Part shown: positions 1 through 64,000 of the stretch, piece after piece
Layout of the letters: each line of letters starts with the position of its first letter
How positions within the stretch are numbered: position 1 is the stretch's first letter
NCBI GenBank assembly: GCA_030063045.1
Contig: JAQSEB010000205.1
Coordinates: 124,001-188,000 of the forward strand
Length of the DNA stretch: 64,000 nucleotides
Direction of reading: 5' to 3'
Source of the DNA: Pratylenchus scribneri
Lineage: Eukaryota > Nematoda > Chromadorea > Rhabditida > Pratylenchidae
Made by a program: the position numbers and the translations under genes
The notes under the pieces: generated by a model
Seen by the model: only the letters and a program-made list of their open reading frames with translations
The model's database searches: none
Told to the model about the DNA's origin: nothing

Positions 1-3000
1 TTCCGCCGACACCGAGACCAATTCCAAGAGGTGGAATGACGGCGGAACCGAGTGCCGCCAGTGTTACACCATTTTCTGTGACAGATGATATAGTATTTTT
101 TTATTTAAATTAAATATGGTATTTTTAATTCAATTTTAATTTTTTAAGATGAATAAGGTATTTTTAATTTAATTTGAATTTTTTTATTTAAATTGAATAC
201 ATTTAAAAATGAGCGGTAGCCAAATTCTTGCCTATATTTATTTATGTACAAAATGTTAATTTTCCTTTTTGAAGGGAATGGGAATTATGTTTTGCTACTA
301 ACAATTTATTTATATTTAAATGAAATAAGAAATAGTAATTTAATTCCTGTCTCCCCTATAGGCGGTACAGTAACTTTTATCGGATAGACAAAAAGTCTTT
401 TCCTTCTTACAGCCAAAACATATAAACTTTTCCCTCTCATAGGCAATATCATAGGCATTTTTAATTAGGCAACCAGTGGATGAACATTTTAAAAATAATA
501 TCATTTTTACGAAAAAATTTCAATTCAATTTTGTAAAATTAATATAGTCCTACCAATTGCCACTTTTATTGTTTCTCTTCGCAAAATTGCAGTAATTATT
601 CCAGCAAATGAGCCGAATGCAATTGACAGACCAATACGAGACTAGAAGAGGAATTAATTAATTAATTAATTAATTATAATTATTAATTAATTAAATTTGC
701 TAATTATCCACCTGAGAACTGTCACCAAATCCGTAAACGCACCAACGGGCAAAATGTTCACAATTTGACACGTAGAAATTGTATCGGCCTGGGGCAAGAC
801 CCTCATTCCCTTTAAGTTGAATTTGTTCGCAATTTTGCTCTGCATCCGAATGTGCTTGCGCCTTTATAAGAAGGAATAATTTATATAATTTAAAAGAATT
901 TTTATGCTATATTTTCTAAACAACAAAAAATTGACAAGTAGAAATAGTGCTTATGAATATAACAATTATGGTAACGAACAAAAATGGGTGCTTTCTACTT
1001 TTGTTTACCTGTCGCCAGCAATTTTCACCCCAATATTCCCCTATTTTTCCCCCTCCTTAATTGGTTATTAGATTCTGACTCATCTTTTTTTAATCAAATT
1101 TGAATACTAAAATATGACTGTCAAAAATTTTCAAAACTGGCGACACATAATACGAATGTAACCAAAAAGCCTAATAAGTTACAAAGGGAAACATTTTTCG
1201 GTAATTTTCGGTTGCAGATTTTTTTGGGTCAACAGAGGAAAGTTTACGGTAACATTTATGGGCTTTCTGACTTATACGTGGTATTCTACTGATCTGATCA
1301 GGGTGAGTGATAGCTCATTCGAAAGAGCTCGAAAAACTGAGTCGATCTAGGGGTGGAAGAAATTCGGAAACCCCTCGGGGGCTGAGATACAGTATGTCGA
1401 AATTTGAAAAAGTGCTTGGTCCCCCCTATGGGTTGAAATCGAAAAATTTTTTGAATTTTTTTCGGTGATATTATAGCTCAAACGACGCGCCTCGATGAGA
1501 GAAGCTCGTATCTGCCATCGGTTTCGCATAAAAATCAAAAATAAAAAAGTTATGACCATTTAATCTCGCTGGAATGTGTTGGAACTGCGGAGGAATGTAA
1601 GAGTGGACTCCGGAGTGTGCGTAGCCGAAGTGCGGGAACTGGACGAGCTTGTGGCGAGCGCAGCGAGCCAAGCGCTCGTCTGGTCGCGCGTAGGCGGAGC
1701 ACACGAAGGAGTCCACTCTGAAATGCCCACCGGAGCAGTTCCAATCCGTATTTCCTTTGCGCGACGTATTTCAAGATAGGTTTCCGAATTTCTCCCACCC
1801 CTAGATCGACTCAGTTTTTCGAGCTCTTTTGAATGAGCTATCACTCACCCTGATCAGATCAGTAGGAAAATACCACGTATACGTCAGGAAATTCCATCTA
1901 TGGATCATCCGGTATAGGGTTAGGGTTAGGTTCATCTATGGATAAGTTATCATCTGCCGTATCCCTAACCCTAATCCTATTCACCCGTAAAGGTAGACCC
2001 TTCATTTTTTTTAATCTGCTATCATTTTTTTTCCTAGAATCTAACTAAGCCAAAATTAGACCAAAATTAGATATATGAGAATTTGTTGGCAAAATTCGAT
2101 TCCATAAATAAAGTTTACTCACTCAAATGAGAAAAATGTCCATTTAAAAATGATAATTTTTTATTTTGCCCTCATTATTTTAAGCTAAATTGGTTGGTTC
2201 AAAATCAAATATCAATAATAAAACTGGAATGTACCAAATCGAACAAATATTTCTCCACTTCGTCCACCGCTTGCTCGGCACGGATTTTCACCTCCTTTGG
2301 TTTGAATCGTGTGATCTTCGGATCCCACGAGGTATCCACCGACCATTTGTTCGTTCCGATCAGCTCATGTAATCGGGCATATCGGGGCTGGAAACATGTG
2401 CAAATTTGATAAAAAATATTTGTATATTCCCTTTCCATTTTACCCGAATTTTGCGATTTCCATCTTGGCCCAGTAAAATTCCAGGATTTATGTCTCCACC
2501 TGGAAAAAAATACATATTTGAAGTCAATGCCAATAATGCCTAATACGTGCCTTTCCTACTCAACCTACTGTACCCTTAATTTTTGCCTAATCACTAGAGT
2601 TGGAAACCGGGGACGGGGATGAGCTCCGAATCCCCGGGATCTTCGAGAATTTTGTCCCCGGGGACATCCCCGAAACGCCTACGAAAATTTCATCCCCGAA
2701 AATTCGCCCCCTTGGCCATCCATGCCCGTCAACTGGAACTGGTTTCCAACTCTACTAGTCACCCTATCAATCAAATATTGCCAAAATCTGTCTTTTAAAT
2801 TCGCTCATTTTCCACCCAAAAAAAATGTTCACTTTTCATTCACTTTTGCGACCCGCACAACAAATAAACAATAATTTAAAATTGAGTTCCCTTTATCCTA
2901 TCCCGACACTTATAGGCCACGTGAGGTTGGGGGGGGGGGCTGGCAAATACTCAAGACGAGTGCCAACGCCCACTCTCACCCAGAACAACTTTAGCCCTAG

Positions 3001-3927
3001 ATTAAGGACTACTATGTGAGTATAGTAGGATGAATAGAAAGGGCCCTCAAGCATTCTTGGCACTGACAATTCTTTCCAGTGAAATTTTGCTAAAAAATAT
3101 AAAATATTTTCTCTTAAATTGGAGAATTTGATTAAAATATTTGTCCCCAATATTTAATATTGAAGTTGCGCTTTCACTTTTGACCTGATGGATCCGCGGA
3201 AGAGACATGAACCACCATAGGATCGCCACCAAAACATTCGCTTAGATTATCCTCGGCCAAGACCACACCAACATAGACTGCATAATGCTGAAAATTTTGG
3301 GTTAATTTGAATTACCCATTCATCTTAAAATTCACTTCCATACTCAGAAAACAGAGATATAGATTGAATAAAATGAAATTTCTATTTTTATTATCTAATG
3401 AATAAGTATTAGGAGTGGAATTACAATATTTCCTCTATTAGAAGACCACCCTCTAATAGAACCCACTCTCGGCTTTCAGGTACTGTATCTCTTGACGTGA
3501 TGAACTTTTTGAAAAAATTTATTATATTTTTTAGTGCCGTTTGACTCTATAAAAAGCTATATTTTGTCAAAAACGTTGACAGAAAACAGAATTAGACTGC
3601 AAAATTTTCCCATTTTTGTGCTTCGAAACTTATAAGCCCATGGGCTTCTAATAGAGGATATTATGTTTATTCTAAATCTGTAAAATTTTGATTCTTTTCC
3701 TATATTCAATGGTAATTTTATTTGATTATCAAGGTCCATGATAAACGTTCGAATTAGGAAAAAATCATATAAACTCTCGAAGTAAACCCATTTGAATATA
3801 TATAGAATCAGAATTCGGAACCAACATTGTGGCCTAGACGAGAAATTTTCAGCAGATCGCCGACTTTCAAATTATGTTGCTGAGCAATTTGATGACTTTG
3901 GCTTTCATTGAGGATGGACAAGGACAT
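1..3927 (-). CDS. LRAT-domain (NlpC/P60-like) acyltransferase/phospholipase, 3' end off window
   Basis: Seven exons on the minus strand: 3826-3927, 3185-3287, 2444-2499, 2235-2387, 712-861, 554-641 and 75 to beyond base 1. All phases agree. The start ATG is at 3927. The protein has the two LRAT signatures: a GDLLKISR strand followed by HYAVYVG, whose first His is the expected catalytic residue, and YVSNCEHFARWC, whose Cys is the expected nucleophile. Hydrophobic, Gly/Ala-rich sequence follows in the last two exons (SRIGLSIAFGSFAGI; VTLAALGSAVIPPLGIGLG), as in LRAT/PLAAT proteins that end in a membrane segment. Known family members move or release fatty acyl chains on phospholipids or retinol; the substrate here cannot be told. 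If exon 6 is not spliced at 553, it reads to a stop at 525-527. Introns 3-4 carry repeat elements. Confidence 0.82.
1264..1891. mobile_element. Foldback element with ~110-base inverted arms
   Basis: The left arm (about 1264-1375) and right arm (about 1785-1891) are near-perfect reverse complements. They share the blocks TACGTGGTAT, GATCTGATCAGGGTGAGTGA and ACTGAGTCGATCTAGGGGTGG. The centre (1615-1720) is GC-rich and is itself palindromic around GCGAGCGCAGCGAGCCAAGCGCTCG. No transposase is visible, so this is a non-autonomous foldback or MITE-like element. It lies in an intron of the LRAT gene. The ORFs at 1347-1844 are products of the arms. Just outside, 1916-1975 is a small hairpin of TAGGGTTAGGG against CCCTAACCCTAA. 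Confidence 0.8.
2596..2753. mobile_element. Short GC-rich inverted-repeat element with 3-base target duplication
   Basis: The ends are AGAGTTGGAAACC and GGTTTCCAACTCT, flanked by ACT on both sides (2593-2595 and 2754-2756). The inside is rich in CCCCGGGGA-type sequence, unlike the AT-rich intron around it. Length is 158 bases with no ORF. It lies in intron 2 of the LRAT gene. The class is not certain. Confidence 0.7.
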
Positions 3928-5482
3928 TATTTGAATTCAAATAATTTGCTTTATAGATGAAGAGGAGGAATGCAGAAAATATTTTATTTATAGAGAAAAT
4001 TTTAAGCCCAGAAAATCTGGGAAAATTTGAATTTATTTGATTATTGCCATAGGCAAAATTCAAAATTTTATTTAATCTTTTTGAGACTTATCAGCAAAAG
4101 ACTAAAGATGAATTTATGATGGGCAAAAGCGAATTCTCCGAATTAATTTTTAAACTCGATTGATTTTATCCCGATTATCATTCATTCTTTTTAGAGGTCG
4201 AATTTTAGTCGTAAATAGGTCAATTTGGATAAAAATGGTAGAAGGAAAGGGACAGTGAGTGAAGTGAGAATTATTATTTGAAAAAGATTTGGAAAATTGG
4301 AAAATGGGGAAGAACATTTTATTTTTAAAAATATTTAAAATGGCAAAAAAATGAAAATGGCGAAAAGATTGTAACGGTTCAAATGGTTTATCCTAGACCC
4401 CCAAACCATATACCCAATCAATGATAATATTCTGGCTTGATTTAAATAAATTTAAACTAATTTTGAACCAAAAACCATAAGCGGTTTAAACGGTTTAATA
4501 CTCTTTATTCGTTTTCCAGTAGATGAAAGTTTTAGATGCAATTGAAAGGCGGTAAAGAAGATAGATCGCTCTGCATTGGAAGAAATTTATACAATAATAA
4601 TAATGCCTGAATATGTCAGATTACAGATTGGTTGTGGAGAAATTTATCCATTTTTTCAAGGAAGGTTCGGTTGGATAATGGCTATTGTTTACCATTTACC
4701 AATGTAATTTATGTGAGAAAAAGCTGAGAAAACAATAAAACAATGTAAGATGGCCTCTGGGAAAAAACAATGTCTGTCTGTCTTTGATTTTTATTTTGGA
4801 CATGGACATTATGGACAAACAAAATCGTTCGCATTATTTACGCCAACATCTTGCAATTGGTGTATTTGGTGGACAGCCGGGCCAAAGAATGGATTGGATG
4901 AATGGGACAAAATTGACCATAACTTTTTGTTTTTTTTAGTTTTATACGAAAACCAATGATAAATTCGTGATTAGCTCATCGATGAGAAACGTGTTGATTG
5001 GGGTGTGAAATGGACGAAAATAAATTTTATTGAAAATTGTTGAGATTGAGATCAAGGGGAGGACCTTTACTTTTTCCATAGTTTTTCTTAAAATCGGTAA
5101 TATGGCCAGTTCGATTGCCTAAAAAGCATAAAAAATCACCTTAAAAATTCACTTATTAAATAACAAAATTAATAAATAATTTTTAAACTTTATTTATTCT
5201 ATGCGAACAAGAGAAAAAATGTGTGTACAAAGAATAATTTGTGTGTTTGGTCATTGTGGTCTGTCATACAATAAATAATATGCTGACGCGAAAATGACAA
5301 TGAGAAATACAGTAATTTATTTGTGGATGGAATGGAGGAGAGGGAGGGGAGGGAAAGGCGAGATTACATATTTTGATGATGGTCAAAACCCATAATATAA
5401 AACAATGCAATGATAATACAATATAATTTATTCTCTTCTCAAATTTATTTATTCATTTTATTCTTCATCCATTTCGGCACGG
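3928..5482. other. Intergenic stretch between two minus-strand genes
   Basis: No convincing coding region. It holds the upstream region of the LRAT gene and the 3' flank of the zinc-finger gene. About 4365-4510 is a truncated copy of the dispersed element with AACGGTTTAA/CCAAACCATATACCCAATC blocks that recurs in introns across the window. The 69-codon ORF at 4750-4959 has no domain or splice context and is not called. Confidence 0.6.
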
Positions 5483-7874
5483 TTAGAACAGAATTTTCCT
5501 TGGGGTCACCAGCTCGGCTTTGATATAGTCCTCCGGGGGTTTCGTCTTGCTGGCAGTGGTTCGAAGCACCGGCGAAATTGGCAATTGGGCACTGGAAAAA
5601 ATTTATAAATTAAAAATAAATTAAAAATGGAATTTTTTTAAATTTTTCTTTTTGTTTTTCTTCCAATTTTTTTATCCCAAAAAATCCAAATAAATCTTAA
5701 AATAAAAATTGCAAAAAAAAAAAAATAAAAAATTAAATTGAATTAAAAATATTATTAAATGGAATTTCAATTTTTTGTTTTTATTTTTAGTAAAATTTTT
5801 CAACCCTGAATAAATTTTAAATCATTGAAAAATGTGAATAAGTCATCCATAAAATTTAAGGTACTTTTAAAAAAATTGTGGTGAAAAATCGACTTTTTAA
5901 GGCCAAAAAAGTGGCCAAAGCAGATTTTTTTTTTTGTTAGATTCCTATTAGGTTTTAAGTCCAATCCCAGCCTAAAATAACAGATAAGCATAAATCAAAA
6001 GTCAACCCCAAGTCACAAGTCTAGTTATGGCCAAAAAATGGCCTCAAAAATAATTTTTTTAATTAATTTTTTTTGTAGATTATTTTAGAAAAAAATCTAT
6101 TAAAAATTCCGAAAAAAATTTTCTGGTTTCGATATTAGAATTTTATTACTATATTCCAAGTAATTTTTTAAATTTACTTTTAAAATAAATTTTAGGCTTC
6201 AAAGTCGAAGGCAAATTCCCTTTCCTATATTCCCAAATAATTTAATATTTTTAATTTATTTTTAAAATAACACAAAAAATTCCTCACATTCGACTGGAAG
6301 TGAAGTCCATTTCGGCGGTTGGCGAGCGGAAAAGTGTCCTTTCTGGGATTGCTTGCACTTCCTGAAATTAAATTCAAAAATGTAATTAAATAATTTGATT
6401 TGAATGGGTCAACCTTGTCAATCATCACCGGCTTTGACGGCAATTCCGGCCCAGTCAATGCGGAACGCTCAATGCTGGCCACCAATTCTGAAAAAAAAAA
6501 CATTTTTTAATTATATTATTTTTGGAAATGGTCTTTATGTATAGGCATCCGTCATCCGATATTGTATAGTCTTAATCTATGGTCCAATCGATTCGTTGGT
6601 GCCAGCCACTTTTTATTAAGAAATTTCATTTTCAAATCAATTTAAGCCGTTTGAACTTAATTATGGCCAAATGAAATTGGAATGTCGAATTTTTAAACCG
6701 GTTTAACAATTTAATTACGAATTAAACTTGGCCAAAATGGTAAGTATTTCCCAGACTAAGCCGAATCTAATAAGCCATAAATTAATGCTCTTTGCTATAG
6801 TAGGACGCCTACAGATAGAGATTTTTGGCCATTCACTATAAAATAAACTATGTCTGCTATTATAATATTTTCGTTCAGTGGAAAGCGAGATCGAGGATCG
6901 ACATTCGACACTCTCCCTCAACTTAATTGTGCTTTCCGACTCTAACATTTAGTAATTTTAAATTAATAAATTATGATCAAATATTTTTAGTCTAGATGCG
7001 TGTTTCACTAACTAACCCAGAGATGAGAATAAAGTCCATGAACTAAAATTTAACCAATTTAATCGATTTTTAATTTTGTTTTTCTCAAATTTTAACTTTT
7101 CAAAACTCAAACCTTTTAACTGCTCGCCCATATGTTCCATTGTGTCCAGTTTGGTGCCAATCATCACTTCATAATCGCTCAGCTCTCGCACAAATGCTTC
7201 CCTCGCCTTTTGCAATCCAATCTGCCGAACCTGCAATTCCCGTTCCTCGGCGGCCATATGCACGGCGATGCCACGGAATCGGCTGAGCAATTCCACGTCA
7301 ATTTGGCGGCCATTTTTCTCCAATTTGGTGACATTCTGCTGGACGGTGTGCAGTGAATCGATGAGGGCGGCCAATTTCTTTTCGGCTTCATCAATGCTGG
7401 TTTCCTGTGGAAATTTGGGAGTTTTTATTGAGTAAATTTGAAATGTAAATTATTCAAAAACCTCAAATTTCTGCATTCATTCCAAAAAACCTTAGCTTTT
7501 TACATTCATTAAACCAAAAAACCTTAATTACATTCATTAAACCAAAAAACTTAACTTTTTATTTAATAATTTCAAATTCTTCAAACCTTAATCGCTTGTG
7601 CAAACATTGAGTCGGTGAATGTTGGACGCGGTGCTGTCGTCGCAGCAGCAATTTTGCTCGTATTCTGTTGTTGTTCCGGACTTTTGCAACTTCGATCCTT
7701 GTGTCCTTTGCTGTCCTGATGCTTTTCGACTCCGCTGACACCGGTGGTGAGGATGAAATCATTTTGGCACACTGAACAGTAGAAGAAGCCATCGCCGCGT
7801 TTGCTCCTCTTCACAAAGCCGAATTGTTTTTCCCATTCCGGGTCGAAGCAATTTTTGCGCTTTAGTGGAGGCAT
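5483..7874 (-). CDS. Zinc-finger (transposase/BED-like) plus coiled-coil protein, unknown function
   Basis: Five exons: 7587-7874, 7113-7404, 6414-6487, 6288-6361 and 5483-5591, 278 residues, all phases consistent. Residues 1-60 are basic and contain one C-x2-C...H-x5-H finger (YCSVCQNDF ... VEKHQDSKGHK) preceded by FDPEWEKQFGFV. This layout resembles the fingers at the start of hAT-transposase-derived proteins. Residues about 97-195 are a long charged helix with few prolines (coiled-coil likely). The C-terminal 70 residues are low in structure and carry S/T-P sites (RSPTAEMDF, LPISPVLRT, LVTPRK). A nuclear protein, possibly phosphorylated by proline-directed kinases, is an inference. I do not recognise an ortholog. 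Confidence 0.75.
7430..7565. repeat. Short tandem repeat of TTCATTAAACCAAAAAACCTTA in an intron
   Basis: Three to four imperfect copies of a roughly 40-base unit sit in intron 1 of the zinc-finger gene. The ACCTTA core also appears in the intron repeats at 44215-44640 and 55560-55900. No coding signal. Confidence 0.5.
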
Positions 7875-9088
7875 TTTATGAATTTGGATTATCGCTTATT
7901 CTTTAAATTGTTAATTTAGGATTAATTAATGAATAAATTATGTAAAAAATGATGCAAAGATTTGATTATTGATTGATGATGATGAATGAGGTGAAGCGTA
8001 GACCTTTTTGAATGGAAATTTCGCGCGAATGAAATTTTCTCCCTTGTAAAATGATCTAACTTTGGCACGAAGATCTAATGTGCATAAAAGGACTAACATC
8101 TGAAAGATCAACAAAGCTAGACTTCACATATTTATCTTGATTGTGATTCTTGGCGCTTGGTGATTAATAAATTGACAAACTTGTTTTACTAGTTATTGAT
8201 TTTATGGTTCTTTTTGAGAGAGGAAGATGTGATTAATTAAGCATTAAAACCTACTACCCACCACAGTGCTTATGCTTAGCTTCTTTTGGGGTATTGCGAC
8301 ATCTTTTTTGTTTATTTATTCCATTTTTTGGTTAGTGGGTCGGCGGGTCCCTTCTCCTATACCAACAACCAAAGCTTTATCATTCATTCCATCATTTTTA
8401 ATAGTCAAAATTCTGATAAAAAAAGTCGGGGAAGTAAGCATCAACTATATTCCGCAAACTCCACAATTTTCATTCTTTCCCAACCAACATCCAGCATTTT
8501 GCATTCAATTTGCTGCATAGCTGCACTTATTTACTTATCATTTACTGTCATGATTAATTAAATCAATAATCATTATTGGAAAATTGAGCTGTAAACCCAA
8601 AGCCAATTCACAATTAATTAGTAAATTTTTCAAAGCTTTTCCTGTTTACAAAATAAAGCTGTATTCTTTAAAATTTATCCATTCCAAATTCCATATACAG
8701 TCTAGGCTAGGGACTAGAATAGAATAAAAGCTAATCAAAACAATAAACAACAAAGCTGATTCATCGCTACCTTTTATAAATTTTCTCTTTTTCATTCCAT
8801 TTCAATTCATTAATCATTCATCAATTTAATTCACTTTCCATCCGGTCCAATCCAATACACAACTGTCAATAAAATCATTGTTTATTTTCCAATAAATTTC
8901 ACCAAAATTGACCCCAATTCTTTCAAAACGATTCTAGTAATTGTTAACAACTTCTCAAATCCCATCCCAACCATTAAACCCAAAGCATTAAATCTATAAT
9001 AAAACAATAAAAAATGCGCAAATTTCAGAAGAGCATTTAAACAACGATTATTAATTGATTGCAAAACAACATCCGAAAATAATTGAAT
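7875..9088. promoter_or_regulatory. Divergent intergenic region (zinc-finger gene left, LAMP gene right)
   Basis: The two flanking genes are transcribed away from each other, so both promoters should lie here. The sequence is AT-rich, with a GATGATGATGAATGA run near 7975-7990 and scattered pyrimidine tracts. No TATA box, trans-splice acceptor or other site can be assigned with confidence. ORFs at 8266-8561 have no homology I can recognise. Confidence 0.4.
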
Positions 9089-11471
9089 ATGCATTTCCTG
9101 TTTCCACTGCTTGCATTCGCTGCTCTGCTGGCTACCATGCCCTCTGCCATTTTGGCCAATCATTTTGCGGTTCAAAAATCAACAAGTGCGAAATATTGCC
9201 TGATTTTGGAGGCCAATATCACCGGAACACTGGAATACCAAAACACGGTTTAAACTCAAAAATGTCCAAAATCATTATTTTTTTCCATTTTAGTTCTTGA
9301 ACAAGACCACCACCGTCCAGTTCACAGTTCCCGAGGATGGCTTTGGCTCTGTGGAAGTGAACCCGGATGGCAGTGTTTGTGCGGACAAGGAGGAAAAGCT
9401 TCAACTTGATTTTGTGCCCGATGGTTTGCAGCCGGAAGTGTCACCGTTGGAAACGCAGGAGAAATGGTTTATTTTTGGTAAAATCGAATAAATTGGTCAA
9501 AAATTTTCAAGGAGCATCCTGTTGCAATTTGAGAAGGAAGGCACCGGATCGGATGAACGCTTCAAGTTGGCCAATTATTCGCTCACCGTGCATTACTACC
9601 CATCGATGAATTCTACTTACACAAGTAAATTTTTGAGGTTTTTTATGAAAAATTGGGTAGGATTTCAATGGAGAAAAAACTAAATTCATAAAACTTTGGA
9701 TTTTTACCTGAAGAGTTGGTAACACTAGCCCATTTAGGAATAGGAGATAAGACCTTGCTATTTTACTCGAATTAATTTTCTAGAATGTAGTAAAATGGTT
9801 TAAATGCCCGAAAAATAACTTCCCCAGAGCGGGTTCTAACACTGGACCTAAAGTTTTCAAAGGTTGAGGATGAGGAGGTGTAGGGTGGGCGTAGGGGATC
9901 CCCTCTTCGGGTCGAAAATTCCCAAAAGAATATTTTGGTAAAATCGTCTTAAAAATGATTTAAAAGCCCGAAAAAATAACTTCCCCTGAGCGGGTTCGAA
10001 CCCTAGACCTAAAGTTTCACAGGTTTTAATAAAGGGTAGGTGGGTAGGGGTCACCCATCTCTTCCGGTCGAAAATTTCCAAAAGATTAATTTTGGTCAAA
10101 ACTTCTTTAGACCTAAAAATCCATTCCTCCATTCAAATGGTTTCATATCGTCATACTCGTTCTGATTCAAAAAGACAGAACACTAAACGCGTTAGATTCA
10201 CGGTCTAATTCTAATCAAAACTAGGTTTTTTTTACCTAATAAGAGCATGCCCGAAACCAAGAAAAAAAAAATTAAAAATTGCCGCACAACAAAATTTTTT
10301 TCCCTTAACAGGGTTCACCCTTTACCTTTTCTTCCAATTTTCTCTAGGGTGAACATGCCCTCCCTAGCTTCGGGTCTAGATAAGAGGCTATTAAATAAAA
10401 TTAAAAAATGTAAAAAAAAAGCAATTAAATTTTCATACATTTAAAGATGACACCGTCCCGTATGTCTATCCAATGGAGCACGAATACACACCGGAATGGG
10501 CCGCAAATGCCGCAACCCACAATGGGTAAGAATGGGAACGGATTCAGGAAAATTTGTTAATTTTTTCCTGCAGATTTGTCTGCTCCCAAAATGATTTGCC
10601 GTTGAATCTGTCCAAGGCCACCATTCAATTCAACAAATTGAAGGTTTTTTTAGTTAATTAAATATTTTAAAAATGTTTAAATTTTTCCAGGTTGTTGCCT
10701 TCGTCGACCAGGACCATCCGGAATTCAACCCGAATCAAGGTTCAAGAATATATCAAAAATTTATGCTAATTTATTTCAATACAAATATCCCAGCTTTTGA
10801 ACAATGCTCGAAGGATTTGCGCACATCCGATTTGGTTCCGGTAATTTTTTTGTTATTAATTTGGGAAACATTTAAAATGGCCAAAAGATTATAACGGTTC
10901 AATGGTTTATGGTTTGTCCTAGCCTAGACCTTCAAACCATATATCCAATGTCAAATTGATAGATTTCTTTTGATAAGCATCATTTGATAATGATTTGGCT
11001 TGGGTTTAACCATTTTTAAATTAAGTTTTGAACCAAAAACCTTAAGATGGGTTCGTTTTAAAACCCTTTAATTTTGACCAAACCTTAAAAAATTATGTAC
11101 CTATCGACGCGTCTCGATGATGTCTATCCAGGCCAAAGGGCGGGGTCTAATTGGGCCCGGGATCCCCCGGAAATCGCGAAATTAAAAGGAAAACCCTTGG
11201 TCCCCCCCCCCCCCCTAAAAAATCGTGGCGCCGGACCTGGATCCATCGATTGGGGTATAAGGTTTTGGGGGTTTCGGACAAACCATTGAACCGCTAAAAC
11301 CTTTTCGCCATTTTCAAATCTTTTCGTCAAATAAAATACAACTCATTTAATTTTTCCCGTCATTTTCAGATCATTGTTGGTGCTTTCCTGGCCGGAATGG
11401 TGATTATCGTGTTGGTCGCATATTTGATTGGAAGGGCCCGTGCCAAGCGTCAAGGATATGCCTCGGTTTAA
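9089..11471 (+). CDS. lmp-1: Lysosome-associated membrane protein (LAMP/LMP-1 type)
   Basis: Eight exons: 9089-9247, 9294-9466, 9512-9624, 10447-10525, 10574-10643, 10691-10739, 10794-10840 and 11370-11471, 263 residues, phases consistent. It begins with a signal peptide ([17 protein letters not shown]...ILA). A single luminal LAMP domain follows, with spaced cysteines ([31 protein letters not shown]) and several N-x-S/T sites. One transmembrane helix ([19 protein letters not shown]) leads into a short tail ending GYASV, the G-Y-x-x-hydrophobic lysosome sorting signal of LAMPs. Length and layout match the single-domain C. elegans LMP-1. Its role is in the lysosome and gut-granule membrane. 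The TG|GTTTAT donor at 9467 was chosen because it keeps the frame. Confidence 0.93.
9775..10125. repeat. Two tandem copies of a repeat containing a tRNA-like B-box motif
   Basis: Two units of about 180 bases. Each has GCCCGAAAAAATAACTTCCCC, GAGCGGGTTC(G/T)AAC, AGACCTAAAG and GGTCGAAAATT(T/C)CC. The GGTTCGAACC core equals an RNA polymerase III B-box. Related copies are at 30283-30400, 41395-41560, 45420-45730, 46850-46990 and 56560-56600. No A-box or full tRNA fold is seen. It lies in intron 3 of the LAMP gene. Confidence 0.6.
10875..11335. mobile_element. Dispersed inverted-repeat element copy (AACGGTTCAATGG family), with a probable nested insert
   Basis: The left end reads AACGGTTCAATGGTTTATGG then CCAAACCATATATCCAATG. 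The right end is the reverse: CGATTGGGGTATAAGG, GGACAAACCATTGAACCGC, CTTTTCGCCA. An insert near 11132-11240 begins CAGGCC and ends GGACCTG with GC-rich sequence and a poly-C run. It interrupts the family's usual GATCTATCGATTGGG, so it is probably a nested hAT-like element, with only a degenerate target duplication. Located in the last intron of the LAMP gene. Confidence 0.65.
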
Positions 11472-12647
11472 TTTGAATGGCCAAATGAAGTGATGTGGAA
11501 AGAAGGAAGGAATGAATTTAAATGACATTTTGATTAAATTTTTCAATTTATTTGTTATAAACCATCCAAATCCATCCACCACCACTAAAATTCGACAGAC
11601 CAACATATTTTTTTTGTTTTGTTTATCCAACTTAAATTCTTCTCTCATCCACCTTTCTCTCTCTTTATTCTGATATTCCCTTCAATTTTACGTAAATTTT
11701 AGTTTTTGACAAACTTGTATTGAATTTTCAATTAATTTTATGGCATTTTTCCATCCTCTCATCCAACCAACAAATTCACGAAATACAATTTATTATTGGA
11801 TAAATATTTTATTTGATTTTATTTTGCTTTTCTCTTTAACAAATTGGGATTTTCGAGGTTTTTAGGCGAAACTTGTGAGGTTTTCGACAGTTTTAATACC
11901 ACACAGCTTGTAATTTTACGAAAAAAAAAGACGAAACTCAATACCGCGACTTTTTAATGGCGGTTGGCAGTGGTTTATAAATTACAAACATGTCGAAAAA
12001 TCAGCCTTTTTAGGGCCAAAATCTACCAATCAGACTTCTTTTCCTATTAAACTTCTAAGCTAAATTTAAGCCTAAACCAAAGCCCAAATTATTTAGGTGC
12101 TGGAAGAGAAAAGGATGAGGGTAAAGAATAAGAAGAAATGAAGCTTAGGATGATTTTCTTCGTCATCCTCATCATTATTTTCTCCTCCTACTTCTACTTC
12201 ATCTTCGTCATCCTTAATCCCTCCGGCACCTAAACTGCATTAGTATACCCATTTTGTTATGGATAAGTTACGTGGTCCCAAAATAATTTCTTTCAAGCCA
12301 CTTCTTAAGAAAAAAAAAGCAATGGGAAGTGATATTAAGAAATAAACAAAAACATCATTTTATTCCGCACATTAAATTAAGCTGATAATGATGATGAGAA
12401 CAAATACAAATTAAATTATAGTATTGGTGCGGCGAATTATCGAGGATTGATTGATTGGATGATTGGGGTTCGATGCAAAAGTGCGAACAATGATTAACTT
12501 TTGATAAATATGTGAAAAAATAATAATAATGAATAATTGGTGCCAAAATTAACTTAAATATAAATTGGTGTGGAATTCATCCTCAAATTATTCCAAAATT
12601 CTCATCCATTTTTTCTCATCAATTCTTCCAATTTTTGCTCCTCATTT
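11472..12647. other. Convergent intergenic region
   Basis: This holds the 3' flanks of the LAMP gene (+) and the SR gene (-). There are several AATAAA-like sites but none can be assigned. A 143-base hairpin element (12092-12234) has ends TTTAGGTGCTGGA and TCCGGCACCTAAA around a GATGA/TCATC-rich core. ORFs at 11343-11648 and 12355-12546 have no support. Confidence 0.5.
12092..12234. mobile_element. Small foldback element with GA-rich/TC-rich arms
   Basis: Inverted ends TTTAGGTGC and GCACCTAAA enclose a purine-rich half (AAAGGATGAGGG, GAAGAAATGAAG) and a complementary half (TTCTTCGTCATCCTCATC). It is the smallest member of a group of foldback elements with GATGAAGAA cores; see 13156-13445, 43541-43790, 48327-48998, 52455-52902 and 54665-55097. 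Confidence 0.6.
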
Positions 12648-15600
12648 TCATTCATCATCATCCATTTTCTTCCCATCTTCATCATCGTTGTTTCGGGGCG
12701 AATTGGTTGGGCTACGGCTTGCGGCACGACGACGGTCTCCGCGCCCGGAAGAAGCAGCCGATGCCGAACGTGAACGGCTGCGACGTTTGTCCTTCTCATC
12801 ATCGCTGGCATTGCCACCATTTTTGGCTGCAATTTTAATAATATTTAAAAGATGGAAAAGTATTAATGTCGATAAGAATATAATGATTCAATTTTGTGTC
12901 CTAAAACACCCAAACCATATAACCCATACCAAAATCGATTTGGTTTAAGTTTAACCAATTTTAAATTAGTTTTAAACCAAAAAATGTAAGATTTATGGTC
13001 ACACCATGGCAAATTATATACCATTCGACGCGTCTTGACTCTTGATGAGATCTATCGATTGGATATAGGGTTTGGGAGTTTAGGACAACTTTTGAACCGC
13101 TATAAACCATTATAATTTTTCCGATATTTCAAATTTTCAAAATATTTTTACATTTGGTACTATTGTAGCTTACTGGATGGAAAGGAAAAAAGAATGAGGA
13201 TGATTATGATGAAGAAGAAGAAGAAGAAGAAGAAATGAAGCTGAAGATAATCTTCATCAACTTTTTCATCTTAATCATCCTCACAAGATGGAAGGAAGGA
13301 AGGAGAAAGGATGAGGATGATGAAGAAGAGATGAAGCTGATGAGGAGATGATCTTCATCATAATTATCATCCTCATTATTGTTTCTTCTCCTTCTTCTTC
13401 ATCATCATCCTTTTTCCCTTTCATCATGTAAATTCCAATAGTATAGTATATTGCTTTTAAACGTTTAAATGGTTTATCCAACCTCGTGATCCTTTGGAAC
13501 TTGCACTGCGCGAACGTGAACGGGAAGGTGGCGAACGGCTTCGGGAGCGACGGGCCGAACGAGAGCGCGATCTTAATTATTTGTTTAGTAGATGAAATCT
13601 ATGATTAAAAACCGTGAACGGCTACGACGACGAGATCGGGAACGAGAGCGGCTGTCGGAACGGGATCGAGAGCGGCGACGTCCGCTGCTGCTGCTCACAT
13701 CCGAATCGTCCACAATTTTGATACGGCGTCCGTTGATGTCCTTGCCTACAAATTGGGGGTGGTTTAATAAAATTAGGCAATGCTTGGGTTAGTTTATTTT
13801 ATTCAAAGGCCTTAAAGCTAAATTGCTAGTTGACTAAAATGAAAAGGATGATTTTGTCTAATTCATTTATGACTTGGTAAGAAATATATTTTACCTCAGA
13901 AACAAATACTAAACTTCTTGAAAAGTTTGTAATTGTACAGAATCAGAAGTTTATCCTAGATACCCAAATCGTGTAATATGTATCATATTGATAAATCTGG
14001 TCGAGACGCACGAAATTATGGCTTTATTTAGGTTTAATCAATTCTAAAATATTTTTTAATCGAAAATGAAAACCGGTTTAAATAGTTTTAACAGGAAAAC
14101 TATAATCGGTTTAAACCGTTTTGAACCGAAAAATCAAAACCAGTTTAAAAAGATTTGAAATAAAAAACCAAATTGATTAACAGTTTTGAGACGATAAATA
14201 GTTTTGAACCGAAAAACAAAATCGGTTTAAACCGTTTTAAACCGAAAAACCAATTACGGTTTAATTTTGCACCTGAACACCGTAGGTTTAAACGATTTAA
14301 TACCCTTTAATTAAGACTAAGCCATGACAAATTATATACCATTCAATGCGTCTTGACCAGTTTTATCCAATTGGATATATGGTTTGTGAAATGTGAATAT
14401 AGGATAAATCATTAAACCCTTACTAATATTTTGACATTTCTTTTTCAGTAAATTAAATCGCATTTGAATTCATTTTCCTTGTCTCTGCCACAAACCTTGG
14501 AATTTCTCCATTGCACGTCGCAAATCGTCATGGGTTGCAAAGCAGAGGAGTGCCTCATTGCGAGCACGTTTGTGGGCATCGGCATAGGTCACATTCACTT
14601 TTCCGTCCATTCGCATCATATCCTTGATTTCCTGCAATGATTTTAAATTATTGTTAATTTCATTTTTCCTATTCCTCTCTATTTTCGTAAGAAAAATAGT
14701 TCACTAAATTGACTTAATTTCTTCCTACCAAAAGCCGTCAGAGTTTGTGCCAAAGAGGAGGCCAATTTTGGCACTTTGTGCAATTTTGTTGTGGGCAAGC
14801 AAAGATAGAGAGAAATTATGAAGCAAGTTTAAAGGCCTTTTTGCCAAGTTTTTTGTTTTTCCCCGATGCCAATTTGCCAAAATATTCATTTATTTTCCAA
14901 GAATTTGCCCTTTTATTGTGTATTGATTGGCAATTTGAGGGCAAATGAGTAAAGTCTAGGCCATGAATTTGTGCCAAAAGTTTAAGAAATTCAGTGGGCC
15001 ATGTCAATAGGCAAAGATGTGGCCAATTTTGGGCTAAATGCCAATGCAGCCAAGTGGCCAATTTGTGGCACAATGGCATATGGGTAGGCGATAGGCCTAG
15101 GCCAAAGACCAAGGAGGAGGCCAATGCCAAAATTGCTGGGCAATGGCAAAAATGGGTGGCCAAGGCCAATAAGAGAGGACCGAAAACCACCCTATGGGCC
15201 AGCAATGGCAATGGCATAGATTGGTTTTGGCTTAAAGTTGTAAAAATTCTTATATGGTTTTTAAAGTGAGAGCACCACACAAAAATACATAAAAAATTAA
15301 TGAATGATGAGAAAACAGAAAAAAAGAACTCAAGAAATTTTTTTTATTGCGTACAAACCTGCCAATTGCAACGGGATGACAAATTTGTGACCACCATTCG
15401 ATAGCGGGTTTTCATCGGCGGCGGGAACCGTCCATTGACTCGGCCATCCGAACTGAATTGAGAAATTATTCGATGAATTCTAATTTATTTTTGAACCAAA
15501 ATCGGTTTAACTGATCTAAAACCCAAAATTGGTTTAACCGTCTAAAACCAAAATCGGTTTAACGTTTAACCGGTTCAAAACCAAAATCGGTTTAAAACCG

Positions 15601-16398
15601 AACCGGTTGAAAAACGAAAAACGTTTTAAAACCCAATCTCTCCCGAATATATCGACTATACTAAATACCACAACCACATGAACTGACACTTACGTCATAA
15701 CCCCATCTTGGTATCCACGTCCACCACCACCACCACCGCCGCCGCCGCCATATCCACCGCCATCACGTCGCCCATAACCATAACGGCCTAAAGGGTTACA
15801 AATTTAAGAAAAATGTTTATCGCTTAACTATCTGGCTTACGGCGCGAAAGTTCCACCACAACCCGGTGACCCATTAAATCGCGGCCATTTTGCTCGTAAA
15901 CAGCGTCCTCCGCATCGCGGGTATCGTCGAATTCCTGAAGAGCAAGACATTATTTTAGTGTATTTAATTTGCCGAAAAGATTATAGCGGTTCAATGATTT
16001 GTCCTAGACCCCCCAAACCCTATACACTATAGATTGATCCCACCAAGACGCGTCGATTGGTATGGTTTGATCAAAAACTAATTTAAAATTGGTTCAACCT
16101 AAGCCAAATCAATATCAAACGAAAATACTAATGCGTCTCGACGAGATTTATAGATTGAATATATTATATGGTTTGGGGGTCTAGTACAAACTTTTGAACC
16201 GCATTTTACAATGTTTCCCTTTGGTTTTAATTTGAATATTTTACAACTAATTTAAATATTAAAAATGGAGCAAACCACAAAACCAAAGCCATTCTTCAGC
16301 ATCACATCACGGATGCGGCCAAAGCCTCGGAAGAAATGCTCCAAATCACGTTCGGTTGCGCGGGATGGCAAATTTCCAACATAAACTCGGCTGCCCAT
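12648..16398 (-). CDS. SR splicing factor with two RRMs (SRSF4/5/6, RSP-1/2 type)
   Basis: Eight exons: 16276-16398, 15841-15934, 15694-15787, 15359-15452, 14496-14631, 13613-13745, 13483-13571 and 12648-12826, 313 residues, phases consistent. RRM1 starts at the first residue, with RNP2 RVYVGNL and RNP1 KNGFGFVEF. A glycine hinge follows (GGGYGGGGGGG). RRM2 (YRMVVTNLSSRCNWQEIKDM ... EALLCFATHDDL) is the pseudo-RRM type, but the usual SWQDLKD heptapeptide reads NWQEIKD here. The C-terminus is an RS domain (RRRSRSRSDSRSRSRS, RSRSPPSRSRSRS), then an acidic tail DDDE. Such proteins bind exonic enhancers, recruit U1/U2 components and are controlled by SRPK phosphorylation. Five introns are filled with repeats, which is why the gene spans 3.7 kb. 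Confidence 0.93.
12850..13140. mobile_element. Inverted-repeat element copy (AACGGTTCAATGG family)
   Basis: Contains CCAAACCATATAACCCATACC, GGTTTAAGTTTAACCAATTTT, CATTCGACGCGTCTTGA, GATCTATCGATTGGATATAGG and GGACAACTTTTGAACCGCTAT in the family order. It lies in the last intron of the SR gene. Confidence 0.65.
13156..13445. mobile_element. Foldback element with GATGAAGAA microsatellite core
   Basis: The left end is GGTACTATTG and the right end is CCAATAGTATA. The core is GAGGATGATTATGATGAAGAAG with a (GAA)n run, followed by complementary TTCTTCTTCATCATCATCC. It belongs to the group that begins GGTACT. Located in the last intron of the SR gene. Confidence 0.6.
13925..14440. mobile_element. Inverted-repeat element copy expanded by AAACCGGTTTAA repeats
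   Basis: The ends match the AACGGTTCAATGG family (GATACCCAAATCGTGTAATATG; ATTGGATATATGGTTTGTG). The centre (14060-14270) has about six copies of AAACCGTTTTGAACCGAAAAACC. This looks like internal tandem growth. Located in intron 5 of the SR gene. Confidence 0.6.
14740..15200. repeat. GCCAA/TTGGC-rich low-complexity stretch
   Basis: Dozens of GGCCAA, GCCAAT, TTGGCA and GGCAAT words fall in about 450 bases, on both strands, with no clear unit length. This leaves ORFs open on both strands (14816-15280 minus, 14994-15269 plus). The amino-acid runs have no domain and I do not call them. It lies in intron 4 of the SR gene. Confidence 0.55.
15475..15650. repeat. AAACCAAAATCGGTTTAA tandem repeat
   Basis: About six imperfect copies of an 18-25 base unit (CAAAATCGGTTTAACCG) in intron 3 of the SR gene. 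The words are the same as those inside the AACGGTTCAATGG elements, so it probably derives from one. Confidence 0.6.
15960..16215. mobile_element. Inverted-repeat element copy (AACGGTTCAATGG family)
   Basis: Left: GATTATAGCGGTTCAATGATT, GACCCCCCAAACCCTATACA. Right: TATATTATATGGTTTGGGGGTC and CTTTTGAACCGC. The middle carries GATTGGTATGGTTTGATC and CAACCTAAGCCAAATCA. It lies in intron 1 of the SR gene. Confidence 0.7.
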
Positions 16399-17664
16399 TT
16401 TTGTTCAAATTTGTCTTTTGTGAATTTATCTGTAAATGAATATTTAGATTCCATTTTAATAAGGCATTATTGTTCTCAATTATTACGAAAATGCATCTTT
16501 GATGATAGTTGATAGGAATAGGATAAAAATGAATTAAATGTCAGGGAATTTTCACCCTTTCCCATCCAATCATATCAATTGCTCCAATTATTAATGAGCT
16601 TTACTTTAATCAAAGAGATAAGAGACCATAGAGGGGAGATTAACAATGTTTATTGTTTAATCTGGGACAATGAAGAATGAATGAATGACGATTGCTGATG
16701 ATGATGAGTGATGATTGATGAAGAAAATTGGGAAAATACAACAGGGAAAAGATGAAAAAATCCAATATTGATTCTTCTAGAAATGGCGGCCATTTTTATT
16801 TCTCTCTCAATATTCTCAAATCCTTTCTTTCATAAAAAATCTATAATCTACTTACCTAGAAATAGAATCAAAATATAAGATAGAAATAGAAATAAAACCA
16901 TCATATTCATCCCAGGGTGACCGTTTGACTTGACCAAAAATGTGGCTTTTGCTATAAAAAATGTAGGAAAAATGTGGCAAAATTTTCCGAAAATGTGGCA
17001 AAAAATGTGGCATTTTTTTAAAAAGCTTTAAAACTCGTTAAAATTTATTTAAACCATTTATTCTTTTTATTTTTCTAATGTTTTTATTCTATTTAGAAAT
17101 TCTTGATTGCCAGAAATTTTCTCGCAATCTTATTAGCCAAAAAATGACACAATAGAGGAAAAGTTTTATCCACAAAAATGGCCCCAATAGGGGAAAATTT
17201 TTGTCAAAAATGGCCGCGCAGCGAAAAATTTTAGCTTTTTTAGAGGGTATTTACGGAATTTTAATGATTTTCAATAAAAATTTTCTAAATCTCAAAAATG
17301 TGGAAAAAAGGTGGGGAAAGTCAAAAATGTGGAAAAAATGTGGGAGAATGGTCGAAAATGTGGCAAAAGCCACATTTATGTGGTAAAACGGTCACCCTGA
17401 TTCATCCGCCTTTTAATAAATTATGTAAAATAATTGTTAGGAAGGAATTCAATTTTTTCAAAAATAAAAAGAAGCTTATTTATTATTAGGCCTAGCTATA
17501 GCTATAGCTTGTCTTTCCTCTCACATACACCCTTTTCCCTTTTAGCACATTTACAGCAATTAATTATTTCATAAATTTTTCCAAATGAAAAGCAATTATT
17601 TACACACACATTTCAGAAGTGTTTTTGGATAATATCTTCCTATTTTAAAATCAATCGGATAAAA
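16399..17664. promoter_or_regulatory. Divergent intergenic region (SR gene left, MATH-BTB gene right)
   Basis: Both flanking genes are transcribed outward. A 487-base hAT-like element fills 16913-17399. Outside it the sequence is AT-rich with GATGATGATGAGTGATGAT near 16697. No promoter motif can be named. Confidence 0.4.
16913..17399. mobile_element. Non-autonomous hAT-like element with 8-base target duplication
   Basis: The terminal inverted repeats begin CAGGGTGACCGTTT and end AAACGGTCACCCTG. ATTCATCC flanks both sides exactly (16905-16912 and 17400-17407). An 8-base duplication and CAGGG-type ends are hallmarks of the hAT superfamily. The inside is AAAATGTGGCAAAA-type repeats on both arms plus a GGCCGCGCAGCGAAAAATTTT block. 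There is no transposase. Confidence 0.88.
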
Positions 17665-20392
17665 ATGAACATCGATGAAGGTTTCATAATTTTCCAAAAT
17701 CGGGAATAATAATGTAAATTTGAAGCAGAACATGATCCTTACAAGTCAATTGGAGTTGTTACATTGAAAATAGAAAAGTTCAGCGAATTTGCACGAGAAG
17801 GAAAGGATGCTCATCGACTTAGTGATCCTGTCTATGTTCGAGGACTACCATGGAAAATTCTTGTTATGCCGAGGCAAATAGGTCGTAGAGATAATTTCGG
17901 CAATGTCAACCCAAAAAAATCTTTGGGCTATTTTTTACAATGCAATGCAAAAAATCATGGTTTATCAATAAACTGATTTCAAAATTTTTATAATTTAAGA
18001 GTCAACCTGGAGTTGCCCCGCATCTGTAAAGCTGAAATTGTTGGCCCAGAAAGAAGGAAAGAAAGATCATATTCGAAAAATCGGCCACGTTTTCCATGCT
18101 GTGGAAACAGATTGGGGCTTTGCCGAATATATGAAATTTGAAGTAAGCATTTGATTTTACAAAATAATAGCGCACTAAAAATTGACTCAAAAATAAAAGT
18201 TTTAAGTAAGCTGTTTGGCTACACGACCTTGACTCTTTATAAAAATTAATATTTACTTCAACAGGAGTTGATGGATCCCGAAAATGGCTGGTATGACAAG
18301 TCGGCCGATTCCATCACTCTCAGTGCCGAGATTAATGCTCAAATTCCAGATGGATTAAAGTATTCATTTCATCGATTTAACTTGATATATGTCGGCGGAG
18401 AAACTGAACTTCAGGAGAAATTGAACTCTCCTAGGAGAAATTGAACTTATTCAATTTCTCCTGAAAGTTAGGAGAAATTGAAATCTCCTAGGAGAAATTG
18501 AATAAATTTCAATTTTTCCTGAAAGTTAGGAGAAATTGAAACATCTACAACAAATCTCTAATAAAAATCGAGAAAAGTTTTATTGTCCCAAGAATCTGTA
18601 CTTTTTGTCCTTAAAGGCCAAAATGGATAAAAAAGGTGGTGCGCGGGATATATCTGGATATATGGGGATTAGGGTGGATATGGTGCGATTAAGGGGGATT
18701 AATGCTGAAAATTGATGGGTGATGATTCGGATGGATTAGGGAAGGTATAGAAATGAGCCGGAAGCTTTGAGAGTGGGCGGGATTAAGCCGGATATATGGG
18801 GATTAGGGTGGATATGTTGCGATTAAGGTGGATAGAGGGGGATTAAGCCCCGAAATAGATGAGAAATGGCCCGGAAGGCCAGTGGAAGGATGGAAAAGTA
18901 CGACAGAGGCTTGGAGAATGTGCGGGATATAGCCGGATATAGAGTGATTAAGATGGATATAGGGGGATTAAATAGGATTAAGCTCCGAAAAAGGTGGGCA
19001 TGAGTCCTGATTTAGGCTGTTATGCTTCCGGCTTCGCGAGAATCCTATGCTCCGAACCCTAATCCTAATCCCTAGCCACTAATTAGGCTTTTTTCGGCTT
19101 AATCTCCCTATATCCGGCTATATCCTACGCATTCTCAGCACTTTCAGCTAACTTCTCCTACATTCCACTGGTCTTCTGGGCGATTTACCATCTAATTCGG
19201 GGCTTAAACCGCTTAATCCCCCTATATCCACCTTAATCCCCTTATTATTTTTCACTTTTTTCTGCAAAAAAAATTTTCCATTAATAATTAGTAAGTATTT
19301 TTTTCGATTTCCAATTAAAAAATTAAATTAGTAACCAATTTCTTCGAATTTCCAATTAAAAATTTAATCTTGTCGAAAATGTAGTGATTTGGTAGAAATT
19401 GGTTGTAGATGTTTCAATTTCTCCTAACTTTCAGGAAAAATTGAAATTTATTCAATTTCTCCTAGGAGATTTCAATTTCTCCTAACTTTCAGGAGAAATT
19501 GAATAAGTTCAATTTCTCCTAGGAGAGTTCAATTTCTCCTGAAGTTCAGTTTCTCCGCCGACATATATATTTAAATTTTAGGATGCAATCCATATGTGAA
19601 GACATGGGCAATTTGTTCGACAAAGAAGACAAATACTCTGATTGCATATTGGTTTCTTCGGATGGAACAAAATTTAAGGTAATTTTATCATCATTGATTA
19701 GCAAATACACAAATGTACGTTTCCAAGGCCCACAAATGCATTTTGGCCAACCGTTCTCTAGTTTTCGCAGCAATGTTCGAGCATGGAATGGTCGAAGCGC
19801 AGAATGGAATCGTCAATATTGATGACATCCAATCGAATATTTTGATAGAAATGATTCGATTCGTGTTGGTTTTTTTCAATTTTATGGAATTAAAAAACAA
19901 TTTTCACTGAAATCTAATTATCAAATATTAATTGTTTTTTATGAGGAATAACATAATATGAAAAATTGACATTTTCAGATACAATGGGATACACCCTAAT
20001 ATGGGGGAGAAGGAGAATATTGCTGAAGATTTGCTGGTTGCTGCCGAAAAATATGGACTTGTCGATTTAAAGGTGATTTTCAAATAAAATAACATAAAAT
20101 GTAATTAATAAATTCATAATTTCAGATGATCTCCGAACGCAATTTGGTCTTTTTCATGGATAACGAAAATGCATGCCGGTTGTTGGTTGTGGCCAGTCAA
20201 CATTCCGCTGAATTTCTCAAGGCCAACGCAATCAAATACATCGCAGAAAATGCAAATGAGGTTAGACAATTGATTTAATTAATTAAATTTTTACTTATAA
20301 AGATTATGCAAACGGAGGATTGGAAAACGTTGCTCAATGGAAACTACGGGGAATTGGTCGGACAAATTTTTAAAGCGGTTATTCCGAAATAG
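17665..20392 (+). CDS. MATH-BTB protein whose MATH domain is of the USP7/HAUSP type
   Basis: Nine exons: 17665-17680, 17726-17959, 18000-18142, 18265-18359, 19582-19678, 19728-19864, 19979-20072, 20126-20260 and 20303-20392, 346 residues, phases consistent. Residues about 10-160 are a MATH domain with USP7 wording: LSDPVYVRGLPWKILVMPR, KSLGYFLQCN, STWSCPA, RKIGHVFH, TDWGF. Residues about 165-265 are a BTB fold (YSDCILVSSDGTKFKAHKC, VFAAMFEHGMVEAQNG), followed by a BACK-like helix pair to the end. MATH-BTB proteins normally bind substrates through MATH and CUL3 through BTB, so this is probably a CUL3 substrate adaptor. The protease domain that follows MATH in USP7 is absent. Intron 4, exactly between the domains, holds a 1.2 kb transposon. 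Confidence 0.87.
18385..19570. mobile_element. Inverted-repeat element with ~170-base arms and GGATTA-rich core
   Basis: The arms are reverse complements, starting ATATGTCGGCGGAGAAAC and ending CTCCGCCGACATAT. Each arm carries alternating AGGAGAAATTGAA and TTCAATTTCTCCT hairpins. The core (18600-19250) is a degenerate array of GGATATATGGGGATTAGGG and GGATTAAG words. No ORF. The target duplication is hidden by the TATATA context. It lies in intron 4 of the MATH-BTB gene. Confidence 0.82.
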
Positions 20393-20976
20393 AATTAAAT
20401 GAATGATGCAATTTGGAACGAGATGATAAAATGATCTTCATTGACTTTAAAATATTCCAAAAAATTGATCTGATCATTCACAAGAATTTTCATTCCCTCT
20501 CCTTTAATCGATCGAGCGCATAAATGACACTTATTCAATATTTATTTGTTCTCAATTTTCTATTTAAATCTTACCATAAATCGTCATAAATGTATTCCAA
20601 ATTTTCATTTTCGGATAATCGCCTTGATTTTTATTCAATTTGATAAAACTTTTGCTGATAAATAATTCAATAAATTCATTTAACAAACGTTAAACAGAAA
20701 TGAGAATTATTAAGGATGGATTATCTTATATCTTATCCCTTCATTCCCATTCCACATCCCTGGTCCCCGTATACTTACTTAAATTTTAAATACCCAATTA
20801 AAAAATAGATAAAATATCTAATATAGAAAAGTATAAAGTCTGTCTTCTTCTTTATGGCCTTTCCCCTTTCCGTTGCAAAATTACTTAAAATGGTTTAATT
20901 TAAAAAAAACAGATTTACAGCTAATCTATTTAAATTCGTTTTCTTTTAAACAATTTGTTAAAACAATTGCGATTGA
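20393..20976. other. Short intergenic region between two plus-strand genes
   Basis: AT-rich. It contains the 3' flank of the MATH-BTB gene and the promoter of the GPHR gene. Only 584 bases separate the stop and the next start. No Ur-type spacing or trans-splice signal is visible, so an operon is not supported. Confidence 0.4.
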
Positions 20977-23900
20977 ATGAGGATGTTCTTATCATTCATT
21001 GGTGCAAACATGGACTTTGCCGATGCGCTCATTGTTTTCGGTTCTCAAGCGGTTTTCTTCACACTTGGTTGGCTCTTCTTCATGAAACAACTCTTCAGAG
21101 ACTATGAGGTTATTTCTGAAGCAAAAATTGAAAAGCACAAAATCATTTTATTAAGCATAAATATTTAAAATGACGAAAAACATTGCAAATGGTGAACAGA
21201 TAGCGGTTTAATGGTTTAACCTAAACCATATATTCAGTCGATAGTCTCGCCAATTAGCATCATTTGAATTGATTTGGTTTAGGTTTAACCAATTTTAAAT
21301 CAGTTTTGAACCAAAAACCGCAAGATCGTTTAAGTGGTTTAATACCCTTTCGACTAACCATGACAAATTATATACCAAACGACGCATATTGATGAGATCT
21401 ATCGATTGCGTATAGGATTTGGAGGTCTAAGATGATAAACCATTGAACCGCTATAAGCTTTTCGCCAAATTAAATAACACTCTTAAATAAAATTTTTTTT
21501 CAAGGTTCATCAACGCTCTGTCCAAGCATTTTTCTCCATCACTTTTGCACTCTCCTGTACAATGTTTGAGCTGATCATTTTTGAAATATTGGATTTGCTC
21601 AGCAATAGGTTATTCTAACAAACCCCAAAAAAAAATACCTAATGTTCACAGTTCTCGCCTCCAAAGTTGGCGCATTTCCCTCTACACAATGTTGGTCCTG
21701 TTGATTTGTCTGATCCCGCTGTATTTTTTCTATTCCCTAATTCGGATGCAAAGATTCAGTAAAAATTATTTATAATTTTAATTAATTTATTTTCCAATTA
21801 GTTCCACCCAATTGGGTTACACCAATCACAATGGGCTGTTGGCTGGCATTTGTGTACTTTTTCTGGAAATTGGGCGACAATTTTCCCATTCTGAGCGCCC
21901 GACATGGCATTTTATCTATTCAACAGGTTTTTTAAAAAATTTTACGATATTTTCTCTATTAGAAATCCACTCCAAAAGGTCTCTGAAAAATAAAAGTCCA
22001 TGGGTTTCTAATAGAAAAATACTGTAGTACTGAAAATGTCAAAATTAACGGTTCACTGGTTTGCCCTGGACCCACAAACCGTAAACCTAATCGATAGATC
22101 TCATCAAGACGCATCGATTGGTATATAATTTGTGATGGTTTGGTCAAAATTAGGGATATTAAACCGTTTAAACCATCTTGCGTTTTTTGGTTCAAAACTT
22201 AGTTTAAAAATGGTTAAACCTAAGCTAAATCATTATCAAACGATGCGTCTTGATAAGATTTATAGATTGGGTATATGGTTTGGGGACCTAGGATAAACGA
22301 TTGAACCGTTTAAGAACTGTTTAAATCATTTAATTTTTTTATCCAATATTAAAATAAATTTCATAGGCAATTTCCCGGGTTGGAGTGGTCGGTGTCACTT
22401 GTATGGCCATTTTATCCGGTTTCGGTGCCGTCAATGCTCCGTACACTTGCATGACAATTTTCATGGTGAATGGGAATATTTTTTAATTTTTAAAAAATAA
22501 TTTATTGAAATTTAGAGACCAGTAACCGACGAGGACATTGCCTATTTGGAACGAAAACAGCGGCAAAATTTGGACATGATTGTGGCCAAAAAGAGGAAAT
22601 TGGCCTTGAAAGAATTGGAATTGAATCGAAGTAATTTTGGAAAATTTTTGATTTTTAGAAAAAATTTTCAGGAAAAAATTTTTAAAAATTTTTGAAAAAT
22701 TTATAAATTTTTTAATAAAAATATTTAAAAAATTATTTTGAAATTTTCAGGCAACTTTGAACCCGTTGGCCTGTTCAAACGAGTCATTGGCTCATTTTCG
22801 GTGGTTGGAAGCGGCGGTTTACGCGATCAAATTCGGTCAATTTAATAAAATTTTTTTATTAATTTTATTTGTTTTTTTAGTTTGTTGAACAGCGAAATTA
22901 TCCCATTGGAGGAATTTGGGAAACATTTATTCCTGGAATTGGTCGAATTGTACAATGCAAAGGTATAATAGGGAAAAATTGTATTTTTATTGAAATATTT
23001 TAAAGTCAAAACTCAAAATAAATTTTTTCTTTCCGGAAAAAGTGCAAATTTCTTTCCGGAAAAAATGTAAAATTCTTTTCGGAAAAATGCCAACATTCTT
23101 TTCGATTAATTCCTTCCGGAAAAAGAATTTTTATTCTACTTCTTTAAATTTTAAAAATAATTAAATTAATAGTTAATTAATAATAATTACTTTCATTCAG
23201 AATCGTGTAGAATATAGTAAAACATGGCAGGGCATTTATTTCAATATTGTTGGCCATTTCTTCTCAATTTATTGCATATGGAAAATTGTCATTTGCACGG
23301 TAATCGCAGCAAATTAATTTGAAATTAAATTATTTTTGCAGGTGAACATTGTTTTTGATCGAGTCGGCAAAGTTGATCCAATCACAAAGGGTATTGCCAT
23401 TGTTGTTCACTATATGGGCTATGAGATTGATGTGAGTATTTAAAATTTTAATTAATTAAATTTCATGAATTTAAAAAAATTTTATATTAGTTTAATTAGT
23501 TAAAATAACTAATTTCAAAATTAAATTAAAATTCATTTTTGATTTAAATTTGAAATTCTCTTTGAATTTTTTAAAAAAATATTTGAAATTATTTTATTAC
23601 ATGAATTTTTCTTTAAATTTATTTGAAATTAAAAAGCAAATTTTTGAATTATTAAAAATTTTTGAATTTTATTTCTAAAAATTTTTGAATTTCTAAAATT
23701 ATTTAATGAAATTTTGAACAAATTTTCATCACTTTTTAGACCTAAATCTATTCTATAAATTTTCATTCTCAATTTTTTGCACAGATTCGTTTCTGGTCCC
23801 AGCAAATGTCCTTTCTTGTCATTGGCATCATCGCCGTCACCTCCATCCGTGGCCTACTGCTAACCATTGCCAAATTCTTCAATGCCATTTCCAATCGGCA

Positions 23901-24676
23901 GTCGTCCAATTTGATTGTGCTCGTCCTCGCCCAATTAATGGTATGACCCGGGGCAAAATTAAATTAAAAAATTATTTAATTTTGATAATTTTAATTATTT
24001 TAATTAATTAAAAAATTAATTTTAATCATTTTAATTAATTAATTTATTTAAATTTTTTCAAATTCAGGGAATGTATTTTGTGTCCAGCGTGCTTCTCATC
24101 CGAATGAATATGCCCCATCAATACAGGTAATCAATCAATGATCATCCATTTAATCATTAAATGGAAATAGAAAGTCAACATAATGAAATATTTTTAATGG
24201 AGTTTTTTTTTAAACGATTTATTTTAGATTTTCAAATTATATTTAATCTTTGGGAGCCTAAAATTTTTCATTTTAATATGTTTTTAGAGGGATTTTTTTA
24301 AATAAGATTTATTCCAAATTTTTAAATTTTATATTTAATTATGGGTCCCAAATTTTTAATTTAGTTTTTTGGGTAATTTTGAGCTTATCTTATGTTAAAA
24401 AAAAATATTTCATTAAAATTCCCTTTAGGCAACAATTAAACACTTTCCCATTGGTTTAATTGAAAAAAATTCATTCCTAGTCACTTTTTAATCCAAGAAA
24501 AAATATTAAAAATCTCAAATAATTTCCCCTCATTTTTCAGGTTGATAATCACCGAAGTGTTGGGCGAATTACAATTCAATTTCTACCATCGTTGGTTTGA
24601 TGTCATCTTTTTGGTCTCGGCATTGGGCAGTTTACTGTTCCTCTATTTGGCCCATAAAAGAACTCCAATCAAATGA
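20977..24676 (+). CDS. GPHR: Golgi pH regulator / GPR89 family membrane protein
   Basis: Thirteen exons: 20977-21108, 21505-21608, 21652-21758, 21802-21926, 22367-22465, 22516-22630, 22751-22835, 22881-22962, 23201-23299, 23342-23431, 23785-23940, 24068-24126 and 24541-24676, 462 residues (human GPR89 about 455), phases consistent. Family blocks are clear: [74 protein letters not shown] and the C-terminal [20 protein letters not shown]. About nine hydrophobic helices with a charged loop (exons 6-8) fit the family. It is an anion channel/regulator of acid pH in the Golgi. A start at 21010 (MDFADAL) would fit human length equally well. Introns 1 and 4 hold dispersed elements. Confidence 0.96.
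21170..21475. mobile_element. Inverted-repeat element copy (AACGGTTCAATGG family)
   Basis: Starts AAATGACGAAAAAC, AGCGGTTTAATGGTTTAACC and ends GATAAACCATTGAACCGCTAT, CTTTTCGCCAAATTAAATA. Full family order inside. It lies in intron 1 of GPHR. Confidence 0.72.
22035..22325. mobile_element. Inverted-repeat element copy, opposite orientation
   Basis: Contains AACGGTTCACTGGTTTGCC, CGATAGATCTCATCAAGACG, CGATTGGTATATAATTTGTG, AACCTAAGCTAAATCATTAT, GATTGGGTATATGGTTTGGGG and CGATTGAACCG. Located in intron 4 of GPHR. The core runs in the opposite sense to the copy at 21170. Confidence 0.7.
22990..23125. repeat. TTCTTTCCGGAAAAA short tandem repeat
   Basis: Five imperfect copies of a unit with the palindrome TTTCCGGAAA, about 20-30 bases apart, in intron 8 of GPHR. 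No coding signal. Confidence 0.5.
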
Positions 24677-25749
24677 ACGGGCGAAGAATTCATTTTTTTC
24701 ATGACGAAGGCCAAAAACGCGAAAATATTGCCTGATATTTATTTTTGCCCTACTTTTTCCATTCATCTACTTTATTTTGCCTAATTATCCTCTAATTTCC
24801 TCATCCTATTTATCTGTGAAATTTTTTTGATATTTTTGCCTACGGGTTCCATTTAAATATTCAAATCATTTCATCCATTACCATTATTTTTTATTTATTG
24901 TTTTTGTGCACATTAAAATTATTTAATTAAAATAAAATTTAAATTAATTTAATGCTGGTGTATTTTGAATTTTATTGGTGTGAGATTACAAATTACTAAA
25001 TGAAAAGAAAATTTATATAAATTTTAAAATTATTTTTGATCAGCAAATATTTGCTTGAAAATTTTAAATATTTTGGATTATTTCTGTGTACACAGATTTT
25101 TTTTAGGTCTACTAGGGAAGGGGGATATGTGAATGCGAAGGTGACCTCCATGGCCATGGGTCATCCGGCAGTATAGTATAGGCTTAAGGCCAGTAACAGG
25201 AATGGATTCGACATCGATTTTCGGTCATTTTTGGCACCGAAAATTCGTTTTCCGGTTTCAAAAAATTTTTGACCCTTCGAAAGTTCGGTTTTTTGGGCCA
25301 TCGAACTCATCCCTGAATCACCTTTAAGGGGGTATCCGGAAAAAAACATTGATAACCGGCATGAGCCAAATTTTTGGTGGCAATTTTATTCTTTTTTCAA
25401 AGTTCAGACTAATTTGTTAGATGATGAAATTAAATTTCAATAAAATCAATTCAAAAATTTATAATTTACATTTTATCCGAAAAACAAAAAGAAGAATAGG
25501 AAATGTATCAACATTTTAATTATGTGTGAAAAAAGAGAGTCCAATTGTGTGTGTCATCATACCAAATTTATAAAGCCGAGAGAATTTAATGGTGGTCAAT
25601 GCAGGAAAAAAAACATCCCGAAAAAGAGAGAGGGGGTCAATACATCCAAAGAAAATTAAATAAAAGACTAAATTTATGTCAAATCCAAAATTTCTTCAAT
25701 TCTTCCATTTCCCAAATTCTTCCTCAAATTCTTCTCATCACTGTAATTC
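24677..25749. other. Convergent intergenic region, nothing coding seen
   Basis: This holds the 3' flanks of GPHR (+) and the Skp1-like gene (-). AATAAAATT near 24930 may serve as a polyadenylation signal for GPHR. The 25161-25349 minus ORF has no support. Confidence 0.45.
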
Positions 25750-28700
25750 TCACAGACGTCCAATCCAATATTCGTTGACGGCCAATTCCACTTTCTTGTC
25801 GGTTGCCTCCATTTCCGCCAATTTTTTGTCCAGCTCACGGCCATTGCTGTTCACCAATTCGGCCAGTTCCCGCTGTCGTTGGTCAATGAGGTGGAAGAGG
25901 CCACGCGAGAATGGGTTCATCGAGATCATCGGGGCATAGCGGTTGTAGATGTTGGACAGCTGTTTCAGAAATTCGGCCTCTGCCTCAATCAAATTGTCCA
26001 TTCGGTCCTTGGCCCGTGCTGATTCAGTCTATTAAATTGAAAATTAATTTTTTTTATTCGTGGAGAATTTGGAAGCGAAATTTAAACTTACCCTATAAAT
26101 TTGAAAATTTTACGACCAAAATCGAAGTGGGACCTTTAATTTTCCCTAGATTTAGGCCACTGGTTCGAATTCTCTCAAAAGGAAAATTATGTATTTTTTC
26201 GGGTAAATTTTTTGAAATTTTAGCACAAAAAATTTTAACTTTTTACTAAATTTTATCTAGAAAATTAAAAAATCTTAGCTCGGAGGTATCCTTTCCGTTT
26301 TCCAAAATTTAGGTCTGTCGGAAATTGAAAAGATGTGGATTTATGGGGCTTTATTGTGGAATTTAGTAGAAATTGATTTTCCCCTTTTAATTTATTTTCA
26401 ATATCAATTAGGGGCAAAAATCCGCGATTATATGATTAATCCGCGTTTTCTGGTTATCCACGTTTTCCACGATTTCAACTCCTTGAAGATATGTCGGCCA
26501 AGCGCTTGACTCGATGGTGAACAAACAACAAATTAAGGACTTGGGATTTAGGGCAAATGAGGAGGGAAATTTTGGAGGAATGCGAAGCGAAATAATAAGT
26601 GAATAAAACCTAAGAGGACAAACTCAGAAAGCCCCGAAATTAATTAATTTAAATTCGAGAAAAAGAATATTATTCGCCAATCGCCAGAAAAATATATGCA
26701 AGCAGAAATTATTGTAGGATCGGTAAAATCGTCGGTTGGAAAAAGTTGGAAAACTGTTGGAAAAAGTTGGAATACTGTTGGAAAAAGTTGGAATGAAATC
26801 GTCTTTTAGCTTCTTCTTCTCCGCAAGCAGGCCAAAGGAATATGATGATTAAGCATTTTGTAGAGAATATTTTTGGGCGTTTTGAAGAGAATAGCTTTAG
26901 GGCGATTTGGCGAAAAGAAGATTGTCGGAGTTCCGACAAAGTCGGGGGGCCGAGAAACACAGCCGCATAACTGCTGCATCAGAGGCGCCCGAGATTGAGA
27001 AGTGCATCGGGGTTGGCCAATGTCAATCCATTAGATGAGATAGGATTGATAAGCTGCTGTTGTTATTTGTTGCAGCATTGCAGCGAGTTCTCGATTTAGT
27101 GTTGTTTTTCTCGAGACGGTGGCAAAAATTGGAGGCTGTTGTATTGGCCAAGTTTGCTGATTTGATTTGCCAACTGATGGCAACTGCGCCTCTGACCCAC
27201 CCTTCCTTGCCAGAACATTGCTTTTGTTGTTCATCGTTGTTTTCATTAAATGTTGTTTTTGTTGCGTTGACACATCAGAAAGCGTTTAAAAGTCGTTTTT
27301 GGCGGTTATTGTTGTTGGTAGCAAAAATGTTGTTGCAATTACGTTAATTTTGGAAGTGAAGAGCATCTAGGATAGGCAAGTAGGCAAAGTCAACCATTGG
27401 GCCTTAGGGCATTTTTGGTCATTGAGGCAAGCAAACTAAAGGCATTTGAGAAACTGAAATTGACTAAATTTGGGAAAAAATTAAAGAATCCGCGTTGAAC
27501 GGCTGAGTCGAATTAGTTTCAGCGAAATTTTCTAAAATTTAGCCGTTACCGACTGTTCAATTTTGTTGCGCGAATTTGGGGGGAGCCCTCCTCCATAGAG
27601 CTTAAAAGTTGCCTCGGATGGGCAACCATCGGCGGAGGATAAAAGCAGACAAATTGCTTATTTTATCTATTATTATAAGATAAAAATGCGAAAAATTAAG
27701 TTGTTAAATAATCCAAGATAAGAATTAATCCGATTATAATGAGTATAAAATTTTTTCATAATAAAGTTCAATAAACTTTTATGCAATCTGTTTCAAATCC
27801 ACTCATAAATATTTGAATAATTCATTTTGAAGAATAGCTTGAAGGTAAATTTGACCTTCTAGCCAAAAGGAAGGGGAAATTTTTCCTCTATCCGGTGGCA
27901 ATCGGGGCGATATAAATCGCGCAAAAGGTGGCGATATAATGAGAGAACAAATCAAATATTTCCTTGTAATAATGCGCCCCATTTTTAGAGCTTGAGATAT
28001 CCAAAATTTATTCCGAATTTTCATTTTCATCCCACGGATATTTAAATTTGTTTGATTTAATTTAATTGGCAAAATTTCAGCCAATTTTTTCGAATTATTT
28101 CCTCGATAAAATGTTCCAAAAAGTTTTCCGAGAGAATTTAATTTATTTAGCGTAATTAAATTTTCGCCAATTTTATTTATTTTTGGAACTTTAAAATTTT
28201 CCAAGTCCGCATTTATCTCCTTATCAATTGAAGGAGTCATAGAGGTGGCAATGGCTTCTAAGGCCGCCAAATTATAATTCCCTTGGAAAATTAATTCAAT
28301 TGGCTTATGCCCACAAACACAAATATTAGGTCCAACAAACGTATAAATGTTGAAAATAAAAGGCGAATTTTCTTCAACGCTTTGGAAGAATTGCCCAAAT
28401 TTTCCAATATAAATAATCCATTCTAATTTACTGTCGGACATTTCAAATTTGTTAATTGTTTTGTGATTCCAACTCCAATTTTGTCCATAAACTATCATCT
28501 CTTCCATATTGAGTTGATAGAGCAGAATTTCAATATTAATAGCCATTTTATTTAATGGCGCATGCACATCCAACGATTTCTCGCATAATTTTCGATCCAT
28601 TTTTATGAAGGGTATTTGATTATATAATTCAAAATCACCCAAAGTGGATACTTTGGCCTCCGGCGCATGCGGAAGAACTTTATTTTCAGTAACCACCAAT

Positions 28701-31700
28701 TTACCATTGTCATTCCTGACGTCATATCCAGATACCATAGACATAATATTGTCCAGTATATGCACTGGCGGGATTCGCGTAATGTCCGCAGACATTCCAA
28801 GAGTATGCCAAAGGGCAAAAAAATTAAGCGGATCCTCTTTTAATTTCTGTATCTGGAAGGGTGCCGATTTTATTGCCCCAAGATCCTCTCTATGCAAAGA
28901 ATCCTGTGCCTTATTTATTTGAATTTGCCTTAGGGTTTCCTGAGGCTTATCAATTATATTATAATTTTGCTGATTATCTCCATTCGTTGCCTTATTGGCA
29001 TTATTATTATTAACAGCAAAATCTTTATAATGAGTATTCCTCTCATGGGAATGCTCTAAATATTCGGCACGCTTTATTTCTATATCCACAAGAATTTGCT
29101 TGCATTCTTCAATATATTCGGCAAAATGCACATCATCCATTTTAAAATTATCATAAATATAATTTTCCGCATTTAATGCTTCTCCATCTAATGTATTGAT
29201 GCATTTTTGCCATTCATCGTGAGCATTATCCAAGTGACTTACTGTCCTATTTAACCGGAATTGCTCATGGCGAAGTTTATTTAGTGTGTCCTCTATTTTA
29301 TTGGGAATATCATCCAATAAAATTCTAGCAATTTTCATTCGCTCCTTCAAATATTTTATTGCTGGTCCAATTGTACTACGAATTTTCCCAGATCTCGACA
29401 TATTGAATTTAATTTATCCCTCGAATATATATTTTATTTTCCCAAATAAAATATCGAAATAATCCAAGTCCAAAAGTACGATTTATTTTTGTCTTCCGAC
29501 AAGCACAAAATTTTTTTCAAAGAGAAAAAAAAAAGTTGATTCACCAAAAAATAAATATTCTTGGCCCAAAAATGGAATGGAATGAAAAAGATCTTTCAAC
29601 AAAAATCTTTTCTCAATCCACGACAATAGCAAGTTCGAATAGTTTGTAGCGGCACCACTTGTCGGAAATTGAAAAGATGTGGATTTATGGGGCTTTATTG
29701 TGGAATTTAGTAGAAATTGATTTTCCCCTTTTAATTTATTTTCAATATCAATTAGGGGCAAAAATCCGCGATTATATGATTAATCCGCGTTTTCTGGTTA
29801 TCCACGTTTTCCACGATTTCAACTCCTTGAAGATATGTCGGCCAAGCGCTTGACTCGATGGTGAACAAACAACAAATTAAGGACTTGGGATTTAGGGCAA
29901 ATGAGGAGGGAAATTTTGGAGGAATGCGAAGCGAAATAATAAGTGAATAAAACCTAAGAGGACAAACTCAGAAAGCCCCGAAATTAATTAATTTAAATTC
30001 GAGAAAAAGAATATTATTCGCCAATCGCCAGAAAAATATATGCAAGCAGAAATTATTGTAGGATCGGTAAAATCGTCGGTTGGAAAAAGTTGGAAAACTG
30101 TTGGAAAAAGTTGGAATACTGTTGGAAAAAGTTGGAATGAAATCGTCTTTTAGCTTCTTCTTCTCCGCAAGCAGGCCAAAGGAATATGATGATTAAGCAT
30201 TTTGTAGAGAATATTTTTGGGCGTTTTGAAGAGAATAGCTTTAGGGCGATTTGGCGAAAAGAAGATTGTCGGAGTTCCGACAGGTCTCGGGTTCGAATCC
30301 GCTCAATGGTAAATAATTTTTTTTGGGTTTAATTTCAATTTTTATGCTGTTTTATAAATTCTATAGTACATTTCTAGAGGAAATACAGTAATTCGAACCC
30401 CAAAAATATTATAACAAACATTTTGAACTATCCCATTAGTCCAATAATTAATTTAATTCCTTAAAAACCCACCTTTCGTGCGCGTCGCTCCTCGTTCAAT
30501 GTTTTACGGTTTCGTTCATTGATTTTCTCGTTTTTGCCCATTTGTGCCTCCATCCAATCGATGTTGTTTTGAACAAAGGCCAAAATGTTGCGCATTTCAT
30601 TCTTTAGTGCCGCCTCGCCCAAAAGACGTTGCGGGGTCCAATGGTCGAAGGCGCGATTCTCGGGGCGCAAATGACGGACATGGGCCACCGGTTGGCCATG
30701 GTACCAATCGTTGGGGACTTGTTCAACAATGAAGGCGTCGAATGTTTGCTGAAATTGCAAAAAAATAAGGAATGGAAATAATTAAATAAAATTGTTGGAT
30801 GATTTTTCGGATTTAATTATTTATTATGTAAATTAACAAAAATAATTTTAAAAAAGGGGAAATAATGGAAATTATTGGAGGATTTTTTGTGATTTTTAAA
30901 TTCTTTCCAATTTTCTTTATAAAATATTGTTTAAAATTTAATAAATTTTTTATTATAAATAAATTTTTAAAAACCAGTTTTGAAAAAGTGAATATAATGA
31001 AAATTATTGGATGATTTTTTGAAAAAAAATGAAAATATTAATTGAAAATTATCGGATGATTTTTTTGGGATTTTTTATTTTTTATTTCTTTTTCTTCCCA
31101 TTTTTCTTTAAAAAATATTATATAAAATTGAACTATTTTATTTTAATATAAATTAAATAAAAATAATTTTTTTCTATTTTTAAAAATATTTAAAAATTCC
31201 ATAATTTTGAATTATTATAAAATTAATTTAAAATCCTATTTAAAAATATTAAAAATATATTCCACCTTCCAATTTGCCATATTCTCCTTGATTCGGGGTG
31301 CCAAAAATCGATGAGCATTCCAATTGAGGGTGAGCAGCCAGCGCTGGTCAGCAAGCGACAATTTGGCCAAAATGGGACGAATCAATTCCGCCGGGATCGG
31401 TTTTCGCTGAATGGTCTTCTTTTCATCCTTAATTTATTTAATTTTTGGATATTTTATTGGAAAATTTTTTCAACTCTTTTTTCGTTTTTTGGCATCGAAA
31501 AGAATCCTACAAGCCTTAATATAAACATAAATCTAACTAAAAAACATGGCTCAAAATTTGTTATTATTTTTCGAATTTTTTGATAAATTAATTCATTTTT
31601 TTTCTGTAATTATTCAATTTATAAAATGACGAAAAAACTATAGTGGCAAGTGGTTTAATGGTAAATGGTTTATTAATTATTATAGAACCTCAACCATATA

Positions 31701-34700
31701 CCCAATCGATAGATCTCATCAAGACGCATCGTTTGATAATGATTTGGCTTAGGTTTAACAAATTTTAAATTAGTTTTGAACCAAAAACCTTGAGATGGTT
31801 TTAACGGTTTAATACCCTTAATTATGATCAAACCATGACAAATTACAGGCCCGTACCCAGGGGGTCGGCCCGGGCCGACCCCAAGCCACGCGAAGCACCA
31901 AAAAAAAGTAAAGGGGGGGAACCCTTTTGTTTTACGATTTTCATAAAAATTCAGTAAAATTTTTCGCTGCGCGGCAATTTTTGACCAAAATTTTTCGCGC
32001 GCCATCCCCAACAGCAATTCCTGGGTACCGGGCCTGACAAATTATATACCAATCTAAGAGTCTTGACGAGATCTATCGATTGGGTGTATGGTTTAGGGTC
32101 TAGGATAAACCAGTGAACCATTTTAAGCTTTTCGTCATTTTTCAACATTACATTTCTTCGATCAATTTATTTAAATATTCCTTGATGAGTAAATTTTTTT
32201 ATTTCTTTTTTCAATTCTCCTTAAAAACTCACTTTCGATGTGCCCTGTTGTTGCTGCTGCTGTGGTCCCATTGGCCCATTCATTGGCCCCAGTCCCATGG
32301 CGATGCGTTTTCGCTCGATTTGCCAAACGTTGAAGTCAATGTCCATTCGAATGCCGAAAGTGCGTCGCCGCATACGGTAATCATTGATAGCCGGCCGTTG
32401 GAACTAAAAATTTGTGTTGCAAAATTACTAAAAATTAATTTTTTATGATAAAAAATTTTAAAAAACCGCGAAATAATTAAAAATTAATATTTTTTTTTCA
32501 TGACAAAATTTTAAAAAATTTTTAAAAATTTCAAAAAATTTTAAAATAAATCACCGGTCCAATAAATGGTGGATTTGGACCAAAACATGGTGGATTTGGT
32601 CTCATCATAAATGGATGTGTACCAAAAAATGGTGGATTTGGCCCCATACTACCACCCATAAATGGATATGGTGGTGGATTTTCATTTCGTTTTTCTTGAT
32701 TCATTTTTATATTAACTCTTTTTAGTACATTTTCATCAGGAAGATCAAATTCACGTCGAATTTCGGCCTTCTCATCGTCGCTCATGTCCTGAAAAAAATG
32801 AAAAGTTAATCAATACAAAGTAATTAAGATTTAATGTTTTTTCGGTCTATCACAATACAAAAAAAATATTTATTGTAAATTAGCTAACTCGGGAATTAGC
32901 CAGATGTTTGGCTTACTAATTTTGAAAATCTCGGTTAACTAGGAAACCCAGAGAGTTGAGAAAATAGGCTCACTCGATTCAGCAGTCTATAATTTCAATT
33001 TCAGACCTAACTAAAGGATTAATCAAATTCTAGTAAGCCAAAACAGGTTTGGGTTTAAATAACGGTTCAGCTTTTCAAAAATAAGGTCATACCGTTTAAA
33101 AGACTAAATTAATCATGTAGAATCTCGAAAGAGTTTATATTCGATTCTATAAGACCGGAAACCGTGATTTTCAAATTTACAACATGTTATTATTTATTAT
33201 CATCCCTAGAGAAGAGATAGAGGCTAAAGCCTTCTAAAACAGTTAAACTTAACCCTAAATTTTCCTTAATTGACCCATTTTTTAAAACTCACATCACAAA
33301 GGCAAAGAATGTCGCGAACATCCTCCAGCTTCCTTTGCCGTATCACATGAAGAGCACATTCTTGGACGCCTTCAAAATAAAATTATAATTTCGTAATAAT
33401 AAAAAAATGAATGCTTACAATAATGGTAGAGCGACTTGAGGTCAAGGAAATTGGCGGCCGAATACAATTCCTTCACATCTTCCAAGTCCATTGCCATTAT
33501 TCCACAGCCAAACCCGTAGTTGACTTCCCATTGGTCCGGTTGGAACCAGATTTGCTGGAAAATTATTTTTGAATAATTTATTTGGTGTTTTTTTTATAAT
33601 GAAGATTTTTCCAAAAAATTTTTGATGGAGTTGAATTTTTCAAATTGGGATCGACTTAAAAATGAGGTCAAATGAATGAACCAGGGGTGTTTTTATACTC
33701 CTTGATCATTGGATCACTGTGAGATATTACCAAAAACTATTTTTGGGGTTGTGGTTTTGGGGACCGCTTTAAATTTGAGGTGTGTCAAAAATGAAAACTG
33801 CGTCAGATGATTGAATCAGGGGTGCTTATATAGTCCGAGATCACTGGATCACTGTGAGATATTATTATTTTTGGCTTTTGGGGGTTGTGGTTTTGGGGGA
33901 CCACTTCCATCTTCATATCGGATTCGACTCAAAAATGAGGTCAAGTGAATGAATCGAGGGTGCTTTTATACTCCGGGATCACTGGATCACTGTAAGATAT
34001 TATTTAAATTAAAGCCTTTCTAAACTCTAATAGCAGTGGTCCAGGTTTTACCAAAAAAAAATTTTTTGGGTTGAATTTAAATTTTTGGGTACCGCTTTAG
34101 ATTTTGGTCGACTCAAAAATAAGATCAAATGAATGAATCAAGGGTCCCTTTATACTCTGGCGGGATCACTCTAATAACAGTGATCCAAAAAGGAAAAAAG
34201 CCTTTCATTTTGGCAGCAAAATTTAGGTCACATATTCGAATCCGATCCGTAGAAATTTTTTTGGGCCTAATTCCCATTTCCCACTTTTACGCAATATTCA
34301 CTATTCTACAGAACATTACTAACCGAAATGCAATGCTCAAAAAACCAGTCGCGAGTGCTACTTTTGCCAGCAGGACTTGAAGAGAAGAGGAAGTCTTTAT
34401 GAATTCTTCTTCGTCCTCAAACCTCAACTAATTTAATCTCACATACTAGGCTTTTTGGTTTGGGAGCCAATAGCCAAATTCTATTATCTTAAGGTTGAGT
34501 CAACTCTTATATTTATATCTTAAGGTTTTTTTTTGAGGTCAGTCCAATTCCTATAATCTTAAGGTCTAGCGTCTTATTGGGAATGAATTCTTCTCTCAAA
34601 TTCCATTAATTTTCTATTTCCCTTGTTCAGAAACCTGTCCAGTCTCTTGTCCCAATTTGAATTCAAATTCTGGTTGTCCATGTTTGTGTCGCATCCAGTT

Positions 34701-35256
34701 CACAACACGAAGCAGGCATTTGGCGGTAATGGTTGGTAAATTGAAAACGAACGGCGAATCCGCCTCATCTTTGGCATCCTTGTTTTTCTCCTTGACCGCA
34801 ACCTTCTCTTCTTGGCCCAAATTGGTCCACATTTCAGCGAAAATTTGCGACTGCATCATCAGGCACCACGGGACCTGAAGAAATTGCAAATTTTATCAAA
34901 TTCATTGATTTTAAACCTCAATGTTCTTGCCATCCATTGTAAGGCATTTGACTTTTCGCTTCAGTTGGGCCTCGGTGAATTTGGTGTTCTCAACTGAAAA
35001 AAAATGTCAATTTATAATCGGTCAAACATTAAAATTAACCTTTCCCGTCACCATTTTCCAACACCAATGGCAAAGATTCGATGGCATTTTTGTCTTCCGA
35101 AACTGCTGGTGGAACATTTCGACTTTTCTTGTTGCTTTCATTCTTTGTTGGCTGTGGCTGCTTTTCCTCAACAATTCGTCGCTTCACCGCCGCTTTCTCT
35201 TTCTTCGGTGCATTTGCAACTTCTCGTTTGGTGGTTGTTCTACTTCGTAGTTGCAT
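25750..35256 (-). CDS. Skp1-like protein with long C-terminal extension (proline-rich, F-box-like, helical)
   Basis: Ten exons: 35040-35256, 34917-34993, 34635-34874, 33419-33554, 33293-33369, 32555-32788, 32233-32403, 31266-31427, 30473-30748 and 25750-26028, 622 residues, every junction in phase. Residues 1-75 are basic. About 80-285 align with Skp1: KVKCLTMDGKNIEV, PTITAKCLLRVVNWMRHKH, MAMDLEDVKELYSAANFLDL, QRKLEDVRDIL, MSDDEKAEIRREFDLPDE; a charged insert separates the first strands. A P/M/G-rich linker follows (GPNPPFFG), then FGIRMDIDFNVWQIERKR, a Q6 run, and PIPAELIRPILAKLSLADQRWL, which resembles an F-box. The rest is helical and unrecognised. Skp1 joins CUL1 to F-box proteins in SCF ligases. 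Exons 7-10 could instead be a second gene; only phase argues for one. Intron 9 contains a retrotransposon. Confidence 0.72.
26316..26938 (-). repeat. 3' LTR
   Basis: 623 bases with TGTCGGAA/TTCCGACA ends. Inside is a short array of GTTGGAAAAAGTTGGAA units (26736-26794). Identical by eye to the other LTR. ORFs in it are incidental. Confidence 0.9.
27803..29401 (-). CDS. Gag-like protein of the LTR element
   Basis: A single 532-codon ORF. Its first ~150 residues (RSTIGPAIKYLKERM..., then a charged helical stretch with LNRTVSHLDNAHDEWQ and GEALNAENYIYDNF) have the layout I associate with the N-terminal Gag region of nematode BEL/Pao elements. From about residue 180 on, the protein no longer looks like Gag. 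It has QIPFIKMDRKLCEKSLDV, VYGQNWSWNHKT and VGPNICVCGHKPIELIFQG, with no zinc knuckle, aspartic protease or reverse transcriptase motif. It may be a deletion fusion of gag with a distal part of a longer parent element. The class assignment rests on recollection of family pattern, not a search. Confidence 0.6.
   Translation of the reverse strand: MSRSGKIRSTIGPAIKYLKERMKIARILLDDIPNKIEDTLNKLRHEQFRLNRTVSHLDNAHDEWQKCINTLDGEALNAENYIYDNFKMDDVHFAEYIEECKQILVDIEIKRAEYLEHSHERNTHYKDFAVNNNNANKATNGDNQQNYNIIDKPQETLRQIQINKAQDSLHREDLGAIKSAPFQIQKLKEDPLNFFALWHTLGMSADITRIPPVHILDNIMSMVSGYDVRNDNGKLVVTENKVLPHAPEAKVSTLGDFELYNQIPFIKMDRKLCEKSLDVHAPLNKMAINIEILLYQLNMEEMIVYGQNWSWNHKTINKFEMSDSKLEWIIYIGKFGQFFQSVEENSPFIFNIYTFVGPNICVCGHKPIELIFQGNYNLAALEAIATSMTPSIDKEINADLENFKVPKINKIGENLITLNKLNSLGKLFGTFYRGNNSKKLAEILPIKLNQTNLNIRGMKMKIRNKFWISQALKMGRIITRKYLICSLIISPPFARFISPRLPPDRGKISPSFWLEGQIYLQAILQNELFKYL
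29649..29657 (-). promoter_or_regulatory. Candidate primer-binding site of the LTR element
   Basis: Directly inside the 5' LTR on the minus strand, after a two-base spacer, is TGGTGCCGC. TGG pairs with the CCA end of a tRNA, as expected for reverse-transcription priming. The matching tRNA was not identified. Confidence 0.55.
29660..30282 (-). repeat. 5' LTR
   Basis: 623 bases, same ends and same internal array as the copy at 26316-26938. It contains the promoter for the element by analogy with other LTRs; no TATA box was assigned. Confidence 0.9.
30283..30400. repeat. B-box repeat interrupted by the LTR element
   Basis: GGTCTCGGGTTCGAATCCGCTCA follows the LTR. The matching left part (AAAATTTAGGTC) lies at 26304-26315. 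Together they rebuild the uninterrupted copy seen at 56562-56592, so the retrotransposon landed inside a pre-existing member of the B-box repeat family. Confidence 0.75.
31620..32145. mobile_element. Inverted-repeat element copy (AACGGTTCAATGG family) with nested hAT-like insert
   Basis: Left end AAAATGACGAAAAAACTATAG, AACCATATACCCAATCGATAG. Right end GATCTATCGATTGGGTGTATGG, GATAAACCAGTGAACC, CTTTTCGTCATTTTTC. It is interrupted at 31846-32036. Located in intron 7 of the Skp1-like gene. Confidence 0.75.
31846..32036. mobile_element. Nested hAT-like element with 8-base target duplication
   Basis: Ends CAGGCCCGTACCCAGG and CCTGGGTACCGGGCCTG are inverted. ACAAATTA is duplicated exactly on both sides (31838-31845 and 32037-32044). 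It is 191 bases. The inside has TCGGCCCGGGCCGA and TTTTTCGCTGCGCGGCAATTTTTG. The host element must be older than this insert. Confidence 0.87.
32918..33182. mobile_element. Foldback element (TTTGGAAATCTCGG family)
   Basis: The left arm has AATTTTGAAAATCTCGGTTAAC and the right arm ACCGTGATTTTCAAATTTAC. Inside are ACTCGATTCAGCAGT and ACGGTTCAGCTTTTCAAAA. It is related to 49559-49877. Located in intron 5 of the Skp1-like gene. Confidence 0.55.
33640..34190. repeat. Four diverged tandem units in an intron
   Basis: GAATGAATCAGGGGTG, TTTATACTCC and GGGATCACTGGATCACTGTGAGATATT recur near 33675, 33810, 33940 and 34130. Unit length is about 130-190 bases and each unit is rich in TTTTGGGG. The unit reads as ordinary repeat DNA with no ORF. 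Located in intron 3 of the Skp1-like gene. Confidence 0.65.
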
Positions 35257-36383
35257 TTTCGTGAAATTGATGCTTATTTTTGGGAATTAAATATTGCGCT
35301 GCTTTCTATAAAATGCGGAATGTAAAATGATTGAATAAATGTAAAAATGATTGGATATTGGATTATAGGAAAATTGAAATGATTATTAAAAAAAGCATTT
35401 TTAATAGGGAAGTAGGAAGGATTGCCTACTAAAAAAATATTAACTAGAAAAGGAAGTAGGAAGGATTGCCTACTAAAAAGAAATATTAACTAGAAAAATT
35501 TATAGTATTGTAGATTAAATCTCGAGCGATGCACTTTTGCCTCGGGTTTGATTTTAGTGCCTAGAATTCGTTGATGTAATTTAGAGGTGAATATATGTGG
35601 TTTTTCGCTTTCATTGACACGAAAAATGAAGGTTACACCTTTAAACAATTTTTGTTTAAATTGAAATCTTAATTACCTAAATCTTTAATTTTCTTGGTAA
35701 ACTATAAAGCTTCTTTAATAGTAGAGACCGTTGAGAAAATAAATTTTGAGATCATTGATCGGTCCGCTCCACATTCATGTGTCCCGTCTGCCATGTTAGC
35801 CCGAAAATGACTAGACAAAAGAACTAACTAATAATGATGAGCAGAGCAGTGAGAAATGACTAATAAATAATGGACCAAAATGGCCTACGCCTACTCTAGC
35901 CAAAATGCTAGAATTGGTATAGGGAGTCATTTAATTTGGCGAAAAAAACACTGAATTTGGCGAAAACTTTTCGTGTCGAAAAATATTATATTTTTGAGGC
36001 CATATAACTTGGCCAAATCAGACTTCTTTAAGATTCCCTAACCCCTAGCCCTTAGCCCCTAATCCCATGCCTGCCCTGAACCTAACCCTAGCCCTAAACC
36101 CCTAGTTAGGGCCAAGTTATATGGCCTCAAAAATATAAAATTTTTCGACACGAAAAGTTTTCGCCAAATTCAGTGTTTTTTTCGCCAAATTAATATTATC
36201 TCAATTGGTATAGGTAGGCTACTTGAAAAAGCGTAAAGCGATGGAAATAGAACATCCAAAAAAAGGCATTTTCAGCGAAACCGTAAAGCAAGATTAATAA
36301 AATAGTGAAAATATTATAAATATAAAAAATATTTTTATATGACAAATTAAATAAATCAGCATTATTGTAGTAAAAAAGGGAAG
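35257..36383. other. Divergent intergenic region
   Basis: Promoters of the Skp1-like gene (-) and the small repeat gene (+) are expected here. A duplicated 45-base stretch (AGGAAGTAGGAAGGATTGCC...) lies near 35410 and 35453. A foldback element fills 35931-36192. Nothing coding is seen. Confidence 0.45.
35931..36192. mobile_element. Foldback element with degenerate CCCTAA core
   Basis: Arms of about 90 bases are near-perfect complements: TAATTTGGCGAAAAAAACACTG..., ending CAGTGTTTTTTTCGCCAAATTA. The blocks TTTTCGTGTCGAAAAAT and GGCCATATAACTTGGCC are shared. The loop is a degenerate CCCTAACCCCTAGCCCTTAG array. No ORF. Confidence 0.85.
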
Positions 36384-37466
36384 ATGAATTCCATTCCGGA
36401 TAAAAAGCAGCGCAAAGAATTAATTAGTAGTTCAGGGGCCTGATCTTCGTCTCTTGGTTAAGCAAACCATGGTTAACGCCTTAACCTTAGTTTATTTAAC
36501 CGCGGTTAAAAATCAACTAAAACTTTGATTTTCGTCTTTAACCAGAGTTTGCTAAACCATGGTTAAATAAACCATGATTTTACAAGGGAAATAAAGGAGA
36601 AATTAAAAAATTTATTTTGCTTTATTATTTTTATTTATGCACGCTTAAAATTAAAAATAAATATTAAATAAGCATTCTTATTCATAATAATAATTATTTT
36701 ATCCTATTTTCGAGAAAAAATTTTTTGGCAAAAAGTGAAGGGTCCCCCCTATGGGTCTAAAAATTTTAAATTTTTTTCGAAATAATTTATATACCATTCG
36801 ACGCGTCTCGATGAGCCAAACATGAAAATATAATTTATATTGTATAAAACTTAAAAATAAAAAAGTTATGGCCAAAAAAGTCCGTTAACTAAGCCATAGA
36901 GCTTGGTTAAAATATAAAGGGGGATTCTAAACTACGGTTAAACGAAAATCAAAATTTAGAATAAACCTTAGTTAACAGACATAAACTATGGTTAAATTGA
37001 GCGTTAATCGCAGTTAATAAAACCATGGTTAACTCTTAACTGGGAAAGACGAAAATCACTTTTTCCAAATCTTAACCATAGTTAGCGTTTTTAACTGTGG
37101 TTTAGCCCTTAACCAAGAGACGAAGATCAGACCCCAGAAGATCAGAGCATTTTGGACATCGAATTGGAGGAGCAAAAGAAAATATGGGAAGAAATTAAAT
37201 CGGGAAAAGCTAATGGCTTATCACTCTATGATCTTGTAAAACGACGATCACAACGGCCAAAAGATGTGATAAAGAAGGCAAAATTGAGCGAGTATAATTC
37301 TGATATCGAGTTGGAAGAACAGAGGAAAATATTGGAAGAAATTAAATCGGGCAAAGCTAAAGCTGATGGTCTTACAATGTATGATCGAATAAAACGACGA
37401 CACGCATCAAAACGGCCAGAAGATGAGAAAAAGAAGGCAAAATTGAGCGAAAAGCAAGCAAAATAA
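36384..37466 (+). CDS. Small charged protein with two ~50-residue repeats; unrecognised
   Basis: Two exons are proposed: 36384-36426 and 37138-37466, 123 residues, phase 1 at the junction. Exon 2 alone has an ATG at 37152. The protein is two copies of a unit containing DIELEEQ(K/R)KI, EEIKSGKA, (S/T)(L/M)YD and KRR, ending in KKAKLSE. At the DNA level the two copies differ at many third positions (GAC/GAT, GAA/GAG, CAA/CAG, GGA/GGC) while the residues are kept. That pattern argues for selection on a real protein. It is Lys/Glu-rich, probably helical, with no membrane or signal segment. Function unknown. The intron is almost wholly an inverted-repeat element, which would supply the CCCCAG acceptor; exon 1 is therefore less certain than exon 2. 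Confidence 0.6.
36433..37137. mobile_element. Inverted-repeat element with GGTTAA palindromes
   Basis: Ends CAGGGGCCTGATCTTCGTC and GACGAAGATCAGACCCCAG; both subterminal parts carry CTCTTGGTTAA / TTAACCAAGAG. The arms are full of AACCATGGTTAA-type small palindromes. The centre (36720-36830) holds GGGTCCCCCCTATGGGT and ATTCGACGCGTCTCGATGAG, words shared with the elements at 1264-1891 and 10875-11335. No exact target duplication was found. Confidence 0.75.
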
Positions 37467-40400
37467 TTCTATTATGATTAAATCAAAGATCATCAAAGTA
37501 ATTAATTCATTGTTTGATTCTTTTAATAAATGAAGTTTCTCGTTTTGTTCAACATTTTGCTGTTAATATTAAAAAAAATCCAAATTTTGCATAATTTTTG
37601 CTTAACTTCTGCTGTCCCTCTCCACAGTATTTAATAGTGAATTGAATATTGCAAAAATATTATGAGAAACAAGTATGGAAATCCTCATTGCCAAAATAGC
37701 CTCATTCATACTCCCCTCCAAAGCATCTTATTCGGCCAAAGTCCCTTCAACACCCAGCATCCTCTATTTTTGGAAGGGGCGAAATGATGGCCAATGTGGA
37801 GATGAGAAAATCAAATTTGACTTAAGAGGAATATAGAGAGGAAAACAAGAACATGGGATAATGGACAAAAATAAATATACTTTCATGAATAAAGAAGATA
37901 AAAATTGATCAAAAATAGAGGAAATAGCAAATAACGCACTTATTAGGAAATTTTTGGCCCGGTAACTATTCTCTGGATGTTCTATTTTTGGCACTTATTT
38001 CACTCAGAACAATCTAGAACCTAAAAGAAAAAAAAGTGTGGAAAGTTTCTTTTGACAACGGAGTCCAAAATTCAAAAGAGGTGAAGAAGGAAGGAAGGAA
38101 AAGTTTGGGTCCAACATACGCATCTTCCACTTCCGTTACTTACCTTTGTGTCCTTACAATTTCAAAAAACGGCGGCAAGGCCAAACAAATTCAGCAGTTG
38201 AGGGCAATTTTATCGGTCCCTTTATTCCTGTGTCGGTTCCTTCATTTCCCCCTGTCCATGTCCATCCAAATCTAATCCTCTTTCATCGTTGGGTTTCCCT
38301 TTCGGGCACACAACCACTTCCCCCACTTTCCTTGGCCTCTGGAAAGCCAGCAGTAAAATTTCCCCGCACATCCATGGCCAACTGTGCTTTGTGGGGCTAT
38401 GCCGCCGTCGGCAGCAACAAAACCAATCACTCACTCATCCGCCCAACAGAAAATGAGGGAAATAGTCACACACACTTCCCCCCACGGCAAGGATTGTCCC
38501 CGGAATTCATACGCCACTCTGCCCATTTTCCCCATTCTCGACCCTCATTTTCCTGTGTTGTTCACTGCGAGACGAGCCCTCCACTAAGCTATAAGGTGGT
38601 TATTTTTGCCCTCTCTCCCAACACAAGGCTATACCATCCCCGGAATTCATACGCCCTCCACCTTGCTCATAGAGCATTTCGCCCAATTTCCCGTAGCAAT
38701 CCCCACATTACGTCCATTGAGAAACGCTCCCTCAGGTTTATTTTCGTAGCCGGGGGCCGCACTTTCACAAATGCAGCGGGCCTCCCATAGGACGCTCCCC
38801 GGAATTCATACACCCAATCGGCCTTCACCACTGGCAGTGTCATGGGGCACGGAGGCAGCCCAGTGGCTGTTGTTCAATGTGAGACGGCCCCTCTACTGCC
38901 GCTCATTTATTTTCAAAATGGGTGTTGGGGGGTAACGACTTTGTTGTCGGAGATGGTCCCCAGAATTCATACACCCTTTCCCGCTTCTTCGCCAATTCCT
39001 CTTTGATTCATTAAATAGAATTCAATGCGAAATGGTCCCCCAAACAAAAGGGGAGCACAGCGACTTATGTTAGGCAATATGGGGCCGACCTCCTTTCCTC
39101 CCAAACATCCCCTCATTCCTTCAATGCCCCACACAATCCCTCTGTGCGGCGCGCGTGGCCGGCAACGGCTCGACGGGCTTTTTGGCTGCTGTGCTTAGCT
39201 CCTCCCTCCCACACACACACGATGAGCAGTCCAATACATCGGTGGCCCTTGCCCAAACCCCTCCTCCCAGTACCCCATTTCTTTTACTCCAATCCCCCTC
39301 CTCATCTCAATCCGCATTCAGTGGTGGCGGACTTTGCCAACCCCACCGTTGCTTCCTCTATGTAGAAAACTTTGCCATTGCCAAGTCCGCTTTTCTCATT
39401 CATCCATCCCACCTCATTCCATTCATTCCCAGGAACATTTTTAGCTGGGAATTTTTGGGAAATTTTTTCGGCTTCCCATAATTCTCGCTTCTTTCCGTAA
39501 TGAAAAAGGACCATTTGGCGCCAAAAGGTCTGCCCAAAAAGGAAAAGGACAGCCGCCCTTCTTGCCCCCATCTCTCATTCATGCAATTTGAGAAGCGTGA
39601 AGAAAAGGTTAGCCCAGCAGGGTTCACGGCCAAAAATAGCGGAACCATGCCAAATAATAGGGCAAATCACACACACACAAAGGCTTCATCAAATAATTCG
39701 AATACGAAATTTACAAAAATTAATTTAGCATAGGACCTGGCCTATTACCAAATGAAGGATTTAAAGCTCGCGCCTTGTAATACGCTCAGTTTTAGTCTCA
39801 CATTCATTTCATACCGGTAGATATTATTTCATTTTGAAAACATTTACAGCAGAGAAAAGCATTCAATCCAGAAGTTCAAAGTCCGATTTCTCCCTCATCT
39901 TTTTCCTTCGTGATTTCTATTAGTATTTCAGTTTTATGGTCATTAGTCGAGTCATTTTTGCAAAGGCAAAACATATTTTCCCTTGCTCACTCTCCGTCTT
40001 TCCTTTAGCAGCGCCTTTATGTTTCTCATAAAATAAAAGCAACTGCAAATCATAAAATGCGTCCATTTCATTTTTATTGCTTGTCGTTGTCGCCCATCGC
40101 CCTTCTCATCCTCATTATTTTCTCGCCGAATTTTCCAATCGCCACCCCATCCCTAGACCCTCACCACATCAGCAGCCATGATTTAAGAACATAGTTCGCC
40201 GCATAGAACACAAATGAGGAAATGATTCATAATCAAACTTTTCGGGAAAATATTTCCATTGTTCCCAATTAAATCAGCGTCCATCTCCCGCGAAAAAGTC
40301 CCATGAAATACGCGTGAACATTCCAACAATAAATAGCATAAATATTCAATAAAAAAAGTCCATTCATTTTCATTGTTTTTAGCTTAATCTTCAGACGCTT

Positions 40401-40469
40401 TAAACTTTCTCATTTTAAAATCATCTTTTGCTGTCTTCTTCATCCAATTCCAACAACAAAACACAAACA
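37467..40469. promoter_or_regulatory. Long upstream region of the 14-3-3 gene, GC-richer in 38.05-39.7 kb
   Basis: The base composition of 38050-39700 differs from the AT-rich surroundings, with many C-rich runs and pyrimidine tracts. It leaves long ORFs open in several frames (for example 38146-38790, 214 codons), but none has a domain, splice context or codon-level sign of selection. Four spaced copies of GGAATTCATACRCC lie inside. It may be a 5' UTR intron, promoter or non-coding RNA region of the 14-3-3 gene. Confidence 0.4.
38490..39030. repeat. Four ~140-160 base units sharing CCCCGGAATTCATACRCC
   Basis: The motif begins at 38502, 38642, 38801 and (one base changed) 38962, so spacings are 140, 159 and 161. 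A second shared block with GAGACG(G/A)(C/G)CCCTC or a variant lies about 60-90 bases after each motif (38569, 38719, 38880, 39028). Between blocks the units have diverged strongly. Confidence 0.65.
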
Positions 40470-41773
40470 ATGGCCGAAAACAAGGACGAACTCGTGCAGC
40501 GTGCCAAACTTGCCGAACAGGTGAGGGAGAGGGTAAAGAATTAACCAAGGGTATTCTCATTTAAAAACCATGACAACCAAACAATAATATTGGACGGGGG
40601 AAAAAGTTAAGGTCTGGGTGGAATAGTTAAGGTCTAGGGACCTTCCTTATTAAATGTTGAAAATTTACAAAACATTTTTAAGGCCGAACGCTACGATGAC
40701 ATGGCTCAATCCATGAAGAAGGTTACCGAACTTGGCGCCGAGCTGTCCAATGAGGAACGCAACTTGCTCTCCGTTGCCTACAAAAACGTGGTCGGGGCCC
40801 GTCGCTCATCATGGCGTGTCATCTCCAGCATCGAGCAAAAGACCGAGGGTTCGGAGAAGAAGCAACAAATGGCCAAGGAATACCGCGAGAAGGTCGAGCG
40901 GGAATTGCGCGATATTTGCCACGATGTTTTGGTAGGGAAAATTTTCAATGGAAACTTTAAATTTATGCAAAAAATCTTCAGGACTTGTTGGACAAATATC
41001 TGATCCCGAAGGCTGGCAACCCCGAGTCAAAGGTGTTCTACCTGAAGATGAAGGGTGACTACTACCGCTACTTGGCCGAGGTCGCCACCGGAGATGACCG
41101 CACCAGTAAGTTTTTGGCCAACATTTCCATTTTCCACCGATAAATCTTTTCCATTTAGGCGTTGTTGAGAAGTCCCAGCAAAGCTATCAAGAGGCATTCG
41201 ACATTGCCAAGGACAAAATGCAGCCAACTCATCCGATCCGCCTTGGCCTGGCCCTCAACTTCTCCGTGTTCTACTATGAGATTTTGAACTCGCCGGACAA
41301 GGCTTGCCAATTGGCTAAGCAGGTTTCTGACTTTTGATAAATGGGATAAACTTAGGGCATTTCTTTCAAAATGCTCATCTGGAAATGTACTTTAGAATGT
41401 TTTAAAATGCATAAAAGGTCGAAAACAGTTCTGAAAAAAATAACGTCCTTAGCGGGTTCGAACCTGAGACCTAAATTTGCGGAAAGTTAAGGTCCTAGTC
41501 CTCCTTCATTTGGGTTGGCGAAAATTTTCAAAACTTTATTTTTGGTACATTATTCTTAATAAAACCCTAAAAACGAATAAAAAATAATTCAATTTTTCTT
41601 CCCAGGCCTTCGATGATGCAATTGCCGAATTGGACACTCTCAACGAGGACTCCTACAAGGATTCGACGCTGATCATGCAGCTGCTTCGGGACAATCTGAC
41701 ATTGTGGACCAGCGATACGGCAGCGGATGAGCAAGAAGGCGGCGGTGAGACCGGCGAGACTGGCGGAAACTGA
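40470..41773 (+). CDS. ftt-2: 14-3-3 protein
   Basis: Five exons: 40470-40520, 40683-40931, 40982-41105, 41159-41322 and 41606-41773, 251 residues, phases consistent. Hallmarks: [26 protein letters not shown] (signature 1 region), the phosphopeptide-binding K/R/R/Y set in KNVVGARR and YYRYLAE, and the C-terminal [19 protein letters not shown] (signature 2). The variable acidic tail ends [12 protein letters not shown]. 14-3-3 dimers bind phosphoserine/threonine motifs of client proteins in cytoplasm and nucleus. Wording is closest to the epsilon/zeta-like nematode proteins. Intron 4 carries a B-box repeat. Confidence 0.97.
41395..41560. repeat. B-box repeat copy in 14-3-3 intron 4
   Basis: AATAACGTCCTTAGCGGGTTCGAACCTGAGACCTAAATTTGCGG followed by GGCGAAAATTTTCAAAAC, as in the copies at 9775-10125 and 46850-46990. 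Confidence 0.6.
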
Positions 41774-42924
41774 GCACAAGGATGGATGGAGAAATGCGGG
41801 AAGGAAGGATGGATGAATTTTAGAAGACGAATATAAAAATGGGAAGAAATCAACAAAATGGACCGTACGGACTTTCCTCTCTGTTCTCCTCTATTTAATT
41901 TTATATATTTTTCTTGAGCTCCCCACCTTCATAAAAAATCATCAAAACCAACCAAACCACCTTCGTTTTCCTCAACTTTGTTTTGTGTTTTCCACCCTCA
42001 CAAAATCCCTAAAATCCCCCAATTTCTTGACCATTTATTAATTTTATATTCATTCATATTTTTGTGTGTGTTCGTCTCAACTATTTCGATTATAAAATTT
42101 GTGGAATAAAAATGAGATGACTTTGACCAAGACCAATTAAAGTGATTATAATGATTGATAATTGATTTCGCTAAATACTTTTTCAAAATCCCTTCCATCC
42201 TATCCATTTTTATTTTGCAAGCAACATAAAATTAATGTTTGTTGTTTTACAATCCACCCTCTTCTATCTCACATATTTTTTAAATCAAATAAAATTTGTG
42301 TTCAAAGATGGAAGATGTTGGGTGTTCTATTGAGATTTTAGGTCTAGGTTTTTCGGTGTGGCGATTGCCGAATTTTGGTTCAAATAAAAGTTGATAAAAT
42401 CAGAGTTTGTTTAAAAGCTGCTGTCCTTTTCCTTCTTCCCCTATTTTATTGGTTAGACGTTAAATTTCATGTTTACCTGTTCCATTTCCAACCTTTACCG
42501 AAAAAACGTTTAAAACAAACTGTTTTTTAAACTAATTTTTAACATTCATAAAAAGATGTTTTTAAAAAGAGTTTGGGGGTTTTCGCTTTTCCCAAGATAA
42601 TAATTCCAAAATATCATTGGTTTTAGTTTAATCATTCTAAATTCCCGAAAACGGGTTGGATAAAATTCTTAAACACATCTTTTTTTTTGTTGAAAACTTG
42701 CTGGCAGCTGGCACTAATCGATAAATTAGCAAAAACTAAAAAAAGCATGTTTTTTAAATTCCACTATATAATTTAGTTTGTAGTTTCCAAACCTTATCCA
42801 TTTTCCACAATTACATTTATCCCATTTCCCATCCCATCCCACCATTAATATAAAGATTTTAGCAGAGTATTTTGTTAATCAAACAAGTCTTAATCAATTT
42901 TTTATTCTCAAAAACATCACAATA
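41774..42924. other. Intergenic, 3' flank of 14-3-3 and upstream of the helicase
   Basis: AT-rich with pyrimidine tracts. Several AATAAA/AATAAAAATG sites near 42100 and 42290 could end the 14-3-3 transcript. Nothing coding is seen; the 41998-42207 minus ORF has no support. Confidence 0.4.
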
Positions 42925-47482
<4,558 letters not shown>

Positions 47483-47674
47483 ATGCGAACACAAAGACGG
47501 GTAGAAGAATGAGGAGAATGGTGGAATATATTAAAATTACATTTTTTTGAGACTTATTCAATTTGCTTTAAATGTTTCACTTTTTAAATTCATCACGCAC
47601 CATTGGATTTTTTTTTATAAATTATCGCAAATAAAATTGGAGATTATTTATTTTTGATTCATTTTAATTTAGCC

Positions 47675-48174
47675 CATGGTGCGGAAAACCGATAAATTTA
47701 TCGAAACCGATAAAATCATGGCTTTCTGTCAAAGACAATTCATCTTTTATCGAAATTTTATCGACCGATAAAAAACCGATAAAATATATAATGTCATCGT
47801 TTTGGCGTTTTTTTTTGTGCCAAAGCATTATATTTCTTCTTTCTTTTTCTTCCCTCGCTTGCCCCTTCACCTGCCCCATTTGATTGAGCACAAATTAGGT
47901 GGCGGCCGACTACAAAATGGGCACAAACCACAAATTGGGCAGCCGCCACCTAATTTGTGTTCAATCAAAAGGGGCCAGGTGAAGGGGCAAGCGAGGGAAG
48001 AAAAAGAAAGAAGAAATATAATGCTTTGGCACAAAAAAAACGCCAAAACGATGACATTATATATTTTATCGGTTTTTTTATCGGTCGATAAAATTTCGAT
48101 AAATTTGAATTCCCGCCAAATGAAAAAAACCCATTTTATCGAATTCGATAAATTTATCGAATTTCCGCACCATG
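47675..48174. mobile_element. hAT-like foldback element, ~240-base arms, 8-base target duplication
   Basis: Ends CATGGTGCGGAAA and TTTCCGCACCATG. ATTTAGCC is repeated exactly on both sides (47667-47674 and 48175-48182). The arms are almost complete complements, including AAAACCGATAAA, GTTTTGGCGTTTTTTT, CTTGCCCCTTCACCTG and GTGGCGGC. The whole unit would fold into one long hairpin. The ORFs at 47664-47891 and 47802-48185 are the two arms. Confidence 0.9.
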
Positions 48175-48326
48175 ATTTAGCCTAATTTTGAGAGAGTAGA
48201 TAGAACATAGAAGACATAGGTTTTTGTTTAACGTATGATAAAAAGTAGGACTAATTTTTACTTAAAATTTTTGTTTGTTTTCGTATCATTTATAAATAAA
48301 TTAGTAAAGATAAGCTTTAAAAAGTC

Positions 48327-48998
48327 GGTACTTTCTTATTAGGGCGGTAGAAAAGAAGCTGATGATAATAAAGAAGATGATGATGAAGAAGATTATGATG
48401 TTGAGAAGAGATGATGTGAAGAAGATGATGATGAAGAAGATTATGATGAAGAAGGTGATGATGAGGAAGAGATGATGTGAAGAAGATGATGATGAAGAAG
48501 GTTATGATGAGGAAGAGATGATGATGAAGAAGATTATGATGAAGAAGGTGATGATGAGGAAGAGATGATGTGAAGAAGATGATGATGAAGAAGATTATGA
48601 TGTTGAGAAGAGATGATGATGAAGAAGATTATGATGTTGAGAAGAGATGATGATGAAGAAGATTATGATGAAGAAGGTGATGATGAGGAAGAGATGATGT
48701 TAAGAAGATGATGATGAAGAAGATTATGATGTTGAGAAGAGATGATGATGAAGAAGATTATGATGAAGAAGGTGATGATGAGGAAGAGATGATGTGAAGA
48801 AGATGATGATGAAGAAGATTATGATGAAGAAGGTGATGATGAGGAAGAGATGATGTGAAGAAGATGATGATGAAGAAGGTTATGATGAGGAAGAGATGAA
48901 TCATCTTCATCATTCTCGTCGTTTATCTTCTGCATCCTCCTCATCATCTTCTTAATCATTTTCATCATCTTCTTTGCCATCATTCCCAGGAAAGTACC
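48327..48998. mobile_element. Foldback element with long GATGAAGAAGATTATGATGAAGAAG array
   Basis: Ends GGTACTTTC and GAAAGTACC, flanked by AGTC on both sides (48323-48326 and 48999-49002). The core (48355-48895) is an array of GAAGATGATGATGAAGAAG with GAAGAGATGATGTGAAG interruptions. The right arm has the complementary CATCATCTTCTT. Largest member of its group. Confidence 0.75.
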
Positions 48999-49243
48999 AG
49001 TCTTTGAAATTTCAGCGAAATAGACTAATAAATTTTCAACAATTTGGGAAATTTTTGCATAACAATTTGGGAAATTTTTGCATTGACTGATTGCCCTAAT
49101 TAGATTCACATTCACAATTAATGCAAAACCTGGAATTTAAATTAGAAGTAAAATCACAAATTGGGTTTAAAACATTTTATTCACCTTTATAATTTCATAT
49201 GAAATCAAAAAGAAATAAATAAAAATAACAATACAATCAAAGT

Positions 49244-50988
49244 TCATTTTTGTAATACAATTTCGCGCATTCCCCAATAATAAAAGAGAAGAAATGCTCC
49301 GAATATCAAAACAGTTAATAAGGCAACATATATTCCGGCCATAATTTCACAGCATTTTCCCCAATTAGTTGGAGAATATATCGATCTTATGTAGGGGCCT
49401 TGCAGATTTTTCCTGTTCTTTTCCGAAATATGCGAGAAATCGCCGGCAAATTTCATTTTGATTTGACCATCGGCAAGCACAAATTTACTGACCGTTGCCT
49501 GAAAATACATAAAAATGTACATATATTACAGAAAATGTTGGAAATTGCTAGACGCTGGTTTGATAAATTTTGGAAATCTCGGCTACTAGATACCGTGACC
49601 GTGCCGTACCCGAGAATAGGTTCATTCGATTCAGTATGGCCGATTTAGTTTATGAAATTTTAATCTCAAAAGGGTTTGAACTTGTTTTGAAAAGTTGAAC
49701 CGCCGTTGTTTAAACTCACCAAACCGATTTTGGTTTACTAATACCAACTCTCGCCTATGACTTAATACTGGCTTGAAATTGAAATTTTGATAGAATAAAT
49801 CTACTAAGCCAAGTCGAATGAGCCAATTTTCGTACCTGAACGATGCCTAGAAACCGAAATTTCCAAAATTTATCAGACCAATGTCTCCTAAATATTATTG
49901 AAATGCGCTTACTACGTCGATGAAAATTTCTTGATTAGCCAAAAGTAGGTGAATTGCTGCAAGCGTTGAGCTGTGAGCAACGAACACAAATGTCTCTTAA
50001 ATGTTTATGAAATATAAGTAAAAAGTGAAGTATTTAATTTGGCAAAAAACCATTGAAAATGGCGAGAAAATAATAGTGTGTTTTAATGGTTTGTCCTAGA
50101 TCCGTAAACCTTATATTCGATCGATACTTTCATTAAGACGCACGTTTGATAATGATTTGGCTTAGGTTTAACCAATTTTAAGCCAGTTTTAAACCAAAAC
50201 CCCCAAAGATGGTTTAAACGGTTTAAAACCCTTTAATTTCTGACCAAACTACGACAAATTATATACCAATCGACGTCGCGATGAGATCTATTGATTCTCG
50301 ATTGGGTATAAGATTTATGGTTCTAGGAAAAAAATTTGAACCGCTATAATCTTTTCGCATTTACAATATTTCCCTAATAATGTTTTATAAAAAAAACTCA
50401 CTGGCATCCCTGTATCGATCATCACAAATGATTTTCATAAACGTCCCAATGGCTTGTTTTTTCCACCATTCTTTGCGTCGTTCCCAATGAAATGGTCTCT
50501 GATGAACTGATTCGTAGGTGACATCAGTCAATGGAAATCGCCGTTTCAGTGTGACGGGATCCTGATAACCGGGTGGATCCACCATAAGAGGCTTAAAGAA
50601 AGGAATAAATTGTGTAAAAATTAATATTAAATAAATTACTTCGAGAAGACCCTTTTCCGGTTTGATCGGAATTTTTCGTTTGCCAACAAGAATTGAAGCG
50701 GTTTCCATTGTTCTTTCGAATGGCGATGCGAAGATGTGATCAATTTTGACGGTTGAAAATCTGGCAAAATTTGTTTACGGATTAGAATTTACAAATTTCT
50801 TTTAATTTTCTGGGTTACCTTTTGGCCAATTCTTCCGCTTGAGCTCGACCCCTCGCTGAGAGCGGAGTATTGTCACGTTTTAGTCCATTCGGATTTGCAC
50901 TTTTCAGCCATTGTGGATTGATTGTATCCTCTCGTTCTGCATGCCTCACCAACCAAATTGTTCGGATATTTGTGCTGTTGCTTGCCAT
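49244..50988 (-). CDS. Histidine phosphatase (phosphoglycerate-mutase fold) with C-terminal membrane anchor
   Basis: Five exons: 50819-50988, 50640-50760, 50402-50591, 49913-49995 and 49244-49498, 272 residues, phases consistent. The first catalytic motif is RHAER near the N-terminus (IWLVRHAEREDT); the second arginine is in ASPFERTMETA; the second catalytic His is in TFVFVAHSSTLAA, supplied by the small exon 4, which is easy to miss. The layout resembles the UBASH3/ecdysteroid-phosphatase branch. A C-terminal hydrophobic helix (AGIYVALLTVLIFGAFLLFYY) and a short basic tail suggest a tail-anchored or single-pass protein, which is not usual in that branch. Substrate unknown. Introns 3 and 4 hold repeat elements. 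Confidence 0.82.
49559..49877. mobile_element. Foldback element (TTTGGAAATCTCGG family)
   Basis: Inverted ends TTTGATAAATTTTGGAAATC and ATTTCCAAAATTTATCAGA. Inside are ATTCGATTCAGTATGG, GTTTGAACTTGTTTTGAAAA and its partial complement. Located in intron 4 of the phosphatase. Related to 32918-33182. Confidence 0.65.
50050..50370. mobile_element. Inverted-repeat element copy (AACGGTTCAATGG family)
   Basis: Starts near ATGGCGAGAAAATAATAG and ends GAACCGCTATAATCTTTTCGC. Contains GGCTTAGGTTTAACCAATTTT, GGTTTAAACGGTTTAAAACCC and CAAATTATATACCAATCGACG in order. Located in intron 3 of the phosphatase. Confidence 0.72.
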
Positions 50989-52034
50989 ATGATATATGAA
51001 TATGAATTATCGCACTAATTATGTACAAGAAAAATGCTGAAAAAATTAAAAGTTTACAGTTAGATTTTTGAATTGAAATCAGACATTATTTTTTAGAAGG
51101 GATTTAAAATGACGAATAGAATGCTGACAATGGCGAAAATTTTATACCGGTTCAGTGGTTTAACCAAAATTCACAAACCTTATACCAATGGATAGAGCTC
51201 GTCAAGATGTGTCGATTGGTATATAATTTGTCATGGTTTTTAGTTGGTATTTGTCATGGTTTAATTGGTTTCGAACCAAACCCCATAAAACGGCTTAAAT
51301 GGTTTAATACCCTTAATTTTTGATCAAACCATGACAAATTATACCAATCGACGCGTTTTGACGAGATCGAGATCTATCGATTGCGTATGGTTTGGAGGTC
51401 TAGGACAAACCACTAAACCGTTATGTTATGCCATTTTCAGCATTCTATTCACCATTTTCAGTATTCGCCAAATTAAATAGTATCCTTTATTAGAATTTGC
51501 ATATAAGTTTTTCTAGGATATTCTGGAAGAATCAATCGATCAATATTTTTTCAACCGTAGTGTTAGTTGTTTTGCCTACACCCTACAGCCTACATTCATC
51601 AATCGATAATCGATTGAATTTGAATTCACATATCTTGCTTTAGTTTAGTTGTTTGACACAACATACGAACGAACAATAGTAAAGTACATTGCTTTTCCAA
51701 TTTCAAATTTCAATCATCAATCTCATCATCATCATATCCATTCATCACTCGACTAAAAAATATTCATAAAACATCATATCTTTATCTAATCAATAATCAT
51801 AATCATCATTAATTTAAAAAATCAATAAGTTCAAACAAAATTGCGTATAAATACAAACAGAAACTGCAATGTCTAGCGCCATAATTTTTTTTTCAATTCC
51901 CAACTTAGTTTTAAAACTCCAAAGAAATGTTTACGTTAATTTTACTGCTTTCCCGTCCTCAGAGTGTATTAATTGCATTTTAATTTTTAAGCTTCTCTTT
52001 CGTACATAAAACATAATATATTCAAAATATTGCA
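50989..52034. promoter_or_regulatory. Divergent intergenic region (phosphatase left, BTB gene right)
   Basis: Promoters for both genes should lie here. An inverted-repeat element fills 51105-51475. From 51700 on there are CAATCATCAATCTCATCATCATCATATCC-like pyrimidine words. TATAAATA at 51847 is a possible TATA box for the BTB gene. Confidence 0.4.
51105..51475. mobile_element. Inverted-repeat element copy (AACGGTTCAATGG family)
   Basis: Starts AAATGACGAATAGAATGCTG, TTATACCGGTTCAGTGG. Ends GACAAACCACTAAACCG, CATTCTATTCACCATTTTCAG, ATTCGCCAAATTAAATA. The ends extend further than in most copies, so this may be closest to full length. Confidence 0.75.
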
Positions 52035-53868
52035 ATGGCTAATTTTGCGGAACAAATGGGAAAAATGTTTGAGCAACGCTTGTTCCCGGATTGTACCATC
52101 ATCGCTTCGGACGGTGTTAAATTCAAGGTGACAAAAATGAGCATAAACTTAATCACTTGTGTATTTAAGGCACACAAGGGCGTTTTGGCCTGCCGATCAC
52201 CAGTCCTTCTAGCAATGTTCGAACATCCAATGATCGAAGCGAAGGAAGGAATTGCCGAAATTAGGGATATCAAATCACCGGTGCTTGAACAAATGCTCAT
52301 ATTCATGTGAGCGAATTCATTTGATCGTGATAATATCGTTTGTTCCCTCCCCCATTTTTTAAATTTTTTTTTTGATTATTTAGGTGTTTTCGATGACGGG
52401 ATTCCGTATTGGCTAATTTTTCATTAGCTCTATTGGCTGAACTTTTATAGGTTTGGTACTTTCCCATTATCGGGGGGTCCAGGTCATTATCGGGAGGTCC
52501 GGGTCACTATCGGGGGTCCTGGTCAATGTAGGGGGGGATCCGGTGGGCAAGATCTATAAATATAGGATGATTAGGATTTAGGAAGATGATGATCTTCTTT
52601 ATCATCATCATCATATTCCTTATCATCATCTTCATTTTCTTCATCATCTTCATCATAATCTCCATCGTCATCATCATCTTCTTCTCCATCTTCATCGTCA
52701 TCTTCATCATCTTCTTCATTATCTTCTTCATAACTTCATCTTTTTCATCGTCTTTTAGATCATCTTCATTCTTCACCATCTTCTCCTTCTTCTTAACCAT
52801 CCTCCCCTCGATAATGACCGGGCCCCGGTATTGACCCGGACCCCCGATATTGACCCAGACCACACGATAATGACTCGAACCCCTCGATAATGGGAAAGTA
52901 CCATCGGTTTACAAACCGGCGGTTTCGAAAAATTGAAATTTGTTATTTTGGGTCATATTATAAATAAATGAATGCATCTTGATGAGCTGATCACGGATAT
53001 ACCATTTATTTCGAATAAAACTCAAAAATGAAAAATTATGCCTTATAGAGCTAATGAATAATTAACGCCAAATTCGGAAACCCCATAATCGAAAACACAT
53101 AAATAATGTTTTAAGCGAAAAATAAAAAAAAACTTTTTGAATTTTGAAAAATGGGGGGGGGGGGGAGTTAGTGGGGAGAACGGTGCTGCCGCGCGCGTTC
53201 CACAAAATTTTTCACTTTAGACATTTTACCGGTTTTCGCCTATTAGACCAGGGAAAAATGAAATAAAAACGGTTCCAATGAATTCAGTAGGTTTAATTAC
53301 CCAGAATTGTAATTTTAGGAAATCGAAACCGGTGGTCGAAACCGGTTAAACCCAAAATTGACAAAATGCCATAAGTGAAAAATTTTGCATAACGCGCAAA
53401 CTCCGGGAGAATAAACAACACTATTACCCATTTGATTAATTGTAAAAAATATTTCAGTTATAGCGGCAAAGCACCCCCGGAAGAAATGGCAAAGGAATTG
53501 TTGAAGGCCGCCGACGAATATCAACGACGATTTGAAGGTAAATCAATTATTTTATATTTACTTATTTTTGTCCATTTTAGGTCCTCTGTGAACGCCAGTT
53601 AGCCAATTCATTGGAGAGTGAGACTGTTTGTGAATTTCTGGTCTGGGCCGCCTATGGCCAATATGCCAAACTCAAGGATGAGGCCATCAATTACATCGCA
53701 AATCACGCCGACGAGGTAAAAATTATTACAATGAAATAATTATTCATTTCAAAGGTGGTGAAATCCAATGGATACAAAATGCTGGTCGATGGAAAGCAGG
53801 TGGAATTGTTGGATCAAATTATGAAGGCAATTGTCCGCAAGTATACTGAGCTGAAGAACCTTACTTGA
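52035..53868 (+). pseudogene. BTB(-BACK) gene, SPOP/BTB-like, broken by a one-base frameshift
   Basis: Five exons: 52035-52127, 52170-52306, 53458-53537, 53581-53715 and 53755-53868. The BTB fold is clear (FPDCTIIASDGVKFKAHKGV, RSPVLLAMFEHPMIEAKEG, IYSGKAPPEEMAKELLKAADEY), followed by VLCERQLANSLESETVCEFL as in BTB-BACK proteins. No MATH domain precedes it. Exon 3 ends ...CAACGACGATTTGAAG|GTAAAT. The family expects the frame GAT-TTG-AAG (DLK) before VLCERQL, and the MATH-BTB gene at 17665 has exactly that. Here GAT-TTG-AAG is present but one base out of frame with the exon start, so canonical splicing gives an early stop. Either a real pseudogene or a sequence error. A foldback element lies in intron 2. 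Confidence 0.75.
52455..52902. mobile_element. Foldback element with GGTCATTATCGGG arms and TCATCTTCT core
   Basis: Ends GGTACTTTCCCATTATCGGG and CGATAATGGGAAAGTACC. The left arm repeats TCCGGGTCACTATCGGGGG, and the right arm the complement (ACCCGGACCCCCGATATTGAC). The core (52585-52800) is a TCATCATCTTCATCTTC array. The ORFs on both strands here are the array. Located in intron 2 of the BTB gene. Confidence 0.8.
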
Positions 53869-54310
53869 TTTATCAAATGAATTAAAAATTTGACACTGGA
53901 ATATGTTCTCTTAATGGATTTATTAGTTGAATAAAATTATTTTCCATTTTTTTTGTATTATAATCAAGCGTTCTTTTCTTATACTTATATTAATTCATGA
54001 ATCATGATCCAATTTTAAGTCTAGATTCTTCCTTGGGTTTAAAGCCATTTAGTCAAATTTTCGATCGATTTTTTTTTCCAAATCCTTCGAATGTTTTTTG
54101 GAGATAGTTATTTTAACATGTAGTTGAATTATGCAGAGTGTATAGGGCAAAAAACTAAAGGACCGATCTAAGAAAAGAACCTAATTATTAAGCTAATCCA
54201 CCCTTAATTATATCCTTAATTGTTTGGCAAAAAATCCGAATAAACTTGATCAAGTTTTAAGCTAATTTCCAGTCTCAAAGATATCAACAATTAAAACCAC
54301 TCAAGCCAAA

Positions 54311-56951
54311 ATGCAATTAATTGATGATGACAAAGAAATGGATGAGACCGAATTGCGTGCCCGAATAAATGATGGCCATTTCATTGAACAGCTTCATTCC
54401 CAACTGATTCTGGGCATTGAGAATTCCGAAAATCGATTCAAAATTCATCAGGTTTTAACCCAATTTTATTAAATTTCTCAACAATTTCAAATTTAAAGTT
54501 CACTCGGGCAGCCATGATGCTTCCCAATTTCAATGAATTCCAACGGCTCAGACCACTGATTGATGGATTGATCGAAGATGGAGTGAATACAAAGGATTTC
54601 CTCGGATGTGCGGCTGCATTGGAAATTTTAGCAGAGGTTTAATTAAATTTAATAAAATTGGGTTCTTTCCTGTTTTTGGGGAGACAAAATGATTATCGGG
54701 GAGGGTGTGGGAGCAAGACGTAAGACGAAGAAGAAGCTGAGAGGAGGATGATGAAGAGAATGATGAAGAAGAAGATGATGAAGAGAATGATGAAGAAGAA
54801 GATGATGAAGAGAATGATGAAGAAGAAGATGACGAATAGAATGATGAAGAAGAAGATGACGAATAGAATGATGAAGAAAAAGATGATGAAGATGATGATG
54901 CTGGAGATTAAGATGAGGAAGATGATGGTGAAGAGAATGATGGTGAAGATGATGATGAGGAGAATGATGGTGAAGATGATAATGAAGAGAATGATGATGA
55001 AGATGATGAGGAAAATGATGATAAAGATGATGAGGAAAATGATGAATTACCTCATCTTCTTCATCGCCGTGCTCCCCCTCCCCCGATAACAGGAAATTAC
55101 AAAATTTAATTGCAAATTTTAGATTGCCTCTTCCGGTCGGCGAAATATTGAATATTTTGAGCAAATTGGATTGCTCACAAAAATCTATGAACTTTTCAAA
55201 TACACAAAATCCAATCCGGACCTTGGCCATCCATACATTGGTTTTTCTCATTTTTAATAATTTAATTTTAATAATTTTTCAGCCTGCATTCGCTTTTTTA
55301 GCTATTTGAGCACGGCAGATCCAAATTCACTGACAAAATTTCCACTTTTCACTGCCGATGTTTTCGATGCGGTCAATCGATTCGATGCATTCGATCCGGT
55401 TCGACGGAAGCTGGCGTTCGAGACATTTGCAATAATCACAACGAACAGCGGTGCAAAACAATTCCTCGCAAGCGAGCAATGTAAGCAATTTTAATAAATT
55501 TGAAAATTTTGGTTTGATTGGACCAGAGAACGGAGCTCAAGATTTTTGAATCATTCAGCCATCGCCTCTGTGGTTTCCAATAATTTTGAACGAAAATATT
55601 CAAATAAAACCTGTGTTTTAGCTAAGAAAGCAATGGCCAAAAAACCTTGAATTTTGGTTATATAATTAATTAGTCAAATAACCTTGAGTTATGGATTATG
55701 GTTATTCAAGTAATTGGTCCAAAAAACCTTAAATTTTTGCGTATTCGAGCAATGGTCCAAAAACCTTGAGTTTTGGTTATTCAGGTAATTGGTCCAAAAA
55801 CCTTAAGTTTTAGCTATTCGAGTAGTGGTACAAAAAAACATTGGTTATTTAATGCTCAAAAAACCTTGAGTTTTGTTTATTCAAAAACTTGAATCGACAA
55901 ATATTGATTAAAAAATCTTCAGGTCCACACAATATGGCCAAGGCGATGAACCATTTGGGTGCGGCGGTGGCCACTGGTGGTGGAATGCCGGAGTTGAAGG
56001 CTGCCTATTTGGACGCAATTTACGCAATTTTCAATTCATTCGACCCAAAAAATTCCCCGCTGGAATCGTCCACAATTCTCCAAAACTGGTTCAACGAGTT
56101 GGGTGGCCCATTCCCTCAACTTCTCTTCCAATGCTTGAAAATGCCATTCGACGCTGTGCAAATTGCCGCTTTGCACGTTTTGCTCGCCTTGACCAAACAT
56201 GAATGGGGACCGGCCAAATTTCTGCAAATTGACGGGTTTGCTTTTGTGTATTTCTGGAACTTATGCAATTTACATTTACAAAAATTTGAAACTTTTTGAA
56301 AATTTCAAATTTTAACAAAATTTTTTACAAAATTTTTCACAATTTTGCTTTGTAAATTTATGGAATTTTTATGCAATTTACATCATCGCAAAAAATCGGA
56401 AATTTTTCGGTTTTTTTTCCAAAATTCTTCAAAATTTTTTTTAAAAAATTATTAATTTTTTTAAAATTTATGCAAAAATCCTTAGCTCATCTAGACGTGT
56501 TGGATTAAGCTATGAATCAAAATTGCACATTTTTTGACCAAAGAGTTGGAATTTTTTGCAAAATTTAGGTCTCGGGTTCGAATCCGCTCATAGGAAGTTA
56601 TTTTTTTCCAAAATGTTTCCCCACGTTTATCAATTTCTATATTTTCTAAAGTACATTTCTACACGAAAAATAAAATATTTTAAATAAAAAAATTGCTAAA
56701 TTCCAAATTTTCATCATTATAAATTTTAATAAAAATTCCTCAAAAATAGGTTCATCGATTTCATCCTCAACCGTGAGCGGTCATTCTCTGTAGTTGGCCT
56801 CCAACTGAAACATGATTTTGTGTGCAAATTGTTGGAATCCTCTTCCAAACAAATTGATGCCGAAACCCTGGAAAAACTTCGGGAATATGCCGCCCGAGGA
56901 CCATATGCTCCCCCGGAGAAGGTGGATGTTGCAACGGAAGAAATTCAATAA
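54311..56951 (+). CDS. PSMD5: 26S proteasome non-ATPase subunit 5 (PSMD5/S5b) assembly chaperone
   Basis: Six exons: 54311-54451, 54499-54636, 55123-55240, 55283-55480, 55923-56235 and 56750-56951, 369 residues (human about 500, so shorter), phases consistent. The protein is all-helical ARM/HEAT-like. Family-like stretches are RFFSYLSTADP, DAVNRFDAFDPVRRKLAFETFAII, KAAYLDAIYAIF, and a C-terminus with LREYAARGPYAPPEKVDVATEE, matching the PSMD5 end (LRE-x-x-x-x-GPY...A-x-E). PSMD5 binds the base ATPase PSMC2 during 19S assembly. The whole protein looks truncated at the N-terminus compared with human. Introns 2, 4 and 5 hold repeats. Confidence 0.82.
54665..55097. mobile_element. Foldback element with GATGAAGAAGAAGATGATGAAGAGA array
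   Basis: Inverted ends TTTCCTGTT...GGGGAG and CTCCCC...AACAGGAAA. The core (54740-55050) is GAAGATGATGAAGAGAATGAT repeated, with a short complementary TCATCTTCTTCATC on the right. The long Met/Lys-rich and His/Leu-rich ORFs on both strands are the array. Located in intron 2 of PSMD5. Confidence 0.75.
55560..55900. repeat. AAACCTTGAGTTTTGGTTATTCAAGTAATGGTCC tandem repeats
   Basis: Five to six imperfect units, about 45-55 bases each, in intron 4 of PSMD5. Related to 44215-44640. Confidence 0.65.
56540..56690. repeat. Uninterrupted B-box repeat copy in PSMD5 intron 5
   Basis: AAATTTAGGTCTCGGGTTCG at 56562-56581, then AATCCGCTC and AGGAAGTTATTTTTTTC. It equals the sequence that the LTR element split at 26315/30283, so it serves as an empty-site reference. 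Confidence 0.7.
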
Positions 56952-57134
56952 ATATTTGATTACTGTTTGCCAATTATAATATGAATTTCCTAATTATAAA
57001 TTGTTTTGTTCTTTTTTTGAAATAAAATTTATTTGAATGAATAATTAAAATAAATATTGTGAATTAATCAATAATTATTTAATTTACAAAATATTTTTAA
57101 ATTTAATTATGTTAGAAATTGTTTTTTTTTAGAA

Positions 57135-60100
57135 ATGGCCTTTTTCTCCTCATTCACCAGTTTTTTCAATTCATTTTATTCCACAAATTCTACATCAAAT
57201 GAAAATACAGCGATGGAAAAGAAAAAATCTCCACTGAAAAGGCATCAAAATGGCAGCATAATTCAGCGGAAAACGGCGACGACCAATCAAGAAAATGGCC
57301 ATACACAAAATGGGCTGGAGAAAAGGTTTTTGGGGAATGGTTCAATTTGGTCTCCGATTTGTAATAATTCACCAAGGTTTGAACCTATTTGGATGATTTT
57401 GGGTATCAAATTAAAGAGCAGACTTTTGATAATTTAATAAAAATAAGTTTTAAATTGATTCATAATTGATGGATTTGTGTCCAAAAATCTTTTAAAATGT
57501 CCTTTATATGTTATGGATTAGCAAATTTTTCAATGGTTTTATCAGTTTAAATCCATCAATTTTTGAACCAAATTTAAATAAAATCAATATTATTATATAG
57601 CCAAAAAGTCTGTTCTTTAATTTGATACTCAATTCATTAAAATTGGTATAGTTCTTGATGGAATTATTATAAACGGCGCCAAATTGAGGTCTACCCGATT
57701 TTGTGGGTGATTTGAAAAAATTTTAATAAATATATTTTTAGGCCGCATGAAAAAATCACATCGAAAGAGAGCGATGAAGGGAATGGAGTGGGCGGTTGGT
57801 TTTTGAGACAACAAAAACCCTGGTGGGCTTGGCTGGTCGTTTGGATACTCAAGGTTTTGAAAATATTTTAATTATACCTTAAAATTTGTCTTAAACATTT
57901 TTAACACATTTAAGAGAAGGACTGAATTGTTTTGAATTGGACATTTAAAAAGACCAATTTTGGGAATTTCGATTAACCAAAAACAAAATTAATATCAATC
58001 GAATTTCGAAGTTGTTGGTGACAATAAAAACGTCGAAAATTATATAAAAATAAAACATTTTTAGTCGAAATATTGTCAAATCGATTTTATGTTCTTGACC
58101 TAGGATTTTTAATTGGGTTTTTATCTATCTTTTTTTGATAAATTTATGAGTCATTATTTTATTTAATTTTTTAAAATTCTACTCTAAACCCCACTCAAAA
58201 ACAGTAAATTACCTCACAAATTTATTGCACTTTTGTTAATTTAATTTTTAACAAAATAATATTTATGAGTAAAAATAATGTTTTCGAATTATTAAAAAAT
58301 ACAAAAATTTTTAAGCTTGGTCCAATGCCACGGCACATTGCCTTTGTGATGGATGGGAATCGGCGTTTTGCGCGACAGTCCAACCAATGCACGGTTCTTG
58401 ACGGCCATCAGCGCGGTTTTGAGCAGTTAACCAAGGTTTAAAATTAAATGAGGAAGTAATTAAAATTAACAACCAATTGAATCGATAACACCATTTATGA
58501 CAAAAAAACTTGCATATTTAAGGCAATTATGAGTTTATTTTTATTAAATAATTAATTGATAAGGCCAAGATTTTTAGACCTCCACAAAAAAAAAAAACAA
58601 AATAGATGTTCATTGGTTTTCTGTGAAGTTAGACAAAATAATTTCGGAAAGCTCAAAAGCGGTTATTTTTGGTTTTTATTTCCATTTTTCTAATGAAACT
58701 TTCCCCGAAGAAAGTGTCAAAATAAGTCGAAACCTAAAAATCCGAGTCTTAATAATTAAAACTATGTTATATTAAAAAAATTTGTGAGATTTTAATAAGA
58801 AAATTTCATTTTTAAATGAGAAATGAAAATTAAAGACGAAAAATTAATTATAAAATTCCAACTTTTTGGAAAGGTCCTCGATTGGTGTGATTGGTTTGAA
58901 TTGTCCGAAATCACGGTGTACGCATTCAGCATTGAAAATTTCAAAAGACCGGAGGAAGAAGTGCAGGGATTGATGGAATTGGCTGAGCAAAAATTCAAAC
59001 AATTGTTGGAGAGCAGGTGAGCCAAAAATAATTAAATTTTAATTAGGGTTGCGCCCCCGTCCCCGCGGGGGTCACTCCCGACGGGGGCCCCCGCGGGGGT
59101 TTGAGTCTCACCCCCGTCCCACTCCCGAAGGTCCACCCCCGATCACTCCCGCCCCCCGAACCTCCACCCCCGCGGGGGTACGGGGGTGAACATACACCCC
59201 ATATTATTGAATTTTTCAAGGAAAATGCAATATGAAAGGAAATTTTTAGCAGATTTTTGTAGGATTTTTAAATTTTCATTAAGAATTTTTCGCTGCGCGG
59301 CCATTTTTGGTTAATTTTTTCGCTGCGCGGCTCTTGATAATCTTCTGTTATGGATAATAGACCCCACAAAATCACTTTCTATGGTTAAATTAGGGTGCTA
59401 ATCAAGAATCTGACATCCTTATAATCATATCATGCCATATTGAAGATTTATATAAGACTTTTCGGCAAAAAATCTCTGTCAAATTTTATTTGTAAAAGCA
59501 AATTTGGATGATGTGTAAGGTGAAAAAACAAAAAACCAGCGAGGGACATTAGCATCTCGCCACCAATCTCATCGATTTTGACGAGCCTTATTAGCTCATC
59601 AGCCAATTAACCAATTTAAATGACCTAAAGTATATTTAATAGTCCCAAATCTTGGCTATCCAATGGTATAATGATCATCCAAAACTTCAAAACTTTGGCC
59701 AAGATGAGGCCAAAAATTTAGAAAAATTGTTTGTGTATCTAGGCATCTAGGGCCATTTTGGCAAAACCATTACAGTTTGTAAGTTCAATATATCATTGGA
59801 TAGCCGATACTTAGGGCTATTAAATGCACTATATCATTTAATTTAAATTAGTAAATTGGCTGATGACTGATGAGCTAAGGCTCTTTAAATTCAAAATCAC
59901 TGAGACGCTTGTGATCGAGACGCTAATGATAATGATCCCAACCGTGTGTAACTGGCACCAACAAATTCAAATGATCCAGAACAGGAAGAAATCGAAGAGG
60001 AGATTGAATGAATTATGAATTAAAATTTATTTGCGCTTATAATTTATTAAAATTTTAATAAATTTTTCTTCAGAAATTTTTTTTTTTGAAAAATAAGACT

Positions 60101-61358
60101 TTTTAAAAAATTTTGGTCAACCCCGTACCCCCGCGGGGATCCCCGCGGGGGTCCCCGTCAAGGTCACCCCCGTCCCCGCCCCCGAAGGTGCCACCCCCGA
60201 TCACCCCCGCCCCCGTCCAACTCGCCCCCGACCCTCGGGAGCGCAACCCTAATTTTAATTAATTAAATTTTAATTAATTAATATAAGATTTAATTAATTT
60301 CCATTAAAATTCTTCATCAGGGATCAACTGGCCGAACGAAAATTGCGCATTCGATTTTTTGGTAATCGAAAATTGCTTCCCCCACAAATTCAACAATTAA
60401 TTGGCCAAATTGAGGCATTGGCTGATGGCAAAGAATGCGGGTGAATTTTTAAAATTAAATTTTTCTCTAAAATCCGAATTTCCGTTTTTAAATTTAAAAA
60501 AATTTTTACGGTCAATAAAAATTTTTAAATTCCAGCACTTCGTTGAACATTTGTTTGGCCTACACTTCGACTGATGAAATTACACGGGCATTCGAGGAAA
60601 TTCGACAAAAAGTTCAGAGTGGACAGATTCAAGAGGAGTAAGTTTTACAATATTTAAATTTTTATAAAAAAATTTTTGTAATTTTTTTGACTAAATTATT
60701 TCATTTTTAAAAATTAATATTTAAGAAATTTTGATAAAATAATTTTAATTATTTTTTTGTAGTGAAATTGATCGCAAATTGATCAACGCACATTTGGACA
60801 CACGGGACAGTCTTCCATTGGACATGTTTGTGAGGACCAGCGAAATGAGGCTCAGCGATTTTATGCTTTTCCAGGTAAATTTTTATCCTCATATTTATAA
60901 ATATTATATTTTTTTGATTGACGATTTAAATTTAAATAATTATCTGACAATTTTGATTTTTTACCAAAATTAATTTTTTTGACATTTCTAAATTTTTTGG
61001 CAAAATTTTTTTTATAAAAGTTTTAAAATTTAATAATTTCTAATGATTAGCAGAAAAATTTAATATATTAACTCGCAAAAAATTCAAAAGAAAAATTCAA
61101 AATAAAATATTAAATTTTAATTTTCCCAAAAATTTCACTAATTTCCAATTTTTAAAGATTCGCAATTCCACCTATTTGCACTTTGAACCCAACGTACTTT
61201 GGCCCGAATTTTGCCTCTGGCATTTGTTGCGCGCAATTCTTCATTTTCAAATGGCCCGTGTCCAATTGGCCCAATGGCAGCAGAAAACATGGTTCCCGAG
61301 GATGGAAATACTTCGAGAATTTTATGATGGAGAGGAAGAAGAGAATAATGATGGTTGA
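57135..61358 (+). CDS. DHDDS: Dehydrodolichyl diphosphate synthase (cis-prenyltransferase, DHDDS type)
   Basis: Eight exons: 57135-57325, 57742-57853, 58316-58435, 58874-59016, 60321-60440, 60536-60637, 60763-60874 and 61158-61358, 366 residues, phases consistent. The N-terminus is Ser/Asn-rich with an aromatic patch (KPWWAWLVVWILK). The catalytic core follows: GPMPRHIAFVMDGNRRFAR (Asp-Gly-Asn-Arg-Arg), GHQRGFEQL, VYAFSIENFKRPEEEV, LNICLAYTSTDEI, and VRTS-EMRLSDFMLFQ. The family consensus RTSGE-x-RLS here lacks the Gly. The C-terminus contains LWPEFCLWHLLRAILHFQ. The enzyme adds isoprene units to make the dolichol precursor for N-glycosylation in the ER, usually with a NgBR partner. Intron 4 holds a GC-rich element. 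Confidence 0.93.
59045..60250. mobile_element. Inverted-repeat element with CCCCCGCGGGGG minisatellite ends
   Basis: Ends AGGGTTGCGC and GCGCAACCCT. AATTTTAATT is on both sides (59035-59044 and 60251-60260), though this is low complexity. The terminal 130 bases on each side are runs of CCCCGTCCCCGCGGGGGTCACC. The middle kilobase is AT-rich, with partial internal palindromes (59590-59650 against 59800-59870). Two TTTTTCGCTGCGCGGC blocks lie at 59285-59335. No transposase. Located in intron 4 of DHDDS. Confidence 0.82.
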
Positions 61359-61815
61359 TTTGATTTGGATTAGCAATTGTTTTTTCCCATATGAATAGGC
61401 CAAATGATTTTTTTGTTATATTTTTTTTATTTCATTTTAATTAATTTGATAAATTTTCAATAATTTTTTTATAAGAATAATACTCCAATTCTTGGCTAAT
61501 TTATTAAATTTGAATTAATTAAAATTGTTTTCTACTTCATAAAACTTTCCCATTGAATACAAAATTCTCCCAACTTTAGCTTTATATACTATTTATTTAA
61601 TGTAATTTTGTTTCCAAAATTCACTTATATTAGCATCAGGTTCAGTTCAAAATTCTACTTCCATAATTTTATCAATTGTTGTAAAACATAAAAAAAGAAT
61701 AAAATTAAAATGTTGTTGATTAATTAAAAAATATTGATTTATTGCATACAAAATCCGGAATTCAAATAGAATGGAATTGGGTAAGAATGTATGATCATTT
61801 GATTTATATTAAATA
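61359..61815. other. 3' flank of DHDDS, nothing coding seen
   Basis: AT-rich, with AATAATTTTTTTATAAGAATAAT. Possible polyadenylation signals but no gene. Confidence 0.4.
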
Positions 61816-62330
61816 GTTCCGCCTAGTCAACTTAGAATAATTCCGCCTAGTCAACTTAGAATAATTCCGCCTGGTCAACTAAGAATAATTCCGCCTGGGT
61901 CAACTAAGAATAATTCCGCCTGGTCAACTAAGAATAATTCCGCCTGGTCAACTTAGAATAATTCCGCCTGGTCAACTTAGAATAATTCCGCCTGGTCATC
62001 TTAGAATAAATCCGCCTATTTTTAAGAATAATTCCGCCTGGTCAACTTAGAATAATTCCGCCTGTTTAGTTAGAATAATTCCGCCTGGCCAACTAAGAAT
62101 AATTGCGCCTGTTTTTAAGAATAATTCCGCCAGCACAACTTAGAATAAATCTGCCTGGTCAACTTAGAATAATTCCGCCTGGTCAACTAAGAATAATTGC
62201 GCCTGTTTTTAAGAATAATTCCGCCTGGTCAACTTAGAATAATTCCGCCTGTTTTTAAAATAATTTCACCTGTTTTAATTCAGCCTGTTCCTAATAAGAA
62301 TAATTCCGCCTATTTTGCAATAAATAATTT
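61816..62330. repeat. 24-base minisatellite TTCCGCCTGGTCAACTTAGAATAA
   Basis: About 20 units. Two unit types alternate irregularly: CCTGGTCAACT(T/A)AGAATAA and the shorter CCTGTTTTTAAGAATAA. Sequence decay rises towards the right end. Isolated related words (AATTCCGCCTG, AATTCAGCCTG) recur at 63767-63805. Confidence 0.9.
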
Positions 62331-63254
62331 GCCATAGGCAATATTTATTCCCCATTTCTATGTTCGTTCACAGATGAGAACAATTTCATTAAATTAATAA
62401 ATGTGCCCTTTTTCTTGCTTGACTGCCTCTACTATATCCACTTTTCTTTTTCCTTTTTAGTCCCATATTCTTTTCCTTTTTTGGGCAATGGCCCATCCAA
62501 TCCAACACGACGTGAACTCCAAAGGAAGGGATCCACCGCCATTCTCTCCATCGCCATTTGAAGCCAAAAAGACGGGCGAGCTTTTGGCCTTACCTTCCTT
62601 GATTTTCCCACTTTTTCCCAAATTAACTGATAAAATCAGTAGTACCTTAATTATTACTCATTCAATCCATTTCTTTTAAAAGGTTAGTGATTAGTGTCAT
62701 AAAATGAACCGTTGTTGGGCATAAGCCGTGAAAATAAGGAAAAGTATTTTCCTTTTATTCAGGAAGTTCTTTATTTAAAAAAAAAATTAAAATTTAATTT
62801 ATTAATTTTGGTTGAATTATTTAGACTTTAAACAAATAAAAAAAATATTTTTTTTTAAATGCAATGATAATCCAGTCATTCAATTTTTTCGTAGCTCATC
62901 AATTTGTTCAGCATTTTATTATAGACGTCGTTTTAAATTTAAACCCAACCGATGATACTTTGGACTGTTTAATTAGAGGATTTTAATTAATTTATCCTCA
63001 ATTTTATTGCATTTTTACTCAATTCATAAAATAAAAAACTCCCCCAAAAATGAAAAATCTTTTGATCAATTATTAAAATCATTGAAATTTGGCCAGTAAA
63101 TAAGACTCAAATAAGCAAATTAAAATTCGTATATATATATTATTTATTCGATTTTTGTGTGTGTGGCGAACTTTTTTTATCCTTAATTTTCTCCGAAAAA
63201 ATATCATGTTTATTTTTCTTTTTATTTTTTTTTAACATAATTTCAGTTGAATGA
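62331..63254. other. Intergenic, upstream of the serine-rich ORF
   Basis: AT-rich. A TTTTTTTTTAACATAATTTCAG stretch ends at 63245, nine bases before the ORF start at 63255, and looks like a splice acceptor (cis, or SL trans-splice). The 62488-62679 ORF has no support. Confidence 0.4.
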
Positions 63255-63701
63255 ATGGAATTTGCTGATACCTTCCAATTAAATCCAAATGATTACAATA
63301 TTCCGGAAGATTTTCCTCTCTCATTTGCATCTCCAATATTTTCATCAAACATAACATCACCTCCAGCATCGTTTCCTCCATTTCGATGCCTTCGGCGTCA
63401 AAATGTGTCACAAAATTTGAGTGCCGATTCCTCTTCTCCACCTTTGTCCTCTTTGCTGTGTCGTTCTTCCAGTTTATCTTCGAATTCTTCATTTTCTTCT
63501 TCCAGCTACTCTGCTTTTTCATTAAATTCATCAACGACAAGTCTGGGCTCTTCTGAATCCTCGTCGGATTCTTCATTTGACAGTGATGGGGATTGGAAAA
63601 TGCAAGGGAAAAGTTGGAGCAGTAACAATGAAATAGAAACGGAAAATGGCCGAAATTTAAGGCAAAAAACAAAGATGGCGATTTATGGAGAGAAAGGTTG
63701 A
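63255..63701 (+). CDS. Serine-rich ORF, probably first coding exon of a gene running off the window
   Basis: A 148-codon ORF directly follows an AATTTCAG acceptor-like site. The protein is acidic and very Ser-rich (SSSLSSNSSFSSSSYSAFS), with NVSQNLSADSS and a DSDGDW patch, and no domain I recognise. A donor-like G|GTTGACATG lies near 63697, so it may continue in exons beyond 64000. The antisense ORF (63232-63789) looks like a shadow of the TCN-rich serine codons. Low complexity makes the call uncertain. Confidence 0.4.
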   Translation: MEFADTFQLNPNDYNIPEDFPLSFASPIFSSNITSPPASFPPFRCLRRQNVSQNLSADSSSPPLSSLLCRSSSLSSNSSFSSSSYSAFSLNSSTTSLGSSESSSDSSFDSDGDWKMQGKSWSSNNEIETENGRNLRQKTKMAIYGEKG

Positions 63702-64000
63702 CATGCATAATAGCTTTAATTAATTCATTAGTAAAATATCCGTTAACGAATTTGAAAAAACAATTTAATTCCGCCTGCCAAAAACGCATTTTAATTCAGC
63801 CTGCTGGTAAACACAGCTTCCACCAATTAAATACAATTTATTTTTATTATTTTACTACCGAATTAGAACTAGAAAAATTGTGATCAATAGCTCAAACCCC
63901 CAATTATTGTATTGCATTTTAAAATTTAATTCAAAGTTAAATTTTGTAAAATATATTTTTAACATTTTAGATCAACAAGACAACAATGAAAAATGCAATA

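Follow-up and report, generated by a model that had tools for sequence, protein, structure and literature searches.

A diverged Skp1 joined to a probable F-box in a single gene of the nematode Pratylenchus scribneri

A gene in a 64,000-nucleotide stretch of the Pratylenchus scribneri genome (the window; contig JAQSEB010000205.1, positions 124,001 to 188,000) carries what, by its sequence, is a diverged Skp1 and, further along the same predicted chain, a probable F-box; this order within one gene appears to characterise a gene family. Skp1 is the adaptor of SCF ubiquitin ligases and is encoded in nematodes by the skr genes. Skp1 and the F-box are usually made as separate proteins, and SCF ligases are regarded as exchangeable, with many F-box proteins served by one Skp1 pool.

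Gene structure and evidence for a single gene

The open reading frame lies on the minus strand, from an ATG at 35256 to a stop codon ending at 25750. An earlier note on this DNA had described ten in-phase exons, and the frame indeed stayed open over 622 codons, with GT–AG borders at all introns. The parts of the gene are as follows.

Exon 1, 35040..35256, minus strand: start codon and Lys/Arg-rich N-terminal tail, with a GT donor; the start is common to the second copy and two paralogues.
Exon 2, 34917..34993, minus strand: opening part of the Skp1 POZ domain; Pfam Skp1_POZ (residues 86–124, E = 3.7e-5) covers exons 2 and 3.
Exon 3, 34635..34874, minus strand: remainder of the Skp1 POZ domain; Pfam and PDB match, second copy.
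Exon 4, 33419..33554, minus strand: Skp1 helix with AANFLD; P0001 starts within it; PDB match, second copy.
Exon 5, 33293..33369, minus strand: first part of the Skp1 dimerisation domain; Pfam Skp1 (residues 218–262, E = 0.0021, below the cutoff); present in P0001.
Exon 6, short form, 32729..32788, minus strand: end of the Skp1 domain (DMSDDEKAEIRREFDLPDEN), with the donor used in P0001.
Exon 6, optional extension, 32555..32728, minus strand: Pro/Met-rich linker of 58 codons, absent from P0001 and open in both copies.
Exon 7, 32233..32403, minus strand: basic stretch and polyglutamine spacer; present in P0001.
Exon 8, 31266..31427, minus strand: F-box-like module (PIPAELIRPILAKLSLADQRWLLTLNWNAHRFLA), with 16 family places, a profile match to F-boxes and a three-helix model.
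Exon 9, 30473..30748, minus strand: beginning of the C-terminal tail, without a known domain; present in P0001.
Exon 10, 25750..26028, minus strand: helical C-terminal tail and stop codon; present in P0001.

The 32403/32555 junction had been flagged as a possible boundary between two genes. This question was settled by P0001, a public intron-free sequence that runs unbroken from within exon 4 to exon 10 and crosses the junction, because it joins the Skp1 half (exons 4–6) to the F-box-like half (exons 7–10) in one reading frame; 291 of its 295 residues were identical to window residues 328–622. We infer that P0001 is a messenger RNA. Its coverage starts in exon 4, and exons 1–3 rest on the second copy and the paralogues. 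P0001 was the sole match in a protein database search, and single-sequence folding of it gave an unusable model (pLDDT 46).

The second genomic copy kept every exon, GT/AG site and frame. The dN/dS between the two copies was 0.054 when the linker was excluded, 0.073 for exons 1–6 and 0.041 for exons 7–10, showing that purifying selection acts on the gene between these copies. P0001, the splice sites of the second copy and the order found at all 16 places with the F-box-like exon support the proposal of one gene encoding one polypeptide, and they indicate that the ten-exon model is a real, single gene. Rfam (at gathering thresholds) and tRNA scans of the window gave no matches, and an NCBIfam search returned a single match with an E value of 0.87.

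The Pro/Met-rich linker in the earlier model fared less simply: it is open in the second copy, but P0001 leaves it out, with exon 6 stopping at 32729 so that 32728–32555 (58 codons) is skipped. Its frame was kept in the second copy with indels in multiples of three only (dN/dS = 0.27), and the linker may therefore be an optional isoform. Its GC3 was 0.12, compared with 0.35–0.65 in the other exons. Among the seven paralogues examined with tblastn, no convincing counterpart was found for the linker or for exon 7, one alignment starting within the final ten residues of exon 7.

The Skp1 half

The Skp1-like character proposed for the N-terminal half was borne out by a Pfam Skp1_POZ match (PF03931) of 24.2 bits, above the cutoff of 21.9, and by the best PDB match in a phmmer search, which was yeast Skp1 (E = 1.8e-7). 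The latter match extended over residues 127–265 and included the region of the Skp1 dimerisation domain (PF01466), which itself scored 18.3 bits against a cutoff of 22.3. The AANFLD helix was conserved, and the canonical Skp1 copies of the same genome show AANYLD or AANFLD. Elsewhere in the genome, 28 PF01466 matches (12 of them strong) and 11 PF03931 matches mark other Skp1 places. The N-terminal half is best described as a diverged Skp1.

A family within the genome

In a search of the P. scribneri genome alone, the F-box-like exon matched 16 places in the assembly, and at all 16 a Skp1-like match lay upstream on the same strand, at a distance of 361–2280 bp. We counted 17 Skp1-like loci, of which only the one at C37:328890 was missing the F-box-like exon. 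Among the 46 match rows, five short matches (C41, C4, C40, C31 and C33) were set aside, and a lone exon-1-like match (C145:1080339) was kept out of the locus count. Seven of the 15 further Skp1-like loci were read at the protein level, and one other was frameshifted.

Is exon 8 an F-box?

The PIPAELIRPILAKLSLADQRWL segment, which the earlier note had described as F-box-like, was located as noted, in exon 8 (31427–31266). The F-box call itself was upheld as probable. Exon 8 of the window gene ranked third against an F-box profile among 597 window frames of at least 45 codons, and its score was reached by 0 of 2000 shuffles in one test and by 6 of 5000 in another; the likeness from this gene alone is about at chance level, not clearly beyond it, and becomes significant only with the paralogues. 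Of 30 F-box loci taken from the genome (L009–L038), 17, chosen by hand, gave the HMM for the 2000-shuffle test and 14 gave alignment A2. When a 15-member family profile was compared with 14 F-boxes of the genome using hhalign, it scored 24.3, and the best of 400 column shuffles scored 19.3. The seven negative-control exons from the same gene (1, 3, 4, 5, 7, 9 and 10, with 2 and 6 left out) scored 5.2–10.6, and genuine F-boxes removed singly and compared with the rest scored 25.0–60.2. The alignment covered 18 columns corresponding to helix 1, and helices 2 and 3 did not align. The predicted structure of exon 8 (31266–31427) had three helices, at moderate confidence (pLDDT 66.7). Exon 8 had two PDB matches at E ≤ 10, both weak, one being FBXO31 in a Skp1 complex (5vzt). 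We consider exon 8 a probable F-box on the basis of this family profile and model.

Part of the same evidence lends itself to an unlikely alternative, that a diverged Skp1, ordinary or altered in function, has acquired a lineage-specific C-terminal extension in which PLPPEL...LSLSD is some other helical motif resembling F-box helix 1. The similarity is confined to those 18 columns, and Pfam never placed the F-box above its cutoff: it was listed for three of the 15 members, all below threshold (best E = 0.041; 14.0 bits against 20.5 for member L076), and not for the window exon. QLQ was about equally weak across the family (below the cutoff, best E = 0.04) and occurred in more members; however, in the four members for which its extent was given, it matched just 10–11 of 35 positions, with 9.2–13.7 bits against a cutoff of 23.8. 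Sequence searches of the PDB gave no F-box. Against a non-F-box extension stand the profile score, far above the shuffles and above the seven other exons and just short of the lowest-scoring genuine F-box (24.3 vs 25.0), the three modelled helices, and the exon 8 match behind a Skp1-like match at every one of the 16 places.

The C-terminal tail

Exons 9 and 10 were found in four of the seven paralogues; in the other three, the sequence examined stops approximately 340–650 bases past the F-box-like exon. Identity to these four was 26–34% (median 31%) for exon 9 and 38–44% (median 41%) for exon 10, compared with medians of 56% for the F-box-like exon (13 paralogues) and 71% for exon 4 (seven paralogues). 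No convincing known domain was found in the exon 9 and 10 families; weak Pfam matches were sporadic and confined to one or two members, the best E values being 0.0018 and 0.00058. A chromo-barrel was also considered, as residues 432–500, searched by themselves, matched a chain of a histone acetyltransferase (6if4) with an E value of 0.0038 (0.026 for the longer half); this lead was dropped because the exon 9 family profile did not contain it at E ≤ 10.

Interpretation

We regard it as rather likely that the gene product is an SCF substrate adaptor built as one chain and ending in a diverging tail. The chain would consist of a diverged Skp1, a spacer of 66 residues (124 with the optional linker), a diverged F-box and a fast-changing tail. 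The F-box-like helices would dock onto the chain's own Skp1 part, which would join Cul1, its putative partner, in the usual manner, and the target would be held by the exon 9–10 tail. If such a pair is not exchanged with other F-box proteins, there would be one committed ligase per gene, and duplication with divergence of the tail could yield new targets.

The same arrangement might instead make a decoy or inhibitor, either because its own F-box-like part fills the groove or because the Skp1 part cannot join Cul1, so that, rather than building ligases, it would be a competitor of canonical Skp1 or Cul1. The diverged dimerisation domain, under the Pfam cutoff, and the further Skp1 places in the genome would suit such a role, but we consider it improbable, given that the AANFLD helix is retained and that a conserved front with a diverging tail fits target recognition better. 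A misjoining at 32403/32555 of two adjacent genes, or a gene model in decay, to which the doubt first raised, the LTR element in the long intron and the low GC3 of the linker might point, can practically be set aside, as P0001 crosses the junction, the second copy keeps its exons and splice sites under constraint outside the linker, and the family shows the same order.

Returning to the single-chain adaptor, a broader proposal, for and against which we weigh about equally, is that root-lesion nematodes evolved and expanded, partly by tandem duplication, a natural family of single-chain Skp1–F-box adaptors, each gene supplying one Skp1, one F-box and one target-binding tail and so having no need to compete over the common Skp1 pool, with the window gene adding a linker whose length is switchable by alternative splicing. 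If true, a natural fused pair at 16 genomic places would mean that SCF exchange can be given up, and structural work and degrader design would gain a ready-made adaptor in one chain. In the literature search, whose sources mostly did not cover subscription journals and which is thus weak evidence of absence, no natural Skp1–F-box fusion appeared among the titles and abstract openings listed, and the only fusion encountered was an engineered one.

Comparison with known systems

Like Skp1, the window protein has a POZ domain, which is followed by a sub-threshold match to the dimerisation domain; it also matches solved Skp1 structures over residues 127–265 and shares the AAN[YF]LD helix with canonical Skp1 of the same genome. 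Unlike Skp1, it has a basic N-terminal tail of approximately 80 residues and a diverged dimerisation domain, and in place of the canonical WCE(E/D) end it continues into the F-box-like module and tail. With F-box proteins such as FBXO31 (5vzt), it shares the PxELxxxIxxxLSxxD signature, three predicted helices and a faster-diverging C-terminal part, whereas its helices 2 and 3 do not align with the F-box profile, its tail has no recognised substrate domain and its own chain includes the Skp1 partner. The closest engineered counterpart is the Skp1–TIR1 fusion of the fission yeast auxin degron (Kanke et al. 2011, as cited in PMC10264656 and PMC3869809), which is reported to raise target degradation and to be toxic at strong expression. 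Unlike the window protein, that fusion is man-made and, as described there, contains an intact plant F-box protein with a known target; like it, to judge from the strain genotype given, it places Skp1 first and the F-box protein second in one chain.

The Skp1-like and F-box-like parts belong to one gene

The ten-exon model was borne out as an in-phase open frame of 622 codons on the minus strand (35256–25750), in which every intron is GT–AG. Pfam scored Skp1_POZ (residues 86–124) above its cutoff but the Skp1 dimerisation domain (residues 218–262, E 0.0021) below, and yeast Skp1 was the top PDB match in phmmer (E 1.8e-7, residues 127–265). By these matches, a diverged Skp1 makes up the N-terminal half. 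On reading, the N-terminus is basic and without a hydrophobic signal stretch, so a nuclear or cytosolic location is likelier than secretion.

Among 5.8 billion predicted proteins searched, the sole relative was P0001, a prediction of 365 residues from a single 1213-base contig. It starts at model residue M200 in exon 4 (exons 1–3 lie outside its span) and continues via exons 5, 6, 7, 8, 9, and 10 to the stop, with 291 of 295 residues identical to the model from exon 7 onward. Because the genomic introns are missing from P0001, we infer that it derives from spliced RNA. No retrocopy was seen: DNA searches of the genome recovered exon 10 and the exon 8–9 region just twice each, and the exon 8–9 match contains the intron. 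Since P0001 spans exon 4 to exon 10, it reads across 32403/32555, the junction suspected in the earlier note of separating two genes. In P0001 the exon 6 donor lies at 32729 (GAAAAT/GTACTA), and the 58-codon proline/methionine linker is thereby absent.

The arrangement recurs in a gene family

The home genome (227,248,964 bases, 276 contigs) has been described as 276 contigs of 227.24 Mb and estimated to be diploid, with duplicated BUSCOs at 41.4% (PMC10138993). Beyond the window gene and its second copy, a DNA search with exons 1–5 found Skp1-like exons at 15 further places, some in tandem (contigs C37 and C145). In tblastn of seven of these 15 paralogues, an F-box-like exon followed the Skp1-like exons in all seven, and in four both exon 9 and exon 10 had counterparts; in the other three, the sequence searched stops about 340–650 bases beyond the F-box-like exon. 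One paralogue's F-box-like exon alone matched 16 places in the genome (E ≤ 0.001), every one 361–2280 bp downstream of a Skp1-like match on the same strand; one of the 17 Skp1-like loci, C37:328890, gave no such match. The proposed fusion is real as a gene, and its order is repeated across the family. At one of the 16 places (L093), the F-box-like exon is frameshifted and split across two frames, and this locus is probably a pseudogene.

The spacer between the two parts is about 13–28 residues in the paralogues (splice sites by eye) and 66 in the window gene, or 124 including the linker; in the seven paralogues, tblastn recovered nothing convincing for either exon 7 or the linker. Median identity between the window gene and its paralogues was 71% for exon 4, 56% for exons 5 and 8, 31% for exon 9, and 41% for exon 10. 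Because median dN/dS among paralogues was 0.14–0.36 for each exon examined, no positive selection is claimed. For nematode F-box genes, purifying selection on the F-box has been set against the selection acting on the FTH domain, which binds substrates (PMC12062965, citing Thomas 2006).

One paralogue (L085) has a second exon-10-like segment (3314–3481) 3' of its own exon 10, which we read as a tandem or alternative last exon. The genome also holds ordinary Skp1 genes (28 PF01466 matches, 12 strong and 16 weaker) and at least 78 matches to PF12937 (F-box-like) with E ≤ 0.01, from a search in which 150 of 236 candidates were scored.

A second copy and other features of the window

All ten exons and the linker are present on contig C65, where each GT and AG is retained and coding indels are three-base only. 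By Nei–Gojobori counts (custom script), dN/dS between the two copies, with the linker left out, was 0.0068/0.126 = 0.054; exons 1–6 gave 0.073 and exons 7–10 gave 0.041, values indicating strong purifying selection on both halves. The linker (0.27) evolves loosely, yet its frame is open in both copies, and it therefore fits an optional coding piece.

Other features of the window are as follows.

26316–30282, LTR retrotransposon in intron 9 with 623 bases of identical sequence in its terminal repeats
30283–30400, dispersed repeat adjoining the LTR insertion, over 40 genome matches
31677–31738 and 32047–32108, two 62-base arms of an inverted repeat (82% complementary) in the intron that separates exon 7 from exon 8
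33639–34186, 91-base unit present four times within intron 3, the copies diverged
40638–41000, 14-3-3 frame (E 7.7e-34)
50388–50774, histidine phosphatase frame (E 6.4e-7)
55853–56296, proteasome non-ATPase 26S subunit frame (E 2e-10)

The last three are the matches obtained from ten frames scanned. Given its identical terminal repeats and the empty site in the C65 copy, the intron 9 insertion is recent; it is bordered by a GGTC duplication, and its one long frame (27803–29413, minus strand) matched no Pfam family. The inverted repeat pair could be a small transposon.

Putative function

The product is a single chain, conserved and multiplied, and its exon 8 module is a probable F-box. The best mechanism is a putative self-contained SCF adaptor, in which the F-box-like helices would fill the Skp1 groove within the same chain, the Skp1 part would bind Cul1 in the usual manner, and the exon 9–10 tail would bind the target. 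A review table lists a SKP1-like candidate effector of cyst nematodes, 8H07 (PMC4802876); nothing was found tying the window gene to an effector role. In fission yeast, an engineered Skp1–TIR1 fusion increased target degradation and was toxic under strong expression (PMC10264656, PMC3869809); Skp1 and an F-box protein can thus function in one chain.
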